A DNA stretch of 56,919 nucleotides from Spirochaetaceae bacterium. GTDB lineage: Bacteria > Spirochaetota > Spirochaetia > DSM-27196 > SLAA01. The stretch is taken from the NCBI GenBank assembly GCA_003556605.1, contig PWQX01000264.1, forward strand, positions 1 to 56,919. The letters run 5' to 3'. The first letter of the stretch is position 1. Every line of letters begins with the position of its first letter. The notes under the pieces are model-generated. The model ran no database searches and had not been told where the DNA came from. It saw only the letters and a program-made list of their open reading frames with translations. The position numbers were made by a program, and so were the translations under genes. Shown here piece after piece: positions 1 to 56,919 of the stretch.

Positions 1-2138
1 CCGCTTTCCTCAAACTCCAGGGTGGGCTGCGAGAACTGCAGTCCGCGCTGAGAATGCCGTAATCCTAGACGGTACTCGCCGGTACGAATGCGGTCGATCA
101 GCACGCCGCTGATGCGCTGGTCACTGTCCAACTCAAACTCACCGTCTTCGGCTCGTAACACGTAGTCGTACGGCGCTGCTCCCTCGCGATCAAGGATGAT
201 TTCCTCTATTTGCCCTTCGGCCGTAAAACCGCGTCCGAGAATCTCGAGGCTGTAACGCCCGAGCATGTCGCGGCTACTGCTGACATTCCAGATCTCGGTC
301 GTCGGGATGTACTTGTTGGCCCGAAATACCAGAGTCTGCGTCTCTCCGACATTGCCTACGTCGTCGATAGGCATCACGCTCAAGGCGTAGATACCGTCGT
401 CGATGTTTCGGCGCGAGATATTTGGCGAGCGCGTCAGCACAGTTTCGGGAGGCGCGGGAATATCAACCTCCTCCGGCTCGATCTCGAGCTGCGGGCCGCC
501 GAGCCGTGTCAGCGACACCGAGTACCCTTCGAGGTTATCGTCGTCCGGTGGTTCCCACGACAACGTAAACGTGTTCGACAACAAGTATCCGTCCTCGTCC
601 GTTGGCGGCGGCATAAACGCCACCGGATCAGGAGGTGTGCGGTCGCGTTCGTACGCGACGGTGGCAGGTACCGACCAGTTTCCGGCACCGTCCTTGGCAA
701 CGATCCTGAAATACCAGCGGCCGTCTTGTTCGGCAGTCAAGCGCGCACGAAGCGTCCCGGCGTCGAATCGCGGCTCCAACGGAATCTCGGCTTCCGGATC
801 TTGGCTCCAAACATAGTTAAACGCCTTGATCCCGGACGGGTCCGGCGGCGGCCTCCAGGCTATCTCCACCTGTTCCCGCCGCGATCGACCACCGGCAGCG
901 AAGTCCACCGGCGTGACAAGCGGCGGGCTCACCCTTTGGTCCGGTTCCAGATAGGTCAGCGCGCTGCGGGTTCGGGTTTCCCAGTTGTGCCAGAACACGT
1001 GGATGCGTTCCCGGAACCGCATAGGAGCGGCGAACCGCGAAGCCCCGGCAATCAAGCTGAGATTCTGCTCCGCCCACACCTCACCGACTCGTCGCGATAA
1101 GTACACGTTACTGTTACCGCGCGGATTGTCGAACCACAGGACATATACGGTTTCGTCGTCGATGAGAATGCGCGGGTTATTCGCGATTTCGAGTCGCGTA
1201 GTAACCGGCTCGGGCCCTACAACGAACTGCGCATCGCCGTCAAGCTCCGCGTAGTACACCTGCGGAGTACCTCCGGCAACACGGCGCTCCCAGGCTAAAG
1301 CCAGGCGCCCATTTCTGTTTTCCAACACCGGGCGCTGATTATCGTATGCCAGCGAATCATCGGCCTCGCTTGGGTTGTAGAAATCGGTGAGGTGACGAGG
1401 CTCACTCCACGTCAGTCCGCCGTCGTCACTGCGGCTGTGAAACAGCTGATAGGTCGTCCGTTCACGCGGGTCGACGCTCTGGAACACCACATGCTCACGC
1501 CCGTTGAGCGAGGCGTGTGCTGGAAGGAAGCTGAGACCAAACTCGCGCCGATCGGCGAGCGGCTGCAATGACGCCCATTCGCTACCGTCTTCGGAGGTAC
1601 TGTATAAGATAGTTTGAATTAGACCGATGTTTTGACTCACGAACAGCAGCAGCCCACCGTTCGCCGTCTTGAATAATCGCGGTGAGACTATCGTAGTGTC
1701 GGACTCTACACCGCCGACATCCTCGAAACTACGACCGCCGTCGGTTGAGCGCAGCACACGCGTTTCGGTCGGTGACGTGGACGCCGCAACGTATAAGTGA
1801 TCACGGTTATCGATGCGTGCCGCGAACACCACCGGCGCCGACTCGCGACTGTACTCTATAGGGCCGGCGAAGCGGCGTTCCACCTGCCAAACGCGGCCAT
1901 CGACCGTTCTTCGGAGACTGAGATAGATCTCGCCGCGATTCTCTCCGGTTGGCACGATCTCCTGATAGACCACAACGGCGAAATCTTCACCGGCATGACT
2001 CTCGGGAAACCGCGCGTTGTCGGTCTCAACGTTGCGCGGCGGCTCGAAAAACAGGCTCTCAGCGTCTGCGAGCGCCGGCGCAGCGATTATGAGCACAATA
2101 GCGAAAGTTACCACCAGGTACAGCAGCCGCCTCGGCAT
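1..2138 (-). CDS. Exported BNR/Asp-box and fibronectin-III-like protein (C-terminus outside window)
   Basis: Reading back from the ATG at 2136-2138, the frame is open to the left edge, giving at least 711 residues with no stop. The first ~25 residues are a signal peptide (MPRRLLY, a hydrophobic stretch, then APALA|DAE). Asp-box (BNR) signatures STDGGRSF and SRSDDGGLTW lie in the first third and point to a sialidase-like beta-propeller; the middle contains fibronectin type III-like segments (for example VEIAWRPPPDPSGIKAF and FTLSWEPPDDDNLEGYSV). Likely location is periplasm or cell surface, binding or acting on glycans or other envelope components; no enzymatic role can be assigned. It starts 18 bp after the stop of the TPR gene, so the two probably form an operon. 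The ribosome binding site is weak. Confidence 0.75.
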   Translation of the reverse strand, partial: MPRRLLYLVVTFAIVLIIAAPALADAESLFFEPPRNVETDNARFPESHAGEDFAVVVYQEIVPTGENRGEIYLSLRRTVDGRVWQVERRFAGPIEYSRESAPVVFAARIDNRDHLYVAASTSPTETRVLRSTDGGRSFEDVGGVESDTTIVSPRLFKTANGGLLLFVSQNIGLIQTILYSTSEDGSEWASLQPLADRREFGLSFLPAHASLNGREHVVFQSVDPRERTTYQLFHSRSDDGGLTWSEPRHLTDFYNPSEADDSLAYDNQRPVLENRNGRLALAWERRVAGGTPQVYYAELDGDAQFVVGPEPVTTRLEIANNPRILIDDETVYVLWFDNPRGNSNVYLSRRVGEVWAEQNLSLIAGASRFAAPMRFRERIHVFWHNWETRTRSALTYLEPDQRVSPPLVTPVDFAAGGRSRREQVEIAWRPPPDPSGIKAFNYVWSQDPEAEIPLEPRFDAGTLRARLTAEQDGRWYFRIVAKDGAGNWSVPATVAYERDRTPPDPVAFMPPPTDEDGYLLSNTFTLSWEPPDDDNLEGYSVSLTRLGGPQLEIEPEEVDIPAPPETVLTRSPNISRRNIDDGIYALSVMPIDDVGNVGETQTLVFRANKYIPTTEIWNVSSSRDMLGRYSLEILGRGFTAEGQIEEIILDREGAAPYDYVLRAEDGEFELDSDQRISGVLIDRIRTGEYRLGLRHSQRGLQFSQPTLEFEES

Positions 2139-2156
2139 CACCACGGTTCGCTATCC

Positions 2157-5100
2157 CTATATCCCCAACCGGGAGGTGATCCGCCGGTGCAGTTGCTGCA
2201 GCGGAGGATACCCGGCGTTAGCTTCGTCTTGCATGAGATTCTGCACAATAGAGTACGCCTGTGCAACGCTGCCCTGAATAAACAACGCTTCGGCCCGGCG
2301 GTACCGCTGCTCGGCAGTTGTCGACAGCGCCACTGTCGCCTGCCCGCCGGTGCGAATACGGATTTGGTCCAACAGTGCCTGCGCCTCGCGATTGTTCGGA
2401 TTGAGATTCAGCGCCTGTTCCAGCAATTGCATCGCCGCACGATCTTGCCCCAACCCGCCTCCGGCGATGCCCTGCGCCTGCGCCAAGAGCTGGTTTGATT
2501 CCTGCTCCTGAGCGACGGTCACCGGATCGGGCCGCAACCCTGCCTCGATTTCCAGCTCGACGATGAGATCTTGTAGCCCGGGGTAATCGGGATTGATTTC
2601 GCGCAGCACTTCCAACTCGGTGAGAGTTGTAATCGTGTCGGTGGTATCACGCTCATCCAACACATCCTCGAGCCTTCGCTCGAATACCTGCATGAAGTTA
2701 TCGCCTTCCCGGAGCTCAATAATACGCAGTTGCAGCAAACGCGCTTCCCAGTTGTTCGGCCGTACCGCGACAACGTTTTCCAGATTGCGCTCGGCGCGGT
2801 CGAGGTAATCCTCGGCCTGTTCAGGCGAGGCGTTCTGCTGCAATTGGCGACCCCGTTCGAAGTCCTCCTGCGCAATGTTGAGGTAATTCGCCAACACCGG
2901 GTACAGCGGGTCGGCTTCTGTGAGCACCCGCTCGTCCTCAAAGTTCAGCGCGGCGTTCACAAGCCCCAGCAACCTTTCGATCTCGGTGTTCTCGGTAACG
3001 TTGGTTTGCTCCCACAAGCGACGCGCCTCCAGCAGCTCGCCCTGAGCGGGGATATACTCCTCGTTCGTGTAGTATTCGTTCGCGATCCGGATCCGTTCAC
3101 GCACCTCCTGAACGATGCGCTGGTTTTGCGCCTCTTGTATCTCGAGCCCCAGTGCGACGATGCGCTCATCGATCTCAGAGCGAAACTCCGGATCGTCCTT
3201 CAGCTCCAGCGACTCGTAGAGTTTGCTGCGCGCCTCTTCCCACAGCTCGCGTGCAGTCTCGACCTCAAGGGCCGCAATCGCTTGCTCGGTTTGCGCGAGC
3301 AGCTCCTCACCCTCGGCGCGCAACTCCTCAGCCCGCGCGAGGAACATATCGCTCGTGTCAAGTATCTCCGCCATCCGTGCCGACACGTCATCGAATAGCC
3401 CGGCGAAAGCTACCGTTCGCTCAATCCATAACTCAACTAAGGGTTCCTGCCGCACCTGATCGTCGCTCGCGCCGACCAGCTCCGCATACCCCCGAACCCG
3501 CGGAGCCAGCTCCGCAAGCTGCGGGATTAGCGGTATGATCAGCTCCCGGGCCTCCACCGGATACTGCAAAACCGGCACCTCTTCAGCGATTAACGGCGCA
3601 TCAACACTCGGGACCAAGTCCGGAAGAGCCTCCGGCGCCGGGTCGTCGATCGGCGGGGGGTCTTGCCCAAGTTCCGCCGCTGAGACCGGTTCCGGTGGCT
3701 GGGCACCGGGAGGGCGTTCGCGTCCCGTTAAATAGCGTTCAGCCCGTTCCACGTTTTCCACGATTTCGTCGAATCCCCGGCTGGCATCGCTATACTGATA
3801 CTCGGCGAGCTGCACAAATGCTTCACCCTCACGTTGCAGCAGGGTTTCTCGATACGCCGTGAGTTGATCGAGCGTCTCGGCTACGACACTCTCGCTCAAG
3901 GCGGTACGTGTATCCTGTAAGCTCGTTTCAAGCAACCCGGCGCGCCGCTGCCACAGATCGAGACGCTCAGAGGTTGAGACTCGGCCTTCACTCAGGTCCT
4001 CATAGGAGACCAAGAGCGCCGAACGCGTTTCGTTGTATACCTCGCGCTCGTCGGGAGCAATCGCCGGCTCAACGGCTACAGGTATTTCGGACGCCGATAG
4101 GGTCTGCGCGACCTCGGCATAAGCATGGGCCTGTTCTCGTTGTAGCTGTGTTTCAAGGTATACCGGAGCCATACCCCGCGCCACACGCTCCAACTGGTCA
4201 ATCAGTGCATCGTGGGGGTGAAGGTCCTCGGTCTCCTCGCCTTCAGCGGGCTCAAGCACCTCGGGACCCGCCTCATCGAGATCCGGTCCGGACCGCTGCA
4301 GCACAGCAGTCACCACAGCCTCGAAATCCTGTTCGGCGTCTGTGAAGAGCCTCAGCGCATCGAAATAGCGTTCTTCCTCTACGCGCAGCACGCCGGCCTC
4401 AATGCGGTCACGCCCCACCACCTGCAACGGCGCGCGGAAACGCGCGACCGCCTGATCAAGCAGGAGTGCAGTTGCACCCAACACCCCTTGATAACGGCGC
4501 TCCCGGATGCTACCCACCGACAAGACACGCAGAAACGTTACGTGCCAGTCAACCGGTTCATCCGGGAACTCGTCCGCCACCCGCTCCCGCGCCGCCATCG
4601 CCTCAGAGGCCGCCGCCCCGAGCTCCTGCTCAAGCACTACAATTTCCTCGAGCGCAGCCATCAACCCCGAGGAGGCCTGCTCGAGCGTCTGCGCCGAGCG
4701 CGTGTCGGGGTACCGCTCGGCTTGTCCGACAGCCGTAAGCACCGCATCAACCGAGCTAATCACCGCGTCGGTCCACGTTATTAGCCCGCTACGCAAGCTG
4801 CTGATTTGTGCTACAAACTCCGCGTCGTACCCGCGCTCCTCGAAATTGTCGCGCCGTAGCTCAAACCCTTCACGATAGCGCTCGAGAGCATCCCCATAGC
4901 GCTGTTCTTCAAGCAACGCAACCGCGTCGACGAGGATACGACGCACCAACTCGCGGTCATAGGCGAGCTGGGCAACGAAGCGTGCGGTCCGAATCTGTTC
5001 GCGAATCTGCGGACTCGGATGAGATTCTAATGACTCCATTTCATCTATAATGCTTAGTGTAGTCTCAAGATCTTCAGGACTCTCGTCTAAGTGGTCAAGT

Positions 5101-5360
5101 AGACGATCAAAAAGCCGGTTGTAGTCGGTACGAACCGCCCGAATTCGGCGCAGCAGCGCTTCAGCTTCATCTATGCGCTCCGGATGCGTTGAGATCACCT
5201 GCTGCAGCACAACCACGGCTTCGTTGTAACGCTCTTCGTCCATGAGGTCCCGGGCCTGCTGCACTGGATCCTCGCGCTGCCCGGCTGCAGACACAGCTTG
5301 CCCGCTGATCAAGACGAAAGAGCACAGGGCGAGAATTGTGACGATGCGTCGACGCCGCAC
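2157..5360 (-). CDS. Exported TPR-like repeat protein, 1067 aa
   Basis: A GTG start is preceded by GGAGG with a longish 12-nt spacer. Residues 1-31 form a signal peptide (MRRRRIV, hydrophobic core, AVSAAGQ). The rest is alpha-helical, strongly acidic and rich in TPR-like units such as ARDLMDEERYNEAVVVLQQ near residue 37 and further TPR-like helices near the C-terminus (EQALNLNPNNREAQALLDQ). A Pro/Glu-rich linker lies around residues 545-590. Such proteins act as periplasmic scaffolds; no catalytic motif is visible. It is followed closely by the BNR/FN3 protein and is divergent from the UPF0164 gene, so the trio may work together at the outer envelope, which is an inference. The specific role is unknown. 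Confidence 0.75.
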   Translation of the reverse strand: MRRRRIVTILALCSFVLISGQAVSAAGQREDPVQQARDLMDEERYNEAVVVLQQVISTHPERIDEAEALLRRIRAVRTDYNRLFDRLLDHLDESPEDLETTLSIIDEMESLESHPSPQIREQIRTARFVAQLAYDRELVRRILVDAVALLEEQRYGDALERYREGFELRRDNFEERGYDAEFVAQISSLRSGLITWTDAVISSVDAVLTAVGQAERYPDTRSAQTLEQASSGLMAALEEIVVLEQELGAAASEAMAARERVADEFPDEPVDWHVTFLRVLSVGSIRERRYQGVLGATALLLDQAVARFRAPLQVVGRDRIEAGVLRVEEERYFDALRLFTDAEQDFEAVVTAVLQRSGPDLDEAGPEVLEPAEGEETEDLHPHDALIDQLERVARGMAPVYLETQLQREQAHAYAEVAQTLSASEIPVAVEPAIAPDEREVYNETRSALLVSYEDLSEGRVSTSERLDLWQRRAGLLETSLQDTRTALSESVVAETLDQLTAYRETLLQREGEAFVQLAEYQYSDASRGFDEIVENVERAERYLTGRERPPGAQPPEPVSAAELGQDPPPIDDPAPEALPDLVPSVDAPLIAEEVPVLQYPVEARELIIPLIPQLAELAPRVRGYAELVGASDDQVRQEPLVELWIERTVAFAGLFDDVSARMAEILDTSDMFLARAEELRAEGEELLAQTEQAIAALEVETARELWEEARSKLYESLELKDDPEFRSEIDERIVALGLEIQEAQNQRIVQEVRERIRIANEYYTNEEYIPAQGELLEARRLWEQTNVTENTEIERLLGLVNAALNFEDERVLTEADPLYPVLANYLNIAQEDFERGRQLQQNASPEQAEDYLDRAERNLENVVAVRPNNWEARLLQLRIIELREGDNFMQVFERRLEDVLDERDTTDTITTLTELEVLREINPDYPGLQDLIVELEIEAGLRPDPVTVAQEQESNQLLAQAQGIAGGGLGQDRAAMQLLEQALNLNPNNREAQALLDQIRIRTGGQATVALSTTAEQRYRRAEALFIQGSVAQAYSIVQNLMQDEANAGYPPLQQLHRRITSRLGI

Positions 5361-5555
5361 GCGGGTGTTAGACCTCCACCCTATAGGGAAACAAGCTTAT
5401 CACTATAATACTACATGAAATATCGGCATAACTACCGGTCGGACCAACCACTACCCGCCGCGTATACCTCTATCGCGGCGCCCTCCCGCGGCCGATAATG
5501 AAGTAAGCGACTATTTGCGCCGTAACACGGTGTGGATAATCAAATAACGGGGCGA

Positions 5556-5561
5556 TATAAT
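5556..5561 (+). promoter_or_regulatory. Candidate -10 box (TATAAT) for the UPF0164 gene
   Basis: A perfect TATAAT ends 12 nt before the chosen ATG at 5574. No good -35 is visible (TGTGGA at 5531-5536, spacing 19, is weak). If used, the 5' leader would be only about 6 nt. The rest of the 213-bp divergent intergenic region shows no gene. Confidence 0.35.
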
Positions 5562-5573
5562 CTATCGGGTGAA

Positions 5574-6890
5574 ATGAAAAAGTCGGTACTTTTCCTGGTA
5601 TTTGCCTTCATCTCCCTCCCGGCTTCAGCGAGCGACTTCGCAGACGCCTACGGTGACGTCGCTGGTTTGTTCGGGATCGACGCCGCACGCAGCACCGGTT
5701 TGACCGCATTCCCGGTGCTCACCATACCGGTGGGAGGCCGCTACGAAGGCCTCGGAACCGCTTACACGGCGGTATCGCGTGATACCGGGTTCTTTGACGC
5801 CAATCCTGCGGCCAGCAGTTCCATCGAACGTACCGAGCTGGCGCTGCAGCACACCAATCTCATCGCCGACGCTAATATGGAGTCTATTGCGTATACGAGC
5901 CGGTTTACGAACTTCGGATTCGGCGCAGCCGGCAAGTTTCTGCATGTGCCGTTCACCGAATATGATGCGCTCGGCGACCAGGTTAACACCATTCGCTACA
6001 CCGAGAGCGTTGCCGGTGTGAACGCCTCGTACCGCTTCTTGAGCTCATTCTACTCATACGGGCTGGCGGTTGGTACCAACGTCAAGACCGCCTACCGGCA
6101 CATCCCCGCGGCGATTGAGCCCGGCCAGTCGGCGTTTGCCTACATGGCCGATTTTGGTCTACTTACGCGCTTCAACTTCCTCAAGTTCTACTCCTCCCGG
6201 GAACGCAATTTCTCGGTAGGGCTGACCGCGCGTAACGTTGGCCCGCCGGTGCTCGACGACCCATTGCCGACCAGCATTAACGCCGGCATCGCCTACGCTC
6301 CGCTCAGACCGGTTGAGTTTTCCTTCGACCTGCAGGTGCCCATCCAACCGTTCACCGATTTGCCGACTGAGCCGATGGCGTACGCGGGCGGGATCTCGGC
6401 CTCAATCACCCGATTCTTTGGGCTGCACAGCGGATTTCTGCTCAAGGGCGGCAACCCGCGCAGCACGATCGGAGGCGTGTTGGATTTTGAGAACACACGA
6501 TTCGTCGCCAACTACACGCTCGACATGACCACTCAAGTCGGCACTGTCGACCGCTTCAGCGTCGAGGCGGCGTTCAAGTTCGGCGACCGCGGGCGCGCCG
6601 AACGCGCCGAGCAGGCCGAAGAGTACTACGTGCAGGCCCTGCTGGCGTTCGCCGACGGAGAGCTGGAACGCACGGTGACCCTCACCGAACGCGCGCTTGA
6701 AATAGACGCCGGTTTCACACCTGCTGAGGAGACCCTGCGCACGGCCGAGCGCTCGCTTGCAATGCAGCGTCGTCTGGAGCAAATCCAGCTCGATGAGACC
6801 ATTCCGGCTCCCGACTTCGACGAAGGATTCGAGGATTCACCGCTACCCGGCGGCGGCGCGCCTGACGAATCCAACGAGACCAACACTTAG
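5574..6890 (+). CDS. UPF0164 family outer-membrane protein (FadL-like)
   Basis: 438 residues from the ATG at 5574. A longer GTG-started frame from 5532 would put 14 polar residues before a clear signal peptide (MKKSVLFLVFAFISLPASAS) and would overlap a TATAAT box, so the internal ATG was chosen. The body has the UPF0164 pattern of spirochaetes: ADAYGDVAGLFGIDAAR, a glycine-rich GGRYEGLGTAYTAV segment, an asparagine-proline motif FDANPAA, then many amphipathic beta strands. The family is represented by several Treponema proteins proposed to be FadL-like beta-barrels for long-chain fatty acids or other hydrophobic solutes. The last ~100 residues are helical and acidic with a TPR-like unit and a Pro/Gly/Asp tail, probably periplasmic. 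Monocistronic. Confidence 0.8.
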   Translation: MKKSVLFLVFAFISLPASASDFADAYGDVAGLFGIDAARSTGLTAFPVLTIPVGGRYEGLGTAYTAVSRDTGFFDANPAASSSIERTELALQHTNLIADANMESIAYTSRFTNFGFGAAGKFLHVPFTEYDALGDQVNTIRYTESVAGVNASYRFLSSFYSYGLAVGTNVKTAYRHIPAAIEPGQSAFAYMADFGLLTRFNFLKFYSSRERNFSVGLTARNVGPPVLDDPLPTSINAGIAYAPLRPVEFSFDLQVPIQPFTDLPTEPMAYAGGISASITRFFGLHSGFLLKGGNPRSTIGGVLDFENTRFVANYTLDMTTQVGTVDRFSVEAAFKFGDRGRAERAEQAEEYYVQALLAFADGELERTVTLTERALEIDAGFTPAEETLRTAERSLAMQRRLEQIQLDETIPAPDFDEGFEDSPLPGGGAPDESNETNT

Positions 6891-6938
6891 GGTCTAGACG
6901 CCACCCAAAGCGTGTGGACGGCCCCGCAGAGAGGCTCC

Positions 6939-7751
6939 TTAGTTGGCAGGGGAGCGGTTACACTGGCGTAAGGCCGCTTGCACCGACACAAGCAGACCGA
7001 ATAAGGCTATATCGCCGGTCGCATTGACGGCCCAACTCTTGATCGCTGTGACCTCGCGTCTACTGACCTCGCGCGTACCCCCGGAGTCGGCGGCGAGCCG
7101 TACCAGCTTTCGCGCTTTGCGCCGATATCCGGACCCGCTGAAGCGCAGCGCCAGAAGCCGGACAAGCTGCTCGGCGAGCTCATATTCATGATCGCGAACA
7201 AGCTCGCCATGTTGCGCCAGCAGTCCATCAACGACTGCCTCCGGACTCAAAGACTCCAAATGATGGAGGTGCTCCTCGAGACGGTACACAAAGTCGTGTT
7301 CGCTGAACACGATTCGATCGAGCTGCTCACGCAGTGTCTCGCGCTTCTGCACCGTTGACTCCGCTGCGAGCCGGCGGCGCGCCAAAGCTTGATGCGTGGC
7401 AACGCCTGCCAAGACTGCTCCAACGAGATGCACTGCAATTGGGACTGCGCCCCTGAGCAGAAACGAAAGCACGAAGTAACTGAGAACAAACGCAGCCGCG
7501 GCGGTCACGAATCGCGGAATGAAGCTGCGCTCTAACGCCCAGCGAGCCACTGCATTATCAAGACAGGAGTACAGCTCGTCGCGAAACCCGTGCAGCGCCG
7601 CCAGCTGCGGCTCACGCCCGTACACGCCCTTAACCGCACCTTGTTCCAACACTTCAAGCATTCTGTGCGGATCATTCATGGGATGCAGGAATAGCGAGGC
7701 GCCATTCCCCCGTGCAATGTGGAAGATCACGAGTGGTAGACCGTCTTCCAT
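6939..7751 (-). CDS. Conserved-looking membrane protein of unknown function, 270 aa
   Basis: I do not recognise the family. Residues 1-78 are soluble, followed by two closely spaced membrane segments (about 80-100 and 102-121), then a charged helical cytoplasmic domain of ~150 residues with Leu/Arg/Glu-rich helices. The last residues are hydrophilic. There is no signal peptide and no nucleotide-binding motif. A good promoter (TTGACA, 17 bp, TAAGTT) lies 9 nt upstream of the ATG, which supports both the gene and this start. It is divergent from the esterase gene and convergent with the UPF0164 gene. Confidence 0.6.
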   Translation of the reverse strand: MEDGLPLVIFHIARGNGASLFLHPMNDPHRMLEVLEQGAVKGVYGREPQLAALHGFRDELYSCLDNAVARWALERSFIPRFVTAAAAFVLSYFVLSFLLRGAVPIAVHLVGAVLAGVATHQALARRRLAAESTVQKRETLREQLDRIVFSEHDFVYRLEEHLHHLESLSPEAVVDGLLAQHGELVRDHEYELAEQLVRLLALRFSGSGYRRKARKLVRLAADSGGTREVSRREVTAIKSWAVNATGDIALFGLLVSVQAALRQCNRSPAN

Positions 7752-7760
7752 AGCATTTCA

Positions 7761-7789
7761 AACTTAGCCGTGCACACGTCGACTGTCAA
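7761..7789 (-). promoter_or_regulatory. Sigma-70 promoter for the 6939-7751 gene
   Basis: On the minus strand TTGACA (7789-7784), 17-bp spacer, TAAGTT (7766-7761). The -10 ends 9 nt before the ATG, so the transcript would start 2-3 nt before the coding region and lack a ribosome binding site. Confidence 0.55.
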
Positions 7790-7907
7790 GCAAAGCGAAC
7801 CTCAAAAGGGGACGGTTTCAGGACGGGATGCCGGCGCGGGCCGAGCCCCGGCGACTGTACATCCGCACCGCCGGTGGGTGGACGCGCCCGCTCACCGGCA
7901 CTATGCT

Positions 7908-8729
7908 ATGGCCGTCATGAAGCTATTCGAAATCCCCGAAGACACCGTGATTCGGCCTCCCGCCGCGCCGCGCTTCTTCCCCGGCGATGCGCGCGCCGTA
8001 CTGTTGTTGCACGGGTATGCCGGCAGTGCCAAAGCGCTCGAGTATCTCGGCGAGCGCATTCACGAGTCGGGCTGCACCGTTTCGATTCCACGGTTACCTG
8101 GGCACGGCACCAACGCGGCTGATTTTGCCCAGACATCAGCCGAAGACTGGCTTCGCAGCGCCGTAGACAATTACCTCGAGCTTAATCGCACTCATCAGCA
8201 GGTCGCGATCTGCGGTCTTTCAATGGGAGCTGTACTTGCGCTGTTGTTGGCGGCCCGCTTTCGCCCTGCGGCGATCGTAGCGCTGGCTCCGGCACTCGTG
8301 GTGCAGAAACGGCTGTTCCCCATGACCCGGGCTGCGCGGTTCTTCGTGAAACGGGTTTCGAAGCCGTACACGCCCAACGAGGATGAGGATGCCGATCTGC
8401 AGTATCTGCACGAGCAGTACTGGTCGCATCACTGGATCGAACAGTTGGCCGGGTTACACCGGCTCATACGTTTGGCGCGCACCTCGCTTGGGCGTGTAAG
8501 CGCGCCAACGCTGACGATCTTATCGGAGCAGGACCAGACCGTCCCGGTCACGGTCGCCGGACTAATCGAGGAAGGAATCGGCGCGCCGATCAACGAGTAC
8601 GTCCTGCTCAGCGAATCGGGACACGTATTGTCCAACGACGTGGAGCGCGACCGTGTCGCCGATCTGACAGTTGAGTGGTTCAACCGTCATCTCACCATTA
8701 TACCGTACAGCGACCCCCTTGCTGATTAG
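7908..8729 (+). CDS. Alpha/beta hydrolase, carboxylesterase/monoacylglycerol lipase type
   Basis: Starts at MAVMKLFEIPEDT (ATG 7908; ATG 7917 is equally possible). The upstream in-frame extension from 7770 is Arg/Pro-rich and unlike the family. Family features: LLLHGYAGSAKALEYL for the HG oxyanion loop, the nucleophile elbow GLSMG, the acid Asp in SEQDQTVPV, and the catalytic His in LSESGHVLSND. This is the Est30/thermophilic carboxylesterase group that hydrolyses short-chain acyl esters or monoacylglycerols; it is cytoplasmic, with no signal peptide. Length (273 aa) is normal. It is followed within 30 bp by a membrane protein that seems to have its own -10 box. Confidence 0.8.
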   Translation: MAVMKLFEIPEDTVIRPPAAPRFFPGDARAVLLLHGYAGSAKALEYLGERIHESGCTVSIPRLPGHGTNAADFAQTSAEDWLRSAVDNYLELNRTHQQVAICGLSMGAVLALLLAARFRPAAIVALAPALVVQKRLFPMTRAARFFVKRVSKPYTPNEDEDADLQYLHEQYWSHHWIEQLAGLHRLIRLARTSLGRVSAPTLTILSEQDQTVPVTVAGLIEEGIGAPINEYVLLSESGHVLSNDVERDRVADLTVEWFNRHLTIIPYSDPLAD

Positions 8730-8742
8730 GGTGCGCAGAATC

Positions 8743-8748
8743 TATAAT
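8743..8748 (+). promoter_or_regulatory. TATAAT -10 box overlapping the first ATG of the next gene
   Basis: TATAAT at 8743-8748 with a weak -35 (TTGCTG, 8719-8724, 18-bp spacer). A transcript would begin at about 8755, just at the ATG at 8756, leaving no leader. The upstream ATG at 8747 lies inside the box. Confidence 0.4.
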
Positions 8749-8755
8749 GGATGCG

Positions 8756-9538
8756 ATGCTCGGGTTTATGATCAAAAAAGCGTTTTTCGACACGTGGGAC
8801 AACCTGCTGCCCATCATGGGGTTGAACTTGTTGTTCTTGGTGCTGATCGCGATTCCCTTCAGCGCCGCGCCGCTGCTGGCGGCTGCGACGGAGCCGGGCG
8901 CCGCCGTAGTCTTTGCGATCGGGCTGCTAGTTATGTTCGTGTACGCCGGTGCCGTTTCTGACGTCATCTGCAAAGTGACGGACTACCAGAGTATAGAGCT
9001 GCGCGAGTTGTTGGCGGCATTTCGGAAGACCTACGCCGGCAGCCTGTTATTTGCCGCAGTGTTCCTGGTGCACCTAGTTGTGTTGGCGATCTCGGTTCCG
9101 GTGTACTTCGCGATGGAGCATCTCTTGGGATTGCTCGCGTTGGTCGTATTGTTCTGGGTGAGTATCATCTGGTGGTTTTCGTGCCAGTTCTACTTTCCCA
9201 TCCGCTCACGGCTCGGTGACAAGCCGCTGAAGGCTTTGAAGAAAAGCTTCATTGTCTTCTTCGATAATCCCGCTTTCGCGGCGTTTACCGGCGCCGGCTG
9301 CTTCTTCCTCATCCTCGGCTCGTATTTCATGCCTTTGTTCTTATTGATCCCCGGCCCTACCGGGCTCATGGTCTGGATACATGTGGGGTTCAAGATGCGC
9401 TTATACAAGTATGACTATCTCGAGGAACATCCCGGAACTCAGCGCAAGAGAATACCGTGGCGCGCGTTGCTCAGTGAGGATCGCGATAAGGTCGGTCCGC
9501 GGACCCTGCGAGGGATGATCTTCCCGTGGAAGGAGTAG
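8756..9538 (+). CDS. Polytopic membrane protein of unknown function
   Basis: About 260 residues with six likely membrane segments (NLLPIMGLNLLFLVLIAIPF, then AVVFAIGLLVMFVYAGAV, LLFAAVFLVHLVVLAISV, LLALVVLFWVSIIWWF, FTGAGCFFLILGSYFMPL and a weaker last one). The C-terminus is basic and cytoplasmic. The start at 8756 (MLGFMIKKAFF) is preferred over ATG 8747 because the latter lies within a TATAAT box. It resembles the 'YesL/DUF624-like' style of small membrane proteins only loosely, so I do not name it. It converges with and overlaps the 3' end of the VUT transporter gene by 68 bp. Confidence 0.6.
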   Translation: MLGFMIKKAFFDTWDNLLPIMGLNLLFLVLIAIPFSAAPLLAAATEPGAAVVFAIGLLVMFVYAGAVSDVICKVTDYQSIELRELLAAFRKTYAGSLLFAAVFLVHLVVLAISVPVYFAMEHLLGLLALVVLFWVSIIWWFSCQFYFPIRSRLGDKPLKALKKSFIVFFDNPAFAAFTGAGCFFLILGSYFMPLFLLIPGPTGLMVWIHVGFKMRLYKYDYLEEHPGTQRKRIPWRALLSEDRDKVGPRTLRGMIFPWKE

Positions 9539-10238
9539 CTGCACTCTCGTCTGCGGATATCGTCCCTGCGTCGTACCAGAAGCGTGCCAGATACACAAAC
9601 GGCGTGTCCGCCACAGCCACCAGCAGTTTCAGCACATACGTGGTGATCACGATCTCGAGCAGCACCGTGGCCTGAAACACGCCGAGAAACGCAATCAGAG
9701 TAAAGATGACCGAATCCAAGAGCTGACTCACAGTTGTACTCGCGGTGTTGCGCAACCAAATGAACCGGCGTCCCGGGAACCGCCGCCGCCAGGCCCCATA
9801 AGCCCACACGTCGTGCAGTTGGGCCGTGAGATAGGCGATCAAACTCGCAACAGTGATTCGCGGCAAAACCCCAAAGATGGTCACCAGTGAGTCGTGTGCA
9901 AAATCGTCCGCCGCCGGTTCAAACCAAAGCGCCAACACCATCAAAGCGGTGAATACTAACAGACCGGCGAACCCCAGGTAAGTCGCGCGCCGTGCCGAAC
10001 GTGCGCCGTAGTTCTCCGACAGGATATCGGTCACGAGGAACGATCCGGCATACACGATATTGCCGAGCGTCGCCGTCAACCCAAACAGCTCAACAGTTTT
10101 CAACACCTGGATGTTTGCCGTAATAGCCGCCAGCGGCATCCAGGCCAGCAGCCCTACCCGCCCGAAGAGGCGATATACCACGAGGATCGCGCCGAAGTTA
10201 ACCAGTAATAAGACCGACCATAAGAGCTCATTCGTCAT
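9471..10238 (-). CDS. yhhQ: VUT family transporter, probable queuosine precursor transporter
   Basis: 255 residues, about six membrane segments. It fits the YhhQ/VUT family (PF02592): an early AAITANIQVLKTVELFGL segment, the signature GNIVYAGSFLVTDILSENYG, an R-rich turn (ARSARRATYLG), VASLIAYLTAQLHDVWAYGAWRR and the RNTASTTVSQLLDSVIFT motif. E. coli YhhQ imports preQ0/preQ1 for queuosine biosynthesis; by family this is the likely role, but purine or other vitamin-like substrates cannot be excluded. The C-terminal ~28 residues are polar and Ser/Arg-rich and overlap the convergent membrane protein gene by 68 bp. It follows the ECF-like T gene by 30 bp and is probably in its operon. No preQ1 riboswitch was seen in the short gap. 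Confidence 0.85.
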   Translation of the reverse strand: MTNELLWSVLLLVNFGAILVVYRLFGRVGLLAWMPLAAITANIQVLKTVELFGLTATLGNIVYAGSFLVTDILSENYGARSARRATYLGFAGLLVFTALMVLALWFEPAADDFAHDSLVTIFGVLPRITVASLIAYLTAQLHDVWAYGAWRRRFPGRRFIWLRNTASTTVSQLLDSVIFTLIAFLGVFQATVLLEIVITTYVLKLLVAVADTPFVYLARFWYDAGTISADESAATPSTGRSSLAGSADRPYRDPH

Positions 10239-10268
10239 CTGCGTGCCGCCCTTCCATGAAAACCGAAA

Positions 10269-10898
10269 TCAGAACGGTAACGGAGAGGTGACAAACACCA
10301 GAATCCAATTCACCGACAACAACACGCCCATCACCACATAACCGACCGAGCTTGTCGGCCGCAGCGCTTCGCGCGTCGTTGATCGGCGTTCCCCGGGTTG
10401 ATAAAGATCGAACAAGACCTCATCGAGGCTTTCAATCAACCGCCGCGGCCGGATGTGCTTCTTACCTTCGATCACCCGTTCAAAGTAGTAGAATACCCGC
10501 CCGATCATGCCCCCCAAACGTCCGGGAAGACGCAGATCGGGCCGTATCGAAGCCAAGGACACAAACACCAGCCCCACGATAGTGAACCCCTTCTCGAGAC
10601 CGCTGCGCAGCGCACCCAGAGTCACCGTTAGCGGCCCTACAGTAAACAGGATCTCGCCAAACGGTGTGAACAGATTGAATATCGTGATTGAGCTGACCAT
10701 GATTACGAAATACATCCATTTGATGCGTTTGCCGTTCACAGTAGCCAAGAAAGCGAACAGCAACACCTGAGCGACTCGCACCACGAGATTCGGCTGGAAC
10801 AAGAACGCCGGGATCAGAAGCGCGCCGGTAAGAAACAGATGGTGAGGCGCAAAGTGGCGGCCCAGAAAGGTCTCACGAGGCTGCAAAGTAGGCACGAA
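10269..10898 (-). CDS. ECF-type transporter T component-like membrane protein (CbiQ family)
   Basis: The start is uncertain: a GTG at 10898 overlaps the upstream gene by 26 bp and has GGGG 5 nt upstream; a longer frame begins at 10940. The protein has four to five membrane segments followed by a cytoplasmic helical domain containing the charged ERVIEGKKHIRPRRLIESLD region, comparable to the coupling helices of CbiQ-type T subunits that dock on ECF ATPases. Its partner immediately upstream is a Gx/S-like protein. No ECF ATPase gene is present here, so the ATPase must be encoded elsewhere if the pair is functional. Assignment rests on topology and neighbourhood more than on a clear motif. Confidence 0.55.
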   Translation of the reverse strand, partial: FVPTLQPRETFLGRHFAPHHLFLTGALLIPAFLFQPNLVVRVAQVLLFAFLATVNGKRIKWMYFVIMVSSITIFNLFTPFGEILFTVGPLTVTLGALRSGLEKGFTIVGLVFVSLASIRPDLRLPGRLGGMIGRVFYYFERVIEGKKHIRPRRLIESLDEVLFDLYQPGERRSTTREALRPTSSVGYVVMGVLLSVNWILVFVTSPLPF

Positions 10899-11439
10899 TA
10901 CCCCCAAGCCAACGAGACTGCTCGTAGAACTGCTGCGCAAAAAGTCCGACGAGAACGCCGCTAAAAACCCCTAATCCCACAAACAACGGCGCGATTACCC
11001 ACGCGGTGAGCCCGAATATGAAAGTCACCGATAGATAAATCTGCACAACGTTGCTCGCGATCGCCCCGAATACGCTGATGCCCACCAGCGAAATATTGCG
11101 GCCGCCGAGCCTATAGGCTGCGAGCATCGCCACAGCACTCGCGAACGAGCCGCCGAACGAAAACAGAAACACGTAGGAGGCAAGCGTTCCGTTGATAAGG
11201 CCGTGCCCGAGCACCTTGAGGAGCACCAGCAGCAGCACGTACCGTGCCCGGACGAGCTTAATCGTCAGAAGAACCGGTAGATTCGCGAGCCCCAGCCGGA
11301 AGAACGGGAAAGGCTTGGGGAACAGGTACTCCAGAGTGGAAAAGAACAAACACAGCGCCCCCATGAACGCGATGAACTCAAGCGTTTCAGCTTTACCGGG
11401 GCCGGCGCGCTCCTCTCGGCGTGGTGCATCAAACATCAT
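10873..11439 (-). CDS. Gx transporter family protein (Hpre_diP_synt_I, ECF S-like)
   Basis: 188 residues with a cytoplasmic N-tail of ~22 residues and five or six membrane segments. The motif FRLGLANLPVLLTI and the following KVLGHGLINGTLASYVFLFS are characteristic of the PF07456 family, historically called heptaprenyl diphosphate synthase component I but better described as an ECF S-component-like membrane protein. In spirochaetes such genes often lie beside a CbiQ-like gene, as here. Substrate unknown. It is 18 bp downstream of the PP2C gene stop, so the gene row is probably one transcript. Confidence 0.75.
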   Translation of the reverse strand: MMFDAPRREERAGPGKAETLEFIAFMGALCLFFSTLEYLFPKPFPFFRLGLANLPVLLTIKLVRARYVLLLVLLKVLGHGLINGTLASYVFLFSFGGSFASAVAMLAAYRLGGRNISLVGISVFGAIASNVVQIYLSVTFIFGLTAWVIAPLFVGLGVFSGVLVGLFAQQFYEQSRWLGGIRAYFAAS

Positions 11440-11457
11440 ACCGCGCCTGCCGAGCTC

Positions 11458-12219
11458 TCATTCAGGTGCTGCCTGCAACAGCGCAACCGAGATGTTGTCT
11501 GTACCTCCGGCTTCATTCGCGGCCGTTACACACTCGTGCACCGTGCTGCCGAGGTCGGCCCCACGTTCGGCGAAGGTGGCAGCGATACCGGAGTCGCCGA
11601 GCATATCGGACAACCCGTCGCTGCACAGTAGAAGCAGGTCACTATCGGGACTCAACGGGTCGAGCCGGAAGAAGTCGAGATAGAACTGCTCCTCGCTGCC
11701 GAAACAGTTCACAATAATGTTGCCCGGAATAGTTGGATCGCCGAGCTGCTCCCGCAACGTGTGATCTCGCGTCAACTGCCGAAGCCCTTCCTGATCATAG
11801 CGGTACAGCCGCGAGTCACCGGCGTGCAAGCAGAACAGGCCGCCTTCATAGCCGAACACCGCAGTGTAGGTAGTGGACATCCCTGCGCCCCCAGTCCTCA
11901 GCCAACTCTTCTTGATGAGGTCGGTGTTCACCTGCAGCGCTACTGATCTCGCCGCATCTGCCAAACTCTCGGGACTGAGCCCTACCTCCAGCGCTTCAAG
12001 CTGACTGAGCATTTGACCGGCGACGATCTTACTCGCATGGTCACCCCCGGGCGCTCCACCGACACCGTCGGCAACCGCAATCAAGAAACGGCCGTCGGGG
12101 AACTCCACTCGCGAGGTCTTCGCATCGTCCCGAATCAACCGAGATCCAATTGCGACTACGTCTTCGTTCTTTCTACGTACTCTTCCACGATTGCACGAAA
12201 CCGCTATTTCAAATGCCAT
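11458..12219 (-). CDS. PP2C-family serine/threonine phosphatase
   Basis: 253 residues with the full set of PP2C/PPM metal motifs: RRKNEDV near residue 18, VADGVGGAPGGD, the HAGDSRLYR strand, LCSDGLSDM and the terminal GGTDNISVALL. These Asp residues bind two Mn/Mg ions. The enzyme removes phosphate from Ser/Thr of cytoplasmic proteins; no membrane segment or sensor domain is attached. It overlaps the end of the upstream GGDEF/EAL remnant by 11 bp and so may depend on that gene for translation, which could explain why the remnant retains an open frame. Confidence 0.9.
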   Translation of the reverse strand: MAFEIAVSCNRGRVRRKNEDVVAIGSRLIRDDAKTSRVEFPDGRFLIAVADGVGGAPGGDHASKIVAGQMLSQLEALEVGLSPESLADAARSVALQVNTDLIKKSWLRTGGAGMSTTYTAVFGYEGGLFCLHAGDSRLYRYDQEGLRQLTRDHTLREQLGDPTIPGNIIVNCFGSEEQFYLDFFRLDPLSPDSDLLLLCSDGLSDMLGDSGIAATFAERGADLGSTVHECVTAANEAGGTDNISVALLQAAPE

Positions 12220-13084
12220 AGGAGCTCTCCTTCGTGGACCAAGCCTTCAAGTCGATTGCGCGAATGGGAAAGCGCTTCAGATAACTGGGTGACGAATATC
12301 CGGTACCGAAGTCGTCGATCGCAGCTTGGATATCCATTTCACGAATCCGGTGAATCTTGTACAACGAATTCTCCGCTTCGTCCATCATACTGCTTTCGGT
12401 AATCTCCAAGCGCAGGTTATCCGCTGCGACCCCTGCTCGACCCAACGCGCCCTGTATATTCGACAAAAGATACTCGTCTTTGAGCTGGCGCGGCGAGACG
12501 TTCACCGTAACAAACAGCGAAACAAGCTGCTGATTGGTCCAAGCGGTGAGCAGTGACGAGGCGCTGTAAAGCACCCATGTGCCGATCGGCACGATCAAAC
12601 CGCTTTCCTCGGCAACCGCAACCGCGATGAACCGGTCCGGCGGCACCAAGCCGTGGGCCGGGTAGATGATCCATTCCGTGAGACTGAAATCCAACGATCG
12701 CTTCGTATCCTCAAAGCCCTGATCCAGCGCGATGATATACACGGCAACCTGCCGCGGCGTGGCCGTGACATTTGCGTCCTGGAGAAAGCTGTTGATGTCA
12801 TTGTCAAGCACGCTGTGATTGGCAAGTTTGGTCTTCTCGTTGTAGATAAGCCGCATCTCGAGCTCTTGTTCCCGACGTTTACGCGTTTGGATTTGCTCTC
12901 TCAGATGGTTCCGCGTTCGAGATGTATCGTCGAGCTGCTGTTCGAGCTGCACCTGATGGCCGCGAAGCAGCATATAGCGTCGCTTGATATCTTCAGGAAC
13001 ACCGTGCCGCTGCAGCACCTCTTGCAGTTCGTCCGGCGCATCCGAAGAGAGCTCACGATCACCAATTAGATCCCTCACACTCAT
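12209..13084 (-). pseudogene. Eroded GGDEF-EAL signalling protein (internal and C-terminal deletions)
   Basis: An ATG at 13084 preceded by AGAGGAA is chosen over an upstream TTG. The N-terminus is a coiled-coil-like linker (to ~residue 85), then the beginning of a GGDEF domain (KTKLANHSVLDND, ALDQGFEDTKRSLDFSLTEW). The sequence then jumps straight into mid-EAL (HGLVPPDRFIAVAVAEESGL, VNVSPRQ, LRLEITESS, AIDDFGTGYSS). The GGDEF motif and the EAL N-terminal catalytic motif are both missing, and the C-terminal third of EAL is absent. I estimate roughly 150 residues lost at the internal junction. The frame is continuous, so a protein may still be made, but it cannot be a normal cyclase or phosphodiesterase. 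It overlaps the PP2C gene. Confidence 0.75.
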
Positions 13085-13105
13085 ACGATTCCTCTTCCGC
13101 AACCA

Positions 13106-13597
13106 TCAGAGGTCCAATCGGGGATCTCCAAAGCGTATCACGCCCCACTTACGCATGATCTCGGCTATGAGCAACGTGATAATCGCCGGCAGCACGAAAT
13201 GCAAGAGCACGATCCCCGGAATCCCAGAGCTGCCCATGACCTCCAGAGTGGCAACCTGTCCAACCAAGCCCTCCGTCCCCATTCCCGCTCCGACAGCACT
13301 ATTCTCCATTTGGAACACTATCGTGACAAGAGGACCCAAGACCGCTGAAGTAAAGATGGCCGGAACCCAGACGAGTGGCCGCCGGACGATATTCGAAAAC
13401 TGCAGCATCGAGGTACCGATACCCTGCGCGAGCAATCCACCGGCCTTGTTTTCACGGTAGCTGCTCACCGCGACCCCCCACCATCTACGTTGCGCAGCGC
13501 ACGCCACGCTCGCGCCGACCGCCATGCCGCTGATGACCGAAACCGGGTGCCGCCCGAAGCTACCTATATGATGCAGGAGAGAGATGACGAGCGCCAT
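13106..13597 (-). pseudogene. Truncated PTS EIIC-like membrane protein (PTS_EIIC_2)
   Basis: 163 residues matching the C-terminal half of the predicted PTS_EIIC_2 membrane family (usually ~340 residues): SYRENKAGGLLAQGIGTSML, NIVRRPLVWVPAIFTSAVLG, the MENSAVGAGMGTEGLVGQV motif and the terminal IMRKWGVIRFGDPRLDL. The N-terminal half is missing: the frame opens only 18 bp from tRNA-Arg, leaving no room. It is most likely a remnant left by a deletion or rearrangement ending near the tRNA. A weak AT-rich -10-like stretch precedes the ATG, so expression is not excluded. Confidence 0.7.
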
Positions 13598-13614
13598 GTG
13601 ATATTATGAGTTAC

Positions 13615-13688
<74 letters not shown>

Positions 13689-13786
13689 GGGCTTATGCTG
13701 CCGCACGATTTACCGGCACAGCTGCAATCATCTGCAGATACCGTACGCGTTTGCCGGCCCGCTGTCAAGCTACGTGCGACCAGCGG

Positions 13787-13814
13787 TTGACAGCGCGGGC
13801 GGCGTCATTACAAT
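13787..13814 (+). promoter_or_regulatory. Sigma-70 promoter for DUF4321-maf
   Basis: TTGACA (13787-13792), 16-bp spacer, TACAAT (13809-13814). The -10 ends 9 nt before the ATG at 13824, so the transcript would be near-leaderless. This is the best consensus promoter in the first 20 kb. Confidence 0.65.
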
Positions 13815-13823
13815 CAAGCGCGT

Positions 13824-14054
13824 ATGAAATTGAACGCGGGTACCGTGGTTGGAATAACCCTGTTCTGTCTTGCGGCAGGTACGCTGACGTGGGAGATTAT
13901 CGAGCAATTCGCAGAGCACGTCACCGGCGTCAGCCCGCAGCTTGCTGTCGGGCCGTACGGATTCGACATCGGAGTACTCGCGATCTGGATACGCTTGAAT
14001 CCCGGCAGCGTTCTCGGCATACCAATCGCCATAGTGCTTCTGAGGCGCTTGTGA
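13824..14054 (+). CDS. DUF4321-like small membrane protein
   Basis: 76 residues with two hydrophobic segments (residues ~8-25 and the C-terminal GSVLGIPIAIVLL) joined by a segment ending in GPYGFDIGVLAIWIRLNPGS. This layout and the position directly before maf match the DUF4321 family found in clostridia and spirochaetes; function unknown. It has its own promoter and overlaps maf by 4 bp (GTGA), indicating translational coupling. Confidence 0.7.
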   Translation: MKLNAGTVVGITLFCLAAGTLTWEIIEQFAEHVTGVSPQLAVGPYGFDIGVLAIWIRLNPGSVLGIPIAIVLLRRL

Positions 14055-14695
14055 GTCGAATCAATAAACGCGGCGCGAGCCACGGCACCTCCGACCCCGG
14101 CGCCGCCGGCGGCGGCGATTGCATTGTCCTCGCTTCTGCGTCACCGCGGCGGGCTGCGCTGTTGCGCATGTTGGATTTGCGGTTTCGCGTTGCACCGCAC
14201 GGCCTTACCGAGACGCTGCGGCCCGGCGAGCCGCCTATTGAAACCGCGCGCCGTCTGGCGGCTGAAAAGGCCGCCGCAGCGCAAACTATGACCGAGCTCG
14301 AACCGCGCGAGGTGCTCCTGGCGGCCGACACTATCGTGGTGCTTGACGGGCGGGTATTCGGCAAGCCCGCAAGTCGAGCGGAAGCGCGCCTTACCCTTGA
14401 ATCGCTTTCCGGACGCGAGCATCAGGTCATCTCGGCAGTGGCGCTCTACGCTCCGGAAACCGACAGCATGCACGTGGACCATGACTTCAGCGCGGTGCGC
14501 TTTCGTTCCATGTCACCGGCGGACGTTGAATGGTACCTCGATACCCGCGAGTGGCGTGATGCGGCCGGCGGATACAAGGCGCAGGGCCGGGGCGCCTGGT
14601 TTGTAGAGGCGGTTCACGGGTCGTTCTACTCAGTGATGGGGTTGCCAATTCACTGCTTATATTCTATTCTTAGGCTCGTTTCGTTCCGGTTCTAG
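14051..14695 (+). CDS. maf: Maf-family nucleoside triphosphate pyrophosphatase
   Basis: A GTG start overlaps the stop of the preceding gene; the longer upstream frame is not supported. A short Gly/Ala-rich tail of ~25 residues precedes the conserved core LASASPRRAALLRMLDL (the SxSPRR phosphate-binding motif), followed by ETARRLAAEKA, LLAADTIVVLDG and GKPASRAEARLTLESLSGR. The C-terminal part has DVEWYLDTREWRDAAGGYKAQG and GSFYSVMGLPI. Maf proteins hydrolyse dTTP/UTP or modified nucleotides to monophosphates, removing non-canonical nucleotides. The subtype (YhdE or YceF) is not determined. Length, 214 residues, is normal. Confidence 0.92.
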   Translation: MSRINKRGASHGTSDPGAAGGGDCIVLASASPRRAALLRMLDLRFRVAPHGLTETLRPGEPPIETARRLAAEKAAAAQTMTELEPREVLLAADTIVVLDGRVFGKPASRAEARLTLESLSGREHQVISAVALYAPETDSMHVDHDFSAVRFRSMSPADVEWYLDTREWRDAAGGYKAQGRGAWFVEAVHGSFYSVMGLPIHCLYSILRLVSFRF

Positions 14696-14738
14696 CCGCT
14701 GTGTGAGCATTGTACAGCATGTGCCGCTCAGAACCGGA
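14685..14738 (+). repeat. 9-bp inverted repeat spanning the maf stop and rpsB leader
   Basis: TCCGGTTCT (14685-14693) and AGAACCGGA (14730-14738) are perfect complements. The 36-nt intervening segment has an inner GCTGT/ACAGC pair. No U-tract follows, so this is more likely an RNA structure at the maf-rpsB junction than a factor-independent terminator. Confidence 0.45.
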
Positions 14739-14818
14739 GCCGCGAAATCCAGAACTTCCGGCCGCGACTTATCGTCTCGTGATACCGCCGCGGCTCGAGA
14801 AACAAAACGAAGGAACAC

Positions 14819-14835
14819 GGCACCGCACCGGTGTC
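14819..14835 (+). promoter_or_regulatory. rpsB leader hairpin next to the ribosome binding site
   Basis: GGCACCG pairs with CGGTGTC (one G-U) around a 3-nt loop, ending 8 nt before AGGAGG at 14844. S2 autoregulates its operon in other bacteria; whether this hairpin takes part is inference. Confidence 0.3.
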
Positions 14836-14855
14836 GTACCGGGTAGGAGGCAGTT

Positions 14856-15872
14856 GTGGCAGTTGTTACGATGAAAAACTTGCTGGAATCTGGGGTGCAT
14901 TTCGGCCACCAGACCAAGCGCTGGGATCCGCGAATGAAGCAGTACATCTTTGCGGAGCGCAACGGTATCCACATCATCGATCTGCAAAAGACAATCGTGG
15001 CGATCAAAGACGCCTACCAAGCCGTCCGCGAGACGGTTCTCGCCAATAGGTCGGTGCTCTTTGTCGGCACCAAGAAGCAAGCTCAACAGGCAATCGAACG
15101 TGAAGCTCAGAACTGCGGAATGTTCTACGTCAACAACCGCTGGTTGGGCGGCATGCTCACAAACTTCACAACCATCAAGAAGTCTCTGCTTCGTCTCAAG
15201 AAGCTAGAGAAGATGGAAGTCGACGGAACCTACGAAAGCCTCAGTAAGAAAGAGATTTCACGCGTTGAAAAAGAGCGCGCCAAGCTGGAGAAGAACCTCG
15301 GCGGCATCAAAGAGATGAAAGAGCTGCCGGGCATCGTTTTCGTAATCGATACCCGCAAGGAAGCGATTGCAGTCGCGGAGGCTCAGCGGATCGGTATTCC
15401 GATTGTCGCGGTAGTCGACACAAACTGCAATCCCGAGCCGATCGATTATCCGATCCCGGGAAATGACGACGCCATTCGCGCGATTACTCTGTTCACCCAG
15501 ATCATTTCCAAGGCCGTAATAGAAGCGGACAACGAAATGGGCCTACAGGTCATTGAAACCTTACAGGAGGAAGATGAAGAAACGGGTGAGCCCGTGGAAG
15601 TCGCCGCCGGAGCCGCAAAGCCCGAGGAAGCTACCGAAGCTACCGAAGCTACCGAAGCCGGGAGCAGCCTGGAAGGGGACGCTGAAACGGCGCCGGTCGC
15701 TGAGCTCGCCGATTCGGACACAGTCGAAGATGAGCCAGGGTACAGCGCTGAAGATTACTCTGAGTATGAGCCGCAGGACGACGATAGCAAGCAGGCCGCT
15801 CAAGAAGTAACCACTGAGGATCAGATGGCCGACCAGGCCGGGATTGATCAAGACGAGCTGTACCGGGAATAG
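14856..15872 (+). CDS. rpsB: 30S ribosomal protein S2 with a long acidic tail
   Basis: GTG start with a strong AGGAGG upstream. Residues 1-~235 are typical S2: [67 protein letters not shown] and [21 protein letters not shown]2 binds the 30S subunit near S1 and is needed for initiation. About 100 extra C-terminal residues are acidic and low-complexity, including an EAT triplet repeat encoded by a tandem 9-bp repeat at about 15632-15658. Usual length is 230-290, so this is a clear extension. It begins the rpsB-tsf-frr-uppS-cdsA-rseP row. Confidence 0.97.
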
Positions 15873-15891
15873 GCAGACAAGGAGCAAATCA

Positions 15892-16737
15892 GTGCAAGTA
15901 ACGGCAGCAGATGTAAAGACGCTCCGCGATAAGACCGGAGCCGGAATGATGGACTGCAAGAAAGCCCTCACCAATGCCGCGGGAGATTTCGCGAAAGCTG
16001 AGCGCATTCTCAAAGAACTTGGGCTCGCAGCGGCAGCCAAACGCAGTGGCAAGCCGACAAACGAAGGTCGCATCTTCACCGCGGTAACCAATCACGGTGC
16101 CGCTTTGCTCGAGCTTTCGTGCGAAACCGACTTCGTCGCGCGAAATGCCGATTTCATCGCGCTCGGCAACGCGATTGTCGACCGTGTAGCCCGTGAAGAT
16201 CTGACAATCGATGACCCCCAGATTGCCGCAGAGATCCAAGCGGCGATCAGCACGATAAAGGAGAATATGGCGGCTCGTCGCGCTAAGCGGCTCACAGCCG
16301 AAGGCAACGAGCGCATCGTGCAATATGTGCACGGCGAAGGCGGGAACATCGGCGTGCTGGTTAAGATACGCGCCGGTACCCCCGGAACGCTGCAGAGCGA
16401 AACAGTACAGCGGTTTGCTTTCGATTGCGCGCTGCATGTGGCCGCATTTAACCCGAGCTTCCTGTCGAAGGAAACAGTTCCCGGCGAGTACTTGAAAGAA
16501 CAAGAAGAAATCTTCATGCAGCAGGCGCGTAATCTCGGCAAACCCGAGAAGGTACTCGAGGGTATTGTGAAGGGTAAGTTGAATAAGCACCTGTCCGAGA
16601 TCTGTTTTCTCGAGCAGCCGTTTGTGAAGGACGACAAGCGCTCGGTGGCGAAGGTAGCAGCCGATATCGGCAAAGAGACCGATGACGAGATCACCGTCTC
16701 GGATTTCGCGTACTTCAAGGTCGGCGAACAGGAATAG
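15892..16737 (+). CDS. tsf: Elongation factor Ts
   Basis: GTG at 15892 with AAGGAG 7 nt upstream; the longer frame from 15844 overlaps rpsB and lacks family similarity. 281 residues: VTAADVKTLRDKTGAGMMDC (the EF-Tu-binding N-terminal helix motif), the AKTNEGR-like GKPTNEGRIFT, LSCETDFVARN, and the C-terminal VAKVAADIG/DEITVSDFAYFKVGE. EF-Ts exchanges GDP for GTP on EF-Tu. It lies 19 bp after rpsB, the usual pairing. Confidence 0.97.
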   Translation: MQVTAADVKTLRDKTGAGMMDCKKALTNAAGDFAKAERILKELGLAAAAKRSGKPTNEGRIFTAVTNHGAALLELSCETDFVARNADFIALGNAIVDRVAREDLTIDDPQIAAEIQAAISTIKENMAARRAKRLTAEGNERIVQYVHGEGGNIGVLVKIRAGTPGTLQSETVQRFAFDCALHVAAFNPSFLSKETVPGEYLKEQEEIFMQQARNLGKPEKVLEGIVKGKLNKHLSEICFLEQPFVKDDKRSVAKVAADIGKETDDEITVSDFAYFKVGEQE

Positions 16738-16795
16738 CTTGCAGCCAATCCGCTTCCGGCTATTTGGTCGGGAACTGCGTTAAGAGGAGCCTGAT

Positions 16796-17350
16796 ATGGA
16801 TGCCATCATCGCTGATGGGAAAAACAGAATGAGCAAATCGGTGCAGACTTTGAAAGACGAGTTCAGCGGCTTGCGAACCGGTCGCGCGACCTCCGCGATG
16901 TTTGAACGCATCAAGGTTGAGTACTACGGCAACCCCACTCCCTTGAATCAAGTCGCTACCATCTCGATTCCTGAAGCGCGTCTCGTGGTGATTCAACCGT
17001 GGGACAAATCCGTGATCGGAGAGATCGAAAAGGCCATCCAAAAATCCGAACTGTCATTAAACCCTAACAACGACGGCAAGGTCATTCGAATTAACATCCC
17101 ACCTTTGACCGAAGAGCGTCGCAAGGAATACGTGAAGCTCGCCAAGCAAATGGCCGAGCAAGCGCGCGTCGCTGTGCGCAACATTCGCCGCGATGCCAAC
17201 GACTCGCTTAAGAAGGCGCAAAAGGACGGCGAGATCAGCGAGGACGAGGCCAAGCGCGGGGAGGACGAGATCCAGAAGCTCACCGATCAACACATTAAGG
17301 CAATAGACGAGCAGTTAGAGGCCAAGGAACACGAAATACTGGAACTCTAA
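16796..17350 (+). CDS. frr: Ribosome recycling factor
   Basis: 184 residues, normal length. AAGAGGAG precedes the ATG. Motifs: [10 protein letters not shown] (the conserved RTGRA tip), [40 protein letters not shown] and [12 protein letters not shown]. With EF-G it splits post-termination ribosomes. Its stop overlaps the uppS start by 1 bp. Confidence 0.97.
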
Positions 17351-18084
17351 TGAGCACTGCGCGAGATTCGGCACAGTCCCTCACCGAGTCCAACCTGCCG
17401 GTTCATGTGGGGATTATCATGGACGGCAACGGCCGTTGGGCTAAGCAACGCAAGCTCAAACGCACGCGCGGCCATACCGAAGGGATAGAGGCGGCAAAGC
17501 GCGTTGTGGTTGCGGCCAGAGAGATCGGTATTCGCTACCTCTCGTTGTACTCGTTTTCAACTGAGAACTGGAAACGCGCCAAGGACGAGGTCGCGTTTAT
17601 TCTGGCGCTGGTGGCCAGGAATCTGCGTGAGCAGTACGACTTCTACCGTGAAAACCACATCCGGCTGTTTCACAGCGGCAATATCGAGGGGCTGCCGCCT
17701 GATGTACGCTCTGAAATCGCCGCGGTAACGGCCGATACCGAGCATTACGACGGCATTTACGTCAACCTCGCGGTCAACTACGGCGGACGCGATGAAATCT
17801 TACGAGCGGTGAACGGGTGGATTGCCGATCACAATCAGGCGCCGGCACAGTATCTCACGCTCGACGGACTGCGGGCGTACCTTGATTTGCCGGAGTTTCC
17901 CGACCCCGACTTGATTATCCGCAGCGGCGGTCACAAGCGCCTCAGCAACTTCTTGTTGTGGGAGTCGGCGTATTCGGAGCTGTACTTCAGCGATCGTTTG
18001 TGGCCCGACTGGACTAGGGAAGACTTGATCGCGGCAATAAAGGACTTCCAAGTGCGGCAGCGAAACTACGGCGGGGCGGAATGA
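17350..18084 (+). CDS. uppS: Isoprenyl (undecaprenyl) diphosphate synthase
   Basis: 244 residues with the cis-prenyltransferase signatures: HVGIIMDGNGRWAKQR (catalytic Asp in MDGNGRW), GHTEGIEAAKRVV, YLSLYSFSTENWKR, NLAVNYGGRDEI and DLIIRSGGHKRLSNFLLWES. It condenses isopentenyl diphosphate units in cis to make the lipid carrier for peptidoglycan and other envelope glycans. Translationally coupled to frr and, by a 4-bp overlap, to cdsA. Confidence 0.96.
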   Translation: MSTARDSAQSLTESNLPVHVGIIMDGNGRWAKQRKLKRTRGHTEGIEAAKRVVVAAREIGIRYLSLYSFSTENWKRAKDEVAFILALVARNLREQYDFYRENHIRLFHSGNIEGLPPDVRSEIAAVTADTEHYDGIYVNLAVNYGGRDEILRAVNGWIADHNQAPAQYLTLDGLRAYLDLPEFPDPDLIIRSGGHKRLSNFLLWESAYSELYFSDRLWPDWTREDLIAAIKDFQVRQRNYGGAE

Positions 18085-18932
18085 GCAACGTCACGGTCCG
18101 GTTGCTGGTATTCTTCATCGGCTTACCGATACTGCTGGCAATTGTGGTCGTGTTCAACGAGCCGTACCACATCGGCTTCAATCTGCTTGCGATCGCTACA
18201 TCGGCGGTGTGTACCGTGGAGGCCGCCAATTTATTCGCGCACAAAGCAAAGAACTACCGGATTCGCGGTATCGGACTGCCGTTGCTCGGCACGGTTCTTC
18301 CGATCTCGGCTTTTCTCGCGGTCGTAGGTGTGGTTCCCATCGAGAGCCAGCTCGGTATTCTTGCAATCGCGACGATGGCGACGCTGGGTGTTGAAGCGTT
18401 CCGCAAGAACCCGACGGAGTTCTCCGAGATCTTGCCGCACGCCACGACCACTCTGGTGCTGCTGCTCTACCCGGGTTTCTTCTTCGCCTACTTGGTTCGT
18501 ATCACAGCGCTTCCGCATGCCACCGCGTTGGTATTGGTGTTCCTATGTGCGGTATATTTGAATGACAGCTTGGCGTACGCTACGGGTAAAGTGTTCGGGC
18601 ACCGCAGCACAAGCGTTCTCGCAGTGAGCCCAAACAAGACGCTTGTAGGGTTTCTCGGCGGTTTCGTCATGTCGCCGATCTCAATTCTCGCGGCTGCGGT
18701 ACTTGATCCGAATCTCTTCCCGGGGGGGCCGGCGCAGCACTTAGCGCTGGGGACGGCGGTCGGAATTGCGGTTATTCTCGGTGATCTCGCCGAGTCGGCT
18801 CTAAAACGGTCGGCTACCATAAAGGACAGCGGCAGCGTTATCCCAGGTCGCGGTGGGCTTCTCGACTCGGTTGATTCGGCATTGTTTGCCGCACCCGTAT
18901 ATTATTATCTTTATCAAGTGCTGTACATGTAG
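18081..18932 (+). CDS. cdsA: Phosphatidate cytidylyltransferase
   Basis: 283 residues with seven or eight membrane segments. The C-terminal signature region is present (LGDLAESALKRSATIKDSGS, then PGRGGLLDSVDS), identifying the CDP-diacylglycerol synthase family. Two normally conserved signature residues differ: the usual His in PGHGG is Arg and the Arg after LD is Ser. Because the remaining DxxES/KRxxxxKD residues are intact I still call it functional. It makes CDP-diacylglycerol for phospholipid synthesis. Overlaps uppS by 4 bp; dxr, often found between cdsA and rseP in related operons, is absent here. Confidence 0.92.
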   Translation: MSNVTVRLLVFFIGLPILLAIVVVFNEPYHIGFNLLAIATSAVCTVEAANLFAHKAKNYRIRGIGLPLLGTVLPISAFLAVVGVVPIESQLGILAIATMATLGVEAFRKNPTEFSEILPHATTTLVLLLYPGFFFAYLVRITALPHATALVLVFLCAVYLNDSLAYATGKVFGHRSTSVLAVSPNKTLVGFLGGFVMSPISILAAAVLDPNLFPGGPAQHLALGTAVGIAVILGDLAESALKRSATIKDSGSVIPGRGGLLDSVDSALFAAPVYYYLYQVLYM

Positions 18933-18944
18933 GGGTATCCACGC

Positions 18945-20312
18945 GTGATTGGGCTGAATATCGTCATCGGACTCATCGGACTAGGGCTTGTCGTTTTTGT
19001 GCACGAGCTCGGACATCTCCTCGCCGCAAAGGCAGTCGGGATTGGGGTTGAGGCGTTCTCGGTCGGCTGGGGTAAGAAGCTCTGGGGCTTCACCCGCAAA
19101 GGCACCGACTACCGTGTCTCGCTGATCCCCATCGGCGGCTACTGCAAAATGAAGGGCGAGGAGATGCTCATCAAGGCGTGGGAGTCCGGCGAGTCGACCA
19201 TCCCCTCTGAACCCGGGACCTTTTACGGAGCTACCCCATGGCGCCGAATCGTTGTAGCAGCCGCAGGGCCGATTGTGAATCTGATGTTTGCAGCGCTTGC
19301 TCTTTCTGTTGTGTGGTTTGCCGGATTTACGATTCACACGTTCGAGAATCGCATTGTACTTGCTTCGGAGTACGGGAATTACAACCAAGTGCAGGCGCGT
19401 GTTGCCACTGACGCCGGACTCGAAACCGGCGACTACGTCGTCGCAATCAACGACGAACCAATCGAGCACTACCGCGAGATTCAACAGCGTGTTGCCCAAT
19501 CTCCCAATCAGCCGTTGCTCTTTCAGTTACGTCGCGGAGATCGGCAGCTCGAGCGTGAGCTCACCCCGCAGCTTAACCGCGAGACCGGCGCCGGCCAGAT
19601 CGGGATCCTGCCGTGGGTAGAGCCTGTCGTAGGATCAGTGCGTCCGGGCTCCGGTGCGCGGCTTGCAGGTGTGCAGCCTGGTGATCGCATCGTAGCTATC
19701 AACGGCCAGCGCGTAAAGCACTCGGTAGATTTCACCGATAAGCTGCAGGACACCAGCGGCTACGTACAGCTCAAGGTGATGCGAAACGGTGAAACGCAAG
19801 AGAAGCAGATCACACCGGCGCGCAGCGAAGACGGCCGGCGGGAAATTGGTATCAGCTTTCAGCCGATTCAAATGAGCTCGCCCGATCTCGGGCCGGTCGG
19901 CGCGCTCGCCACCGGTATACGCGAGACCGGAAACACCGTTGTTTTGTACGTTCGCGGGTTGGGCATGCTATTTGCGGGTATCGATCTCACCCAAGCCTTA
20001 GCAGGCCCGGTGCGCATCACTTACATCGTCGGTGAGGTCGCAACCGAAGGCTTCACCCTGGGCATTGGAGCTGGATTCACCGCTGTGTTTAACTTCCTCA
20101 GCCTTCTGAGCGTCGCGTTGTTTATCATGAACCTTCTTCCAATTCCAGCCCTCGACGGCGGTCAGATTCTGCTGTTCGTTTTTGAAGGTGTGACGCGCCG
20201 GAGGCTCAGCCCGAAACTGGTGTACCGGTATCAGTTTATCGGAACAGTTTTGATCCTTTCGCTGATTGTATTCGCGCTTTTCAGTGATATTCTATTTCTT
20301 ACCGGCCGGTGA
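18945..20312 (+). CDS. rseP: RseP/site-2-type membrane zinc metalloprotease
   Basis: 455 residues; GTG start. Membrane segment 1 contains the zinc motif VHELGHLLAAKAVG (HExxH) and the C-terminal part has the third ligand in NLLPIPALDGGQI. Two PDZ domains lie at about residues 150-215 (DAGLETGDYVVAINDEPI) and 225-300 (SGARLAGVQPGDRIVAING). RseP proteins cleave membrane-spanning anti-sigma factors or signal-peptide remnants within the bilayer. Final gene of the translation/envelope operon, 12 bp after cdsA. Confidence 0.95.
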   Translation: MIGLNIVIGLIGLGLVVFVHELGHLLAAKAVGIGVEAFSVGWGKKLWGFTRKGTDYRVSLIPIGGYCKMKGEEMLIKAWESGESTIPSEPGTFYGATPWRRIVVAAAGPIVNLMFAALALSVVWFAGFTIHTFENRIVLASEYGNYNQVQARVATDAGLETGDYVVAINDEPIEHYREIQQRVAQSPNQPLLFQLRRGDRQLERELTPQLNRETGAGQIGILPWVEPVVGSVRPGSGARLAGVQPGDRIVAINGQRVKHSVDFTDKLQDTSGYVQLKVMRNGETQEKQITPARSEDGRREIGISFQPIQMSSPDLGPVGALATGIRETGNTVVLYVRGLGMLFAGIDLTQALAGPVRITYIVGEVATEGFTLGIGAGFTAVFNFLSLLSVALFIMNLLPIPALDGGQILLFVFEGVTRRRLSPKLVYRYQFIGTVLILSLIVFALFSDILFLTGR

Positions 20313-20353
20313 GTCGTTATTCGGGCTGCACCGGCCCGCACAGGAGTAGCTGA

Positions 20354-22438
20354 ATGACTCGACCTGTCCGCATACTGGCCGTCATGGTTGCGCTGCTGAT
20401 ACCCGCCGCAGCTCAGGCCCGCGAGCCGCGGGTGCTCGTGAACTCCAGCCATCATGGGGCGGTAACCGGCATCGCATCGCAAAGCGCTACGGACCGCGCC
20501 TTCACCGCAGGAAGCGACGGAACGGTGCGGGTCTGGGACAGCGAAGAGCACAATCTCCAGCGCATTCTGCCGGTTTCACCGTTCGAGGTTCTTCAACTCA
20601 CCGCCGCGCACAACCTCTCGTTGATTGCAGCGGTCTCGCCTGAGGGACGGACCGGATATCGACTCGGTATTTGGAACTGGCGCACCGGCCGCGAGATTTA
20701 TCATTTCACGCTCAACCGCGAACCGCTCACGATTGAGTTCTCGCCGGGAGGCAACTTCTTGGTATACACCGTTCCCGAGTTTCGCAGCCTTCGATTCGTG
20801 AACCTGCGCACCGGGGAACACGAGGATTGGGTGCCGCGCGGTTTCGGTATCACCTCGTCGGTTACCATAGCCTCGAGCGAAGCGCGTATCATGACATACA
20901 TCCCGGCCGGTGGGCGGATACAGTACTGGGATCTGGAAACCGGCGACGAAATAGAGCGGGTGACGACCTACCATGATCTTGAACAGCTCACCCTGTTGAG
21001 AAACCGGCGACACGCCGTCGGTGCCACGAGGAATGATCTGGTAGTGGTCGATGTCGTTAACGGTGAGACCCGCGCACAAGCGGCCCTATCCGAGGTTGTG
21101 GCGATTCGCCGTGACCCTGAAACCGACCAACTCGGCGTTGTGCGCCGCTCATCCGGCAGCTATGAGTTCTCGCGCTGGGAATACGCCGGCGGTCGGCTAC
21201 GCCGAATTGCTGCGTCACGTGCCTTAGGTACAACGTTCTCCGATCTTACGTTTCATCGCGGTCGTGTACTTGTCGCGCATAGCGACGGGCAAGTGACGTA
21301 CTTCTACCCGTTTAGCCGCGTTGACCGCGTATTTGCCGAGCCTCGCACCCGACCGGTTGAAAGTGTAATTGCGGCGGGTCACGATTTACACTTGACCGTA
21401 GGGTCTGAGTTACTGAGTTTGAGCTCCGACTTCTTCGGCGTGCCGGGTACTCTCGTACAGGACGCCCGCTTCTTGCAGTACGACAGTCTTTCGTTGCCCT
21501 ACGAACAGCAACTTGAGCTCTCTCTCCTGAAACCGGATGAGTATATCGTGTGGAGCGGTGCAATCGAGAATTCCCAGCTGTACTTGCTTCATACGCGCCG
21601 CGGCGAAGTGGCCGACACCCAGATTGAAGTTCCCAACCGGATACGCCGTGTCGTACCGTCAGGTGATTCGTACGCTGCCTACATCCTCGACGACACCGGC
21701 GTCATCCGCCGCTACGACTTCAAGACCGGAGACTCGGCAATCGTATACCAAGCGCCCGGAATCCAGACCTTTACGCGCTTGGATGAGGGCCGCTTACTCA
21801 TTGCCGGCAGCACCGATCATGCTTTTGATACGCCGGTCGTCTCCGTGGATACCCAAACCGGCGAAACGGTCCCCATTACCGTGAACGGCTTTTACATCCT
21901 GGATATGGACTACGATGCTGATGGTGACACGCTGTACGTGCTGGCGCTGGAAGGGATCGGTCCTCGCAACGACACACACACCACACTGACTTCTTACCGT
22001 AGACTGGGGCTTGCAGCGGGCACCCGCTTGGTTTCGCATCCGGGCGAAGACCTCGGAGCCACACTCCGCTACGACCGCGCCCGCCGCAAACTCTACACCA
22101 CCGTAGGGTTTAAAGGTGTACAGGTATTCGACGATACCGGCAGGGTTTCCACCCTCGAGCGCACGGTTGAAACACCCGAGCGGGTCCACGTATATCAAGA
22201 CCGGGTCTTCGGCATCAATCGCAGCGGATCACTCTCAATCTGGGACGCACAGTCCGGCGCGCATGTGCTTGAGTTCCACTCCTTTCAAGACGGTAACTGG
22301 GCGGTTATCACCCCCAAGGGTCAGTTCGCGATGGCGCGCCCCCAGTTCGCCGACGAGTATCTGAGCCTTATACCCGGGCGCGTTCAGCCTACCGACCTGC
22401 GTGCGTTCGAGCTGAGCATATCGATTCAAGAACCGTAA
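20354..22438 (+). CDS. Exported WD40-like beta-propeller protein, 694 aa
   Basis: ATG with AGGAG 8 nt upstream. Signal peptide at residues 1-23 (MTRPVRILAVMVALLIPAAA QAR). The N-terminal part shows WD40-type blades: TDRAFTAGSDGTVRVWDSEE, RLGIWNWRTGREI and IQYWDLETGDEIER. The C-terminal half continues with degenerate blades (SLSIWDAQSGAHVLEF). Two seven-bladed propellers would fit the length. Probably periplasmic and protein-binding; no catalytic residues seen. It follows rseP by 41 bp and may be cotranscribed; a WD-type gene near the rseP/cdsA row suggests an envelope role, which is an inference. Confidence 0.75.
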   Translation: MTRPVRILAVMVALLIPAAAQAREPRVLVNSSHHGAVTGIASQSATDRAFTAGSDGTVRVWDSEEHNLQRILPVSPFEVLQLTAAHNLSLIAAVSPEGRTGYRLGIWNWRTGREIYHFTLNREPLTIEFSPGGNFLVYTVPEFRSLRFVNLRTGEHEDWVPRGFGITSSVTIASSEARIMTYIPAGGRIQYWDLETGDEIERVTTYHDLEQLTLLRNRRHAVGATRNDLVVVDVVNGETRAQAALSEVVAIRRDPETDQLGVVRRSSGSYEFSRWEYAGGRLRRIAASRALGTTFSDLTFHRGRVLVAHSDGQVTYFYPFSRVDRVFAEPRTRPVESVIAAGHDLHLTVGSELLSLSSDFFGVPGTLVQDARFLQYDSLSLPYEQQLELSLLKPDEYIVWSGAIENSQLYLLHTRRGEVADTQIEVPNRIRRVVPSGDSYAAYILDDTGVIRRYDFKTGDSAIVYQAPGIQTFTRLDEGRLLIAGSTDHAFDTPVVSVDTQTGETVPITVNGFYILDMDYDADGDTLYVLALEGIGPRNDTHTTLTSYRRLGLAAGTRLVSHPGEDLGATLRYDRARRKLYTTVGFKGVQVFDDTGRVSTLERTVETPERVHVYQDRVFGINRSGSLSIWDAQSGAHVLEFHSFQDGNWAVITPKGQFAMARPQFADEYLSLIPGRVQPTDLRAFELSISIQEP

Positions 22439-22541
22439 CGCAGCTGATAGAGCCGCTGCGCTCGATAATCACTTGGATGTGCCCGCAAACTCTCGTGTGC
22501 CGGCAGGCCGTTCGCGTCAAAGCGCTGGAAGCATCGGGGAT

Positions 22542-22835
22542 TCAGCTAATCGGCGGGTTTGCGCGCACCCTGGCAATACCTTCCGCGACCGCGTCGCGCA
22601 CCTCGCGAGCGTGCTTCTCGTGGAGCGTGTTCGCGTAGATGCGTCCGAGCAAGTTAACGCGATACAGCGGGGTGACATTGTTGAGAGCATACGCGGCTAT
22701 GTCGAGAACCGCGTCCTCGGTCTTGCAGGAGTCGGTATCCGGAAGCTCGCTGAATTGGCGCTCGAGCTCCTCAAACACCATACGTTCCGCTTCGTTTACC
22801 AAATCCTCGAAGCTGTAGCGTTCAAACAGGCTCAT
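22542..22835 (-). CDS. ComFB domain protein
   Basis: 97 residues; GAGGAG upstream of the ATG. Matches the late competence ComFB family (PF10719): FEDLVNEAERMVFEELERQF, the Cys-containing turn DSCKTEDAVLDIAAYALNNV and PLYRVNLLGRIYANT. Recent work on cyanobacterial ComFB proteins proposes that the family binds cyclic dinucleotides; that would be a role by family only. It is the last gene of the rpsF-dnaB row, 32 bp after dnaB. Confidence 0.8.
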   Translation of the reverse strand: MSLFERYSFEDLVNEAERMVFEELERQFSELPDTDSCKTEDAVLDIAAYALNNVTPLYRVNLLGRIYANTLHEKHAREVRDAVAEGIARVRANPPIS

Positions 22836-22867
22836 GAGTTAATCCTCCTCGCGGTTACCGGTAATCT

Positions 22868-24190
22868 CTACACCGGTTCCTCCACGAGCGTTTCAAAGCG
22901 CGTGTAGCGCGGAATAAACGCTACACGGATGGTACCAACCGGGCCATTGCGCTGCTTCTCCACCACCAACTCGGTTTCCACACCGTTTTGTTGCTCTTCC
23001 TCTTGTTCGCTGCCCCTATCACGGTGCAAGAACATCACCACATCGGCATCCTGCTCAATAGAACCCGATTCGCGCAGATTGGCAAGCGTGGGGCGCCGCC
23101 CTTCAGACTCACGGCTCACTTGGGACAACGCGATGATCGGAATGCTCAACTCGCGCGCCAGCGCTTTGAGCGACCGCGAGATCTCGGCGATCTGTTCGTG
23201 CCGCGGTATTTCGGTATTCTCGGCGCCTACCAAGGTGAGATAATCCACAAACATAATGCGAATCCCGAGCTGAGACCGCATTCGCCGCGCCTGAGCTCGC
23301 AGATCCAGGAGCTTAATGTTCGGTGTATCGCTGATCCACAGCGGCGCGTCGTAGATCAAGCCGGCCGCATCGGTAAGGTTCTTAAAGTCCGAGGGCCGCA
23401 GCATCCCGGTGCGAATACGCTGTGAGCCTACACGAGCCTCGCTGGCGATTAATCGCTGCATGAGTGCCATATCCGACATCTCAAGGGTGAAAAACCCAAC
23501 TGGGATCTTCTGATGGATCGCCATGTTTGCGGCCATACTGAGTGCGAGCGCTGTCTTTCCAACCGACGGCCGCGCACCGATAATGATGAACTCCGCATCC
23601 TGGAAGCCGCTGGTTAGGTTATCGAGCGCCGGAAGCCCGCTGGGAATACCGGTGTAGTCTTCCTGCGCATGGTAGAGCCTCTCTATCGCCTCAATTGTCC
23701 TGCCGACAATCTCACCGGCCTTGAGAAAACTGCCCGTCTGATATTGGTCGGTGATATCAAAGATCTTACGCTCAGCTTCCTCCACGAGCATCCGACTCTC
23801 GGTACCGTCGTCGTAGCCCTGAGCGATAATCTCACTCGCGATACGGATGAGCTTGCGCCGCGCGGAGTGCTCTCGCACGATGCGCGCGTAGTACTCCACA
23901 TTGGCGCTGGTTGGAACAACCGAGGTGAGCCCCGAGACATAACCTGCCCCGCCCACGCGTTCCAACTCCCCGCGCGCTTTGAGCTCATGCGTGAGGGTTA
24001 TGAGGTCAATCTCTTCACCGCGATCGGAAAGCGCCAAGATTGCGCTGAAAATATGCTGATGAGCGTTCTTGTAGAAGTCTTCAGCGCGAAGATAAGCGAG
24101 CACCCGCCCAAGCGCTTCAGGGTCAAGGAGGGTGGCGCCCAGTGTCGCCAGCTCCGCATCGTTGTTATGCGGTGGAACACGATCTCTCAT
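22868..24190 (-). CDS. dnaB: Replicative DNA helicase
   Basis: 440 residues. The N-terminal domain (PPHNNDAELATLGATLLDPE) is followed by the RecA-like motor: Walker A GARPSVGKTALALS, the Walker B region IRIMFVDYLTLVGA, PIIALSQVSRESEGRRP (motif H3 and the arginine-finger region) and GSIEQDADVVMFLHRD. No intein is present. It forms the hexameric helicase at the replication fork. Together with rpsF, ssb, rpsR and rplI it makes a conserved operon. Confidence 0.97.
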   Translation of the reverse strand: MRDRVPPHNNDAELATLGATLLDPEALGRVLAYLRAEDFYKNAHQHIFSAILALSDRGEEIDLITLTHELKARGELERVGGAGYVSGLTSVVPTSANVEYYARIVREHSARRKLIRIASEIIAQGYDDGTESRMLVEEAERKIFDITDQYQTGSFLKAGEIVGRTIEAIERLYHAQEDYTGIPSGLPALDNLTSGFQDAEFIIIGARPSVGKTALALSMAANMAIHQKIPVGFFTLEMSDMALMQRLIASEARVGSQRIRTGMLRPSDFKNLTDAAGLIYDAPLWISDTPNIKLLDLRAQARRMRSQLGIRIMFVDYLTLVGAENTEIPRHEQIAEISRSLKALARELSIPIIALSQVSRESEGRRPTLANLRESGSIEQDADVVMFLHRDRGSEQEEEQQNGVETELVVEKQRNGPVGTIRVAFIPRYTRFETLVEEPV

Positions 24191-24215
24191 TGCGCCGCTT
24201 CACATCGTCCGCCGC

Positions 24216-24833
24216 TTACGAACGTTCCCCGTTGTTTTCCTCAGACACGCTTGCGTCGCCGGCCGACTCCTCAGCGGCAGGCGCTTCCTCAGTCTCGGCA
24301 GCCGCCTGGGACACTGCGTTATCCTCCGGCTCTTTGGCTTCTTCACGGGCTTCCGAAGCACTTGCGCCCGATTCACCTTGTGGTGCGTTGGCAGCGCTGA
24401 CCCGAACGGTGATTTCGGTTTCTTTGTCACCGTAGAGCTTGACGCCGACCTTGTGGGTGCCGACGGACTTGATGGTGCCTTCGGGAATATCTACGTTCTT
24501 GCGCTCTACCACAACGTCTTGTTTGCCGAGCTCTTCAACAATCATCGCGCTGGTGACGGCACCAAACAGCTTGCCGCTTTCACCCGCGTTCATGCTGAAC
24601 ACCAACTCTTGTTCCGTGAGGCGTTCGCTGATCTCCTGAGCCGCTTTGCGCTTCTCCCCCTTGCGTTGCTCAATGGCCGCGCGCCGTGCTTCAATCTGGG
24701 CGACGTTAGCGCGATTGTACAGCATTGCGAAACCCTGCGGGACGAGGTAGTTGCGGGCATAACCGCGTGCAACTTCGCATACGTCGCCTTCTTCACCAAG
24801 GTTCAATACATCTTGTTTCAGGATCACCTTCAT
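24216..24833 (-). CDS. rplI: 50S ribosomal protein L9 with an acidic C-terminal extension
   Basis: 205 residues; the normal L9 is about 148. The core is intact: MKVILKQDVLNLGEEGDVCE, VARGYARNYLVPQGFA and, in the C-domain, GKLFGAVTSAMIVEEL. After about residue 150 there are ~55 Ala/Glu/Ser-rich residues (GASASEAREEAKEPED and similar), probably disordered. L9 binds 23S rRNA at the L1 stalk base. Overlaps the preceding DUF2232 gene by 4 bp. Confidence 0.96.
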   Translation of the reverse strand: MKVILKQDVLNLGEEGDVCEVARGYARNYLVPQGFAMLYNRANVAQIEARRAAIEQRKGEKRKAAQEISERLTEQELVFSMNAGESGKLFGAVTSAMIVEELGKQDVVVERKNVDIPEGTIKSVGTHKVGVKLYGDKETEITVRVSAANAPQGESGASASEAREEAKEPEDNAVSQAAAETEEAPAAEESAGDASVSEENNGERS

Positions 24834-25822
24834 AGGTTCTCTCCACTCCTTTCAAAACGATTAAACTGCACCCAATTCTCGGAAACGCCGAGCAGTGCGA
24901 TGCCGAGCACCAAGATCATGTTGATCCCGCGCATAAACAGCATCAGTATCATCCCGCCGAGAATGACCGCGCGCAATACGCGACCAAACCCGTACCTATC
25001 AAACAGAAAGCCCATGATGCTCAATCCCTGAACGGCGTACAGCATCACGCAGATCAGCCCGAAATTCCACACCAGATACTCCAGCGCGCCGATACTCACG
25101 AACCTCGTAGTTAAAGCACCGGCCCACGCCAACAAGCTCGGCCACAACAGCCGGCTCGGCACTTGGAAACGCTGCAGCCGGCCCGGATTGCGTGCCCAGT
25201 TTCCGGCAAGCGCGTTGCCGACAAACCAGTTCGCCAACAACAGTAACGTAAAGCCGAACACGTAGGTGCGCAGCAGAATCTGCATCGCCTGCAGGAACAT
25301 TCGCTCGAACTCCCCTTCCTCAAACTGCGGCATCGCCGCACCGGCATCTCCGGCAGTCTCGCGCACCAGCTCATAGATCTGCTCAAACTGCACGATAACG
25401 GTCTCGGTCAGCTCGGGCGAGCGAGATACAACCCACACGAACGGACCGGTAAGTACCGCAAGCAACCCGCCCGCCAGCAGCACCCGGTAAACCGCCTGCA
25501 GGTTCGGAAACACTGAGAGATTTACCAGCGCAAGCCCGCCGAGTAACCCGAGCGGGATCACAAGGTCTGCGCCCAACAGAAAAAAGCTCAGGCCCTCGAC
25601 CTCGGCGGTGATCATCATGATCTGAAGCCCTCGCATGATGACGAACCCCAGAAACACACACCCAAGCGCAGCAAGAAACGGGCGTACCCCTCGGCGAATG
25701 TACAGGACCTGTAACGGCACCATAAATAGGAACAGGAGAAAACCCAACCGATAAAACAGCAGGGCCAATGCCGAGAGAGCTACCGTCTCAATTACAACCC
25801 GCCGCCGGGCCGTTAATACCAT
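24830..25822 (-). CDS. YybS-like DUF2232 membrane protein
   Basis: 330 residues with about eight membrane segments; the N-terminal ETVALSALALLFYRLGFLLF and the C-terminal LIFALGI-like repeats fit the DUF2232/YybS family, which is regularly encoded between rpsR and rplI in this operon. Function unknown; it may be a transporter-like protein. A larger periplasmic or cytosolic loop lies at residues ~130-175 and is acidic. Stop/start overlap with rplI implies translational coupling. Confidence 0.75.
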   Translation of the reverse strand: MVLTARRRVVIETVALSALALLFYRLGFLLFLFMVPLQVLYIRRGVRPFLAALGCVFLGFVIMRGLQIMMITAEVEGLSFFLLGADLVIPLGLLGGLALVNLSVFPNLQAVYRVLLAGGLLAVLTGPFVWVVSRSPELTETVIVQFEQIYELVRETAGDAGAAMPQFEEGEFERMFLQAMQILLRTYVFGFTLLLLANWFVGNALAGNWARNPGRLQRFQVPSRLLWPSLLAWAGALTTRFVSIGALEYLVWNFGLICVMLYAVQGLSIMGFLFDRYGFGRVLRAVILGGMILMLFMRGINMILVLGIALLGVSENWVQFNRFERSGENL

Positions 25823-25833
25823 ATCACCTCACG

Positions 25834-26256
25834 CTATGATAGCGGCAACAACCCGATTGCGCGAGCGCGCTTAATCTCGCGTACCAGGCGACGCTGGTTC
25901 TTAGCCGAAGTCCCGGTTATGCGGCGCGGCAAAATCTTGCCATTGTCGGTGATGAAGCGTTTCAGCACCTCCGGGTGCTTGTAATCAATAGTAAGACTCT
26001 GCGTCTTGATCTTGTCGACTTTCTTTCGAAAGTAGGCACGGCCGCGCGGCCTCCCGCCGGAACGGTCATCGCGGTCATCACTGCGCCTCCCCCCTGAGTC
26101 GCCGTCACGCCTCGGTGGCCTACCACCGCCGCCCGGACGTGCACCCTCGCCGCGCGGGGAGCCTGAGCGGTACGGCTGGGTTTGCCGCTCGTCACTCTGA
26201 CTTGTTGCAGTCTTTTCTCTGCTCGTATCTTCACTGCTCGTATCTTCACTGGACAT
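25834..26256 (-). CDS. rpsR: 30S ribosomal protein S18 with an N-terminal extension
   Basis: 140 residues; S18 is normally 75-85. The core begins at about residue 74 ([20 protein letters not shown]) and includes [40 protein letters not shown]. The ~70-residue N-terminal extension is Ser/Asp/Arg/Gly-rich and low-complexity, including a directly repeated SSEDTS encoded by a short tandem DNA repeat near 26221-26250. A strong AGGAGGAAT precedes the ATG. S18 pairs with S6 on the 30S platform. Confidence 0.95.
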
Positions 26257-26280
26257 GTATTCCTCCTGTGATTATCCGGC

Positions 26281-26706
26281 CTAAAACGGAACGTCGTCTT
26301 CAAAGTCCGGAGCCGGCGTGGGCGCCGCGTTGTCTTGCGCGCCGAATCCGCCGTCCGAGTACTGGGCGCTGCCGCCTTCGGACCGGCCGCCTAACAGCTG
26401 CAACTCCGACCCGATAACCTCGACTTTGCTGCGGCGCTGTCCGTCTTGTTCCCACCGGTTTTGTCGAAGCTCGCCCTGAACGGCCACTTGCTTACCCTTT
26501 TTCAGGTAGTTGGCCACAGCCTCGCCCTGGCGCCCGAAAACCACGACATCGAAGAAGTTTGCTTCCTCGGTCCATTGATCGCCGGATTTCTTACGGTAAT
26601 TGTTCGCGATCGAAAAACTGCAAATCGGCATACCGCTGTTGGTGTATCGAAGCTCGGCATCACGGGTTAGCCGTCCGACTAAGGAAACGGTGTTTAGGTC
26701 TTTCAT
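26281..26706 (-). CDS. ssb: Single-stranded DNA-binding protein
   Basis: 141 residues. The OB fold is recognisable (SLVGRLTRDAELRYTNSG, CSFSIANNYRK, FFDVVVFGRQGEAVANYLKK, VAVQGELR). A Gly/Ala/Gln-rich linker leads to the acidic tip DDVPF, equivalent to the canonical DDIPF tail that recruits replication proteins. Between rpsF and rpsR as usual. Confidence 0.96.
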   Translation of the reverse strand: MKDLNTVSLVGRLTRDAELRYTNSGMPICSFSIANNYRKKSGDQWTEEANFFDVVVFGRQGEAVANYLKKGKQVAVQGELRQNRWEQDGQRRSKVEVIGSELQLLGGRSEGGSAQYSDGGFGAQDNAAPTPAPDFEDDVPF

Positions 26707-26735
26707 TGGAAGCCTCTATACAGCGTAACCGGCCG

Positions 26736-27020
26736 TTAAGACTCTTCGCGCCGCACCATTAGGAAACGCAGCAGCTCATCCTTGAGCCGCATTGCGTCTT
26801 CAGTTTTGTGGGCTTTGGCCGGGTCCATCTCGACTACGTAATAATAGTAGTGAGCCTGGTTCATGTTCTTGATGGGATAGGCAAGCGTTCGCTGCCCCAT
26901 ATCCTCTTCTTTGAGGATGTTAGCCTCGAGCTGTTTCAGCTCCTCGCGAACCACATCCTTCCCCCGGCTGAACTCTTCTTCTTCCGGACGAAAGACGCAC
27001 ATCGCCTCATACGTTCTCAT
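26736..27020 (-). CDS. rpsF: 30S ribosomal protein S6
   Basis: 94 residues from the ATG at 27020, chosen because GGGAGG lies 9 nt upstream and because residues before it in the longer frame (to 27125) overlap a sigma-70 promoter. Motifs MRTYEAMCVFRPEEEE, GQRTLAYPIKN, AHYYYYVVEMDPAK and LKDELLRFLMVRREE match S6. First gene of the rpsF-ssb-rpsR-DUF2232-rplI-dnaB-comFB row. Confidence 0.95.
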   Translation of the reverse strand: MRTYEAMCVFRPEEEEFSRGKDVVREELKQLEANILKEEDMGQRTLAYPIKNMNQAHYYYYVVEMDPAKAHKTEDAMRLKDELLRFLMVRREES

Positions 27021-27046
27021 TGGAATATCCTCCCTGTGGGCGTCTG

Positions 27047-27079
27047 ACCATCGAATCCGGCCCTTTCCGGCCCGATGGT
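27047..27079 (-). promoter_or_regulatory. rpsF leader hairpin, candidate S6:S18 site
   Basis: On the minus strand ACCATCG pairs with CGATGGT, and an inner GGCC/GGCC stem closes a GGAAAG loop, with a 3'-side bulge GGATT between the two stems. It sits between the promoter and the ribosome binding site of rpsF, the position of the S6:S18 autoregulatory RNA known in many bacteria. I could not confirm the covariance pattern. Confidence 0.4.
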
Positions 27080-27093
27080 AAAGAGGCTTGGTG

Positions 27094-27122
27094 ACGGTAG
27101 CACAACGGGTATCGAGTGTCAA
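27094..27122 (-). promoter_or_regulatory. Sigma-70 promoter of the rpsF operon
   Basis: Minus strand TTGACA (27122-27117), 17-bp spacer, TACCGT (27099-27094). This gives a leader of about 65 nt containing the hairpin above and a GGGAGG ribosome binding site. Confidence 0.6.
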
Positions 27123-27536
27123 CACAGCAGCAACCGGCTATTGAAGCCGCTCGCGCGGAGGGCCTCTCGACGTAGTATGCCCGATCGGAGCGGACTCGGT
27201 TCTTCGTGTGGCGCCGAAGGATCGATTCGAAGCAGTCTTGTCGTTTTATAACGATTAAGCGCGCAGCGCCGCCGAGACATGCAATTCTTACAACGCGGTA
27301 TCGGTGACGCTCGCCATGCTCATATTACGCATTTTCAATAGACCACGGCACCATCTTCGACGTGGCGCGGCACCGGGTCAGCCGGCGCCGCGGGTATCAC
27401 CTAGGCGATCCTCCCCGCTGCAGGCTATACCGGTCCGCTCGGCGGTACGGACTAGCTCACAGGGAAAGACTCCACCTGACCGTCAGGCTGCAGGAAGCGG
27501 TGCGGCTTGAGGGAACACGCTGAGGGCCTACCCTGT
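27123..27536. other. Gene-free 414-bp region with potential RNA structure on the plus strand
   Basis: No convincing protein frame in either direction. On the plus strand the segment 27345-27512 is GC-rich and foldable: CCGCT (27415-27419) can pair with AGCGG (27496-27500), enclosing hairpins GTCCG/CGGAC (27433-27452) and CCTGAC/GTCAGG (27475-27487). A terminator-like element follows at the end. CTGCAGG occurs twice. It could be an uncharacterised small RNA, a decayed gene or simply 3' sequence of the convergent TPR gene. I do not recognise RNase P, tmRNA or a known riboswitch. Confidence 0.3.
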
Positions 27537-27545
27537 TCACTTTTT
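27513..27545 (+). terminator. Possible factor-independent terminator reading rightward
   Basis: GAAC/GTTC and inner AGGG/CCCT pairs form an interrupted hairpin, followed two bases later by TTTTT at 27541-27545. It would end a plus-strand transcript from the gene-free region and lies across the stop of the convergent TPR gene. The stem is weak. Confidence 0.25.
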
Positions 27546-28205
27546 CGACGCAATGTCCTGCTGTGCGAGCGCTCGTTGTGCTTGCGCCAAGTTGCTTCGT
27601 AACCACGGCAACGGCGACCACGCGCATGCACCCTTAAATGTCTCCAGCGCTCGGGCGGGATCCTCTAGCTGGTTCAATTGAATCGTTCCGATATTATTCA
27701 GCGCCTGGATATTCGTTTCATCGGCGGCGACCGCGGCGTCAAACGCTTGTAACGCTTCCTGCCAGCGCTCCGCAGCAAGTAGTTCGTTGCCTTCCGACAG
27801 TCGCTGCAAGGATTCACGTGTACGTTGAAACCGCTCTTCATCCTCCGTTATCTCGAGGCGCCGGCGAACCAGTGGTTTTTCCTCGGCCGGGCACTCCGAA
27901 TCCAACGCTCGGCGATAAAACTCGCCGGCAGGCTTTTGCTTGCCCCATGTATAATACAGGTCCGCGAGCGCCTTAACGCGCGGATAATACTCGCCGTAAT
28001 CCGATAACTCTTCAAGCAGTAGCCGTTCACCTTCTCCGAAGTTCTCTTCGGCGATATACGTAAGTGCGATGTTATGACGCATGCCGGGAGTACCGGGCTC
28101 GGCCTCGTACAGCTTGAGAAACAGTCTGCGAGCCTTTTCAATCTCACCGCCGAACAAGTAGTTCGTGGCCTTTCTTTGTCGCCGGCGTTTAATTAGTTGA
28201 AGCAT
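27537..28205 (-). CDS. Cytoplasmic TPR protein, 222 aa
   Basis: No signal peptide; a basic N-terminus (MLQLIKRRRQRKATNYLF). Four to five TPR-like units, for example IEKARRLFLKLYEAEPGTPG, AGEFYRRALDSECPAEEKPL and WQEALQAFDAAVAADETNIQ. Likely a protein-interaction scaffold; partner unknown. It begins 3 bp after the stop of garR, so it is probably cotranscribed with the sugar-acid genes, though it may not share their function. Confidence 0.7.
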   Translation of the reverse strand: MLQLIKRRRQRKATNYLFGGEIEKARRLFLKLYEAEPGTPGMRHNIALTYIAEENFGEGERLLLEELSDYGEYYPRVKALADLYYTWGKQKPAGEFYRRALDSECPAEEKPLVRRRLEITEDEERFQRTRESLQRLSEGNELLAAERWQEALQAFDAAVAADETNIQALNNIGTIQLNQLEDPARALETFKGACAWSPLPWLRSNLAQAQRALAQQDIASKK

Positions 28206-28208
28206 GCG

Positions 28209-29099
28209 TTACGCCTGCTTGCGGACCTGTACCCCGGCAAGCTTTTCAAAGAACTGTATCAGCCCGCCATGATCGTCTTTTTCTTTCCCGTCGACTTTGA
28301 GCGCCTGCATGAACTCCATCACCTCACCGGTCAAGGGCACCGGCACTCCGATTTCGTGAGCGGTATCCAAGGCGTTCTGCAGGTCCTTAATGTGCAGGTC
28401 TATCCTGAAGCCGGGCCTGAAATTGCCCTCAAGTATCATCGGCATTTTGGCGTTCATCACCGTGCTACCCGCAAGCCCGCCTTTTATCGCGTTGAACACC
28501 TTCTCGGGGTCTACTCCCGCTTTGGTCGCTAGGACCATCGCCTCCGATACCGCAGAGATATTCAATGCCACGATGATCTGATTAGCGAGTTTCGTCACGT
28601 TACCGCTGCCGATTTCTCCGCACCGAATCGCCGAGGCGCCCACCTTGAGAAGGATCGGCTCCACCTTTTTGAAAGCGGTCTCCGAACCGCCGACCATTAT
28701 GGCGAGCGTCCCGTCTACTGCTTTCGGCTCGCCACCACTTACCGGCGCGTCGAGCATCTCAACGTTCTTCTCCTTGAGCCTACCGGCGACCTTTTGAGAA
28801 ACGAGAGGAGCGATCGAGCTCATGTCCACTACGATCGCACCGGCGTTTATCCCCTCAATCACCCCGTTCTTACCGAGAATTACCTGTTCCACCTCCGGTG
28901 AGTTGGGAAGCATAGTAATAAGGCAGTCACTGTGCTGTGCTACCTCGCGTGGCGATGACGCTTTGGAGGCGCCGGCCTGCACCAGCTCTTCCACCGGCTG
29001 CGACACGATGTCGTGGACCACGAGATCGTACCCTGCGCTCCGGAGATTCTTCGCTATGGGCTTCCCCATAATACCGAGTCCAATGAACCCAATTCGCAT
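28209..29099 (-). CDS. garR: Tartronate semialdehyde reductase-type beta-hydroxyacid dehydrogenase
   Basis: 296 residues, normal length. Motifs of the family: MRIGFIGLGIMGKPIAKNL (NAD-binding), MLDAPVSGGEPKAVDGTLAIM (substrate loop) and GSGNVTKLANQIIVALNISA (catalytic Lys and Asn). Such enzymes reduce tartronate semialdehyde to D-glycerate, or act on similar 3-hydroxyacids. The GntP permease upstream and PdxA-family protein further upstream make a sugar-acid route likely. The symbol is by similarity; 3-hydroxyisobutyrate dehydrogenase activity is the main alternative. Confidence 0.85.
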   Translation of the reverse strand: MRIGFIGLGIMGKPIAKNLRSAGYDLVVHDIVSQPVEELVQAGASKASSPREVAQHSDCLITMLPNSPEVEQVILGKNGVIEGINAGAIVVDMSSIAPLVSQKVAGRLKEKNVEMLDAPVSGGEPKAVDGTLAIMVGGSETAFKKVEPILLKVGASAIRCGEIGSGNVTKLANQIIVALNISAVSEAMVLATKAGVDPEKVFNAIKGGLAGSTVMNAKMPMILEGNFRPGFRIDLHIKDLQNALDTAHEIGVPVPLTGEVMEFMQALKVDGKEKDDHGGLIQFFEKLAGVQVRKQA

Positions 29100-29167
29100 A
29101 ACCTACATCCCCTATGTTAGAACAGCGCTTCTGCAAATTGCGTGTAGCAATAGCAACGATCCAACCG

Positions 29168-29196
29168 GTGGAGTCGGTGTCGAGCACCGACTCCAC
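29168..29196. repeat. Perfect 12-bp intercistronic hairpin between gntP and garR
   Basis: GTGGAGTCGGTG and its complement CACCGACTCCAC flank TCGAG. It starts about 22 nt beyond the gntP stop. No U-tract follows on either strand, so it resembles an mRNA-stabilising or processing hairpin rather than a terminator. Confidence 0.5.
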
Positions 29197-29218
29197 ACGC
29201 CTCTAGCTTACGAACCGC

Positions 29219-30553
29219 CTAACCGATGAACAACGACATGATCAGAACAATAATGAAAGATGCCACACCTTGCACAAGCGTAGAGGTAGTCCAGACCTTG
29301 TACGCCAACTCGGTCGGCATTCCCGCAAACTGCGAGACCACCCAGAAATACGAATCATTGGCGTGCGAAACGATAACAGCTCCGGAACCGATCGCTAAGA
29401 CCGTGAGCACGGGGTTGAGTCCGAACGGCTCAATCAGCGGTGCCATAATGGCGGCAGTGGTAATAATCGACACCGTTCCGCTTCCCTGAGCAGTCTTAAG
29501 CACCACTGCAATCGCGAACGGCAAGAAAAGCCCGAGCGGCAAGCCCTCCATCGCCTGTTCGATGAAAGGAACCATCGGTGAGGCGCGTAGGATATTACCA
29601 AATGCTCCACCGGCGCCGGTAATCGCTATGATCAGCCCGGCGTTGCGCACCCCTTGCCCGATCCATTGGTCGCGGGCTTCAGGTTGCGCCTCTTTGACAA
29701 CCAGCGTAAGCGCTACGAAAACGCCGATCACAAGCGCCGTTGCCGGTGACCCGAGGAAAGTCACAAGATTGTAAAACCCTCCTACACCGAACGGCTCCCC
29801 CGGAAACTGGGCGACTGAGTTGAGAAGGATCAAGATAATCGGTACCAACAGAGGCAGCAATGAATGAAACGTCCCGGGCAAATGCCCGTATTTCTTCAGC
29901 AGTTGGTCATAGGACTCTTCGAGCTCCATTCCGATCTCGTACTTGCCGCCGACACGTACCGCAAAAACGTACCCGGCAGCCATGCTGAACACAGCCGCAA
30001 TCAGCCCAAGCCCTATAACCGCCCCGAGGTCGGCGTTCAGCTCCGCTGCAGCCGCGATCGGCCCCGGCGTGGGCGGCACCAAAGCATGGGTGGCGTGGAG
30101 TCCGGTTCCGAGAGCGACCGCCATGGTCACCATCGAGCGCTTCGCTTGCACCGACAAAGCTTTGTTCAGAGGCGTCAATACAACGTAACCGGAGTCACAA
30201 AACACCGGTACCGAAACAATGAACCCGGCGACGCTCATCGCCATAGGAGCGCGCTTCTCACCGACAACGCCGAGAATAGCCTGCGTGATCGAGAGCGCCG
30301 CCCCGGTTTTCTCGAGAATGTTTCCGATTATCGTTCCACAGATGATCACGATACCGATCGCAGCCATTGTGCCCCCGAACCCGCTGGTAACGGTCTCCAC
30401 GACTTCCGGGAGCGGTAAACCGATTCCCAGGCCGTACAGGAACGCGACGGTTACGAGAACAATAAACGGATTCATCCTCAGCTTCGCCGTAGCGTACACG
30501 ATGAGGATAACTGCAACAATTAACAGAACAATCGCAACAGGACCCGAAACCAT
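29219..30553 (-). CDS. GntP-family gluconate/glycerate-type permease
   Basis: The ATG at 30553 has an excellent AGGAGG upstream; the 11 extra residues of the longer frame are rejected. 444 residues with about 12-14 membrane segments. GntP signatures: MNPFIVLVTVAFLYGLGIGL, GFGGTMAAIGIVIICGTIIG, FCDSGYVVLTPL, ATHALVPPTPGPIAAAAELN and VKTAQGSGTVSI-like VVLKTAQGSGTVSII. It imports a sugar acid such as gluconate, glycerate or a tetronate; the substrate is not determined. Cotranscribed with garR downstream. Confidence 0.92.
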   Translation of the reverse strand: MVSGPVAIVLLIVAVILIVYATAKLRMNPFIVLVTVAFLYGLGIGLPLPEVVETVTSGFGGTMAAIGIVIICGTIIGNILEKTGAALSITQAILGVVGEKRAPMAMSVAGFIVSVPVFCDSGYVVLTPLNKALSVQAKRSMVTMAVALGTGLHATHALVPPTPGPIAAAAELNADLGAVIGLGLIAAVFSMAAGYVFAVRVGGKYEIGMELEESYDQLLKKYGHLPGTFHSLLPLLVPIILILLNSVAQFPGEPFGVGGFYNLVTFLGSPATALVIGVFVALTLVVKEAQPEARDQWIGQGVRNAGLIIAITGAGGAFGNILRASPMVPFIEQAMEGLPLGLFLPFAIAVVLKTAQGSGTVSIITTAAIMAPLIEPFGLNPVLTVLAIGSGAVIVSHANDSYFWVVSQFAGMPTELAYKVWTTSTLVQGVASFIIVLIMSLFIG

Positions 30554-30595
30554 ATGCACCTCCTGAAATGATTGTATGAAACGCACCCTGTGCAG

Positions 30596-30624
30596 CTTAT
30601 AAGTTTACCTGCACATTTCGACAA
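30596..30624 (-). promoter_or_regulatory. Sigma-70 promoter of the gntP-garR operon
   Basis: Minus strand TTGTCG (30624-30619), 17-bp spacer, TATAAG (30601-30596). Leader of about 40 nt ends with the strong gntP ribosome binding site. Confidence 0.5.
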
Positions 30625-30638
30625 ACGCAACTATAGTA

Positions 30639-30654
30639 TTGCACGGTTGCACGG
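30639..30654. repeat. Two tandem TTGCACGG units upstream of the gntP promoter
   Basis: TTGCACGG occurs twice head to tail at 30639-30654, 14 bp upstream of the -35 box. Tandem 8-mers at this distance could be an activator or regulator site, but no regulator gene is adjacent. Confidence 0.3.
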
Positions 30655-30717
30655 AATTACCGTTTCTTACTGGGCTGTACATACAACCAACAGTTCGGGG
30701 CGCATCTGTTGGACGGA

Positions 30718-30843
30718 TCAATCTGCGCTCCCGCCTGTCACCGTCACGCTCATTTTGCCGTGGAGTTCGGCACTTTTCTGTTTGCATCCCATGAGAATAC
30801 GCTCAGCAGTCTCCAAGAGTGATACGACCGTAGACTTCTCCTC
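30718..30843 (-). pseudogene. Remnant of an HbpS/GlcG-like (PF03928) gene
   Basis: A 41-codon frame, bounded by a TAG and a TGA, encodes VVSLLETAERILMGCKQKSA, then ELHGKMSVTVTGG. This resembles the N-terminus of the HbpS/GlcG family (typically LxLAxxILxAAxAKAxELGxxMSVAVVDAGG). A fine ribosome binding site (AGGAGGAG) is followed not by ATG but by ACG just before VVSLLE, so the start codon seems mutated. Downstream similarity continues faintly in another frame before vanishing. GlcG-like genes often accompany glycolate and sugar-acid operons, which fits the neighbours. The similarity is short; an unrelated frame cannot be fully excluded. Confidence 0.45.
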
Positions 30844-30938
30844 CTACGCGAACTCAACCCGCGGCCTGCCGCAACGGTGACGGTGACGGACCTTGCCTTC
30901 ACACCGCACCGCGCGCGCCAAGCGCAAGTACCGGCCCC

Positions 30939-31946
30939 CTATGCTTTACCGGCAAAGGACGGAGCGTAGCGCGCCGCCGAGAGAATGGCTTGCTTCATTC
31001 CGGCAGCGTCGGCTTTGCCGGAGCCGGCCACGTCGAACGCGGTACCGTGATCTACCGAGGTGCGCAGTATCGGCATGCCTAGCGTCACCGACACCGTTTT
31101 ATGGAAGTCGTAGGTCTTGGCTGCGATATGTCCCTGATCGTGATACAGCGAGAGCACCGCACCGAAGCGGCCCTGCAATGCCATGTGAAACACAGAATCA
31201 GCGCCAATCGGCCCAACGACCTCATGCCCCCCGGCACGAGCTGCCTCTATAGCGGGCTCGATCTCGGTCGTCTCTTCGTCCCCGAACAGACCGTGTTCGC
31301 CGCAGTGCGGGTTCAGCCCGGCCACCGCTATTGCTTTCGCTTCTTCCGACACTCCCAACTGCCGGAGAGCGGTACTGCAACGGCGGAGATAGTCCAACAC
31401 GCGGTGTTTCTTGACCATGTCAATCGCTTGCCGAAGCGAAACATGACGAGTAAGGAAGAAAATGCGCATGCTCTCGATCTCGAACAGGGTCAGAGGATCG
31501 TCTGTCTCGGTTAGCGCCCCGATGATCTCAGTATGGCCGATGAACGGCACATCCGCGGCCCGCAGCGACTCCTTGTTAATTGGTCCGGTCGCGACTGCGT
31601 GCGCCGCTCCGGCTTGGGCAAGCTCAACCGCCTGCACAATATAGTCATAAGCGGCTTGCCCGCACATCGCCTGTACCTCACCGATGCGAAGCGCAGCCAT
31701 GTCGATCTTCTGCATATCGAGCACGTCGATCGTGCCATGACGAAAAGCAGCCTCGGCCGGATCGGTGATTGCGTTCACCTCAGCGGAGAGGTTCACAAAG
31801 CGCAGCGCTTGATTGACAACCGCCGCATCGCCGATTACCAGCGGTCTACATGCATCATACACCTCTGTAGACTGGAGAGCGCAGGCTACAATCTCCGGGC
31901 CGATTCCCGCCGGATCGCCGATCGTTATAGCTATTACGGGTTTCAT
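30939..31946 (-). CDS. PdxA-family dehydrogenase, probably PdxA2 (4-phospho-tetronate dehydrogenase)
   Basis: The ATG at 31946 has AAGGAGG 6 nt upstream; 335 residues, full length. PdxA signatures: IAITIGDPAGIGPEIV, ATGPINKESLRAA, FIGHTEIIGAL (metal His), VAGLNPHCGEHGLFGDEE, GPIGADSVFH, LSLYHDQGHI (metal His) and RTSVDHGTAFDVAGSG. No other vitamin B6 genes are nearby, whereas the locus has GntP, GarR-type, aldolase and kinase genes. PdxA2 enzymes oxidise 4-phospho-D-threonate or 4-phospho-D-erythronate in tetronate catabolism, so I favour that role. The usual DUF1537 kinase partner is not seen. Confidence 0.8.
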   Translation of the reverse strand: MKPVIAITIGDPAGIGPEIVACALQSTEVYDACRPLVIGDAAVVNQALRFVNLSAEVNAITDPAEAAFRHGTIDVLDMQKIDMAALRIGEVQAMCGQAAYDYIVQAVELAQAGAAHAVATGPINKESLRAADVPFIGHTEIIGALTETDDPLTLFEIESMRIFFLTRHVSLRQAIDMVKKHRVLDYLRRCSTALRQLGVSEEAKAIAVAGLNPHCGEHGLFGDEETTEIEPAIEAARAGGHEVVGPIGADSVFHMALQGRFGAVLSLYHDQGHIAAKTYDFHKTVSVTLGMPILRTSVDHGTAFDVAGSGKADAAGMKQAILSAARYAPSFAGKA

Positions 31947-31999
31947 TCTGTCCTCCTTCTTATTTACCGGCTCGTATGTCCAGAGCTTTGCGGGCACGC

Positions 32000-32497
32000 T
32001 CACGCCGCTCCGGCGCGAATCTCATCCATTGCCTGAACAACCAGCCCGGGAAAATGGTTTATTTTGCGCACACCGCGGCGGACTGCTTCGACAATGGCCT
32101 CTTCACTAACGCCCGTAGCCCCGTACGACTCGGCTAACTCCATAACCTCAAGCGTAACTCTGCAATTGTCGTCGAACGGGAGCTTTGAACCGTCGATCAT
32201 AATCGAAGTGAACCCCAGCTCAAGAGCTTTCTTGATGAGATCAAGCTCCTGCGAACCCGCGTGGTCAAGATGAACCGCTACAGGAACGGCCGCACGGTCC
32301 GCGATTGCACGCAATCCTGGGGCCAGCGCATACCCGTCAATCGCCTCCCAATGGCGAGCGGCCATTCCGATGATAACCGGCACGCCCGGTTCTTCAGCCG
32401 ACGCAGCCACAGCCTGCGCCATGCCTAGATCAACGACGTTGAACGACCCTACTGCCCCTTTTGTCTGAGATAATACGCTAGCTAATGAGCTCAGCAT
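32000..32497 (-). pseudogene. Class II aldolase (fructose/tagatose-bisphosphate type) with an internal deletion
   Basis: 165 residues against a usual 275-285. The first ~120 residues match the N-terminal half: GAVGSFNVVDLGMAQAVAAS, VPVAVHLDHAGSQELDLIKK (metal His and Asp region) and GFTSIMIDGSKLPFDDNCR. Then, after LEVMELAESYGA, the frame jumps to the C-terminal end TGVSEEAIVEAVRRGVRKIN. About 80-110 residues containing the Glu/His metal ligands and substrate loop are missing, and nothing follows HFPGLVVQAMDEIRAG. The junction is in frame, but catalysis is not expected. Confidence 0.75.
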
Positions 32498-32510
32498 GTC
32501 CGCACTTCCT

Positions 32511-33685
32511 TTATTCTGCTCTCAATGTGCGCATTCGCCGGTAGATTCCCCCGCTCTCGAGCGTATCGTGCAACTCGCGACGGAGATCCTTATTATCCTG
32601 AAGCGCACGCCGTCCGGCTTCGTCGGGGAAAACGTATTCCTCACTGTGACCGCTGAGACTTTGATAAGCCTGCAGGTGATCAGGATACACACCGAGGTTC
32701 ACCGTTGCGCTAATCATCGCCCCGAAAGCGGAGGCTCCTGGAACAGCGCTTAAACGGACCGGAGTATCGAACGAATCCGCCTGCATTTGATTAAATAATG
32801 CTATCCGTGTCAAACCGCCCGCCACGGCAACTTCACTTATATCACCGCACTGTTCCACGAGCAGGTCGAAGTTCATGCCGAGCTCCCTCGCGATAGACTC
32901 TAATACTGCTCGGGCCATGTCGCTTCGCGTTGTAGAGAGGCCGATATTCGCGATAATTCCCCGTGCATCGGCGTTCCAGAACGGCGCAGCAGCACCGGCA
33001 AAATGAGGTAATACCACTACTCCGTTGGATCCCACCGGTGATTGCGAGGCGATCTCGTTTAACCGCTCCATGTCGGCCTTCTGCACATCGCTTTGGTCTG
33101 CATCGCCCGGACCATCTCCCGCGCCGCGCCCGCTTCCGATCTCTCTCGCAAACCATTGATACACGATCCCGGTAGTGAGTATTCCGGCTCCGGCCATCCA
33201 TTTACCCGGCGCCCCTGCAGCGCTACAGAGTGTCCGCATCTCGGGATGAAATACCGGCCGTTCCACGGGAGTAATCAGAAACGATCCGGTGCCCGTATTC
33301 GCTACTGCAGTCCCGGGGTCAACAATACCCATGCCTACGGCAGACCCATGCCTACGGCAGCCAGCTGCTGATCTCCGCCTGCGAGAACTACAGGGACTCC
33401 GCTGGGGGATCCGGTTTCTCGCCTCAACGCAGCTGTTGTTGCGCCGATCCGTGCACCCGGTTCGACGGCATCGGGCAGTTTGTTTAACGGAACCTCAAGC
33501 TCCCGGAGAATCTCACAATCCCATCTCAGTCCGTTAATGTCAAACAGCAGCGTACGCGATGCCTGAGAATAATCCGTACAATACGAGCCGGTCATGAGGT
33601 ACGCGACGTAATCCTGAACTCCCAGCAGCCGTGAGCATGCGCGCAGCACATCGGGCGCATGCTGCTGCAGCCACATCGCGCATTC
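32511..33685 (-). pseudogene. FGGY-family carbohydrate kinase, N-terminally deleted and frameshifted
   Basis: Two frames carry one kinase. The upstream part (33335-33685) has LLGVQDYVAYLMTGSYCTDY, SRTLLFDINGLRWDCEI and VPVVLAGGDQQLAAVGMG; the downstream part (from 33332) continues MGIVDPGTAVANTGTGSFLI, LPHFAGAAAPFWNADARGII and VAVAGGLTRIALFNQMQAD. The shift comes from an exact 17-bp tandem duplication at 33327-33360; removing one copy restores the reading frame. The N-terminal ATPase part (~125 residues, including the DxGTT/S motif) is absent, replaced in frame by the end of a dehydrogenase. An aldonate or ketose phosphorylation role is likely for the ancestor. Confidence 0.8.
33327..33360. 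repeat. Exact 17-bp tandem duplication in the kinase pseudogene
   Basis: ACCCATGCCTACGGCAG occurs twice head to tail (33327-33343, 33344-33360). 17 is not a multiple of three. The stop of the upstream half arises directly from the repeat. The perfect identity suggests a recent event. Confidence 0.95.
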
Positions 33686-34506
33686 CGGACGATCAAGCAC
33701 TTCCGGATTCACCAGGAAACGCGGGGTTCCGTCACGGAACAACCTTGCGATATCTTCCATCAGCAGGAACGGAGAATTCGTGAGTGCTTCAGTGGTCGTC
33801 CCGGCGATATGCGTTGTCAGAGTAACGTTGTCCAGCTCACGCAGCTTGCTCTCTGCCGGTAACGGCTCGGTGGGAAAAACATCAAGGCCGGCGCCGGCGA
33901 TCTTTCTCTCGGCTAATGCGCGTTCAAGTGCATCTTGGTCAATCAGCCCGGCGCGACCGGTATTAATGAGGTACGCGGTGGGTTTCATTTGACTCAGCTC
34001 AGCTTCACCTGAAATCCGGAGAGCTTTCTAGCCACGAGTTGTCCGATATGCCCGAGCCCGACAATGCCCACAGTTTTCTCCTTGAGCTCAGGGATCCAGC
34101 TTGAGTTTGAGAATTCCTTGCGCCAGTCGCCGTTCTTAATCGACAAGTGGGCGCGAGCGATGTTACGAGCTTCGGCGAGATTGACGTTCTCCAGCCCAGC
34201 CCTGCATACGCCGACCACGCGCAGATCCGGCATCGACTCGAGGACGGTCGCGGAAACTGGAACAAACAGCCCTAACAGCACCTCGGCATCCGCTGCTTCA
34301 GCAACCTCTTGGGGAACCGATTCGATCTCCGGGCCGTTCTTCTCGACTTCCAGCCGGCGGTATTGCAGCTTGTCCCAATCCGGCTCCCATTCCCCAACCA
34401 CGGCTGTCTCTACGAACTCAGACAAACAGCGCTCAAACGCCGGAGCAAATAGCTTACTTGGAATCATTGCGTCACCGAGTATAAGCGCCTTGTGTATTGG
34501 TTTCAT
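33686..34506 (-). pseudogene. D-2-hydroxyacid dehydrogenase broken by deletions
   Basis: The N-terminal frame (33994-34506) reads MKPIHKALILGDAMIPSKL, VVGVCRAGLENVNLAEARNI and ELKEKTVGIVGLGHIGQLVA (Rossmann motif GLGHIG), then stops at GFQVKLS. Sequence resumes in another frame at MKPTAYLINTGRAGLIDQDA, LTTHIAGTTTEALTNSP and runs into the kinase at about 33686. Two gaps are apparent against the family (~345 residues): about 35 residues between VCRAGLENVN and LAEARNI (in frame), and about 55-60 residues between the Rossmann fold and MKPTAYLIN (out of frame). Phosphoglycerate-dehydrogenase-like enzymes of this type are common in sugar-acid loci. Confidence 0.8.
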
Positions 34507-34735
34507 GTAAGTCTGCTTTCCCTTAATGTTGTTGCTTCCGGCCGCCGGCGCTCAAGATTGTTTGACCCTGTGCCGACCTCCCGCGCTAAGCTCAATCGTA
34601 CATTGAACGCTGACAATGTCCACGATCATGAACTGAATGATGCGCCGGAGCAGTGCGGCGGGCCGATCCGGCTGGATCATAGTAAGAAAATGCGGTATCC
34701 TCAGACGCACCACTAGCAAAGAGACCGGTAATCAA

Positions 34736-36517
34736 ATGGCACCACTTCGAAAAACCCGTATTGTATGCACCTTAGGCCCGACGGTCGGAGACCAGGAGAA
34801 GATCGCCGCCTTGATCCGCGCCGGGATGAACATCGCGCGCTTCAATTTTTCGCACGGGGACCACAGCGAGCATCGTAGCCGGCTTGAGATGGTTCGAGCG
34901 GCCTCGGCGGATGCCGGAACCCCCATCGCTACGATGCTCGACACAAAGGGACCGGAAATTCGTACCGGGATGATTCGCAATGATGAGAAGATCCGACTTA
35001 TTCCGGGCAACGAGATCATTCTCACCACCGATGAGATTGAGGGAACCGCCGAACGGCTCAGCATCAGTTACAAGGAACTGCCGTCGAAGGTTAAGATCGG
35101 TGGTCACATCTTTATCGCCGACGGCTTGATGGACCTAAAAGTCGAAGCGGTTGAGGGCAACGACATCCGCTGCAGGATACTCAGCGGCGGTTCGCTTGGA
35201 AGCCGCAAGAACGTCAACGTGCCGGGAGTGCGCACCTCTTTGCCGGCGATGACTGCCAAAGACCAGGCCGACATACTGTTTGCAATTGAGAACGACATGG
35301 ATTTCATCGCCGCCTCGTTTATTCGCAAACCCGGCGATGTCGAGGCAATGCGCGAGTTCATCGATTCACATGAATCACCGATTCAGCTGCTCTCGAAGAT
35401 TGAGGACCAGGAAGGGCTCGACAATATCGACGAAATCATTCGGGTGTCCGACGGCATCATGGTTGCGCGCGGCGACCTCGGTGTGCAGCTTGAGCTCGAA
35501 GAGATCCCGATGGCGCAAAAGCGTATCATCGAGAAGTGCAACCGCGAGAACAAGCCGGTTATTACCGCAACCCAAATGCTGGACTCAATGATCCACAACC
35601 CCAGCCCTACACGCGCAGAGCTTACCGATGTGGCAAATGCGATTTTCGACGGCACCGACGCAGTGATGCTCTCGGGCGAAACCGCCAACGGCGCATACCC
35701 CATTCGCTCGGCTGAGACTCTCAACCGCATTGCACTGGCGGTGGAGGGCTCCGACGAGTACCGTAAGCGCTGTGCCGAGTACTTTTCGTTCCACAGCCCT
35801 TCGCACGACATCGGTCACAGCGTAGCAAAAGCCGCTTTCGTCGTCGCAGCCGACGTCAACGCTGCGGCGATCGTGACGCCGAGTCTGCGCGGCAACAGCC
35901 CCCGGATCCTCAGTAAGTTCCGGCCCATGCAGAACATCATCGCTGTGACTACCTCTGAGCGCGTGTGCCGGCAATTGCTGATTGTTTGGGGCGTGTGTCC
36001 GATCGTGACAGGCCACGTACGCGACTCGGAGCTCATGATACAGAACGCTCTGCGTATGGCGTTGAAATACGGTTACGTGCAGCGCCTCGACAAGGTCGTC
36101 ACCGCCGCCGGAATACCGGTCAACTCACCCTTGATGATGAACACCATCAAGGTGCATTTCATGGCCAAGATACTGAACCGGGGACACGTTGGCTTCGGCG
36201 CTGCGTGCTCCGGAAGAATTGTGAAACTGACCGGGGCGCAACAGGCGGTAAGCAAGCTCGAGGGCATTGAGACACCGCAAATTCTGCTGGTCCGCGCCCT
36301 CACCCGCGCGTACCTGCCGGTTTTGCGTAATGTCCGCGGGGTGATCTCCGAGAGCCGCGTTGAGCTCCGCGACTCCGAGATTCAAGCGGCTAATCCCGAG
36401 CTCGTGATGATCTCAGAGGTGCCGGAGGCCTATGAGCAGTTTGAAGACGGCTCGTTTGTCAGTCTGAACGGTGAAGAAAAAATTGTGTACGAAGGGTTGC
36501 TACCCGACGGTGCCTAG
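34736..36517 (+). CDS. pyk: Pyruvate kinase with an extra C-terminal domain
   Basis: 593 residues from the ATG at 34736; the longer frame from 34637 adds a non-family Arg-rich stretch. Core motifs: KTRIVCTLGPTVGDQEKIAA, MNIARFNFSHGDHSEH, MLDTKGPEIRTGMI, the catalytic-lysine region IQLLSKIEDQEGLDNID, GIMVARGDLGVQLELEEIPM and VMLSGETANGAYPI. The C-terminal ~110 residues resemble the PEP-utiliser-like mobile domain seen in Bacillus-type enzymes (ending FVSLNGEEKIVYEG), but I see no TSHA-like histidine, so it is probably structural. It catalyses phosphoenolpyruvate + ADP to pyruvate + ATP. It stands just before the NifA-like regulator, transcribed in the same direction. Confidence 0.95.
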   Translation: MAPLRKTRIVCTLGPTVGDQEKIAALIRAGMNIARFNFSHGDHSEHRSRLEMVRAASADAGTPIATMLDTKGPEIRTGMIRNDEKIRLIPGNEIILTTDEIEGTAERLSISYKELPSKVKIGGHIFIADGLMDLKVEAVEGNDIRCRILSGGSLGSRKNVNVPGVRTSLPAMTAKDQADILFAIENDMDFIAASFIRKPGDVEAMREFIDSHESPIQLLSKIEDQEGLDNIDEIIRVSDGIMVARGDLGVQLELEEIPMAQKRIIEKCNRENKPVITATQMLDSMIHNPSPTRAELTDVANAIFDGTDAVMLSGETANGAYPIRSAETLNRIALAVEGSDEYRKRCAEYFSFHSPSHDIGHSVAKAAFVVAADVNAAAIVTPSLRGNSPRILSKFRPMQNIIAVTTSERVCRQLLIVWGVCPIVTGHVRDSELMIQNALRMALKYGYVQRLDKVVTAAGIPVNSPLMMNTIKVHFMAKILNRGHVGFGAACSGRIVKLTGAQQAVSKLEGIETPQILLVRALTRAYLPVLRNVRGVISESRVELRDSEIQAANPELVMISEVPEAYEQFEDGSFVSLNGEEKIVYEGLLPDGA

Positions 36518-36567
36518 GCGCGGTATCCCGGGCCTCGAGCTAAACAGAACCAGACGGAGGCGCGGAG

Positions 36568-38133
36568 GTGGACAAGAACACCATCCCTGCGACGGATTAT
36601 AAGCGCAATCTCGAAGAACTCTCGCTGCTGTTCGAAATCAGTCAGCTTCTCGATCAGAGCATGGAAATCAAACAGGTGGTGGTGCCGGTTCTGAAGGCGG
36701 TGACCGACCATCTGAATACCTTGCGAGCGACCCTCACGCTGCTCAATCGTGACACCGGCGAAATCCTGATCGAGGAAGCCTACGGACTGTCAGATACCGA
36801 ACGCGAACGCGGCCGCTATAAGCTCGGCGAAGGCATCACCGGGAAAGTAGTTGAGTCCGGCCAACCACGTGTTATTCCGCGCATATCAGAGGACCCGGCG
36901 TTTCTAAATCGCACCGGAGCGCGACGGAGTCAGAGCTGCAAGGACATCTCGTTCATCTGCGTGCCGGTGAAGATCGGCAACGAGCCTATAGGGGCGCTGA
37001 GTGTAGACCGCATGTCTGCCGGAGAATCCAAACTGCAGGACGATCTTCGGGTGCTCTCGGTCATTTCTTCCTTGATCGCGCAGGCCGTAAAAATACGCCA
37101 AGAAGCGCTTGAGGAGAAGGAGGAGCTGCTGCGCGAGAACACCCGCTTGCAGCAGCAACTGCGCGAGCGCTTTCGGCCGGCAAACATCATGGGCAAGTCT
37201 AAGGCGATGCAGGACGTGTTCGACTTGGTTGCACAGGTTTCGACGAGCGACGCTACCGTACTGGTCCGCGGGGAGAGCGGAACCGGCAAGGAGCTTGTGG
37301 CACAAGCTATCCATTACAACAGCCCGCGCAGCAAGAAGCCCTTCGTGAAAGTCAACTGCTCGGCATTACCCGAGACCGTGATCGAGAGCGAGTTGTTTGG
37401 ACATGAGAAAGGCGCTTTCACCGGTGCAAGCGCAACCCGCAAGGGCCGCTTCGAGATTGCGAACGGCGGAAGCATCTTCCTCGACGAGATCGGCGACTTG
37501 TCGGCAACTACTCAGATAAAACTGCTTCGTGTTCTCCAAGAAAAGGAGTTTGAGCGCGTGGGGGGAAACCAGACCATCCGCAGCAATGTTCGTATTATTG
37601 CCGCCACCAACCGCAACCTCGAAGAGCTCATGGAACAGAATGTCTTCCGCTCTGACTTGTATTACCGCTTGAACGTCTTCCCGATTCACATCCCACCGCT
37701 GCGCGATCGCCGCAGCGACATCCTGCTGCTGGCTGATTACTTCGTGGACAAGTACGCACGCCAGAATCACAAAGCGATCCGCAGGATATCGACTCCGGCT
37801 ATAGACCTCTTGATGGGCTACCATTGGCCGGGCAATGTACGCGAGCTGGAAAACTGTATTGAACGCGCCGTCCTGCTGAGTGTCGATGAGGTCATCCATG
37901 CACATCACCTTCCCCCTACCCTGCAATCGGCTGAGTCAACCAACACGCGGCCGCAAGGCAAGCTGGAGGAAGCGTTGAACGGGGTTGAGCGCGAATTGCT
38001 CATGGATGCGCTGAAGTCTACCAAAGGCAACATGGCGAAGGCCGCCCGCATGCTCGGAATCACCGAACGCCGAATGGGTCTGCGTGTGCAGAAGCACGGG
38101 ATTGACCCGCACACTTTCAAGACGCCGAGCTGA
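36568..38133 (+). CDS. NifA-type sigma-54-dependent activator (GAF-AAA+-HTH)
   Basis: 521 residues; GTG with ACGGAGG upstream. GAF domain at ~15-175 ([20 protein letters not shown]), a coiled-coil linker ([20 protein letters not shown]), then the AAA+ core: Walker [18 protein letters not shown], the sigma-54 contact loop [13 protein letters not shown], Walker [32 protein letters not shown], and a Fis-type HTH ([18 protein letters not shown]). The N-terminus and C-terminus resemble NifA closely, so it probably senses nitrogen status and turns on nitrogen genes, though no nif genes lie here. The next gene is glnE-like, supporting a nitrogen role. Confidence 0.88.
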
Positions 38134-38251
38134 GCGGAAGCGTATTGCAAAGCTCGCTGGGCATTCTGACGCGCTACAACTCGGGCGGGCGGCTTCCCTG
38201 CACCAAGACATTCACGGGCAACTCTGGACAGACGCGTCGGATTCGTCGATC

Positions 38252-41200
38252 ATGAACACTGATATGGAACGCTTTATCGACGTCCCGACGGTCGAGCAAC
38301 TGAGGCCTTACTGCCCGGCGCTCAGCGAGGAGGAACTGGAGGCATTCCTGCGTGCCTTTCCTGAACGGTTCTATACTCGGACGCCGGCAGCGCAGATCGG
38401 GCATTACGCGAGCAGGCTCGCCGAGCTGCGACCGGATAACCCCTACGTCCTCGAGATCCAGGAGCTCGCTGATGAACGGGTCACCGTCACGTTCTACTCA
38501 TACGACTATCCGGGAGAGTTCTCGCTACTCGCCGGGATGCTCGCAGCCTGCGGGTTCAATATCGAGAGCGGTACAATCTCGACCTCCAAACCACCGGAGC
38601 TGGACCGTGAGCCGGGCGCAGCGCGAGTGAAGCACAAGCCGGGCAGCGCGCTCAGGGGCGAAGCCCGTCACGGCTCTCGCCCGCGCGGGCGCATAGACAA
38701 GCGCCTCACCGCCCGGCAGTTTCGGCGTGTCCTCGCCGGCGATTCGCCGCGGCGCACCATCATCGATACCTTCACCGGGCGCATCAACGCCGAACAAGGC
38801 CCTGACTGGTCTCAACACTTCACCGAGTATGTCGACAGCGTGATGCCTCTGCTGACGCAGAATACTCAGGAAGCGTTTGATGAAGCCAAACGTCTGGTCA
38901 ACGAGTACGTGGCTGCAGCGCTCTCGCGCACCGCAATCAGCTCCGAAGCGCTGCTATATCCGGTGGATGTGCAACTCGGCCAAGCCGAAGAAGGCTACAC
39001 GCGGCTCACAGTCATTTCCACTGATACGCCGTTCTTCCTCTACGCCCTCAGCACAGCCTTTGCACTGCACGCGTTGTCAATTGAGCAGGTTGAAATCCGT
39101 ACGCACGGCGAACAGATTGAGGACATCTTTGATCTGCTTGACGCAAACGGACAACCTATTCGCGATGAAGAAATGCTGCAGCAGGTGAAATTCTCGGCAG
39201 TCTTCACGAAACAGTTCACCTATTTCCTTGACCGGGCGCCCGACCCCTACACGGCGTTACTGCGCTTTGAGACTCTGCTGCAGAATGTCCGTCCGATGGC
39301 CGACACTATCAGCGAAACTAAGCTTCTATCCGATCCCAAAGTGCTAAAAGACCTTGCACGGCTGCTAGGTGCAAGCGATTTTCTCTGGGAAGACTTCATT
39401 CGGCTGCAGTATGAAACCCTCGTTCCGGTGCTAACGCGTGCCCGGCAAGACCGTTTGGTCAGCACGCCGCCCGAGGAGCTGGCGCAGCGGCTCCATGAGT
39501 TGCTCGACGACGCCGACTCCCCCGAAGCCGAACGCCGTGTACTCAACGAGTTCAAGGATCAAGAGACCTATCTTATCGACCTAGATCACATCCTGCACCC
39601 CGAGCTGGATTTTTTCTTTCTCAGCTCCCGCCTGACTACTCTCGCCGAGACGGTTGTGAGAACCGCGGTTGAGCTCGCGTCTCGAGAACTGGCGGCCCGC
39701 TACGGCGTTCCCCGAACCGCAGCGGGGCTCCGCGCGCCGTATGCAATTCTGGGCCTCGGAAAGCTCGGCGGGCAGGCCTTGGGCTACGCTTCCGACATAG
39801 AACTGATGTTTGTGTACAGCGACGACGGCGAGACCGACGGCGCCGAGGCGATCACGAATCGCGAGTTTTTCGAGCGTTTGTTTTCCGACGCGGTGAGCAT
39901 GATTGATGCGAAACGCGAAGGCATTTTCCAAGTAGATCTGCGTCTACGCCCACACGGCTCGGCCGGACCGCTCGCGGTGAGCATCGCGAGCTTCATTCGG
40001 TATTACTCCAACGACGCAAGCAGCCTCGAGAAGCTGGCCTTAGTACGTCTGCGGCCGATCGGCGGTGATGACCCGCTCGGCGCCCAGATTGAACGACTGC
40101 GCGATGAGCTCTTGTACGGCGCCGACAGTATTGACCGTGCCGAGCTCAAGCGGTTGCGCGCAATCCAACTGAAAGACAAAGGCGCGGCCAACCGCCCCAA
40201 CGCCAAGTTCAGCCCCGGCGGCTTAGTGGATCTGGAGTACTCGGTGCAGATCCTCCAGATTGTCCACGGGCGCAGCAATGTTGCGCTTCGAACGCCGGGC
40301 ATTCACCAGGCGCTCCGCGGGCTTGCGGACTCGGGTGCAATAGAGCCGGAAGAAGCGCAGCAGCTCGTTCAGGCCTACCGATTTCTGCGGACCGCGATCA
40401 ACGGCCTTCGAATGCTGCGCGGTAACGCGCAAGACCTGTTCTTACCCGCTCTTGACTCCATGGAATACATCCACCTCGCACGCCGCGCCGGTTATCAAGG
40501 CAAAGGCGAGCTCACGCCGGCAGCACAGTTGCACCTGGAGTTCGAGACAACCACGGCGCTGGTCCGTGCTTTCGTAGAGCGTGAGCTCGGCCGCGACGCG
40601 ATTCCGCACGACGGCGTTGCCGGCCTCGCCGACCTGGTCCTTGCCGACAGCAATCACGCCGCCACCCGGCTCGATGTGCTTGAGCGCCTCAGCTTTCGCA
40701 ACCCCGAGCGCGCGCTCGGCAATCTGCGGCGTCTCGCCGGCGCACGCGACCAGGCGTACCTGTTCGCCGAGCTTGCGGTGCTTGCGGCCGACTTGCTCCC
40801 GCGCACCCCCGACCCGGATATGGCGCTGAACAATTGGGAGCAGTTCGTCCGGCAGTTGGACGATCGCGAAGCGCACTACCGCGGATTGCTGCTGCAGCCC
40901 AAGCGCTTTGAAATCATGCTCCTGATTTTTGCCGGCAGCCAGTTTCTTGCCGACACCTTGAGCACGAATCCGCAGTTCTTGGAGTGGGTCACCACACCGA
41001 AGATCGTATCAAGCGTGCGGCGGCGCGAGCACCTGGCCGAGGAGCTCCGCCGGTTACGCGGAGCCCAACCCGAGCGTGACGCATGGCTCGCGGAGCTGCG
41101 CGATTTCCGGAAACGCGAGATCCTCCGGATCGGTACCCGTGACATCTGTCTGCGCGTCGACCAAACCGAGATCTTCACTGAGCTCACTAACCTTGCGGTG

Positions 41201-42112
41201 AGCATCGTTGCGGCGGCCTTGGACGCGGCCTGGCAAGGGTTTGAGCACGAGCCGGAGGATCGGCTGCGGTTCTGTTTATTGGCATTCGGCAAGCTCGGGG
41301 GACGTGAATTGAATTACAGCTCAGACATAGACCTGCTTGCGATCTTCGACCCGCGACAGTCGCCTCCATCCGAGCGCGAGAACACGCTGTACGCGCGGGT
41401 AATGCGGCGCTTGCGCTCGGACCTGTCTGACCATACCGAAAACGGCTACCTCTATCGGGTAGACCTGAGGTTGCGCCCGTTCGGAAGCTCAGGTCAGATT
41501 GTGCATTCGTTACCCGCGATGGTGAGATACTACAACGGGTCTGCAAGCTACTGGGAGTATCAGGCGCTGTTGAAGCTTACGCCGCTGGCCGGGAATCTCC
41601 ACGTCGGCGACCGGTTCTTGCAAGCGGTGCGGCCGGCGCTGCTGTCCGCCGGGGCCCGTACTGAGTCGGCCCGAGAGTCGGTGTTGGCGTTGCGGCGTGC
41701 CGCAGTTGCGCGCAGCTCGCCCGATGATGTGAAATCCGGCGAAGGTGGCATCCGCGACATCGAGTTTCTCGTGCAGGCGCTGCAGCTCATGCATGCTCGT
41801 CGCGCGCCGGAGCTCCTGAGCCCAAACACACTTACAGCGCTTGCCGAGCTTGAAAAACACGCGGTCCTTGACGCCGAACGCTGCCGGGTGCTTCAAGCCG
41901 ACTACCTGTGGCTGAGGCGCCTAGAGCATTATCTACAGATACTTGAAGATAGGCAGGTTCACAGCATCCCGAAGGATCCGGCGGGAAAGCTAACCCTCGC
42001 TCGCCGCCTGTTGGGCAATTCCTCCGATGAAACCGCGCTGCTGGAACAGCTGCATACTGTTCGCTCGCGAGTGCGCGATACGTTCAACCAAGTCTTGCAG
42101 AACGCTTCTTAG
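38252..42112 (+). CDS. glnE: GlnE-like glutamine synthetase adenylyltransferase with N-terminal ACT-like pair
   Basis: 1286 residues from the ATG at 38252, against ~950 for typical GlnE. Two nucleotidyltransferase domains are visible: near residue 500 (GLGKLGGQALGYASDIELMF) and near residue 1010 (AFGKLGGRELNYSSDIDLLA), the deadenylylating and adenylylating halves in GlnE order. Each is followed by the family's FQVDLRLRPHGSAGPL or YRVDLRLRPFGSSGQI and GGLVDLEYSVQ or GGIRDIEFLVQ motifs. The first ~300 residues are extra and contain two ACT-like segments (VTVTFYSYDYPGEFSLLAGM at ~77; YTRLTVISTDTPFFLYALST at ~249), as in GlnD. The first domain has DxE rather than DxD, which the superfamily tolerates. 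Confidence 0.88.
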   Translation: MNTDMERFIDVPTVEQLRPYCPALSEEELEAFLRAFPERFYTRTPAAQIGHYASRLAELRPDNPYVLEIQELADERVTVTFYSYDYPGEFSLLAGMLAACGFNIESGTISTSKPPELDREPGAARVKHKPGSALRGEARHGSRPRGRIDKRLTARQFRRVLAGDSPRRTIIDTFTGRINAEQGPDWSQHFTEYVDSVMPLLTQNTQEAFDEAKRLVNEYVAAALSRTAISSEALLYPVDVQLGQAEEGYTRLTVISTDTPFFLYALSTAFALHALSIEQVEIRTHGEQIEDIFDLLDANGQPIRDEEMLQQVKFSAVFTKQFTYFLDRAPDPYTALLRFETLLQNVRPMADTISETKLLSDPKVLKDLARLLGASDFLWEDFIRLQYETLVPVLTRARQDRLVSTPPEELAQRLHELLDDADSPEAERRVLNEFKDQETYLIDLDHILHPELDFFFLSSRLTTLAETVVRTAVELASRELAARYGVPRTAAGLRAPYAILGLGKLGGQALGYASDIELMFVYSDDGETDGAEAITNREFFERLFSDAVSMIDAKREGIFQVDLRLRPHGSAGPLAVSIASFIRYYSNDASSLEKLALVRLRPIGGDDPLGAQIERLRDELLYGADSIDRAELKRLRAIQLKDKGAANRPNAKFSPGGLVDLEYSVQILQIVHGRSNVALRTPGIHQALRGLADSGAIEPEEAQQLVQAYRFLRTAINGLRMLRGNAQDLFLPALDSMEYIHLARRAGYQGKGELTPAAQLHLEFETTTALVRAFVERELGRDAIPHDGVAGLADLVLADSNHAATRLDVLERLSFRNPERALGNLRRLAGARDQAYLFAELAVLAADLLPRTPDPDMALNNWEQFVRQLDDREAHYRGLLLQPKRFEIMLLIFAGSQFLADTLSTNPQFLEWVTTPKIVSSVRRREHLAEELRRLRGAQPERDAWLAELRDFRKREILRIGTRDICLRVDQTEIFTELTNLAVSIVAAALDAAWQGFEHEPEDRLRFCLLAFGKLGGRELNYSSDIDLLAIFDPRQSPPSERENTLYARVMRRLRSDLSDHTENGYLYRVDLRLRPFGSSGQIVHSLPAMVRYYNGSASYWEYQALLKLTPLAGNLHVGDRFLQAVRPALLSAGARTESARESVLALRRAAVARSSPDDVKSGEGGIRDIEFLVQALQLMHARRAPELLSPNTLTALAELEKHAVLDAERCRVLQADYLWLRRLEHYLQILEDRQVHSIPKDPAGKLTLARRLLGNSSDETALLEQLHTVRSRVRDTFNQVLQNAS

Positions 42113-42115
42113 CCT

Positions 42116-42601
42116 TCATTCCGTCCCGCCCGGTGTATCGCGATTCGATTGCCGGCCGTCAGTGTCAATAGCGTGGTCGTTGCGCGGCTGTTCACCGAGC
42201 TGGCGCGAAAAGCGATGGCGGCGCTCGTGCTCGGCACGCGCTTGGATTTCGGGGAACTCGTAGCTCATCATCCCACGGTCATCTACCTCCATACGAACGC
42301 GCGCGTTATCCACAAGGCTCTGCAGCAACTCTTCGGATTCATCGACACTCAGCCCGGTCTCAATCACGACATCCGAGACGGTAACACGCCCTCCGAGGCG
42401 GTAAGCTAGCTTAAACACCCGCGACTGCAGGACCGCCGGGTGATATAGCGCAGGGTCGTGATGGCCTCTATACAGGGGTTCACCGTCAAGGTACGGGCTG
42501 CGATCCGGACGCTGTTGCACCGAATAGAAGAGACTCATCCCCGCGCGGACCGCCAGGACCGTGAGCAGCAGAGGAAATAAGAATAGAAATGGACCAAACA
42601 T
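42116..42601 (-). CDS. Single-pass membrane protein with a winged-helix-like domain
   Basis: 161 residues from MFGPFLFLFPLLL (ATG 42601); the longer frame adds 19 residues that delay the hydrophobic start. One N-terminal membrane segment is followed by a polar linker and a compact domain (VFKLAYRLGGRVTVSDVVIE to RVRMEVDDRGMMSYEFPEI) that looks like a winged helix of the kind that reads 'ETGLSVDESEELLQSLVDN'. The last ~30 residues are polar and charged. Family not recognised. It is convergent with glnE (3 bp apart). Confidence 0.55.
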   Translation of the reverse strand: MFGPFLFLFPLLLTVLAVRAGMSLFYSVQQRPDRSPYLDGEPLYRGHHDPALYHPAVLQSRVFKLAYRLGGRVTVSDVVIETGLSVDESEELLQSLVDNARVRMEVDDRGMMSYEFPEIQARAEHERRHRFSRQLGEQPRNDHAIDTDGRQSNRDTPGGTE

Positions 42602-42732
42602 GTACACGCGCTCCACCCCCAACACCAAAAGTATACTACGACCCTGGAATGAAATCAAAACCCTCTTGAGCTGTAGCGTATGGTATCGTTTCTGCAGCCA
42701 TTCGAGTCCCGGCGGGCCTGCCGGTGTCGCTT

Positions 42733-44229
42733 TCAGGGCTCATGAGGCCGGGTTATTGGGGGATCCCCGGCCGACAACGCTTCCCGAAACCGTGAGTACA
42801 GGCGACGATAGGTGTGGTAACCGGTAGTGTAAAGGCCGTGCACCTCATTCGACGGCTCGTAGCGTTGTTTTAGCGTAACCAGCTGCTCGGAGGCCTCAGT
42901 GACCGAGCCGAACTCACCGAGACCGGTGAGCGCAGCGCAAGCGTCACCCACCAGCTCGGCGTCTTCAACACGGGGAACTTCAATCGGCACCCCAACGATA
43001 TCACTCTTCATCTGGTTCCAGACGGCGTTTTTCGCTTGGCCGCCGCACGCCGTCAAGCTCCGGACCTCGCACCCATGCTCGCGTAGAATTTCAACCGCTT
43101 CGCGCACCGCAAACCCGATTGAATCCACCACCGCGCGGCCCATTTCGGCAGTTCCATGCTGCGCGCCGAGCTCAATAAACATACCCCGACTGAACTCCCA
43201 GGCGGCCCCCTGGTGGATTGACGGAAAGAACCACGGCTTCTGCGTGCGATGCGCCACACGCTTGATTTCGTTGAGCATCTGATCGTATGGGAGTCCCTCC
43301 TGTCCTGAGATACGTCGAAACCATTCGAATAGCCGGCCGGTTGAGGAAAGAATGCCGGCAACATTGTAGAATCCGGGAACCACATGCGGCAGACAGCGGA
43401 TTTGCGCGGTTGTTACCGGGGTTTCCGAACAATGATTTATGCCTTCCGAGGTCCCGGCGCGATCGCAGGTACGTCCCGGTACAATCGTCTTGGTCCCCAA
43501 CAGGCTGATCAGAAAATCATGTCCGGCGGCGCACACCGGCACACCCACGCGCAGCCCGAGGTACCCGGACGCCCTGGAGCTCACCCGGCCGATGCGATCA
43601 CCGATGCCGATGAAGGGCGGGAAGAGCTCAGGATCAAGATCGGCCGACCGCAGTTGTTCCGGCGTCCAAATGTAGCGGGAAAACTCTTCGCTCTGGCTGA
43701 TCGTCACCGCCTCGCCGGTAAGAAAGAATGAAACGAACTCGGGGCACGACAAAAAGTAGCGCGTACTTTCGAACAGTCTTGGATGCGCGCTTCGAAACCA
43801 CGCCACCTTCGGCAAAAAATAGGACTCACCGGCAACCGGCTCGCTCTCGTGCGTCTCCAACCACATTAATGCGTGTGACAGCGGTTCGCCGTCATGATCG
43901 AGCGGAATCACGGTTGGGCCGTGTCCGCTGACCGCGACCGCACTCAGCGTCTCTAAGAGTGTACGGGGCATACGGTCGAGCATGATTTGCAGCACGCGAA
44001 CCCAGGTCTTCGGATACCAGCGCGTGCTGTCGTGTTGATGTGCGAGAATGCGCTCGCGATCCCACCACAGCAACTCACCGCTGGTATCAACGCAGCCCAG
44101 CTTAACCGAGGTAGTGCCGACATCAACGCTCAAAACAAAGGTTTTTTTAGGCCGATGATTGCTCAAGATCGATTCCGCTACGCCGTGGGTATAGAGCTCA
44201 TGCCGCGAGCGTGCGTGCAACGCTATCAT
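42733..44229 (-). CDS. FGGY-family carbohydrate kinase, intact
   Basis: 498 residues. N-terminal ATPase motif VLSVDVGTTSVKLGCVDTSG is complete, with SGHGPTVIPLDHDGEPLSHA, a substrate-domain WLETHES motif, FSRYIWTPEQL, the second-domain AGHDFLISLLGTK and ACGGQAKNAVWNQMKSDIVG (adenosine binding). It phosphorylates a pentulose, polyol or related sugar; xylulokinase-like, substrate undetermined. The start is uncertain: the first ~22 residues are unlike the family, and a TATGAT box overlaps the first ATG. It is divergent from the BMP transporter operon, 92 bp away, suggesting a common substrate. Confidence 0.85.
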   Translation of the reverse strand: MIALHARSRHELYTHGVAESILSNHRPKKTFVLSVDVGTTSVKLGCVDTSGELLWWDRERILAHQHDSTRWYPKTWVRVLQIMLDRMPRTLLETLSAVAVSGHGPTVIPLDHDGEPLSHALMWLETHESEPVAGESYFLPKVAWFRSAHPRLFESTRYFLSCPEFVSFFLTGEAVTISQSEEFSRYIWTPEQLRSADLDPELFPPFIGIGDRIGRVSSRASGYLGLRVGVPVCAAGHDFLISLLGTKTIVPGRTCDRAGTSEGINHCSETPVTTAQIRCLPHVVPGFYNVAGILSSTGRLFEWFRRISGQEGLPYDQMLNEIKRVAHRTQKPWFFPSIHQGAAWEFSRGMFIELGAQHGTAEMGRAVVDSIGFAVREAVEILREHGCEVRSLTACGGQAKNAVWNQMKSDIVGVPIEVPRVEDAELVGDACAALTGLGEFGSVTEASEQLVTLKQRYEPSNEVHGLYTTGYHTYRRLYSRFREALSAGDPPITRPHEP

Positions 44230-44250
44230 AAGCGGTTACACCGGTCAAGA

Positions 44251-44280
44251 TTGAACAAGCGGGAGGCTTAGGTGTAGGAT
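44251..44280 (+). promoter_or_regulatory. Candidate promoter for the BMP transporter operon
   Basis: TTGAAC (44251-44256), 18-bp spacer, TAGGAT (44275-44280). A GGAGG ribosome binding site precedes the GTG start at 44322. The match to consensus is moderate. Confidence 0.35.
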
Positions 44281-44321
44281 ATGAATGCACCACGCGTTAT
44301 ACCGCACTTGGAGGCATTATT

Positions 44322-45371
44322 GTGGACACGCACCGACTTGTGCGAACCGTATATGGGATTACTATCTTGGCCGCCGCTGTGCTTCTTGCAGCAACAGCTT
44401 GTGCCCCGGATGAAGAGCGGACCGTGAGTTTCTCGATCGCCGTATTCGTGCCCGGTGTAGTTGAAGGCAGCCCCACCTATGAAATGCTCGTAGAAGGGGT
44501 GAAACGCGCGGCAGAGGAGCGCGACGAAGTTGCGGTTCGTGTCATTGAGGGCGGCTTCAATCAGGCCGAATGGGGCGAAGGGCTTACCTCGCTCAGCGCA
44601 ACCGGCGAGTACGATTTGATCGTGAGCTCAAACCCTTCCCTGCCGGAGATCGCCGCCGAGGTGGCCGAGAGCTTTCCGGCGCAACGGTTCTTAATACTCG
44701 ACGGCTACGGTGACAATCACGAAAGCATGGCGACAGTGCAGTTTAACCAGCGCGAGCAGGCGTTTCTGAACGGTTACTTCGCAGGACTCGTCACCACGCA
44801 CGACGGATTAAAGCACACCCGCGACGAGCTGCGTATCGGGCTTCTCGCCGGGCAAGAGTATCCAATCATGAACGAGGTAATCGTGCCCGCGTTCACATTA
44901 GGGGCGCAAACAATAGACCCTGACATTGAAGTTGATTTCCGTGTTCTCGGCAACTGGTACGACGCCGGGACCGCGAACGAGCTCGCGGGCAGCATGATCG
45001 GCCGCGGCGCCGACGTAATCCTCACGATAGCCGGGGGCGGCAATCAAGGCGTGATAGCCGCCGCCAAGGAGCGCGGCGGCTACGTATTATGGTTCGACTC
45101 CTCTGGCTACGACCAAGAACCCGGTGTAGTGCTCGGCAGCTCGATTATTCGCCTCGACACCATCGCTTACGAGCGCACGCTGCAGGCGATTGACGGAGAT
45201 TTATCGTTCGGGGTCTCGGAAGTGGTGGGGGTCCGCGAAGGCTACGTAGATTTCGACACCGAGGACTCATTGTACCAGCGGCATGTCCCGACCGACATTC
45301 GCGCCGAGATTGGCAAAATCCTTGAACGCCTTCGAAGCGGCGATCTAGAACTCGAAATGCCGCGACTGTAA
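44322..45371 (+). CDS. BMP-family substrate-binding lipoprotein
   Basis: 349 residues; GTG start with GGAGG upstream. Signal peptide followed by a lipobox-like LAATAC, with Cys as the likely lipidated residue near position 27. Domain features: SIAVFVPGVVEGSPTYEMLV, YDLIVSSNPSLPEIAAEVAE, FNQREQAFLNGYFAGLV and GRGADVILTIAGGGNQGVIAA. This is the BMP/PnrA/TmpC family of periplasmic purine-nucleoside receptors; the spirochaete riboflavin receptor RfuA is another relative, so the substrate is not certain. It is followed by the ATPase and two permeases of the same transporter. Confidence 0.9.
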   Translation: MDTHRLVRTVYGITILAAAVLLAATACAPDEERTVSFSIAVFVPGVVEGSPTYEMLVEGVKRAAEERDEVAVRVIEGGFNQAEWGEGLTSLSATGEYDLIVSSNPSLPEIAAEVAESFPAQRFLILDGYGDNHESMATVQFNQREQAFLNGYFAGLVTTHDGLKHTRDELRIGLLAGQEYPIMNEVIVPAFTLGAQTIDPDIEVDFRVLGNWYDAGTANELAGSMIGRGADVILTIAGGGNQGVIAAAKERGGYVLWFDSSGYDQEPGVVLGSSIIRLDTIAYERTLQAIDGDLSFGVSEVVGVREGYVDFDTEDSLYQRHVPTDIRAEIGKILERLRSGDLELEMPRL

Positions 45372-45379
45372 CGGTAAAC

Positions 45380-46978
45380 GTGACCGCGAAAGCTTCGGAA
45401 CCGCCGATTGTAGAGCTCACAAACATCACCAAATGCTTTCCCGAGAATAACGTCTGGGCGAATCGTGAGGTGAGTTTCGCGATTCGTGCCGGTGAGATCC
45501 ACGCGTTAGTCGGTGAGAACGGCGCCGGCAAGTCCACGACAATGCACATCCTCTCCGGTGCGCTTGTGCCCGACTCAGGCAGTATTCGAGTTCGCGGGGT
45601 CAACACGCGTTTTGAACATCCGCGCGATGCGATCGAGGCCGGTATCTTCATGATACACCAGCATCCGCAATTCGTGCGCGAGTTGCGAGTTTGGGAGAAT
45701 CTCATGCTCGGAATCGAGCCGCGAGGATCGTTTGGGCTGATCAATCGTGGCGAAGCGGTTGACCGCATAACCGAGCTCGCCACCCGCTACCGCATGCCGA
45801 TTAACCCCAAGCACCAAGTTGAGCTTCTCGCCTCGAGCCAACTGCACCTCGCCGCAATCCTCGGCGCGCTTCTGCGCGACCCACAGGTCTTGATTCTTGA
45901 CGAGCCGACCGCGCCGTGCAGTGATCACGAGGTTGAGCTGCTGTTCGGTCTCCTGCGCAGTCTCGCCGCCCAAGGCCGCGCCTTGGTTTTGATCACGCAC
46001 AAACTGCGTGAGGTTTTTGCGATTGCCGACCGGGTAACCGTAATGCGCCACGGCGCCGCAGTGGCCGAGCGTCTGATCGAAGACACCACTATCGAGGACC
46101 TCTCAAACCTGATGATCGGCGAGGATGCTCAGACAGACGGCGAAGACCTGCCGCCTACCGCTGCCGAAAGCCGTGAGTCCGGCTCCGAGACAATTGAGGC
46201 CGAACGCTCACCGCTTTTCGCCCTACAGAACGTCTCGTTGTATGAAGGGCATTTTCCGCTGCTGCGTGACGTATCGCTTACAGTGCGTGCCGGCTCCATC
46301 GTGGGTATCACCGGAATCCGGGAAAACGGGCTCGAGTACCTTGAAGAGGTGATCTCCGGGTCTGCGATCCCTGATTCAGGGGAGATCATAATCGGCGATA
46401 AGCACATCAGTGATTTCTCACCGCGGCGCTTTCGCCAGCACGGCATCGCCTATGTTCCTACCGACCGCTTGATCCGCGGCGCCAGTATGGACTCAAGCGT
46501 ACAAGACAATCTCATTCTCCTGAGACGCAAACGCCTACAGCGTGGCGGGGTGTTTGACCGCAAGAGCCTGGACGGCTTTTTGGGCGAGCTGAAGCATCAG
46601 TTTCGGATCACCGCATCACTGCAGCAGCCCTTGCGCAGACTCTCGGGCGGTAACATCCAAAAGGTCATTCTCTCACGCGAGCTCTCAACCGGAGCGCAGG
46701 TGGTGATTTTCTCGGAGCCGAGCTGGGGACTGGATTTTCGCAGCAAGCAGTTCGTGTACCGCGAGATCCGGCGCCTGCGCGAAGGCGGCACCGCAATCAT
46801 TTTGATTTCAGCCGACATCGACGAGATCCTCGGTCTCAGTGACGAAATCGCAGTGATGTTTAAGGGCAGCATTGCAGCCGTGCTGCGCGGCGACGCTCGC
46901 ACCCGCGACAAGGTCGCCGAATACATGCTCGGACTTGAACATAAACTCGCCGATCCGCTCGAGGAAGCGCCGGTATGA
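45380..46978 (+). CDS. Tandem-domain ABC transporter ATPase (nucleoside/simple sugar type)
   Basis: 532 residues, two ATPase halves. The first has Walker A VGENGAGKSTTMHIL and Walker B VLILDEPTAPCSDHEVELL but its signature region (LLASSQLHLAAILGALL) lacks LSGGQ. The second has an intact LSGGNIQKVILSRELS but a P-loop-less start (GITGIRENGLEYLEEV) and a modified Walker B (VVIFSEPSWGLD, Asp to Ser). Degeneracy in one site each is normal for this family. GTG start, 8 bp after the lipoprotein gene; 4-bp overlap with the next permease. It powers uptake by the downstream permeases. Confidence 0.9.
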   Translation: MTAKASEPPIVELTNITKCFPENNVWANREVSFAIRAGEIHALVGENGAGKSTTMHILSGALVPDSGSIRVRGVNTRFEHPRDAIEAGIFMIHQHPQFVRELRVWENLMLGIEPRGSFGLINRGEAVDRITELATRYRMPINPKHQVELLASSQLHLAAILGALLRDPQVLILDEPTAPCSDHEVELLFGLLRSLAAQGRALVLITHKLREVFAIADRVTVMRHGAAVAERLIEDTTIEDLSNLMIGEDAQTDGEDLPPTAAESRESGSETIEAERSPLFALQNVSLYEGHFPLLRDVSLTVRAGSIVGITGIRENGLEYLEEVISGSAIPDSGEIIIGDKHISDFSPRRFRQHGIAYVPTDRLIRGASMDSSVQDNLILLRRKRLQRGGVFDRKSLDGFLGELKHQFRITASLQQPLRRLSGGNIQKVILSRELSTGAQVVIFSEPSWGLDFRSKQFVYREIRRLREGGTAIILISADIDEILGLSDEIAVMFKGSIAAVLRGDARTRDKVAEYMLGLEHKLADPLEEAPV

Positions 46979-48024
46979 ACAGAACGAGCCCACGCGGCAG
47001 CGTCCCCGCTATCGCTCTTGCGTTGGCCGCCGCAGTGGCCGTGACCGTCGTGCTGCTGATCGCCGGCAGCGACACTCCGGTCGCCGCGATACGAGCGTTC
47101 TTTTTCGGTCCGTTCAGCAACACCTACTACTTTGGAAACATGATCAACGGGGTCACCGTACTGGTACTCACCGGGCTTGGGGCTTCGCTTGCGTTTCGCG
47201 CCGGCGTATTCAACCTCGGCGGCGAGGGACAAGTATACACCGCTGCGGTTGTAACTGCAGTGGCTGCGAACGCCGCACCCCAACTCTCGGCCGCCGGTGG
47301 AATTGCGTTTGCGCTCACCGCCGGGGTGGTTGCCGCGGGAATCATGGCGGGGCTCTCGGGCCTGTTTCGGTTTCTCTGGGACACCGACGAGCTGATCACT
47401 TCGTTTCTGATCGCTTCGGCCTCTATCCCGATTATCGATTACATGATTGTCGGGCCCCTGAACGACCCGGCGAGCAATCTACTGACAACCCCGCGCGTGC
47501 CGGAGGCGTTTCGCCTGCTGCGCATTCTGCCGCCCTCGCGGCTGCACATTGGAATTCTGCTGGCATTGGCCGCAGCCGCGATCACGTTTTTCCTGCTTTT
47601 CTACACCGTCCGCGGGTACGAGTGGCGGCTGACCGGGCTGAACATTGCGTTCGCGCGCTACGGCGGAATCAACACCGGGATGTACATTCTGTTCCCGATG
47701 CTGATATCGGGCGCGCTGCACGGACTCGCCGGCGCGTTCCACGTGCTGGGCACGCATCACGCGGCTTTGGTCGGGTTCTCAGCCGGACTGGGGTGGAACG
47801 GGCTCGCGGTTGCCCTGATTGGGAGGAGTCACCCCTTGGGGGTAATCCCGGCCGCGCTGGTGTTCTCGTACTTGCAGGCCGGTTCGCGTACCGCGATTCT
47901 GCACACCGAGTTCACCTTTGAGCTGGCGACGATTATCCAGGCGGTGATCTTTTTCATTATCACCGCGCAGCATCTGCCTCGGATCTTACGGCGGCTGCGC
48001 TTGAAACGGGATGCGCGCGCATGA
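46975..48024 (+). CDS. ABC transporter permease (BPD_transp_2 family), first subunit
   Basis: 349 residues with about nine or ten membrane segments. Motifs: AIRAFFFGPFSNTYYFGNMI, LTGLGASLAFRAGVFNLGGE (family FNIGxEGQ region), GLGWNGLAVALIGRSHPLGV. It resembles the first permease of nucleoside/simple-sugar/riboflavin importers. Overlaps both neighbours by 4 bp. Lacks some typical long loops but is full length. Confidence 0.88.
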   Translation: MNRTSPRGSVPAIALALAAAVAVTVVLLIAGSDTPVAAIRAFFFGPFSNTYYFGNMINGVTVLVLTGLGASLAFRAGVFNLGGEGQVYTAAVVTAVAANAAPQLSAAGGIAFALTAGVVAAGIMAGLSGLFRFLWDTDELITSFLIASASIPIIDYMIVGPLNDPASNLLTTPRVPEAFRLLRILPPSRLHIGILLALAAAAITFFLLFYTVRGYEWRLTGLNIAFARYGGINTGMYILFPMLISGALHGLAGAFHVLGTHHAALVGFSAGLGWNGLAVALIGRSHPLGVIPAALVFSYLQAGSRTAILHTEFTFELATIIQAVIFFIITAQHLPRILRRLRLKRDARA

Positions 48025-48914
48025 TCGCAAACAGTCTCGGGATAATGGCCCCAATCTTGATCGCCGGTTTAGGCGGCCTGCTGTCCGAGCGCGCCGGCGT
48101 GCTGAATATATCGCTCGAAGGGTTAATGCTTACCGGTGCATTTGCCGCCATCGTAGTGACCGCCGCCACCGGCAGCGTGTTATTGGGCGTGCTCACCGCA
48201 GCTGTCGCCGGCGCGCTGCTCGCGCTGGTGTTCAGCATCATCAGCATAGATTTCGGCTCCAACATCTTCATTACCGGATTAGGCATCAACCTGTTGGCCG
48301 CAGGCGGGATTCCGTTTATCTCAAATCAGCTATTCGGCACCAAGGGCGTATTGCGATTCGCCGAGATGCCGGTGCTGCCGCGTCTGGATCTCACATTTGA
48401 GTTCCGCATCCCGCTCGTACACGATCTGTTGTTTGGACACCACGTAGGGGTATACCTCGGCATTGTGCTCACGGTGTTGGTGTGGGTGGCGTTGTACCGC
48501 AGCAGTTTCGGGCTTCGCGTGCGCGTGGTGGGCGTCAACCCCGAGACGCTGCGGCTGCGCGGCCTTTCGCCGGAGCGCTACAAGCGCATCGCTATTATTC
48601 TGTCGGGAATTGGGGCTGGTCTCGGCGGCGGGCTGCTGGCACTGCGCTTAGGCGTATACCTTCCGAACATTACCTCCGGCCGCGGCTGGATCGCCCTGGT
48701 GACCATTTACCTTGGCTACCGCCACCCGGGCGGCGTCTTGATCGCGGCCTTCGTGTTCGCGTTTGCCGAAACAGTCTCTATGGCTGCGCAAGGCGTAATC
48801 GCGTTACCCAATACTGTACTGTTGAGCCTTCCGTACGTGCTCACGGTGCTCGCAATGGTGATCTATTCGGCGGTACGGCACAGCAGCGCGCGCCGCGTAC
48901 GTTACCAAAGATAA
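48021..48914 (+). CDS. ABC transporter permease (BPD_transp_2 family), second subunit
   Basis: 297 residues, about eight membrane segments. The start GIMAPILIAGLGGLLSERAG, VLNISLEGLMLTGAFAAIV and the C-terminal GRGWIALVTIYLGYRHPGGV are the standard partner permease signatures. Last gene of the transporter operon, ending 44 bp before the convergent argH. Confidence 0.88.
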   Translation: MIANSLGIMAPILIAGLGGLLSERAGVLNISLEGLMLTGAFAAIVVTAATGSVLLGVLTAAVAGALLALVFSIISIDFGSNIFITGLGINLLAAGGIPFISNQLFGTKGVLRFAEMPVLPRLDLTFEFRIPLVHDLLFGHHVGVYLGIVLTVLVWVALYRSSFGLRVRVVGVNPETLRLRGLSPERYKRIAIILSGIGAGLGGGLLALRLGVYLPNITSGRGWIALVTIYLGYRHPGGVLIAAFVFAFAETVSMAAQGVIALPNTVLLSLPYVLTVLAMVIYSAVRHSSARRVRYQR

Positions 48915-48958
48915 CACACTGCGCGGCAGTCTGGAGTAACCGCACACGCGCGAGCTGA

Positions 48959-50335
48959 TCACGCAGGCGGCGCGTACAGCGGATAGGCCTGCCCAAGCAG
49001 GTTTTCGGCCACCGCCGCGAGCTCCCGCTCCTGCCCCGCTACCCAGCCGCTAAACGCCGCCAGCCGCGCGCGCGGCTCGTCAATCGCAAGATTTCCCGGA
49101 CTGCCCGGGGCGCTACGCGCTGCGATGACCTCCAGCGGCTCGCGCGCACCGGACGCTTCGGGGTTCTCGCCGACCTTGCGATAGGCATCGCGGAAGCTGT
49201 ACCCCGAGCGTACGTACTCGAGCGCAGCGTCGGTCGCGAACACCTCGGGGGTGAACGCCGCACGCAGCCGCTCGGGGTGTACCACTAACCGGTCTATCGT
49301 GAGTGTCATCACCCGCACGCAATCAAGCGCGGTTGCGGCGGCGGCGAGCAGTGGTTGCTTGGTTTCTTGAAAATCACGATTGTACCCCGAGGGTAATGAG
49401 CGCACCACGTTTTTCACCTGCGCCGCCCAGCCGGCGATCATACCCGACTTTGCCCGCACCAGCTCCAGCCCGTCGGGGTTGCGCTTTTGCGGCATGATGC
49501 TCGATCCCGAACACAGTTCCGGCGGTAAGCTGAAGTACCCAAACTCAGGCAACGCAAAAAGAATCAAATCGGTAGCGAGCTTGTTGAAAGTCAGTCCAAT
49601 TTGGTCGAGCAGCTCGAGCACCAAGCCCTCAACACGGCCCCGGGAGTTGTTGACGTACAGCACGTTGTTCTGCACGCGCGCAAACCCCAGAAGCTCGGCA
49701 ACGCGCCCGCGATCAAGCGGCAGCGGAACCCCGTAACTCGCGGCGGCCCCTAAGGGCGACTGGTCTACCAATGTATAGGTGCCCTGCAGCAACTGCAGCA
49801 GATCCACAAGCTCCTCGGCGTACGCCGCCATCCACAAGCCTACCGTGCTCGGCATCGCCGGCTGCATGTGGGTGCGGCCCACCATCGGCAGCTCGGCACT
49901 GTGCTCGGCACGTTCGAACAACAGCTCGGCGCACGCTGCGGCGCTCCCGCCGAGTGCCGTCAAATACGCTTTGAGGTACAGGCGCAGCGCAGTCACCACC
50001 TGGTCGTTGCGCGAGCGCCCTGTGTGAATCTTCTTCCCCGGCTCTCCCAGACGTGCAGTGAGCCGATTCTCGATCGCGGTGTGCCCGTCCTCGTCCTCGC
50101 GCGCGATCACAAAACGCCCCTCGGCCGCCTCCTCTGCAATCACGGCGAGCTCGCGCTCGAGTTGCACGCGCTCATCCGCCGAGATCAACCCCACCTCGGC
50201 GAGCATACGCGCGTGCGCCACGCTCGCCGCGCAGTCTGCCACCAGCAGCTGACGGTCAAGGAGGTAATCCTCGCCTACCGTAAAGCGCTCAATCAGCTCA
50301 TCGAGCTTGTACTGTTTCTGCCATAGCTTTGCCAC
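48959..50335 (-). CDS. argH: Argininosuccinate lyase
   Basis: 458 residues; GTG start with AGGGGAA upstream. Motifs: WQKQYKLDELIERFTVGEDY, EDEDGHTAIENRLT, the substrate loop GRTHMQPAMPSTVG, the catalytic signature GSSIMPQKRNPDGLELVRAK and SGYNRDFQETKQPLL. It cleaves argininosuccinate to arginine and fumarate in arginine synthesis. No arg partner genes are adjacent; it is tandem with clpB, 26 bp beyond its stop. Confidence 0.97.
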   Translation of the reverse strand: MAKLWQKQYKLDELIERFTVGEDYLLDRQLLVADCAASVAHARMLAEVGLISADERVQLERELAVIAEEAAEGRFVIAREDEDGHTAIENRLTARLGEPGKKIHTGRSRNDQVVTALRLYLKAYLTALGGSAAACAELLFERAEHSAELPMVGRTHMQPAMPSTVGLWMAAYAEELVDLLQLLQGTYTLVDQSPLGAAASYGVPLPLDRGRVAELLGFARVQNNVLYVNNSRGRVEGLVLELLDQIGLTFNKLATDLILFALPEFGYFSLPPELCSGSSIMPQKRNPDGLELVRAKSGMIAGWAAQVKNVVRSLPSGYNRDFQETKQPLLAAAATALDCVRVMTLTIDRLVVHPERLRAAFTPEVFATDAALEYVRSGYSFRDAYRKVGENPEASGAREPLEVIAARSAPGSPGNLAIDEPRARLAAFSGWVAGQERELAAVAENLLGQAYPLYAPPA

Positions 50336-50361
50336 CGCCGTTCCCCTTTCGCGCGCCAGTA

Positions 50362-52944
50362 TTACGCGTTTTCGGGGACGAACTCAAGGCCTTCAGCCGC
50401 GCGCGAGACCACAATCGTACCGCCTTCGGCGAATCGTCCGGCCAACAGCTCCTTGGCCAAGGGGTTCTGCAAGTGCGTTTGAATAGCGCGCTTCAGCGGC
50501 CTCGCGCCGTAGGCCGGGTCAAAGCCCACATCAGCGAGGTACTGCTTGGCATCCGGCCTGAGCTCAATCGTGAGTTTCTTCTCGGCAAGCCTCTGCGCCA
50601 CACGCCGCACCTCAATATCAACAATCCTGAGGATCTCGTCCTTGCCGAGGCGGTGGAACGTAATGATCTCGTCGAGCCGATTCAGAAACTCAGGCTTGAA
50701 GGTTGCGTGCAGCATCTGGTCGATCTGTATCCGGATTTCACTGAGATCGGCAGCCTGCAGAATCAAGTCGCTGCCGAGGTTGCTTGTCAGAATAATAATG
50801 GTGTTCCGAAAGTCCACCACCCGCCCCTGGCCGTCTGTCAGCCGGCCTTCGTCCAACAACTGCAGCAAGATGTTGAAGACATCCGGGTGCGCCTTCTCCG
50901 TCTCGTCGAACAGAATCACCGAGTACGGACGCCGGCGAACCACCTCGGTGAGCTGCCCGCCCTGATCGTAGCCCACGTATCCTGGGGGCGCGCCGATCAA
51001 TCGCGAGACGCTGTGCTTCTCCATGTACTCGCTCATATCGATGCGCGTAAGCGCTTTCTCGTCGTCGAACAAGAACTCGGCCAGCGTCTTGGCGGTTTCG
51101 GTTTTTCCCACGCCGGTTGGCCCGATAAACAAGAAGGTGCCGGTTGGGCGATTGATATCAGAGATCCCGCTCTTGTTGCGCCGTATCGCGTCCGACACCG
51201 CCTGTATTGCCCGCTCTTGCCCAATAACGCGGCGACCGAGAATGTTCTCGAGGTCAAGGAGCTTCTCCAGCTCCGAGGCCATCATTTTGGCAACCGGGAT
51301 TCCGGTCCACGAAGAGACTACCTCGGCTATGTCCTCTTCAGACACCTCCTCGCGCAGAAGCGCCTGCTCACCCTGCATTTCTTCGATTTCTTTGCTCTTC
51401 TGTTCTAGCTCACGCCTGGTTTCCGGAATCAGCCCGTGCTTAATCTCGGAGGCACGCTCCAGGTTGCCTTGGCGCTCCATCTGTGCTTCTTCACGGCTGT
51501 AATTCTCGAGGCGTTGTTTGAGCTCACGAATTTCGTCGATGACCTTCTTTTCGTTCTGCCACTGCAGTTTCATCGCCTTATGGCGCTGCTGCAGTTCATC
51601 GAGTTCGCGGTTGAGGCTCTCAAGCCGGTCGTGCGAGGCTTGATCGGTCTCCTTCGAAAGCGCCTGCTTTTCCATGTTCAACTGCAGAATGCGCCGGTCG
51701 AGTTGATCGAGCTCGGTTGGTTGACTCTCAATCTCCATCTTGAGTCTGCTCGCAGCCTCGTCAACAAGGTCTATCGCTTTGTCGGGCAAAAAGCGCGAAG
51801 TGATATAACGATCAGAGAGTGTTGCCGCTGCAATCAACGCTTCATCGCGAATACGTACCCCGTGATGAACCTCGTAGCGTTCCTGCAGACCGCGCAGAAT
51901 CGCGACGGTACTATCTACCGACGGCTCACCGGTGAACACGGTTTGAAAGCGGCGCTCAAACGCCGCGTCCACCTCAATATGCTTGCGGTACTCATCGAGT
52001 GTAGAGGCGCCGATGGTACGCAACTCGCCCCGGGCAAGCGCCGGCTTCAGTAGGTTGGACGCGTCAACCGCCCCCTCGGCCGCGCCGGCCCCTACCACGG
52101 TATGCAGCTCGTCGATGAACAGAATGATCTGCCCGTTGGACTCGGTAATCTCCTTAATCACCGCCTTGAGGCGCTCCTCAAACTCGCCGCGGAACTTGGT
52201 TCCGGCGACGAGCGAGCCCAGATCCAACTGCAGCAGACGTTTATCCTTCAACGACTCCGGGACGTCGCCTTCTACAATACGCCGCGCGAGCCCTTCGGCG
52301 ATCGCGGTCTTGCCAACCCCTGGGTCACCAATCAGCACCGGGTTATTCTTAGTCCGGCGTGAGAGCACCTGCATCACGCGCCGAATTTCTTCATCGCGAC
52401 CGATTACGGGGTCCAGCCTCTCACGCCGCGCGAGTCCGGTGAGGTCGATGCAGTACTTCTCCAGCGCCTGATAGCGGTTCTCCGGATTTTGATCAGTTAC
52501 CCGTTGATTGCCCCGGATACTCTTAAGCGCCGCGAGGATGCCGTCGCGCGTGATACCCTTGTGCGCCAGCAGCTCAGCGACCGCACCCTCTTCTTCAAGG
52601 GTTGAGAGCAGTATGTGTTCGGTGCTGACGTACTCGTCGTGCAACTGCGATGCTTGCTGTTGGGCCTTCGACAGGATGCGCCCGAGTTTACCCGACATCT
52701 GCATCTGTGCAGTGTCGCCGTACACTTTCGGTTTGTTCCTGAGCACCCCGCGCAGCTCACCCTCAAGCTCGGCCGGCGAAACCCCCAGTCGCTGCAGTAA
52801 CGGAGGAATCACTCCGTCGGTTTGCTGCAGCATCGCAACGAGTAGGTGCTCGATCTCAAGGTTCGCATGATCGTACTGGTGTGCCACCGAGGTGGCGCTT
52901 TGGAGCGCTTCCTGCGCCTTCACCGTCATACGTCCGTAATCCAT
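50362..52944 (-). CDS. clpB: ATP-dependent chaperone ClpB
   Basis: 860 residues, full length. Clp_N repeat domain ([20 protein letters not shown]), first AAA+ with [20 protein letters not shown] and [19 protein letters not shown]-type motif ([20 protein letters not shown]), the middle coiled-coil domain ([18 protein letters not shown] around residue 510), and a second AAA+ with [20 protein letters not shown] and [20 protein letters not shown]. With DnaK it disaggregates proteins after heat stress. A palindrome-bearing promoter lies upstream. It begins a tandem row with argH. Confidence 0.97.
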
Positions 52945-53019
52945 ACAGTTCTCCCGAGGAGGTCCCGATAGACCTCGTGGTTGTTCACGTTAGCCTTGTT
53001 TGCGTAAGTGCTTGTGTAT

Positions 53020-53048
53020 AATATAGTGCTGAAACACTATATCACCAA
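53020..53048 (-). promoter_or_regulatory. clpB promoter
   Basis: Minus strand TTGGTG (53048-53043), exactly 17 bp, TATATT (53025-53020). It lies about 75 nt upstream of the clpB ATG, giving a normal leader that carries a CTCGGGAGAA-like ribosome binding site. Confidence 0.55.
53021..53042. promoter_or_regulatory. Palindromic operator candidate in the clpB promoter spacer
   Basis: ATATAGTG and CACTATAT are perfect complements separated by CTGAAA. The whole 22-bp element lies between the clpB -35 and -10 boxes and overlaps the -10. It differs from the CIRCE element (TTAGCACTC-N9-GAGTGCTAA), so a non-HrcA repressor is likely. It also lies in the divergent region before the DUF3783-hisC operon. 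Confidence 0.5.
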
Positions 53049-53139
53049 GTTTTCTCACACCATGCTATACTGCGCAAAACGCGGCGGCTCTTGAATTCGG
53101 CTACTGTTTATCCGTAGTATTCGCAGAGGGAGAAAACGC

Positions 53140-53394
53140 ATGCACGAGCAACCCCCGCAGTTGCGAAACAAAGTGATTGTCCTCAACGGTTTCAGCAACG
53201 ACGAGATCGCCCGCATCATGGCCGCTGTTAAGCCGTTGTTTGAACAGCCGCGCGACCTCATTTTCGCCAAGACAACCGAACACTCGCTGGAAATGAAGCT
53301 CAAAGATCTCATCGTTGATATCTCCGAGGATCACGAGTATCTGAAGAGAAATCCGCCGAACCTGAAGTCGGTTAACACAGAGGGCACGGCGTGA
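53140..53394 (+). CDS. DUF3783 domain protein
   Basis: 84 residues with GAGGGAG upstream. The layout (NKVIVLNGFSNDEIARIMAA, then LIFAKTTEHSLEMKLKDLIV) fits DUF3783, a short family found in several anaerobes, function unknown. It overlaps hisC by 4 bp, so the two are translationally coupled. Confidence 0.75.
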   Translation: MHEQPPQLRNKVIVLNGFSNDEIARIMAAVKPLFEQPRDLIFAKTTEHSLEMKLKDLIVDISEDHEYLKRNPPNLKSVNTEGTA

Positions 53395-54476
53395 CCCGCC
53401 GCGAAAACGCGCTGCAGCCCAGAGCCGCCTTAGAGCAGATCGGCCGGTACCATCCCGGCAGGAAGACCCCGGGCAAGATAAAGCTCTCTTCCAACGAGAA
53501 CCCGCTGGGCAGCTCCCCGGTCGCGCTCAAGGCGATACAGAACGCATTGGGTGGATTAGCGCGATACCCGAACGGCAGCGCTCCGCAGCTCCGCTCCGCG
53601 CTCGCCGATCGTTTCGGTGTTTCCTGCGATGAAGTCCTGGTGGGCAACGGCTCCGACGAGCTCATGATGCTCGCGGCGGGGGCCTATGTCGACCCCGGAA
53701 CCAACGCCGTGATCGGCGAACACACCTTCTCGCAGTACGAGTTTGTTACGCGTCTGTTCGGCGGCGAGGTTCGTGTGGCGGCTATGCCGGACGGCTGCTT
53801 CAACCTGGAAGCCATGCGGCAACGGGTCGACGGCCATACGCGTCTGCTGTTTCTGTGCAACCCGAACAACCCAACCGGACGCTATATTCCCGAGCGCGAT
53901 CTAACCGAGTTTCTTGAACGCCTCCCGAAGCACGTTTTAGTGGTGCTCGACGAAGCTTACAGCGAGTACGCCGAAGCGCCCGACTTCCCGCAAGGCGTGA
54001 GCCTGTTGCGCCGCTTCGCCAACCTTGTCGTCTTGCGCACCTACTCGAAGATTTACGGGCTCGCCGGTCTGCGCGTCGGCTACGGCTTTGCTCACCCGGA
54101 GGTTATCGAGACGCTCGCACGCGTGAAACAGCCGTTCACCGTCGGCAACCTCGGGCAAGCCGGCGCACTTGCCGCGCTCGAGGATAATGATTTCATCAAG
54201 CGATCGCTTGAAACCAACAGCGCCGGGAAGCGCTATATGTACGCCGAGCTGCAGCGCCTCCGGCTTTCCTTTTATCCTACGGAAGCAAACTTCCTGTGTA
54301 TTCAACTCACCGCCTCAGCCGAGATCGCGTTTGAGGTGCTGCAGTATCACGGCGTTACGGTACGGGCGCTCGGCTCGTTCGGGCTTCCGCACGCGCTGCG
54401 AATTACCGTCGGGACTGCGGAACAGAATCAGATGGTGGTTGCCGGCCTCGAGGACCTGCAACGCCGCATGGAGTAA
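53391..54476 (+). CDS. hisC: Histidinol-phosphate aminotransferase
   Basis: 361 residues; GTG start. Motifs: KIKLSSNENPLGSSPVALKA, VLVGNGSDELMMLAAGA, LLFLCNPNNPTGRYI, the PLP-Asp in VVLDEAYSEYAEAPDF and the PLP-Lys in LRTYSKIYGLAGLRVGY. It converts imidazole acetol phosphate and glutamate to histidinol phosphate. No other his gene is present, so a broader aromatic aminotransferase role remains possible. Coupled to DUF3783 and followed by prsW. Confidence 0.9.
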   Translation: MTRRENALQPRAALEQIGRYHPGRKTPGKIKLSSNENPLGSSPVALKAIQNALGGLARYPNGSAPQLRSALADRFGVSCDEVLVGNGSDELMMLAAGAYVDPGTNAVIGEHTFSQYEFVTRLFGGEVRVAAMPDGCFNLEAMRQRVDGHTRLLFLCNPNNPTGRYIPERDLTEFLERLPKHVLVVLDEAYSEYAEAPDFPQGVSLLRRFANLVVLRTYSKIYGLAGLRVGYGFAHPEVIETLARVKQPFTVGNLGQAGALAALEDNDFIKRSLETNSAGKRYMYAELQRLRLSFYPTEANFLCIQLTASAEIAFEVLQYHGVTVRALGSFGLPHALRITVGTAEQNQMVVAGLEDLQRRME

Positions 54477-54481
54477 CTGCG

Positions 54482-55180
54482 ATGATGCTCGTCGCGCCGG
54501 CCAATTTGGTGCTCGCATACGCGCCCCCGCTGGCGCTGCTGCTCGTCTTCCGCCGGGCGGCGGCCCTTGCGGACAGCGACCCGCGCATCGTGACTCACGG
54601 GTTTCTCGCCGGCATCCCGGCGATCCTGCCGGCCGTCGCGGTGCTGGCCGCCGTGCTTGCGCTGGGCGCCGGGGTACCGCTTGGTCTGCCGGCCGCGCCC
54701 GTGCGAGTGCTACGCAGCTTCGGTCTTTCTGCCGGTGTTGAAGAGCTCAGTAAGTTGGCTGCTCTTGCGCTGGTGGTGCGCAGCCACCGATCGCGGCTCA
54801 CCGGGCGGGTGGTGGTTCTGGCGGGTGCCGCCGCCGGCGCCGGGTTCGCGTTCGTTGAAAACAGCTTGTACCTGATCGACCTACCGCGCGTCTTACTGCT
54901 GCGCCTGCTGACCGCGGGAGTGCTGCATGTATCTACTACCGCAATCTGCGGGTACGGAATCGCCATGGTCGCATATCGCTACGGGCGCATGCTGCCGTGG
55001 ATACTCTGTGCGATTGTTCTGCACGGCAGCTACAATCTGCTGATCGATCTCGGGGGCCTGGCCTCTATCTGGGCGCCGATTGTACCGGTGCTCGCCGCAC
55101 TTCTCGCGTGGTCGCGCTACAATCATGCCGAGCAGTTTCGCCTCCCCGGCCGCCGCACCCGCGCTTACCCCGACAGCTGA
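54482..55180 (+). CDS. PrsW-family intramembrane protease
   Basis: 232 residues, about seven membrane segments. The three catalytic-type motifs of PrsW are visible: SAGVEELSKLAALALV (EExxK), GAGFAFVENSLYLIDL (ENxxY), LHVSTTAICGYGIA and the last HGSYNLLIDL (His). PrsW cleaves anti-sigma factors within the membrane; targets here are not known. It follows hisC by 5 bp. An upstream ATG (MMLV) without a clear signal peptide is used. Confidence 0.82.
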   Translation: MMLVAPANLVLAYAPPLALLLVFRRAAALADSDPRIVTHGFLAGIPAILPAVAVLAAVLALGAGVPLGLPAAPVRVLRSFGLSAGVEELSKLAALALVVRSHRSRLTGRVVVLAGAAAGAGFAFVENSLYLIDLPRVLLLRLLTAGVLHVSTTAICGYGIAMVAYRYGRMLPWILCAIVLHGSYNLLIDLGGLASIWAPIVPVLAALLAWSRYNHAEQFRLPGRRTRAYPDS

Positions 55181-55276
55181 GCGCAGCAACACTGCATACC
55201 GCATGAACGCATTGGAACGGCGCACCACAGTCCGCGCAGCGCTTATCGCCGGATGGTGCCCCCTCCCCCTGCCACG

Positions 55277-56383
55277 TCAACCCAGTTCTCGAAGCTCGTA
55301 TTCCAGACTAACGCCGAACTGGCTGCGAGCATGATCAAACCCCGCAGCCGCCATAGGGTTATCCCAGACCTCCTCAAACACGTCTCGCTCTCCGACAATC
55401 TTTGCGTGATATCGACTAGAGACCTGTGCGCGCGCTGTGTTGATCAGGTCTATCGTGGCGCGGTCAAGGGCAAACGGATTAGAACCTGCGAGTATGCCCA
55501 CGTCTTCCACTACCGGTACATCGTTGGCAGGCCAGCAGTCGCAATCGGGGGTTATGTTCATCGCGAAATTGATGTAGAGCGCGTTCGAGCCGAAATAGTT
55601 GTACGCCGAGTACGCGTACTCGGCGACCTTCTCAATGAAGTCTTCTGTGTCGGCAGATGAGCCGGGGGTAATCGCCTCATAGTTACACGCTGCAACACAC
55701 TGCCCGCAGCCGATGCAGACATCGTAATCAATTAGCGCTTTGCCCTTGACCATTGAGACCGCCCCTACCGGGCATACACGGTAGCACTGCCTGCACCCAA
55801 CGCAGTGCACTTCTTTCATTACCGGTTTCGCTGCCGCATGCTGTTCCATCTTGCCCGCAACAGAGGCACAACCCATCGAGAGGTTCTTCAGGCTTCCGCC
55901 GAAGCCGGTCTCGATATGCCCTTTGAAGTGCGTAAGAAAGATGATCCTCTCGGCCTCCAGCACCCCGCTGGCAAGCTTCGTCTTCTGAAAGTGCTTACCG
56001 GACACGCCGACCTCACGGTGGCCAAGCCCCCGGATACCGTCGGCCGGAACAAACGGAGCGCCCACCGTCGCGTAGGAGTAGCCATGTTGGATGGCGGTTA
56101 TGCAGTGGTCGACGCCGTTGTGCCGCCCGCCGGAGTACAGCGTGTTCGTATCGGTAAGAAACGGCTTCGCACCCCGCGCTTTAACCTCCTCGGCGGCGAT
56201 ACGCGCGAAGTTGGGGTTCACATACCCGAGATTGCCGCGCTCACCGACATGTACCTTCAAGGCCACGAGCTGCCCCTGAGTGATCCCGTCGAAATAGGCG
56301 CTCTTTTTCAGTAGCTTCCTGAACTTCTGTTCCAGTGAGTTCCCGAACTCGGTTTGCATGTTGGTGAAGTAAATTGTTTCCAT
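55277..56383 (-). CDS. DUF362 protein with two [4Fe-4S] ferredoxin motifs
   Basis: 368 residues. DUF362 part: LVALKVHVGERGNLGYVNPN, FLTDTNTLYSGGRHNGVDHC and LTHFKGHIETGFGGSLKNLS, followed by two ferredoxin clusters VHCVGCRQCYRVCPVGAVSM and YDVCIGCGQCVAACNYEA. The C-terminus (MNITPDCDCWPANDVPVVED) continues the DUF362 fold. Electron carrier or [Fe-S] protein of unknown specific role; cytoplasmic. It stands alone, opposite to the prsW operon, and its stop is followed at the TTGA overlap by a possible small frame. Confidence 0.88.
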   Translation of the reverse strand: METIYFTNMQTEFGNSLEQKFRKLLKKSAYFDGITQGQLVALKVHVGERGNLGYVNPNFARIAAEEVKARGAKPFLTDTNTLYSGGRHNGVDHCITAIQHGYSYATVGAPFVPADGIRGLGHREVGVSGKHFQKTKLASGVLEAERIIFLTHFKGHIETGFGGSLKNLSMGCASVAGKMEQHAAAKPVMKEVHCVGCRQCYRVCPVGAVSMVKGKALIDYDVCIGCGQCVAACNYEAITPGSSADTEDFIEKVAEYAYSAYNYFGSNALYINFAMNITPDCDCWPANDVPVVEDVGILAGSNPFALDRATIDLINTARAQVSSRYHAKIVGERDVFEEVWDNPMAAAGFDHARSQFGVSLEYELRELG

Positions 56384-56617
56384 TGCCGCAAGGATAACGA
56401 ATGCTGCACTCGGTTAACAGCCTTTACCGCCCACAGCTTGCACATTCTCACGCCGGCGACACAGGCCTCACCGGAAATCAATGTACCCCTATAGAGCTCC
56501 CCAGCTGCGAGTGGGGCATCAACGCTTGACGGATACCCACCAGTCGAATAGGCCCGCACCGGATAGCTTCCCCCTACCGGATAAGCCCCCCGGCGCTTTG
56601 AGACTTGCCGGATCCCC

Positions 56618-56646
56618 TTGACGCTCCTGCAGCGATTGTGTAATTT
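56618..56646 (+). promoter_or_regulatory. tRNA-fMet promoter
   Basis: TTGACG (56618-56623), 17-bp spacer, TAATTT (56641-56646). A start at about 56653 would be 6 nt before the tRNA. The region 56384-56617 shows no gene. Confidence 0.5.
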
Positions 56647-56658
56647 AAGATCACACAG

Positions 56659-56731
56659 CGCAGGGTAGAGCAGTTGGCAGCTCGTCGGGCTCATAACCCG
56701 GAGGTCGCAGGTTCGAGTCCTGCCCCTGCTA
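56659..56731 (+). tRNA. Initiator tRNA-fMet (CAT anticodon)
   Basis: Cloverleaf complete. The first acceptor position C1 faces U72 (no pair), and the anticodon stem has three G-C pairs (TCGGG/CCCGG around CTCATAA), both initiator hallmarks. T arm is GCAGGTTCGAGTCCTGC; discriminator A; no CCA encoded. It has its own terminator just downstream. Confidence 0.95.
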
Positions 56732-56738
56732 AACAGAA

Positions 56739-56775
56739 AGCTGCATCGCCGGAAACGGTGGTGCGGCTTTTTTTT
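56739..56775 (+). terminator. Factor-independent terminator of tRNA-fMet
   Basis: A 13-bp stem (5' arm 56739-56751, 3' arm 56756-56768) closes a GAAA tetraloop, with three G-U pairs, followed by eight T residues (56768-56775). The group II intron begins one base beyond the T-tract. Confidence 0.9.
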
Positions 56776-56776
56776 G

Positions 56777-56919
56777 GTGCGCCCGGCAGGGCGCACCTAC
56801 TTGGAGGTGAAAGTCCTCTACGGGCCCGACAGGGGGAACCGTTAGCCGAACGCCAAGGGTGTCCGTCGTGAGGCGGAATCTGAAGGAAGGCGAAGGCAAA
56901 GCGCTGGCCCGACGAACAG
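56777..56919 (+). mobile_element. 5' end of a group II intron (cut by the window)
   Basis: Begins with the group II consensus GTGCGCCC, followed by GGAGGTGAAAGTCCTCTACG, AACCGTTAGCC, CAAGGGTGTCC and GGAATCTGAAGGAAGGCGAA. These are segments of the domain I of bacterial group II introns. Only 143 nt are visible, so the reverse-transcriptase/maturase and the 3' end are outside. Its location directly after a terminator hairpin is the typical site of class C introns, but the class cannot be settled from this fragment. Confidence 0.75.

Follow-up and report, generated by a model that had tools for sequence, protein, structure and literature searches.

The window (the whole 56,919-nucleotide stretch analyzed here, contig PWQX01000264.1) belongs to the draft genome of a Spirochaetaceae bacterium (GCA_003556605.1; G000; 99.42% complete, 4.38% contaminated, 296 contigs). 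It contains a gene, here called ACT-GlnE, in which a GlnD-type sensor tail precedes two GlnE catalytic halves. This gene and its surroundings have the following features.

34637..36517, forward strand: pyruvate kinase, a neighbor conserved in close relatives
36568..38133, forward strand: NifA-like sigma-54 activator (GAF, AAA+, and Fis HTH domains; Pfam, NCBIfam), directly upstream of ACT-GlnE
38252..42112, forward strand: ACT-GlnE, GlnD-type sensor tail plus two GlnE catalytic halves, 1286 aa (open reading frame, Pfam/NCBIfam, AlphaFold, hhalign)
38291..38437, forward strand: helical linker, aa 14–62, homologous to the HD-to-ACT segment of GlnD (model, profile-profile comparison)
38480..38857, forward strand: ACT domain 1 (ACT1), aa 77–202 (model, profile-profile comparison)
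38585–38704, forward strand: disordered, length-variable insert in ACT1, aa 112–151
38999..39205, forward strand: ACT domain 2 (ACT2), aa 250–318, with the loop DTPFFLY (usually DxPGLL; Pfam, model, profile-profile comparison)
39542..40648, forward strand: first catalytic half, motif GLGKLGGQALGYASDIEL, read as adenylylating (AT) from trees that place it outside the AR clade
41093..42103, forward strand: second catalytic half, motif AFGKLGGRELNYSSDIDLL, clustering in trees with the N-terminal halves of canonical GlnE, which deadenylylate (AR)
42116..42658, reverse strand: small protein lacking a Pfam match, a neighbor conserved in close relatives
42733..44229, reverse strand: FGGY carbohydrate kinase, a neighbor conserved in close relatives

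The start of ACT-GlnE may be the ATG at 38264; the best alignment of relatives begins at MERF. Farther upstream, the reverse strand between 32511 and 34506 has a 2-hydroxyacid dehydrogenase-like frame (33994–34506), a frame with the apparent remainder of this dehydrogenase and kinase-like sequence (33335–33988), and a further kinase-like frame (32511–33332). Frameshifts or assembly errors may have split a single fused gene into these frames.

For the assignment to GlnE, Pfam searches of the 1286-aa protein identified two GlnE domains (2.2e-102) and two GlnD_UR_UTase domains, and the two PF03710 halves with the carboxylate motif SDxD/E that define GlnE are present. The scores against all three NCBIfam GlnE equivalogs matched fall under their cut-offs (493 against 625, 460 against 487, and 392 against 724 bits). 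Because these models describe canonical subtypes, the scores indicate a divergent GlnE for which membership is still possible.

The earlier note on this DNA had pointed to about 300 extra N-terminal residues with two ACT-like segments ahead of both GlnE halves, and had regarded ordinary GlnE as free of ACT domains. Both points were borne out. The Pfam ACT match (aa 255–300, E 0.004) is weak and falls below the Pfam cut-off when taken alone, and the matter was settled by the relatives, among which the ACT domain was detected in 56 of 77 (best 6e-11), together with a profile-profile comparison. In hhalign, the N-terminal block matched a profile of 23 GlnD tails with a probability of 99.8 (E 8e-28, 234 columns), and the match is colinear through the post-HD linker, ACT1, and ACT2. 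The structure prediction that the note had proposed, in which the lack of an ACT fold at aa 70–300 would have counted against its reading, returned two ACT folds. The AlphaFold model of aa 1–321, based on an alignment of the 77 relatives, has a pLDDT of 88.3 and a pTM of 0.85 and consists of the helical linker followed by these two folds, with the disordered insert of about 40 aa in ACT1 located between the second and third strands. In Foldseek, the best matches to this model were ACT-bearing regions of L-GDH, the 180-kDa NAD glutamate dehydrogenase, followed by phosphoglycerate dehydrogenase (PGDH) and ACT-like domains. Chance ACT-like segments are ruled out by the two-ACT model and the GlnD-tail match. 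Among about 40 canonical GlnE proteins of Spirochaetota, Desulfobacterota, Pseudomonadota, and Actinomycetota, none matched the ACT-block or the GlnD-tail profile. The first ~320 residues of ACT-GlnE are thus confirmed as homologous to the entire post-HD tail of GlnD.

For GlnD membership, only the linker and tandem ACT tail are present in the window protein; the GlnD uridylyltransferase and HD domains were not found in ACT-GlnE. The NCBIfam GlnD model TIGR01693 has an E-value of 1e-19, with its strongest stretch at aa 225–308 (the second ACT domain of the model). This match is confined to the tail and to short segments within the GlnE halves, and its score of 26.6 bits falls below the cut-off of 519. 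ACT-GlnE shares with GlnD the two C-terminal ACT domains and the linker that follows the HD domain, in colinear arrangement, and differs from it in that this tail is N-terminal on a GlnE and that the HD domain and the GlnD catalytic arrangement are missing.

The order of the catalytic halves appears to be unusual. In canonical GlnE, the N-terminal half has the motif ELNFSSDID and the C-terminal half typically has SDLD, while the corresponding motifs of ACT-GlnE are ALGYASDIE in the first half and ELNYSSDID in the second. In a 42-row tree, the second half of ACT-GlnE joined the canonical N-terminal halves (98/96), and the AU test did not reject the ordinary order (p 0.166). In a 93-row tree, the same grouping was recovered (100/97) and the AU test rejected the ordinary order with a p-value of 0.026, which is optimistic because the tested group had been defined only after seeing a first tree. 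The first half lies outside the AR clade and is therefore read as the AT half; we infer from these placements which half performs which reaction. A single frame of G043 (L038:6301-11106) encodes a 1602-aa GlnE with the ACT pair between the halves (AR-ACT-AT), and the half that follows this pair is the sister of the first half of the window protein (100/100). This AR-ACT-AT protein is a possible intermediate architecture. In another genome (G032), pieces matching the same layout are found on two contigs. The alternative, an ordinary AR-AT order with the swap as a tree artefact, is doubtful and would be compatible with the function proposed below. It fits the test result of the smaller tree, the mixed diagnostic columns for half identity, and a neutral fold comparison, in which 1v4a and 3k7d (E. 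coli GlnE structures) matched both halves about equally and did not separate them. However, the larger tree and the G043 protein both argue against it, and ACT-ACT-AT-AR, swapped relative to canonical GlnE, is the likely order as judged from these sequence comparisons.

The NifA-like gene is on the same strand as ACT-GlnE, 118 bases apart, and its product passes TIGR01817 (547.6 bits; cut-off 528.85) as NifA does. Unlike in the setting of NifA, nifH had no match above the cut-off in the source genome, so the NifA-like gene does not signal nitrogen fixation there. More likely, the product activates genes of general nitrogen metabolism, for example glnA. The only glnA of the genome has a perfect sigma-54 promoter, TGGCACGCTACTTGCA (TGGCACGCTACTTGC; L020:1127-1141), that begins 56 bases before the start codon, and the NifA-like activator may therefore drive glnA. 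No sigma-54 site was found upstream of the pyruvate kinase gene, between this gene and the NifA-like gene, or between the NifA-like gene and ACT-GlnE. In sister genera, the gene order is pyruvate kinase, NifA-like gene, amtB, PII, and ACT-GlnE. This order, together with the glnA promoter, supports the earlier suggestion that the NifA-like gene marks a nitrogen-control unit.

For the distribution of this architecture, GlnE matches were found in 29 of the 296 genomes of a Spirochaetota sample. GlnD was found in none of the 12 genomes with ACT-GlnE (the long form), compared with seven of the 12 carrying the ordinary form (p 0.005 in a Fisher test that ignores kinship). A scan of named genomes identified 233 relatives of ACT-GlnE. 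The best 80 of these are from Spirochaetota, Deltaproteobacteria, Lentisphaerae, Kiritimatiellia, FCPU426, Firestonebacteria, and Goldiibacteriota, and include a record of Delta proteobacterium NaphS2. At these best 80 loci, glnA lies near ACT-GlnE in 32 and a NifA-like gene in 25, and a YDLP-type motif is present in 33 of 38 glutamine synthetases near ACT-GlnE (the other five had no match, some being cut off). ACT-GlnE is a wide family, often adjoining glnA or a NifA-like activator. In the phylum of NaphS2, 62 of 148 genomes have GlnE matches, mainly of ordinary length with a few long forms. Full-length GlnD was found in 15 of 38 relatives' genomes tested, all 15 labelled Deltaproteobacteria, Desulfobacterales, or Desulfatiglandales; in the remaining genomes, the GlnD search recovered just the ACT-GlnE tail or partial matches. 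A strict replacement of GlnD across the family is ruled out by these 15 genomes, and the presence of full GlnD in deltaproteobacterial members means that the architecture cannot be viewed simply as a substitute for GlnD.

Two other forms were observed. At L094:5356-9198, a stop codon after the first half splits ACT-GlnE into two frames. Three genomes (G060, G067, and G092; L046, L047, and L048) have a GlnE of ordinary length whose second half is very divergent, possibly another variant; in these genomes, full GlnD is absent and PII is present.

The GlnD-PII-GlnE relay is a textbook two-stage covalent cascade. Profile searches of the source genome identified one GlnE and one type-I glutamine synthetase, the latter reading DKDIYDLPP at its adenylylation site (DKNLYDLPP in E. 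coli). GlnD was absent in a search of this 99.4%-complete draft, and PII was absent at E ≤ 0.001 (best sub-threshold match E 0.007) in a search that was positive in 13 of 14 control genomes. With GlnD and PII both undetected above threshold, no intact canonical GlnD-PII-GlnE system was found elsewhere in the genome; the earlier note had said that the presence of such a system would count against its proposal of a one-protein glutamine sensor independent of GlnD and PII. For the source genome, this proposal also agrees with the predicted ACT pair and the single glutamine synthetase of adenylylatable type. It does not extend to the family, in which most relatives keep PII and the deltaproteobacterial genomes noted above also have full GlnD, and its glutamine sensing is a reading by homology. 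Independence from the GlnD-PII cascade thus holds for the source genome and not for the whole ACT-GlnE family.

The C-terminal ACT domains of GlnD are held to sense glutamine (PMC3173338), and PII is uridylylated at Tyr51 by GlnD under glutamine control (PMC4285133). ACT-GlnE is probably a glutamine synthetase adenylyltransferase/deadenylylase that took over the glutamine-sensing tail of GlnD. At high glutamine, the ACT pair, immediately N-terminal to the presumed AT half, would bind glutamine, and the bound pair would shift the enzyme to adenylylate, and so switch off, glutamine synthetase. At low glutamine, deadenylylation by the other half would prevail. In the source genome, one protein would replace the GlnD to PII to GlnE relay. 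Where relatives have a PII lacking Tyr51, this protein probably contributes a 2-oxoglutarate/energy signal through binding, with no covalent modification. Both glutamine as the ligand and the direction of its effect are suggested by the homology to GlnD.

Alternatively, ACT-GlnE may be a dual-input enzyme that continues to take its main signal from PII and is only tuned by the ACT pair, the PII of the source genome having been missed in the draft assembly. Consistent with this, PII is present in 11 of the 12 ACT-GlnE genomes of the Spirochaetota sample, sister genera place it directly upstream of ACT-GlnE, and one genome of the same genus (G001; 8% contamination) has an amtB-PII pair on another contig. 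However, PII was not found in three other genomes of this genus (G002, G003, and G004) either. Moreover, in the source genome, G002, and G003 the NifA-like gene is directly followed by ACT-GlnE, such that the junction is closed up where sister genera hold amtB and PII. Given also the completeness of the source genome, the dual-input alternative seems unlikely. Among the relatives, most keep PII, often in the same cluster, suggesting that it may remain a second input there. In GlnD-less lineages with ACT-GlnE, the PII T-loop reads YRGV(E/D)IEV, YRGVQIEV, YRGVITEV, or YRGVKEV, all lacking Tyr51; an exception is G211, also without GlnD, in which YRGIAYEV keeps the tyrosine. The loss of Tyr51 fits a loss of uridylylation in lineages from which GlnD is gone. 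At deltaproteobacterial ACT-GlnE loci, the PII T-loop is YRGAEY with Tyr51, and these lineages have GlnD. In seven genomes of the same class (G094, G161, G165, G229, G255, G270, and G277), the PII matches lie inside open frames of 569–623 aa, which suggests that PII is fused to another protein.

ACT domains bind many amino acids. A further alternative is that the ligand of the ACT pair is a different small molecule, or that the pair functions in assembly alone, in which case the enzyme would not be a glutamine sensor. The loops do differ from those of GlnD: the loop glycine is lost in ACT2 (DTPFFL) and unconserved in ACT1, where 31 of 77 relatives keep it, such that the ligand could differ from that of GlnD. 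In addition, deltaproteobacteria already have a separate GlnD that senses glutamine. Against this, the GlnD-tail match extends over both ACT domains as well as the linker, glutamine is the product of the substrate enzyme, glutamine synthetase, and most spirochaetal members, having lost GlnD and Tyr51, have no other known glutamine sensor left. Another ligand or a role in assembly alone is thus quite improbable, and glutamine sensing through the acquired GlnD tail is the preferred reading.

Compared with known systems, ACT-GlnE shares with the canonical GlnE of E. coli the two PF03710 halves, each with a helical GlnD_UR_UTase domain, and a type-I glutamine synthetase with a tyrosine target. It differs in the ~320 extra N-terminal residues with the GlnD-type ACT pair, the apparently swapped halves, scores under the cut-offs of the GlnE equivalogs matched, and a source genome without detected GlnD or PII. 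In an actinobacterial species studied, glutamine synthetase adenylylation is not governed by PII (GlnK), showing that a GlnE can function independently of PII (PMC3612183). The two actinobacterial GlnE proteins tested lack an ACT block, and the actinobacterial setting, unlike that of the source genome, includes GlnD and GlnK (PMC3612183, PMC4285133). In L-GDH and the plant ACR proteins, ACT domains resembling those of GlnD are attached to enzymes of nitrogen metabolism or act in their service; unlike ACT-GlnE, these proteins are not glutamine synthetase modifiers. A search of the open-access literature, with most subscription journals outside its scope, found no paper on a GlnE with ACT domains. 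To our knowledge, ACT-GlnE has not been described.

Taken together, ACT-GlnE is a known enzyme equipped with the input module of the regulator that usually acts upstream of it. We give about even chances to the broader reading that a GlnD tail fused to a domain-permuted GlnE (ACT-ACT-AT-AR) is a widespread, apparently undescribed one-protein glutamine-sensing switch, with the PII modification site lost in most of the GlnD-less lineages sampled and PII itself apparently lost in the source genome. A sequence search of the PDB found no GlnD structure, and the ACT-GlnE tail may offer a route to seeing how the GlnD sensor works. If true, the one-protein version would make the glutamine input measurable on a single purified enzyme. 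It would also show how a two-stage covalent cascade can collapse, and explain how many GlnD-less bacteria may still read glutamine.
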